Shown one piece after another: positions 1 to 16,193 of a stretch of 16,193 nt of DNA (position 1 is its first letter; every line of letters begins with the position of its first letter). Position numbers and translations under genes: made by a program. This stretch comes from Dimargaris cristalligena (lineage: Eukaryota > Kickxellomycota > Dimargaritomycetes > Dimargaritales > Dimargaritaceae): positions 1 through 16,193 of the forward strand of contig JANBQC010000385.1 of NCBI GenBank assembly GCA_027576995.1. The letters are read 5' to 3'. The notes beneath the pieces were generated by a model that was not told the origin of the DNA, searched no databases, and worked only from the letters and a program-made list of their open reading frames with translations.

Positions 1-194
1 TTTTAAGGGCCAACTGGAGTACTATATATATGCAAACTGATATTATGAGTCTAGAACTAAACTACTACTATCAGAACATCATCCTCAGATGGATGGACAA
101 CCATAAAACCATAAAGGGAAAAACTGGCTGGTTCTTCAAGTTTAGAACACTGTGTAAAGGAGAAAATGTAGAAGATTGGAAGTTAACTTGCCCT

Positions 195-303
195 TAGATC
201 CATCGAGGCATTTCTTGAAAGTCAGATACAGAAGAAAATAATATAGAAAATTGCTTTGGATTCACTAGGGCATTCTTAAAGGTGGAATCCGGAAGAAAAT
301 AAT
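195..303. repeat. Diverged direct duplication, two ~48-bp units
   Basis: The segments 195-243 and 257-303 align over about 48 bases with one single-base gap. They share the ending GAAGAAAATAAT exactly, and a CATT(T)CTT(G/A)AA core. By eye about 13 positions differ, and most of these are transitions (A/G or C/T). This reads as an old local duplication with a transition-rich decay pattern. No function is apparent. Confidence 0.5.
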
Positions 304-1246
304 CTGGGAAACGGAAGATGTCAGCACTGCTCACTCATCTCGGTATGGACACTGTTCATCTCAAAGGAGTACCCACGAATTTTTGAGTGCGCAAGTGCCA
401 TGAATGGAGTATAGCAACCAGTTAATCTCATGGAACGGGAATTGTCCTGGCCCTCGGCAGTACATTAATCACACTTGCAACATATACAGATATATCAAAT
501 TCGCATATATTACGGTTTCTTTTCACCATACCACTTAAAATGGAAACCACTTTAGCATATCCATAAATATATTCACCCCATATATCGATTCATTTTTGCA
601 GATCCAATTTATGATTTCAGTCTTTGAATTATTTGTAATCATCCCTATCAAGCGATGTTGTTATCAATGCATCAGATTACCCACTACCCAATGACACTGG
701 CATTCTAAATTATTAATGTGCGGTATATAATGAGGAAATACCAAATAAAATCTATATATTTTATGGGGCCATTTTCAAGAGTCGCTCTTCTCTATTAAGT
801 AGGTATCAGTAGCCTCCATACCCCAGAATTCATAAAAAAATTTATAGTTGTATTTGGATCCGCCCTGAATGAGTTTACATACCTCTGTCAGAATCCGAAA
901 ACTGGTATCCTGTTATTGGGCGCCGTGATGTGAGGGGAGGACTCTGCCTCCCTTTAAGTATGGCCTAGAGTAGATGAGGCCAACGTCCAGCTCAATGGAA
1001 ATGGGGTATTCATTGGGTTGAAGGTGGTAGACATCATCCACTTGGATCAGCGAGAATGCGTAAATGAGTATTGCAGGATGGTTCATAATGCTGTTAAAAA
1101 ACTAATTTATTAGAGAGTAAAATGACCGGCAGTGGCAGTCAAAAAAGCACTAGATGAAATATATAAGGAAGTGTTACATGATGTTCCAAAGGAAATAGCA
1201 TTAGCGGTCCCGTTATAAAGGTGGAAACTAAATTTTTAATTAAAAG

Positions 1247-1250
1247 AAAA
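1247..1250 (-). terminator. Pol III terminator of tRNA-Arg
   Basis: A TTTT run on the minus strand begins directly after the discriminator region of the tRNA. It is followed by C and a second TTTT. RNA polymerase III stops at such T runs. Confidence 0.8.
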
Positions 1251-1251
1251 G

Positions 1252-1325
1252 CGATCGCAGCAGGACTCGAACCTGCAATCTCCTGATCCGTAGTCAGGTG
1301 CCTTATCCAATTTGGCCATGCGACC
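1252..1325 (-). tRNA. tRNA-Arg, anticodon ACG
   Basis: On the minus strand this folds as a complete cloverleaf of 73 bases plus a discriminator G. The 7-bp acceptor pairs GGTCGCA with TGCGATC (one G-T pair). The D arm is GCC/GGC. The anticodon arm pairs CCTGA with TCAGG around loop CTACGGA, giving anticodon ACG, read as ICG for arginine CGN codons. The T arm pairs GCAGG with CCTGC around loop TTCGAGT. The A box (TGGCCAAATTGG) and B box (GGTTCGAGTCC) both match eukaryotic Pol III consensus. There is no intron and no encoded CCA. TTTT follows two bases after the acceptor stem. These traits mark a nuclear eukaryotic tRNA gene. Confidence 0.96.
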
Positions 1326-2523
1326 TCACATAAAAAATTAACTTTATAAAATTAAATTAATCTATGTGCATGGCACTTCCTTTTTCGTAACCCGCTTTTG
1401 CCGCATATCATATATTTTAAATGCTACCTGAGATATACCAGGCCATCGAATATATATGATATACTTGGGTTATTAGCGGGAGTAGTTTGCTTCAGCCTAA
1501 TCGAACTATTGGCTGATTTCGGTAGGTATGCGGATGGTAGTGGCTAGGCCCTGTCGTAATACTCTTAGGTCAATTTAATAGGAGTCCCTCATTCGGTATT
1601 ACGTACCACCGTGGTATATATGACAGGGGGTAATGGTGGGTGCGTAAACTGTTTATTAACATACCCAAACCGCATCCAGCCTGGTCATTTCCCCTTCTAA
1701 TACCTTAAAGTGATTATGTTCCTTAGCTGTATTATAGACCATCCTCCGGCCAGCACCTATCACTTGACTCCTGTTACTGGCGAATAGGAATATCTTAGAC
1801 TGGGACTAACCGCAATTTAACATCTATTATACAGTCCTGGCAGATATCCTTGACCTTACTAGCATGCTTTAATCACTGTTTGAGAACCTCATACTCTAAC
1901 CTTGGATATTGTTCACAGTAAACATCCCAGTGATATACCCAATCCTATGTAATATTGTTGGTGCTTTCCCGGGGTCCGTATATACTCCACTCAATTGGAT
2001 CAAAAAGGCCCAATCCAAACATCCAGCAACGAGATCCATTGGCTTACTATTGTACCTAACTGACAACACTATCAGCGGCAATTAATTAACATATGCCACT
2101 AGCAGCGGTATGGTCGCTAGCCAAAGCGCGTACATTAGTACCTTTTAATTGCATTAGCGCACTACAATTTATGATAAGAATACATCAATTCACTTTTGGG
2201 AAAAACTAAAATCCAGGCAGCTGCAATCCTTTCCTATATAAAAAAGGGGGAGCGCACATGTAGAATTCAATTGAATTGCGGAGGTCTAGAACATAGTGGT
2301 AGAAATCGGCCAAGAGAATGCGGGGGGTGGGGGAGTAATTATACAACAGAAAAAGACACAGAAAGAGATGGCGAGGGGACAGGCACATCAGAGAAGTAAA
2401 TACATAGTTAATGGGGGGAATACGCAATCCATTAACAATCAGGCATAGACGCCCAGGCCTTCCTGGCTTACTGTGGAACATGAAGTGGACCAGGGTGGAG
2501 CTGCAGTGAAGGGGGTGGGTACA
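1326..2523. other. Intergenic stretch without a recognised gene
   Basis: This separates the tRNA gene from the small minus-strand gene at 2524-2790. Open frames here are short, lack good start contexts and have no recognisable composition. The right part should contain the 3' UTR of the minus-strand gene, but I find no clear AATAAA on the minus strand close to its stop. Nothing else could be supported. Confidence 0.55.
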
Positions 2524-2790
2524 TTACGAGCCGCCCTTCTTCTTGCCCTTCTTTTCACCAGCGGGAGGGCCTTCGGGTTTCTTGTCATTAGCTGGGGCCT
2601 TATCGTTCTCTTTGTTTTCCTTGTTGTTGTTGGCCTTAGCATTGCCGCCGCCGCCGACAGTGACGGGGATAAAGTGGTGTTCGTTGCTGGACAGGTGCTT
2701 GGAACCACCGGTGGCGGCCGGACTATAGGCAGAGACACTGCCGGGCACGGCGACGGTGAATTTACAAGGAGAATATCCCCAGCTGGCCAT
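2524..2790 (-). CDS. Small lysine-rich protein of unknown function
   Basis: An 88-residue protein I do not recognise. The codon choice is what supports it: third positions are mostly G or C (AAG, GGC, GCC, AAC), unlike the surrounding AT-rich DNA. The ATG lies in a good context (AACATGG) and the frame ends in TAA. Residues 1-49 look like a small folded part with polar and beta-prone sequence, one Cys (Cys9), a HEHH-like cluster near 37-39 (EHH) and a GGGG tract at 46-49. Residues 50-88 are low complexity in Lys, Asn, Glu, Gly and Pro, ending in a polybasic run (KKGKKKGGS), so probably disordered. There is no signal peptide or membrane segment. TATA-like words lie 160 and 280 bases upstream. 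It could be a complete small gene, or the last exon of a longer one if an upstream exon was missed. The antisense frame looks membrane-like only because AAG, AAC and GGC read as Leu, Val and Ala in reverse. Confidence 0.7.
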   Translation of the reverse strand: MASWGYSPCKFTVAVPGSVSAYSPAATGGSKHLSSNEHHFIPVTVGGGGNAKANNNKENKENDKAPANDKKPEGPPAGEKKGKKKGGS

Positions 2791-2948
2791 GTTGTTTCGA
2801 AGTGGTGGAACGTGGTACGGGCTAGAAAAGGGAAGCGTCGATTAAGACAAACGGGGGGGAGGGGTGGGCTAAATCAAGTCAGTGGTACGATCAAGCGGAG
2901 TGTTCGAGAAGAAATAGTAGGAGTGAAATGGGTCAAGCAGCTCAAACG

Positions 2949-2956
2949 TATATATA
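2949..2956 (-). promoter_or_regulatory. Candidate TATA box for the lysine-rich gene (proximal)
   Basis: TATATATA lies about 160 bases upstream of the ATG at 2790, at a distance similar to the TATA-like boxes of the other minus-strand genes here. TATA-like words are common in this DNA, so the assignment is tentative. A better consensus lies at 3069-3076. Confidence 0.35.
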
Positions 2957-3068
2957 AGGATGACACAATGAAAGTGTTAGATACTTGTCACAGACAGTAG
3001 CTAAAAAGGCCAAATGCGGAGGAAGTACGGGTGAGTTGATTGTATGAGAGAGTAGGGCAGGGGGGCTG

Positions 3069-3076
3069 CTTTTATA
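3069..3076 (-). promoter_or_regulatory. Candidate TATA box for the lysine-rich gene (distal)
   Basis: TATAAAAG on the minus strand, a full TATA consensus in a GC-rich flank, about 280 bases upstream of the ATG at 2790. If used, it implies either a long leader or an upstream non-coding exon. It competes with the closer TATATATA at 2949-2956. Confidence 0.4.
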
Positions 3077-3742
3077 TCCGATGGGCCACCATCCCATCGT
3101 CAAAGAGGAAATGATAAGAGTAGACTCACTATACGGCTGGTAATGAGTTTTTTTTTTTTGACTAGGATATTTTTTTTCACTATATTTCTTCAGTATATAA
3201 CCTGGCGAATACTACTGGGCGCCATATTTTTGGTGATTGTGCCATATCGAATAAGCATAAAGAAGGGAAAGCACAGTGAAAGGAAATGCACCGAATAAAA
3301 AAGCGAAAAGACTCCCAAGGTTAGTTCCACTTGGGCCACAATGCCCCAGGTCCGCTGTGCTTCCATTGGGGAAGTAGTTCATTCGTTTCAAGTGAAGGTC
3401 CAAATGATCATTCCCTGTAATCTAAACAATCCTAAAACAATCACTCACGCCATGATTAAAAGTCCATCGGAAAAAGCCCCAGATGGAGTTAACTAATATG
3501 GCCCACTTTAAACTTAAGCCGCCGCAGTTGGTAACCTATTTCCAAAATAGACACACCTCGCCGGGAATCAGCCGAAGTTTCCGCCCAAAGATGGCCTGAG
3601 GCGGATGAAACCCGGCTTGGTTATTCAAAGAAACGCAAACTACCTAGAACTGTGAGCAGTTTTACCTTCCATTATCGTCCAGCATTTTAGGCCGTTGTTG
3701 CCTGTCCACCAGGTTCGGCCCAACCTCCTTAGCTCAACGGTA

Positions 3743-3789
3743 GAAGTTGGGGTGACACTGATGTCAGTCAACATTCGGAGATCAACTTC
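3743..3789. repeat. Nested inverted repeat
   Basis: GAAGTTG at 3743-3749 pairs perfectly with CAACTTC at 3783-3789. Inside lies a second perfect 5-bp stem, TGACA (3753-3757) with TGTCA (3762-3766), around a CTGA loop. A sequence matching a tRNA A box (TAGCTCAACGG, 3730-3740) sits just upstream, but no B box or cloverleaf follows. It may be a decayed tRNA-like element or chance. Confidence 0.35.
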
Positions 3790-6700
3790 CACCACTCTGT
3801 TTTCGATAATCAATTGAATGTTAAATTGTAAATAATAATAAAAACGAAAAGAAAAAAATACTTTGGTATACCACATATTCAACATAATACTTTCTAAATA
3901 TACCACCGACTGGGGAGCCTGATTGAAAACGAATCCAGAGGTGCTGTGAGGTCCCCCCACCTTACAATAGCTTGGGACACTGGTCGAGTGGCTTTATTAT
4001 GAGTTCTTTGCATCTTCATTGTAATGGTGAAGCGGCGTTCATTTTTCAAGAGGAACCTGGAGATGGGAACCCCGGTTCTGCGGGGGGCTGCGCGGAAAAT
4101 GAAGTCTCTTCAATGCAGTACCCGCTCGCTGCACAGCCATGTATTCCCCCACACCAAGGAATGTGGCCGCTATTGATAATATCTCGCCGAGCTGTTTTGG
4201 GTCCATTTTTTGATCATACTGCCTTAATTAACCCGAATTGGCTTTTCCTTGGACCCCGCCTTGACATTGTCGTTGTATTTACCATTTGCCACTAGGTCGG
4301 TGCAGAAAATGAAGGAATGAGTAAGCAGATCCTCGCCAGATTACTGTGACCCGCTAACAATGGATTGTGGTTGAATAAAGGCTTAGTGAGTGATGAGGCT
4401 CGGCCAAAGTTTAAGGCGTCTCCGAATAGCCCCAACGCGAGCCTTCATTCCTGGGGTATTTGAAGTAGGCACTCAGAATGTCCACGTCAGTCCATGGTAG
4501 CTTTACTTTCAGTGAAGGGCATATGGATAACGTGCTGTTGGTATGCTAGATTGGGTGTGGACTATGGGGAGGTGCCATGTCATGGACTGTAAGGGGCTAT
4601 CAAATGGCTTGTTTAATGCCACCAGGTCCCAGGCTTGTTTACTTTGGCTCTCACGTTGACCCAAGGATAGATCAACAGGGTGGCACCCTGGAACAATATT
4701 CGCGAGTGGATCTAAACTGACCATATAAACAAGTCAAGCCCCGCAGTCAAATACTGTCCATCTGTGGCTCTTCAAGACGGGCGCGGGACTGATTGACCTA
4801 CGCAGTAAAGTATATAATTATACCATGAGTAAAAAGTGGAAAAACAAGGCTTATCATTTATGGCCGGGTATTGTCACCAAAGCTGGTTTTATTGCGGTTG
4901 TAGGCGCAATGGGTTAGCTGCGGTATAGATTAGATAGGTTCAAGGCCCAGTCATAAATGATTATTTTCAGGGTGCTGTTTGTTAAAGCGAGTATTCCAAA
5001 AGTTTGATTATGCAGCATCTAATACCTAAAATACACCGGCTTAGATTGGGGTAGGAGTATTTAAGATACTATATTGCGTTGGCATGTTCCTAAAGGAGCG
5101 CCATCGGCCAGTCTCGGTTGGTGCTAGATGCTTGGTGATGGGATATCAACTCATTTTAAGGCTCCATACCCTTACGTTGGTTTATGGGGAATTCTTAAAT
5201 GTTAGCCCAAAAGGCAATTGTAATGGCTTAGCAACAAAGGGAATGGGTCGGCCTTGAGGTAGTGTGCGAATCGTGGGAGTGCGTAGATTTTGTTTGATTT
5301 TGGCAGTTTGGCTGGGCTATGGATGGGGGTGATGGGAAGAGAAGTGACGCACTCCCACTATGGCTTAAATGGAGAATTTAAGGAGGGCTAGGCTCTAAAA
5401 GGCCGTTTTGTTGAAGGGTAACACCAACAGCCGCCCCGCTATGGAAATCTGTATTTTGAGCCACATTTGACATCAGTTTCAATCTTTCGACCTTTAATTA
5501 ACAACCAGTTTCTGGATGTTGCCGCATTTGTGTATATTGCAGGAACCATTCCCATCACCATTATAGTCGGGCTTACTTGACTGGTTGGGGTGATGTGTTT
5601 TTCTGCCAGTGGTCTGCAAGAGAACGTGGATCGCGATTAAGTCTTACTTTAAAATAACCATGGCCGAACTGACGGGAGGAGGGAGTATGTAAGGTTAACT
5701 ATACTTGTCCATGTGGGGGAAGTGAACGGCGCAGGGTATTGATTAAGGAAATCATTGGCGAGATGCTTTTAGCTACAGTGAACTTTAACCAGACCATAAA
5801 GGGGCAGTATATTAAGGCTGGGGTAGAGGTTGGAAAGAGTGGAGGAGGGTGTCACCGAATTCCCAAGGAACATCTGCGTGGCAAAATAGTGATACCTTTC
5901 TGTACAGTTGGTGGGAGGGGGTTAAGAACAATTGGTGGTTGTTTGCAGGCCAGGGGAAGCACCGTAGCGGTGTTTTAGAGGAGGTAATTTAGAATTAACC
6001 CTTTCCCGATTGTGAAAGCTCACTGGGAACCCTTTTCTAACCATTAAACCTACCATTTGCCATACATGAACTTCGGTAGAAGCACACAGCATCCGACTTT
6101 TCCGAGAATGTCATTTAGCCATTCTGGGCCGAGATCAGTGCCTGCACATGTTTCCCAGCCCTACCTTAACGGTTGTCAATAAATCTGCTGATAAAATCCA
6201 GCTGTCCGTGGACCTCTACTGGGATGGTGAAAGACATGCAGGATAACCAAAGAGTCTTAGATATGGTATAGTTACGAGTAGAAGGTGATGAGATATTGAC
6301 AATGAGGCCCAACAGTCAGGGCGATAATCATGTGTAGTATACCTTCGACAAAGTATAATGCAGTTTCCTACCTGTCCAGCCAATCGTCTCTTTAGGCCAT
6401 AGACCAATCCTTCCCCCAATTTCCCCAATCAATAGTGATCACCAGTGCTTACTATTCGTGCGGACCACTCCCACATCTACCCAATCTTCAACTATGAAAA
6501 GAAGCTGTGGGGCAGGTTAACCAAGCGTAGCCCCCCTTTGAAGCGAAGTATACAATTGATTGACATCTTCAAGCCAGGGATATCTATATTTCACAAAACG
6601 ACGTCACCATGACTTAATTGGCCGCTGCTAATTAGTTCTTAGGTATATTAAATCTTAGTCAGACGTTGACCGGGTAGACTTCGCACTGCACCCAATGCCA

Positions 6701-7230
6701 CAGGGTGGTTTGTCCCTTTAACAAATGGTAAGGTATAGGGGAGATGTAGGAACGGTAGAAGAAAACTGCGCCATATCTCAATCCCCCCTATCCCTGCCGA
6801 AACCCCCCTCGTCTCAATGGGCGTAGCACACTGCCTGTGTACCCTTCTCGGGTCAAACCGTGCCCTATTCCGAGCCCACTTTTCAAGTCACGATGCGATC
6901 AACAGCCACTACATATTAGCTACTCTCTCTCTATCTCTGCCTTAGTTGGGCACCTGACTTGCTCTGGCGCCGTTGGTACCCAAAATAGTAGTGGCGGTGA
7001 TATAATCAAAATCGGATAGCCCATCGATTTCCCCACCACTTCCCCTATAGACCTCAAGTTTGTCTCCCACTCTTCGGATAGCTTTGACACCGCATTCTAT
7101 ACTTTAGTCTCTTCATTTCTAACTACCGACTTGCTGCTGTCTTCGATTGTTCGCTCACCGGCCGACATTTGCCTACTCTACCTATATCTACAGCACCCGT
7201 TCACGTTAAACCTCACTTACCTTGATTACC

Positions 7231-9216
7231 ATGGCCCTCACCATTCCCGAAGTCGCTGCCAATGCCCGTACTGCGGCCAATCAGCTCCAGAATGTGACGT
7301 CTACCCAAAAGTCCCAGGTCTTGGCCCACATTCGACGGGAGTTGGAGGCCCACAAGGAAGAAATTTTCGCCGCCAATGCCCAGGACCTGCAGTTGGCCCA
7401 AGAGGAAGTAGCCAAGGGCCGCCTGTCTGCCTCTCTCTTTAAACGCCTTGACATCAAGGGTGACAATGAGGAAAAGTTCAATACTCTTCTCCAGGGGGTC
7501 ACCGACGTTGATAACCTGCCCGATCCCATTGGTAAGTATACCTCGACGCAGCTTCGTTATTGCAATGCATGGGTGGAGTAGTGGTCGGCTGTTTGGGTGC
7601 CAGTAGGCGAATATAGGGGTACCGCAGTGGCCCTAGGTATCGACTTCATCAAGCCTGGGGGGCACGAAGTAGGCTTATTGGAAGTGGTACAAGTGACTCA
7701 TACCGATCCTTGGCTTATGATAGCACACCCTTTCCCCGTTTCCCAGTTTCCCACCACCTCCCGCCCTTTTATCCTAAAGTGGGCACGGTACCAGGGTTAA
7801 TCTAGGCGTCCATATTTATGGTCTTAGTACTTATTACCCATTCTCGGATAGCTTGTTCTAAGTGGGGTTATCTTCTAGCCTTCATTTCAGCAATCGAATA
7901 ACTGGGTGCTATGCATTGGCTAGCTGCCTACAGAATTTAAACCCGGAATCTAGGTGCAATAACCCGTTACTGGGAGCACTGTGTCGAATATTACATTCTA
8001 TTAGTTGAACCCGTTGTGTATATTTATTACTCAATTTATTCCATCACGAACCTGGGCTGCTAATACATTACAATATCCCATTTATCCCCTGTATTGTACC
8101 TTCTGTCTTTTAGGCCAGGTCACTCGGGCCACTGAGCTGGACCAAGGCCTAGACCTGTACCGGGTCACGGCTCCCGTAGGCGTTATTCTGGTTATCTTCG
8201 AAGCCCGTCCCGAGGTGGTCGTTAACATCAGCTGTTTATCCATAAAATCCAGCAATGCCGCCATTCTGAAGGGCGGTAAGGAGGCCTACCATACCCTCGC
8301 TGTGCTTACCCGGGTGATGCAGTCCGCCATTGAAGGTGTGGTCCAAGATATTCCTTTCCCCAAGGACGCCATCCAACTCGTGTCCACTCGGGAGCACATT
8401 GACGAGCTTCTGCAACAGGACCGCTATATTGATATGGTAATCCCCCGGGGATCCAATCAGTTGGTCCGTCACATCCAGAATAACACCCGGATTCCGGTCT
8501 TGGGCCACGCTGACGGTTTGTGCAGTATCTACCTTGATGACACGGCCGATGTGAACAAGGCCCCTGGCCTGGTGGTCGACTCCAAGACCAACTACCCCGC
8601 CGCCTGCAACTCCGCTGAAACCCTCCTGGTCCATCGCTCTCTACTGGGTTCGGACTTGCTGACAAAGACTATCAAGTCCCTTTTCGACCATGGCGTCTCA
8701 CTGCGCTGTGATCCACCCACTCTGCAATTCATTGAGAATAGCCCGGTATTGGGTTCCGCCTCTTACAAGAAGGATCAACAATACTCCGCCAGCACCGATG
8801 AGGATTACGATACCGAGTTCTTGGATCTGTGCATGGCCGTCAAGGTAGTCGATTCGGTCGAGGAGGCCATTACCCACATCAACACCCATGGTTCTAAGCA
8901 CACTGACTGCATCGTGACCGAAACCCCCGCCCACGCCGAGAAGTTTATGAACATGGTGGACGCCGCCGGGGTGTATTATAACGCCTCTACCCGATTTGCC
9001 GATGGGTTCCGCTACGGATTCGGGACTGAAATCGGTGTGAGTACCAACAAGACCCACGCTCGCGGTCCCGTGGGTCTCGAAGGTTTGACCATCTACAAGT
9101 ACCGCCTGTATGGCCAGGGTCATAAGGCCGGTGACTTCGGAGTTGGCGCCAACAAAAAGGCGTATTTGCACAACGATATCGGCGTCGATTCTGTGAAAAA
9201 CAAGTTTGTCCGTTAA
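7231..9216 (+). CDS. PRO2: Glutamate-5-semialdehyde dehydrogenase (gamma-glutamyl phosphate reductase)
   Basis: Catalyses the second step of proline synthesis: NADPH-dependent reduction of L-glutamate 5-phosphate to glutamate 5-semialdehyde, expected in the cytosol. Two exons, 7231-7531 and 8114-9216, encode 467 residues, close to the about 456 of yeast Pro2. The split codon (G|GC) rejoins the family motif DPIG-QVT at residues 98-104. Visible family blocks are FEARPEV (129-135), KSSNAAILKGGKEA (145-158), PRGSN (211-215), GHADG (231-235), the catalytic Cys265 in NYPAACNSAETLLVH, NASTRFADGFRYGFG (390-404) and ARGPVGLEGL (416-425). The start is the ATG in ACCATGG; a nearby upstream in-frame TTG is not needed. 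Codons are GC3-rich. An AATAAA lies 110 bases past the stop. It faces gene A tail to tail. Nothing suggests a defect. The monofunctional form fits a fungus; plants and animals fuse this domain to glutamate kinase (P5CS). Confidence 0.97.
7532..8113 (+). other. PRO2 intron (582 bp)
   Basis: The donor GTAAGT at 7532 is a perfect fungal 5' splice site. The acceptor is a pyrimidine tract ending in TTTTAG at 8113. A branch-point-like CTAAT lies at 8060-8064, about 50 bases before the acceptor. Removing it restores the family sequence across the junction (phase 1, within a Gly codon). The intron is long for a fungus and AT-richer than the exons. It contains stops in the exon 1 frame after 16 codons. 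A perfect TGACTCA (7694-7700) lies inside it. Confidence 0.93.
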
Positions 9217-9325
9217 GGAGAGGGTAGGTTGAGAAGGGTGACTGCTTAAATGGGGCCCAGCGTATGTGCCTTCTGTACTTGTTTAGCAACATTCTTCTTA
9301 CTTAGGTTCTGCTTAAACCAATATT

Positions 9326-9331
9326 AATAAA
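9326..9331 (+). terminator. Candidate polyadenylation signal of PRO2
   Basis: AATAAA lies 110 bases after the PRO2 stop, preceded by AT-rich sequence. This is a plausible 3' UTR length for a compact fungal gene. A second AATAAA on this strand lies further down in the palindrome at 9613. Confidence 0.55.
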
Positions 9332-9612
9332 CCATGTTCGCACCATTAACCATAGTCGGTGGGGTATATTACGTTTCTATTTTTCTTGCTCCAGTATTAG
9401 GAACTTAAGTAAACCTCGCTTAGTTCTAGTGTCCGATAATCGCTGGTGGTGCTAGACTTATGGGTGATGTAGCTCCCCGGACCGTGTACGCCCTTTTCTG
9501 TTATCTCATATATTCATTTATGGGAAGACATGTGGAATGGCAAGCACTCGGGGATTGGGCAACCGTTGATAGCACTGTAAATATACAGCCATTATAAATT
9601 ACTAACGGAGCA

Positions 9613-9626
9613 AATAAAATTTTATT
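9613..9626. terminator. Palindromic bidirectional AATAAA element
   Basis: AATAAAATTTTATT is a perfect 14-bp palindrome, so it offers AATAAA on both strands. It lies 209 bases past the gene A stop, and is the first minus-strand AATAAA I find there. It is 397 bases past the PRO2 stop. It could serve both convergent transcripts. Confidence 0.45.
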
Positions 9627-9834
9627 CAGGGCAGGGTTTATAGAAAAATCAACCAGGGAGGGCTGGTCGTCAAAGAAAGCAAATATGTAATGGTGGGGTT
9701 TGGTCAGCGAAGAAAAGATAACTTAATGGAGGACAGGCTATAAAAATTCAAACCAGGTCCTATATGCCATACCAGAGAAGCGGAAGGTATGTTGGCACCA
9801 GTGGTGGGTGGTATTGGAAATGGTCGCTTTAGGT

Positions 9835-10647
9835 CTAGGTTTTGACAGGTCCAACCTTATCAGCGCATTTCTTTTCCTCATTGAATGATAAGTTGCTCGA
9901 TGTCTCAAAGTTGACCGTCGATTGGGGTTTTTGCTCTTGGTCGGCTCTCGGCCTGGTCCTGTCCTGGCGGCGGGACTTCGAGTGGTCGTTTCCGATTTCA
10001 ATATTGGCGGAGATGAGACTATCAAGGAGTTTGTCGAGACGCTTCATTTCTTCCTTGATGGAAAAACTGCCCGCTGTTCCGAACCTGGCCTTCAATTTGA
10101 CTGTTTCGTCGTGATCCGCTCTGGGTTCGACCATGGCTCGACGACGAGACTGCGAGTGGTCGTTTCCAATTTCGATATTGGCGGCGATGACATTGTCAAG
10201 GAGTTTGTCGAGGCGCTTCTTGGTGTCCCTGGTGGAAAATCTACGGGACGTTGCCCCATTGGGTTCGAAAGTATTGCTACGGCGTAGCTTATCGAGTAGA
10301 TCGCCGACTTTGTCGAGGGTACCGCCTACACCCTCCAAAGTTTTGTCGAGGGTATCGCCCACACCATCCAGAGTTTTGCCGACGGTGTCGACCAAACCAT
10401 CGAGAAGGGCACGCTCGGTAACGCCACCATTGTCGGTGACCCTGAAAGTGGCGGGGTGGATCCCATCTTTGAACAGTATCAACTTGGCCCGTTTTTCTTT
10501 GGTCTTCGGTTCGTCCTTGCCTTTGGCAGCGGCGTAGAAGTTGGTCGACCAACGTTCGGCCCGTGGGATCAAGCCAGTTGGGGTGGAAAGGGCGTCGCAG
10601 GCAATGGCCAGAAGTGCCAGGGTCAGCGCAGTAACAGTGAGCTTCAT
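9835..10647 (-). CDS. Secreted Kex2-type repeat precursor (gene A)
   Basis: A 270-residue predicted secreted precursor, paralogous to gene B. Residues 1-20 are a signal peptide (MK, then a hydrophobic run ending near CDAL). The pro-region shares a spaced pattern with gene B: PRA near 30, ST-F near 34-37, K-K-KRA near 50-54 and FK-G near 59-62. Residues 85-117 are three 11-residue repeats (T-KTL-GVG-type). Residues 146-203 and 204-261 are two 58-residue units. Each starts with the shared segment LDKLLD, then I-ANIEIGNDHS, then S-RR, and ends in PRAD..(F)..EE-K. A third unit breaks off after ADKV at the stop. Dibasic sites suited to Kex2 occur at 52-53, 122-123, 135-136, 144-145, 168-170, 202-203 and 226-227. 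One Cys lies in the signal peptide and one at 261. The frame is intact. It probably releases peptides in the late Golgi; the target is unknown. Codons are GC3-rich, supporting this strand. Confidence 0.85.
   Translation of the reverse strand: MKLTVTALTLALLAIACDALSTPTGLIPRAERWSTNFYAAAKGKDEPKTKEKRAKLILFKDGIHPATFRVTDNGGVTERALLDGLVDTVGKTLDGVGDTLDKTLEGVGGTLDKVGDLLDKLRRSNTFEPNGATSRRFSTRDTKKRLDKLLDNVIAANIEIGNDHSQSRRRAMVEPRADHDETVKLKARFGTAGSFSIKEEMKRLDKLLDSLISANIEIGNDHSKSRRQDRTRPRADQEQKPQSTVNFETSSNLSFNEEKKCADKVGPVKT
9838..10212 (-). repeat. Two 58-residue (174-bp) repeat units plus truncated third
   Basis: Unit 1 is 10039-10212 and unit 2 is 9865-10038. A remnant of unit 3 (aligned ADKV with LDKL) covers 9838-9864. 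The first 24 residues of each unit (10141-10212 and 9967-10038) are strongly conserved and match the gene B repeat. The remaining 34 residues are far more diverged, retaining PRAD, a central Phe, and EE(M/K)K. Confidence 0.8.
10297..10395 (-). repeat. Three 11-residue (33-bp) repeats in gene A
   Basis: Residues 85-95, 96-106 and 107-117 read LVDTVGKTLDG, VGDTLDKTLEG and VGGTLDKVGDL. An 11-residue period with hydrophobics at fixed places suggests an extended amphipathic helix, as in LEA-like or apolipoprotein-like repeats. The tract is followed by LDKLRR and a dibasic site, so it could be released as a separate peptide. Gene B has no counterpart. Confidence 0.75.
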
Positions 10648-10728
10648 AGTGTAATGTAATGGGTTTCCGCCAAAGAGACAGCAAAGGTCAAATCAGGATA
10701 AAGGAGTACAATGGTAATAGCCGACAGT

Positions 10729-10741
10729 TCGTACAGTACGA
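10729..10741. promoter_or_regulatory. 13-bp interrupted palindrome in the gene A leader
   Basis: TCGTAC-A-GTACGA is a perfect 6+6 inverted repeat with a one-base centre. It lies 82-94 bases upstream of the gene A ATG and directly beside a TATATAAG word (10742-10749). The position would suit a dimeric regulator site. This is inference. Confidence 0.35.
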
Positions 10742-10749
10742 CTTATATA
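10742..10749 (-). promoter_or_regulatory. Candidate proximal TATA box of gene A
   Basis: TATATAAG on the minus strand, 95 bases upstream of the gene A start codon. It is an alternative to TATAAATA at 10831-10838, which has the better match to the gene B promoter layout. Confidence 0.4.
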
Positions 10750-10830
10750 ACAATAAAACCGGCCAAAGAAATCCTGATTAGGTAGTCGAGAAGTGTGGGT
10801 TGCGAGATATAGGTATGGGTTGCCGTGGGG

Positions 10831-10838
10831 TATTTATA
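10831..10838 (-). promoter_or_regulatory. Candidate TATA box of gene A
   Basis: TATAAATA on the minus strand, flanked by GGGCC upstream and CCCC downstream, 184 bases before the gene A ATG. Gene B has the same TATAAATA octamer 216 bases before its ATG, also with GG(C)C bases nearby. The match suggests both paralogs kept a TATA-type promoter. Confidence 0.55.
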
Positions 10839-12636
10839 GGCCCGTTTGTTGTGGGGTATGCGTGGCTTGGGTTAGTTTCGACTGTAATGACATGGTGTTA
10901 ACATCGTGGTGGGTTTGGAAGTTCACAGCGGATAATTTCCGGACCCAGCGGGCCCCAGTGACACCTTGACAGCCCAGCGGTTTCTTTAGTTATCATACCA
11001 ACAAGGGGAGAGGGATACCCATTCATCGATTGGCTATCGTCTCTCCATTCCATACTACTCATATGCACGCCTGTTCGGAACCTCAACCAAATGTCACTCT
11101 GGTGTATCAACTCGGACCGCAATAGGTAGTATTGTTAATGTTCAATCTAAGCAATTAAAAAAATGTTCGACATATTTCTTAATCATGAAAAGGAGTATTG
11201 GTCTCCCATTTCCCCTCCTGAAGGCAGGGATTGATTACCTGGGGAAGGGGTACGGGGAAACCTCACAGGAGTACAGAACTTGCACCCTTTAAATCAGCTG
11301 TAATTGGGCAGAAGGTTTGGTGAATAGGGTGATTCCGTTAAATGAAATTGGCCGAATAGGGTTCAAGCGGGTAGGAGTTGATACATTTATGACCATTCGT
11401 CAAAGTGACCTAGGAAATACGATAAACAACGTCCCATCAGTTCGCTATACACGAGAGAAAGTGTCGTTTTTATTGGGTTTAATGATTGTTTTATAATGTA
11501 GCTTATTGGTGGGAATGTAATAAACCCCACACCAGTGTTATCATTCCACAATTGGCTGTTTTCTGTATATATAAAAACATACACGCCCCAACAGGCTCAG
11601 AACTCCCCACACTCATATATCGGTGTATTTTAGTGCAAGCAAAGCGCCATTGAAACGGAACCATATTCGTTAACGATCCTCCCGTAGATTCCAAACGGAG
11701 GTTGGTTAGGAGATATTAAAAAGTGCGGAGGGGGGATTCTTGGGGCTAATATGATATTATCTAGGCATGGCCGCTATGATTGGTATGCAATAGTTAAACC
11801 AGTACCTAATTGAGGGGCAGGAATTTATTGAATTGGAATTGGAGACTCAGAAGTATGAGTTAAGCTGGGGTACAGGTGATGCAGGGAATCAGTATAAAAA
11901 GTGACTGATTTGAAAAGGTACGATTCGCCTAATCCAGGGAGGTGCACCTACGGAGGCCGGCGAGTATAGGGTGGTAGACCAGGGTTCACCCCCCGCATGC
12001 CTGAGAATGCCAGCAGTTGGACTGCACGCACTATAATACGATATTTAAGAAAGACTTCCAATGAGGATCCCGGGTTAGAGTTGCTATTGGCGTCTTTAAA
12101 TATGAGCCGACCTGAAATTGATTGAGGCTCTAGAGGTCTCTGGGTGTTTCAGCATTCAGTTAAGGCAAATATTATTAAGTCAGTTAGATACTGAATCTGG
12201 CAGAGCCCATGCATTGATTGGCACAAAGTAAAGAACTTGATCAAAAGAAGGTAGTTAACCACACTACTTTAAAAGGGGATTGGAAAAATTGGCAGTAAAT
12301 TGTTTAGTTAGAGCCTGATGACCCAGGAGAAAATTCGAAAAGGTCTGGTCTCCAATCGTCACCATATCGGATAATATACACAGCAGCTCTACACTAGTCG
12401 TTCAAAAAAGAGGTTGTATTAAATAAAAACACAGGTATCCAACTCCATGATTGGGATAGGGTCAGCAGTAACCCGACTAAATGGAAGAATGGTGGCATTA
12501 TGGGCACTCAGTAGGTACGGTGGCTGTATTAAGACGATCGCTAAACTATAAATGAGAACTGCAATGGGTTGGGCATTGTAATTTATTCTCGTAGTCGGAT
12601 AGCGGAACGAATTGTGATTAGGTAATTAAGGTGGGG

Positions 12637-12642
12637 TTTATT
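12637..12642 (-). terminator. Candidate polyadenylation signal of gene B
   Basis: AATAAA on the minus strand, 109 bases after the gene B stop codon. The spacing is nearly the same as for PRO2 (110 bases). Confidence 0.55.
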
Positions 12643-12750
12643 TAAGCGGGAGAGCAGTAGGCCAAAACATCGATGCAAGAAATATCAAGATATATAGTGG
12701 AACTAAATAGACTAATAGCTAACTTTAAAGCATTCAAGTACAGAATTGAA

Positions 12751-13632
12751 TCACGGGTTATGATCATTAGCGACTTCAACATTGGCAGCGATGCCGTTGT
12801 CGAGGAGCTTATCCAGACGGCGGGACTGAGAATGGTCGTTGGCCACCTCGGCATTGACCGCAATCACATTGTCTAGGAGCTTGTCGAAACGACGGGATTG
12901 GGAATGGTCGTTGGCCACCTCAACGTTGGCAGCAATCACATTGTCCAAGAGCTTGGTAAAGCGGCGGGACTGGGAATGGTCGTTGGCCACCTCAGCATTG
13001 ACCGCAATCACATTGTCTAGGAGCTTGTCGAAACGACGGGATTGGGAATGGTCGTTGGCCACCTCGACATTGACGGCGACGCCGTTATCCAGGAGCTTAT
13101 CCAAGCGACGAGACTGGGAGTGGTCATTGGCAATTTCCACGTTGGCCGCAATGACATTGTCCAACAGCTTGTCGAAACGACGGGATTGGGAATGGTCGTT
13201 GGCAATCTCTACATTGGCGGCAATGACATTGTCCAAAAGCTTGTCCAGGCGACGCGATTGGGAGTGGTCATTGGCAATTTCCACATTGGCGGCAATGACG
13301 TTATCCAGCAGCTTGTCGAATCGACGGGACTGGGAATGGTCGTTGGCAACCTCGACGTTGGCCGCAATGACGTTATCTAACAGCTTGTCGAAACGACGGG
13401 CGCGGGAGGGGTGGTTCTTCCCCAGGGCGACGGCACGGGGACCATGCTTGAACGTCGCCATATCAGCCCGCTTATCCTTCGTCTTGGAATCAATCTTTCC
13501 CTCGGTAGTAGAACTAAATTTGAAGTCGGTGGACAGGTTGTCGGCACGCGGGGTCAGATCATTTTCGACCGGAAGGGCACCGGAGGTAAGAGCAAGCATG
13601 GTCAGGGCCAGAACAGTGACAGCGAACTTCAT
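12751..13632 (-). CDS. Secreted Kex2-type repeat peptide precursor (gene B)
   Basis: A 293-residue predicted secreted polypeptide precursor. Residues 1-19 are a signal peptide: MKF, then a hydrophobic core ending near TSGA. A pro-region of about 60 residues has a KDKR site (52-55) and ends in RARR (77-80). From residue 81 come eight exact-length 24-residue units and a ninth of 21 residues ending at the stop. Unit consensus: FDKLLDN (1-7), VIAAN (8-12), VEVANDHSQS (13-22), RR (23-24). Units contain no Cys, Tyr, Trp, Met or Asn-glycosylation sequon. After Kex2 cut and carboxypeptidase trimming, each would give about 22 residues with net charge near -3 and an amphipathic first half. Known analogues in plan are alpha-factor precursors and Ustilago Rep1; the sequence itself I do not recognise. 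The role (surface coat, signal or pheromone) is open. Intact frame, GC3-rich codons and match to gene A fix the strand. The long open antisense frame is a shadow of the 72-bp period. Confidence 0.9.
   Translation of the reverse strand: MKFAVTVLALTMLALTSGALPVENDLTPRADNLSTDFKFSSTTEGKIDSKTKDKRADMATFKHGPRAVALGKNHPSRARRFDKLLDNVIAANVEVANDHSQSRRFDKLLDNVIAANVEIANDHSQSRRLDKLLDNVIAANVEIANDHSQSRRFDKLLDNVIAANVEIANDHSQSRRLDKLLDNGVAVNVEVANDHSQSRRFDKLLDNVIAVNAEVANDHSQSRRFTKLLDNVIAANVEVANDHSQSRRFDKLLDNVIAVNAEVANDHSQSRRLDKLLDNGIAANVEVANDHNP
12754..13392 (-). repeat. 72-bp tandem coding repeat, 8 full copies plus one partial
   Basis: The units start at residue 81 and run without spacers. Position 1 is Phe (units 1, 2, 4, 6, 7, 8) or Leu (3, 5, 9). 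Units 5 and 9 have Gly at position 8. Units 6 and 8 have Val11 and Ala13, and are 69 of 72 identical in DNA. Unit 7 has Thr in place of Asp2. Unit 9 ends NDHNP, losing SQSRR. The alternating 6/8 and 5/7 likeness points to duplication of a 144-bp dimer or to gene conversion. Confidence 0.95.
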
Positions 13633-13762
13633 GTTGGAATTGGTTGGGTTACTAAAGAGGAGATGGGGGGTGGATATAAGAATCGATGACTAATTAGATA
13701 TGGGAATACAGAGAGAGAGAGAGTAACAAGCTAACTATAGATATGGAGTAGGGAATGAGCCG

Positions 13763-13807
13763 CGGGTCTACGGAGGCCGGTCGGAGCGATACGGAACGGT
13801 GAGGCGG
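13763..13807. promoter_or_regulatory. Cluster of CGG triplets upstream of gene B
   Basis: Seven CGG triplets in the same orientation occur within 45 bases of an otherwise AT-rich flank, starting in a CCGCGG palindrome at 13760-13765. The cluster sits between the candidate TATA box (13848-13855) and the gene B ATG. CGG triplets are the half-sites of fungal Zn2Cys6 regulators, but the spacing here is irregular. Confidence 0.3.
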
Positions 13808-13847
13808 AATGTTCGATTGTCGATTTAGATGGGCGGGTGGCCTGGTA

Positions 13848-13855
13848 TATTTATA
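13848..13855 (-). promoter_or_regulatory. Candidate TATA box of gene B
   Basis: TATAAATA on the minus strand, 216 bases before the gene B ATG, followed by a pyrimidine-rich leader that includes a CT-dinucleotide run (about 13711-13723). It is the same octamer as in front of gene A. Confidence 0.5.
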
Positions 13856-16124
13856 TTAGATCTCCAATGGAGCATATATGGTCCGGGTTGGAGCTCGCTG
13901 GCATATATTGCATTGAATGGCCGGTGAGTAATATGGCTCGCACATTATGACTAGAGCAGATCTATGGTTTCTGGGGTGGCTTGTTAATTGGAGTGTCCTA
14001 TAATGGCGGCACAGGAGTCCCTCCGGCTCGGCTCAGTGAGCGCTTCACCATCCCCCTAATCCGCTCGGCTCCTCTTTCGTAGATTTTATCCAATGGCATC
14101 ATACTTGGTCCATCCGACCCACCAAGCCAAGTAGCTTAGTGAATGGTGCTCAATATTACATCGCCAACAGTAAACAGCCTTGTTCATAATTCTTCTACAT
14201 ATGAAAGTTGGAATCCCCTTAACACCTCCTGGCCGTGGGGCTCATTATGAGGGAGGGGTGCTGCATATTTTTGCAGGGGTTTGAATATCGCTGCTTTCAA
14301 CTTAACTGTGACCGTAGGGGATGCCCCGGGGGTATAGGGTGGGGAGCCTAAGGGAAATTGGCGGAAAAACTAGAGGTTGCTAATGGAGAGAGAAAAAGAG
14401 GGGGAGAGGTATCACATTATATCCCAGGAGAAACGAAATGTGGAGTGCTATTAATACTGTTTTGATAATCGGTGGAACGTGGGGAGGAGTAGTATCGCTT
14501 AAATGGCAATCAGTCAATATTCCCACCTCTCAATGGCCCATTAAAGGGAATATTATCCTGGCTCCTTCTGGTGTTCTGCAGTTTCCCCTTTGCCAATCAC
14601 TAAGCATACATACATCGCTCCATTAGTCGTGGCCGACTCCGCAATTCGGTCTATTAAGGCCAGTGTTGGTGAAGTGGTCGCACAGTCGAAGCAGCACAGC
14701 AGCCGACAGTGCTCTTGGAAGTATCCTATGGATGATGGGTCTGGTTTTTCCAAATGACCCACAGGTGGCGTGGCTCTCATAATGAATAATGAAGTGTTGG
14801 GCGGTCAGAAGAGGTATCCACTAGGAACAGCGGACCTAATGTCGTTCGGGTACTTTGGCTGGGTTGGCATTATTCACCATCCGTCCAGCATCTATAGACG
14901 GTTCGGCATGGGTGGAAGCACGCCCCCAGTCATACATTAGAAAATAGAGTATAATTTTAGGCGGTCGAACCTACAATGGGTTCTAACCATAAAAAGAAGC
15001 GTGTTTTTACCGCGGTAGATCAATCTGATGGACTGACCGCCAATAGTGGCCAAGAATCCCGCCATGGCAGCCGTTTTAAAGCCAATATTCGGGATAGTCG
15101 TTTGATCAGGTTAGTTTGGTGATCGGCGGTACAGTTATCATTGATGCAGATGCGTTCTAGAGTGCTACCCCCCCTAAAGAAGATTATGTATTTAATAGGT
15201 ACCCCAAGAAGAACCGTCCCAGATCCTACAGGTTGAGTTACTCCATTATATAAATACTGACGTTGCCGTCCTCTAACTCACTGTTAACCGGCCTTAATCT
15301 TACTCCATATGCTTCTTTAAATTATATCCATCTCGTTGTAGTTACCGTGAACTACTCTATACTTATTTTTGTAACTTGGTTGGCGATGCCATTGTATTTT
15401 TGAGGCTCACTGAATAGTATAGGCCGCTATGTTGGATAAAGAAGGTATAAAGGAAGTGAGGCTTTAGCGCAGAGCTTAAATGCCCCTGGCATCTAAAGCT
15501 ATCGAAGGTGTAGGCCCGATACCGCCGATGATAAGGTGTTCCTAGAATATACCATATTTTGACTCAATTGGCAACCTCTGGAGCATTGCAGATTATCATT
15601 AAAGTCGCTTTTCTGATGATCAAGTACATCTAAATACTTAGTTCAGATGGTTATCACCCGAAAAATCGCTGTGAAATAGATAGCATTATTGCCAGTATTG
15701 TCACTTTTAACCAATTATAACGGGTCTACCAAATGGCCCATTCTCTATATAGCTGGACTAAGGCTTCTTGATGTACACCCACTACTTTTAAATCCTGCTC
15801 TATCCGGCTTCCAATTTGAAATCTAGAGATGTAGAGGCATCCAAATGGTTTACGATGACCCGAATAATCCTATACGACAAGGTCAAATTATATGTTGTGA
15901 AAACATTGAAAAATCACCTACAGATAATTATTTTTAGAGGGTTATATTATTGCGATATAATGATCGCAGTATCAATGTAAATAAAGACATCCGGGGAAGA
16001 CCAAAGACAGTCTAAACTAAAAGTTATTTGTAATGTTAATAAATGTAAACTAACTAACAGCTATGGTTGCTCACAAAATCTATATCGGCAGCCACATCGT
16101 ATTCAGTACTTATTAGGATGGCTT

Positions 16125-16193
16125 TTACGGTTTGGTAGCATCGGCCTGGGGCTCGACGGCGGCCTTAACTGAATCATCCGCCTTGACCTCGGA
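16125..16193 (-). CDS. C-terminal end of a minus-strand gene cut by the window edge
   Basis: The last 69 bases read on the minus strand as 22 residues and a TAA stop. The tail is rich in Ala, Lys, Asp and Val (SEVKADDSV, then KAAVEPQADATKP). Third positions are mostly G or C (GAG, GTC, AAG, GCC, CCC, CAG) and the GC content jumps relative to the sequence to its left, as in the other genes here. The composition suggests a charged flexible C-terminus. Too little is present to name the protein. Confidence 0.65.
   Translation of the reverse strand, partial: SEVKADDSVKAAVEPQADATKP

What the first reader, a model, noticed from the sequence alone, without database searches (positions are those of the whole stretch)
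12751..13632. Undescribed tandem peptide precursor: nine 24-residue units ending in Arg-Arg
A signal peptide, a pro-region ending RARR, and spacer-free units ending in RR are the hallmarks of a fungal Kex2-processed repeat protein. The unit is acidic, lacks Cys, Tyr, Trp and Met, and has an amphipathic first half. It therefore does not fit defensin-like, dikaritin-like (Tyr-containing core) or cationic antimicrobial peptides. The repeats match each other over their full length, but I recognise no known pheromone or repellent in them.
Basis: partly seen in the sequence, partly recalled or inferred. Interest (0 to 1): 0.8.

Follow-up and report, generated by a model that had tools for sequence, protein, structure and literature searches.

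The report
Fungal secreted repeat-peptide precursor family
A fungus that parasitises other fungi carries three related genes, each of which looks like a carrier of short secreted peptides cut out at Arg-Arg or Lys-Arg; the kind of precursor is known, but this peptide family had no match outside this species in our protein searches, and its job is unknown.

Summary
Window 12751-13632 (-) is a 293-aa ORF with a signal-like N-terminus, a pro-region ending RARR and nine in-frame units: eight of 24 aa ending RR and a ninth of 21 aa ending NDHNP. The source is Dimargaris cristalligena, an obligate mycoparasite (the GPR gene in the window is 100% identical over exon 2). It is one of three paralogues, here A, B and C. 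B (window 9835-10647, -) has two units separated by a spacer; C (another contig) has 20 units, mostly ending KR. Consensus of 22 in-register units: FxKLLDNGIxANxNxLNDHSKAKR. Units in A differ mostly at third codon positions (52/41/286; dN/dS about 0.05). KR or RR precedes 28 of 31 units. The genome has one kexin and S10 carboxypeptidases at four loci. Searches with A and C found no protein from elsewhere. This is weak evidence of absence, because A and C did not retrieve even themselves. The best reading is a Kex2-processed repeat protein (KEP) family releasing linear peptides of about 22 residues. KEPs are a known class. The role outside the cell is inferred, not shown.

The parts
12751..13632 (-). 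Gene A: 293-aa precursor with signal-like N-terminus, pro-region and nine repeat units
13576..13632 (-). Gene A signal-like N-terminus (about residues 1-19; cleavage point not determined), hydropathy peak 2.46 over residues 4-15; next highest after residue 25 is 1.22
   Evidence: Kyte-Doolittle hydropathy; SignalP not available
13393..13575 (-). Gene A pro-region (residues 20-80), ends RARR, contains one more KR at 54-55; start aligns with the pro-region of gene B
12754..13392 (-). Gene A nine tandem units (eight of 24 aa ending RR, last of 21 aa)
9835..10647 (-). Gene B: 270-aa paralogue with shared pre-pro region and two separate units, each between KR and RR
10141..10212 (-). Gene B unit 1 (residues 146-169)
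9967..10038 (-). Gene B unit 2 (residues 204-227)
7231..9216 (+). Neighbour, not part of the system: two-exon gamma-glutamyl phosphate reductase (467 aa spliced) used to name the organism

Best explanation
Genes A, B and C are precursors of one family of secreted linear peptides. Step 1 (inferred from the N-terminus): the protein enters the secretory pathway. Step 2 (inferred from dibasic placement and a kexin gene): a kexin cuts after each RR or KR. Step 3 (inferred): an S10 carboxypeptidase trims the basic pair, leaving 22-residue peptides such as FDKLLDN..NDHSQS from A and FEKLLDN..NDHSKA from C. Step 4 (least certain, about 0.45, a strict pheromone included): the peptides, low in mean hydrophobicity and acidic (A) to near-neutral (most of C), act outside the hypha as signals or as effectors at the contact with the mucoralean host, rather than as lytic agents. 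The conserved KLLDN and NDHS parts would be what is recognised. A and B share an ancestor (homologous pre-pro region); the three genes now hold 9, 2 and 20 units.
For: Register and dibasics: KR or RR immediately precedes 9 of 9 units in A, 2 of 2 in B and 17 of 20 in C. RR in A against KR in C keeps a dibasic while the residues before it change from QS to mostly KA. In B the two units are 20/24 identical, while the sequences after them match at 10 of 28 aligned positions (counted from the alignment). Constraint: ratio of mean dN to mean dS 0.047 in A (28 pairs of 8 units, 5 failed or saturated) and 0.165 in C (190 pairs of 20 units, 62 failed or saturated); codon-position skew. Over 31 units: L4 31, D6 30, N7 29, N17 29, D18 27, H19 26, S20 28. 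One P-domain match in the genome, in an ORF with S8 and P domains scoring 530 bits to kexin 2id4. S10 carboxypeptidases: five matches at four loci. A and B pre-pro regions align far above shuffles, z=20.4 with and 12.8 without the signal.
Against: No transcript, peptide or secretion data. Three of the 20 C units lack a full dibasic in front (PR, NR, HH), so at least the C15-C16 junction would not be cut. C scores above cut-off for DM14, CsoSCA_C and IPPT in Pfam; I discount these because no single stretch passes on its own. One antisense frame of A is also rich in synonymous changes (64%). Units vary at the middle positions, so one receptor for all is not obvious. STE2 and STE3 searches found nothing, without a control that rang. 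AlphaFold gave no usable model.
Confidence: 0.8

Rival explanations
1. Shares steps 1-3, differs in role: the released peptides are a surface coat that self-assembles on the hypha or spore wall, as Ustilago Rep1 repellents do, and works by bulk rather than by a receptor.
For: 31 units over three genes and variation of middle residues suit a bulk material. In 5 of 8 units tested (A1, A5, B1, B2, C6) residues 8-18 have their highest moment at 180 degrees, a strand-like alternation, though this was not tested against shuffles. Residues 1-18 are amphipathic as a helix in C6 and C17 (p=0.005; the other six of eight p=0.032-0.082). PMC6784888 (passages) reports hydrophobins outside Dikarya only in two cases.
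Against: 22-24 residues against 34-55 for Rep1 (PMC4617103 passages). Mean hydrophobicity of residues 1-18 is -0.01 to 0.16 (Eisenberg) in the eight units tested. Nearly fixed KLLDN and NDHS suggest more than bulk.
Confidence: 0.25
2. The protein is secreted but stays uncut, as a repeat wall or matrix protein; the dibasic pairs are structural.
For: Two of 19 internal C junctions have lost the dibasic while the frame stays open. The AlphaFold model puts about one helix per unit, at very low confidence.
Against: Dibasics flank both separate units of B. RR in A is replaced by KR in C at the same place. AlphaFold gave mean pLDDT 43 from one sequence, which decides nothing either way.
Confidence: 0.12
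3. Shares steps 1-3, differs in role: a peptide pheromone in the strict sense, sensed by a GPCR of the same species (this 0.15 is part of the 0.45 given to signal or effector).
For: Unit length is within the 9-24 aa class of alpha-type pheromones (PMC6339444 section 6). That paper states that the pheromones of early-diverging fungi other than Mucoromycotina and Blastocladiomycota are largely unknown (section 18).
Against: No STE13-type XA or XP start in 31 units: residue 2 is D, E, T or N. Units are not identical. No STE2 or STE3 match, uncontrolled.
Confidence: 0.15
4. Intracellular repeat protein or chance open frame.
For: DM14 score above cut-off for C (61.5 against 24.6 bits); one antisense frame of A is rich in synonymous changes (64%).
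Against: The DM14 score has no passing stretch, and its best piece covers 16 of 56 profile positions. All three proteins start with a hydrophobic segment. The sense-frame synonymous share is higher (77% in A), and in C it is 55% against 30% for that antisense frame.
Confidence: 0.03

Closest known systems
Kex2-processed repeat proteins (KEPs) of fungi: surveys PMC6339444 (2019) and PMC7329392 (2020)
   Same: Signal-like N-terminus, at least three repeats of at least 8 aa between KR/RR sites (A and C), no second strongly hydrophobic segment, kexin in the same genome
   Different: No sequence relative found. Gene B has two units and falls below both surveys' minimum of three. The surveys' supplementary tables could not be read here, so a listing of these genes there is not excluded.
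Ustilago maydis Rsp1 (as described in PMC4617103, passages read)
   Same: 260 aa, eleven hydrophilic imperfect repeats of 18 or 21 aa separated by putative Kex2 motifs: the nearest layout that I read of
   Different: Its sequence is not held here, so homology was not tested; different phylum, and three paralogues here
Ustilago maydis Rep1 repellents (PMC4617103, passages read)
   Same: Kex2-cut repeat precursor of secreted peptides
   Different: Repeats of 34-55 aa, amphipathic, fibril-forming; here 22-24 aa with low mean hydrophobicity
Ascomycete alpha-type pheromone precursors (PMC6339444, sections 6 and 9)
   Same: Size class and repeat layout
   Different: No STE13 signature, non-identical units, three genes

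Membership tests
KEP | Signal peptide | tested here: met
   12-residue hydropathy peaks of 2.46-2.51 within residues 3-16 of A, B and C; next highest after residue 25 is 1.03-1.24. SignalP itself not run.
KEP | At least 3 repeats of at least 8 aa between Kex2 sites | tested here: met
   A: 9 units, C: 20 units; B has 2 and does not meet it
KEP | Kexin in the same genome | tested here: met
   One P-domain match, C159, kexin by sequence
KEP | Peptides released in the cell | not testable with these tools
   Needs peptidomics
Ascomycete alpha-type pheromone | STE13 XA/XP dipeptides after the Kex2 site | tested here: not met
   0 of 31 units; residue 2 is D 12, E 11, T 5, N 3
Ascomycete alpha-type pheromone | STE2 receptor in genome | tested here: inconclusive
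   No match to PF02116, but none of the 14 control genomes rang
Dikaritin / ustiloxin-type RiPP | Tyr in the core | tested here: not met
   No Tyr in the 9 A or 2 B units; of 20 C units only C13 (position 1) and C20 (two, near its end) carry Tyr
Dikaritin / ustiloxin-type RiPP | UstYa (DUF3328) gene | tested here: inconclusive
   No PF11807 match in the genome, but none of the 14 control genomes rang
Rep1-type repellent | Amphipathic units of 34-55 aa | tested here: not met
   28 of 31 units are 24 or 25 aa; the others are A9 (21), C20 (26) and C16 (38, with an insert)
Rep1-type repellent | Amyloid-like surface fibrils | not testable with these tools
   Needs biophysics
U. maydis Rsp1 | Sequence homology | not tested
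   Rsp1 sequence not fetched; only its description was read
DM14 (CC2D1A/B) | A DM14 stretch that passes on its own | tested here: not met
   Whole protein C 61.5 bits but 0 stretches, best piece 16 of 56 positions

The most novel reading that the evidence does not exclude
The three genes encode a peptide language of D. cristalligena or its order: a conserved 22-residue secreted peptide, in sub-types (A-type acidic; C-type with Lys or Leu at position 10 in 17 of 20 units), that a biotrophic mycoparasite uses for self-recognition or for manipulating its mucoralean host. That would be a peptide signal in an early-diverging lineage for which, according to PMC6339444, pheromone chemistry is largely unknown.
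Probability: 0.25. Interest if true: 0.7.

Novelty: new member of a known kind. Interest (0 to 1): 0.42.

Why it matters
KEPs occur in most fungi surveyed (1345 of 1461 strains, PMC7329392 abstract), yet few of their peptides have been studied (PMC9769878 abstract), and PMC6339444 had too few mycoparasites to compare (section 24). Here one constrained peptide sits in three precursor layouts in a mycoparasite, which fixes the mature unit more firmly than one array could and gives exact masses to look for. Two of the three precursors did not turn up in the protein set searched, so surveys that start from annotated proteins may miss such genes.

Tried and rejected
Homologues: A matched only P0001, which is identical to B; C matched nothing. 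The two searches scored 7993 and 7999 candidates, those sharing most words. A and C did not retrieve themselves, so they seem to be missing from that set at comparable length. The control with exon 2 of the GPR gene (7999 scored, best 120 listed) shows that the set does hold proteins of Dispira simplex, Dimargaris xerosporica and Tieghemiomyces parasiticus (79, 77 and 75% identity). Unannotated precursors would be missed there too, so I do not claim absence in those species. Their genomes are not held here.

More family members in this genome: protein searches with A, C and B found only the three genes. A KLLDN codon pattern gave 59 matches: 27 in the three genes and 32 elsewhere, against 41 for the reversed control pattern, so the scattered ones are at chance level as a group; I did not look at them one by one.

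Structure: the single-sequence AlphaFold model of A has mean pLDDT 43 and pTM 0.26, so no fold search was made. The profile of 22 units matched no PDB chain at E up to 10.

Pfam: A had 20 matches at E up to 1, all below cut-off. C had 11 at E up to 0.1, three of them above cut-off (DM14, CsoSCA_C, IPPT), rejected because none has a passing stretch. A resemblance of KLLDNG..VNA to part of an ankyrin repeat is recalled from memory; no ankyrin family is in either list.

Lytic peptide: judged unlikely because the core charge (His as 0) is -3 to -2 in A and B and -3 to +1 in C, with low mean hydrophobicity.

B spacers: only spacer against tail was above shuffles (z=8.8). Spacer and tail against the A pro-region gave z=2.3 and 1.9, and against the B pro-region z=-0.3 each, so a common origin of spacer and pro-region is not shown.

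Rows dropped: dN/dS left out A9 (21 aa) and failed or saturated pairs (A 5/28, C 62/190, A-C 62/160, A-B 11/16, B-C 26/40), and for C it included four units not in register. The codon-position count dropped A9 and C13, C15, C16, C20. Pairs are not independent, and no test of significance was made on dN/dS. Helix moments were computed for eight of 31 units, without correction for several tests. One search was a scan of 21 bases and says nothing.

Full report
What is there. The minus-strand ORF 12751-13632 encodes 293 aa. Its repeat has period 72 bp, 8.6 copies and no indels. After a hydrophobic N-terminus and a pro-region ending RARR come nine units starting at residues 81 to 273. Eight are 24 aa and end RR; the ninth stops after 21 aa.

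Whose genome. The gene next to B (7231-9216, +, one intron; spliced length 467 aa) is gamma-glutamyl phosphate reductase. Its second exon is 100% identical to a protein named Dimargaris cristalligena, then 79, 77 and 75% to Dispira simplex, Dimargaris xerosporica and Tieghemiomyces parasiticus. Taxonomy: Kickxellomycota, Dimargaritales. PMC6784888 (passages read) describes the species as an obligate mycoparasite grown with Cokeromyces recurvatus and sequenced from single cells; it grew on supplemented medium without host but did not complete its life cycle.

Three genes, one peptide. Searching the genome with A gave two more loci. B lies in the same window, 2.1 kb away on the same strand (9835-10647, 270 aa). 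It shares the pre-pro region with A (shuffle z=20.4, or 12.8 without the signal) but holds only two units, each preceded by KR and followed by RR, with 34 residues between them. C lies on contig 140 (positions 35456-37036, 526 aa) and has 20 units from residue 29 on. Over all 31 units L4 is invariant and K3, L5, D6, N7, N17, D18, H19 and S20 are nearly so (26-30 of 31), while positions 8-16 vary. In C, position 10 is Lys in 8 and Leu in 9 of 20 units, which suggests two sub-types.

Constraint. Among the eight full units of A, pairwise differences fall 52, 41 and 286 on codon positions 1, 2 and 3, and in 16 in-register units of C 611, 464 and 1441. Mean dN and dS are 0.057 and 1.2 in A, and 0.34 and 2.1 in C (failed pairs and other limits are under Tried and rejected). 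High synonymous divergence with little protein change argues that the A units are not fresh DNA copies but are held alike by selection on the peptide (inference). One antisense frame of A also has a high synonymous share (64% against 77%); in C it falls to 30% against 55%.

Processing. KR or RR stands directly before 28 of 31 units; the exceptions are PR before C1, NR before C8 and HH before C16. The genome has one P-domain match at E up to 0.01. Its ORF has Peptidase_S8 and P domains above cut-off and aligns to kexin 2id4 (yeast Kex2, recalled) over residues 27-502 with 530 bits. S10 carboxypeptidases, the class of Kex1 (recalled), occur at four loci. No cutting was observed; this is inference from parts.

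Relatives. No protein outside this genome matched A or C. This is weaker than it sounds. B is in the protein set (P0001, 100% identical), but A and C did not retrieve even themselves, so gene prediction probably missed or altered them, and it may have missed relatives too. The neighbour-gene control shows that related proteomes are present. The only claim is that no annotated relative was found.

Comparison. The layout meets the KEP definition for A and C; B, with two units, falls below the minimum of three used by both surveys (PMC6339444 section 24; PMC7329392 section 13). PMC7329392 reports 185 KEPs in 16 Zoopagomycota strains, and 2560 stand-alone KEPs of 7878 overall (passages, abstract and section 9), so an orphan KEP in this lineage is expected, not surprising. 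The nearest layout that I read of is U. maydis Rsp1, with eleven hydrophilic repeats of 18 or 21 aa (PMC4617103 passages). The unit does not meet the tested marks of alpha-type pheromones (STE13 start), dikaritins (Tyr core) or Rep1 repellents (34-55 aa). The STE2, STE3 and UstYa searches were negative, but no control rang. Paper searches: Dimargaris with KEX2, 0 papers; Dimargaritales with effector, 1; Zoopagomycota with pheromone and Kex2, 3; Dimargaris cristalligena, 9; Kex2-processed repeat proteins, 14. No title or abstract start in these listings describes this peptide. Of the listed papers I read sections or passages of PMC6339444, PMC7329392, PMC6784888 and PMC10386755 and the abstract of PMC9769878; the others I saw only in the listing. 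Subscription papers and supplementary tables were not searched.

How it most likely works. Secretion, cutting by kexin, trimming, and release of linear peptides of about 22 residues with nearly fixed KLLDN and NDHS parts. I put 0.8 on this. For the role outside the cell I favour a signal or host-contact effector (about 0.45, strict pheromone 0.15 included) over a wall coat (0.25), because the peptides have low mean hydrophobicity, are not strongly cationic, and are conserved towards both ends. That choice is inference only. In Coprinopsis, knockout of kep genes gave no detectable phenotype (PMC9769878 abstract).

Verdict. The finding is real and correctly read: an orphan family within a known class, strengthened by two paralogues. 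Moderate interest.

Noticed in passing
window 10309-10401 (-), gene B residues about 80-123: Gene B also holds a 33-bp (11-residue) amphipathic-looking repeat ending at RR, between its pro-region and its first unit. With the nearest upstream KR at residues 52-53, a Kex2 fragment there would be about 68 residues.
   Followed up: partly
window 9835-9966 (-), gene B residues 228-270: The tail of B resembles its spacer (z=8.8) and ends with KK and a short sequence where a third unit might be expected.
   Followed up: partly
L008 4456-6036 (-): The C15-C16 junction has lost its dibasic, and C16 carries an insert with its own RR before the KR; such units may release a longer or different peptide.
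   Followed up: no
window 1251-1325 (-): tRNA-Arg (ACG) gene.
   Followed up: no
window 2524-2790 (-): 88-aa ORF with a Lys/Asn/Pro-rich tail, possibly a short gene.
   Followed up: no
protein collection: A and C did not turn up in the protein set although B and the neighbouring GPR are in it, which suggests that such repeat precursors can be lost in gene prediction.
   Followed up: partly
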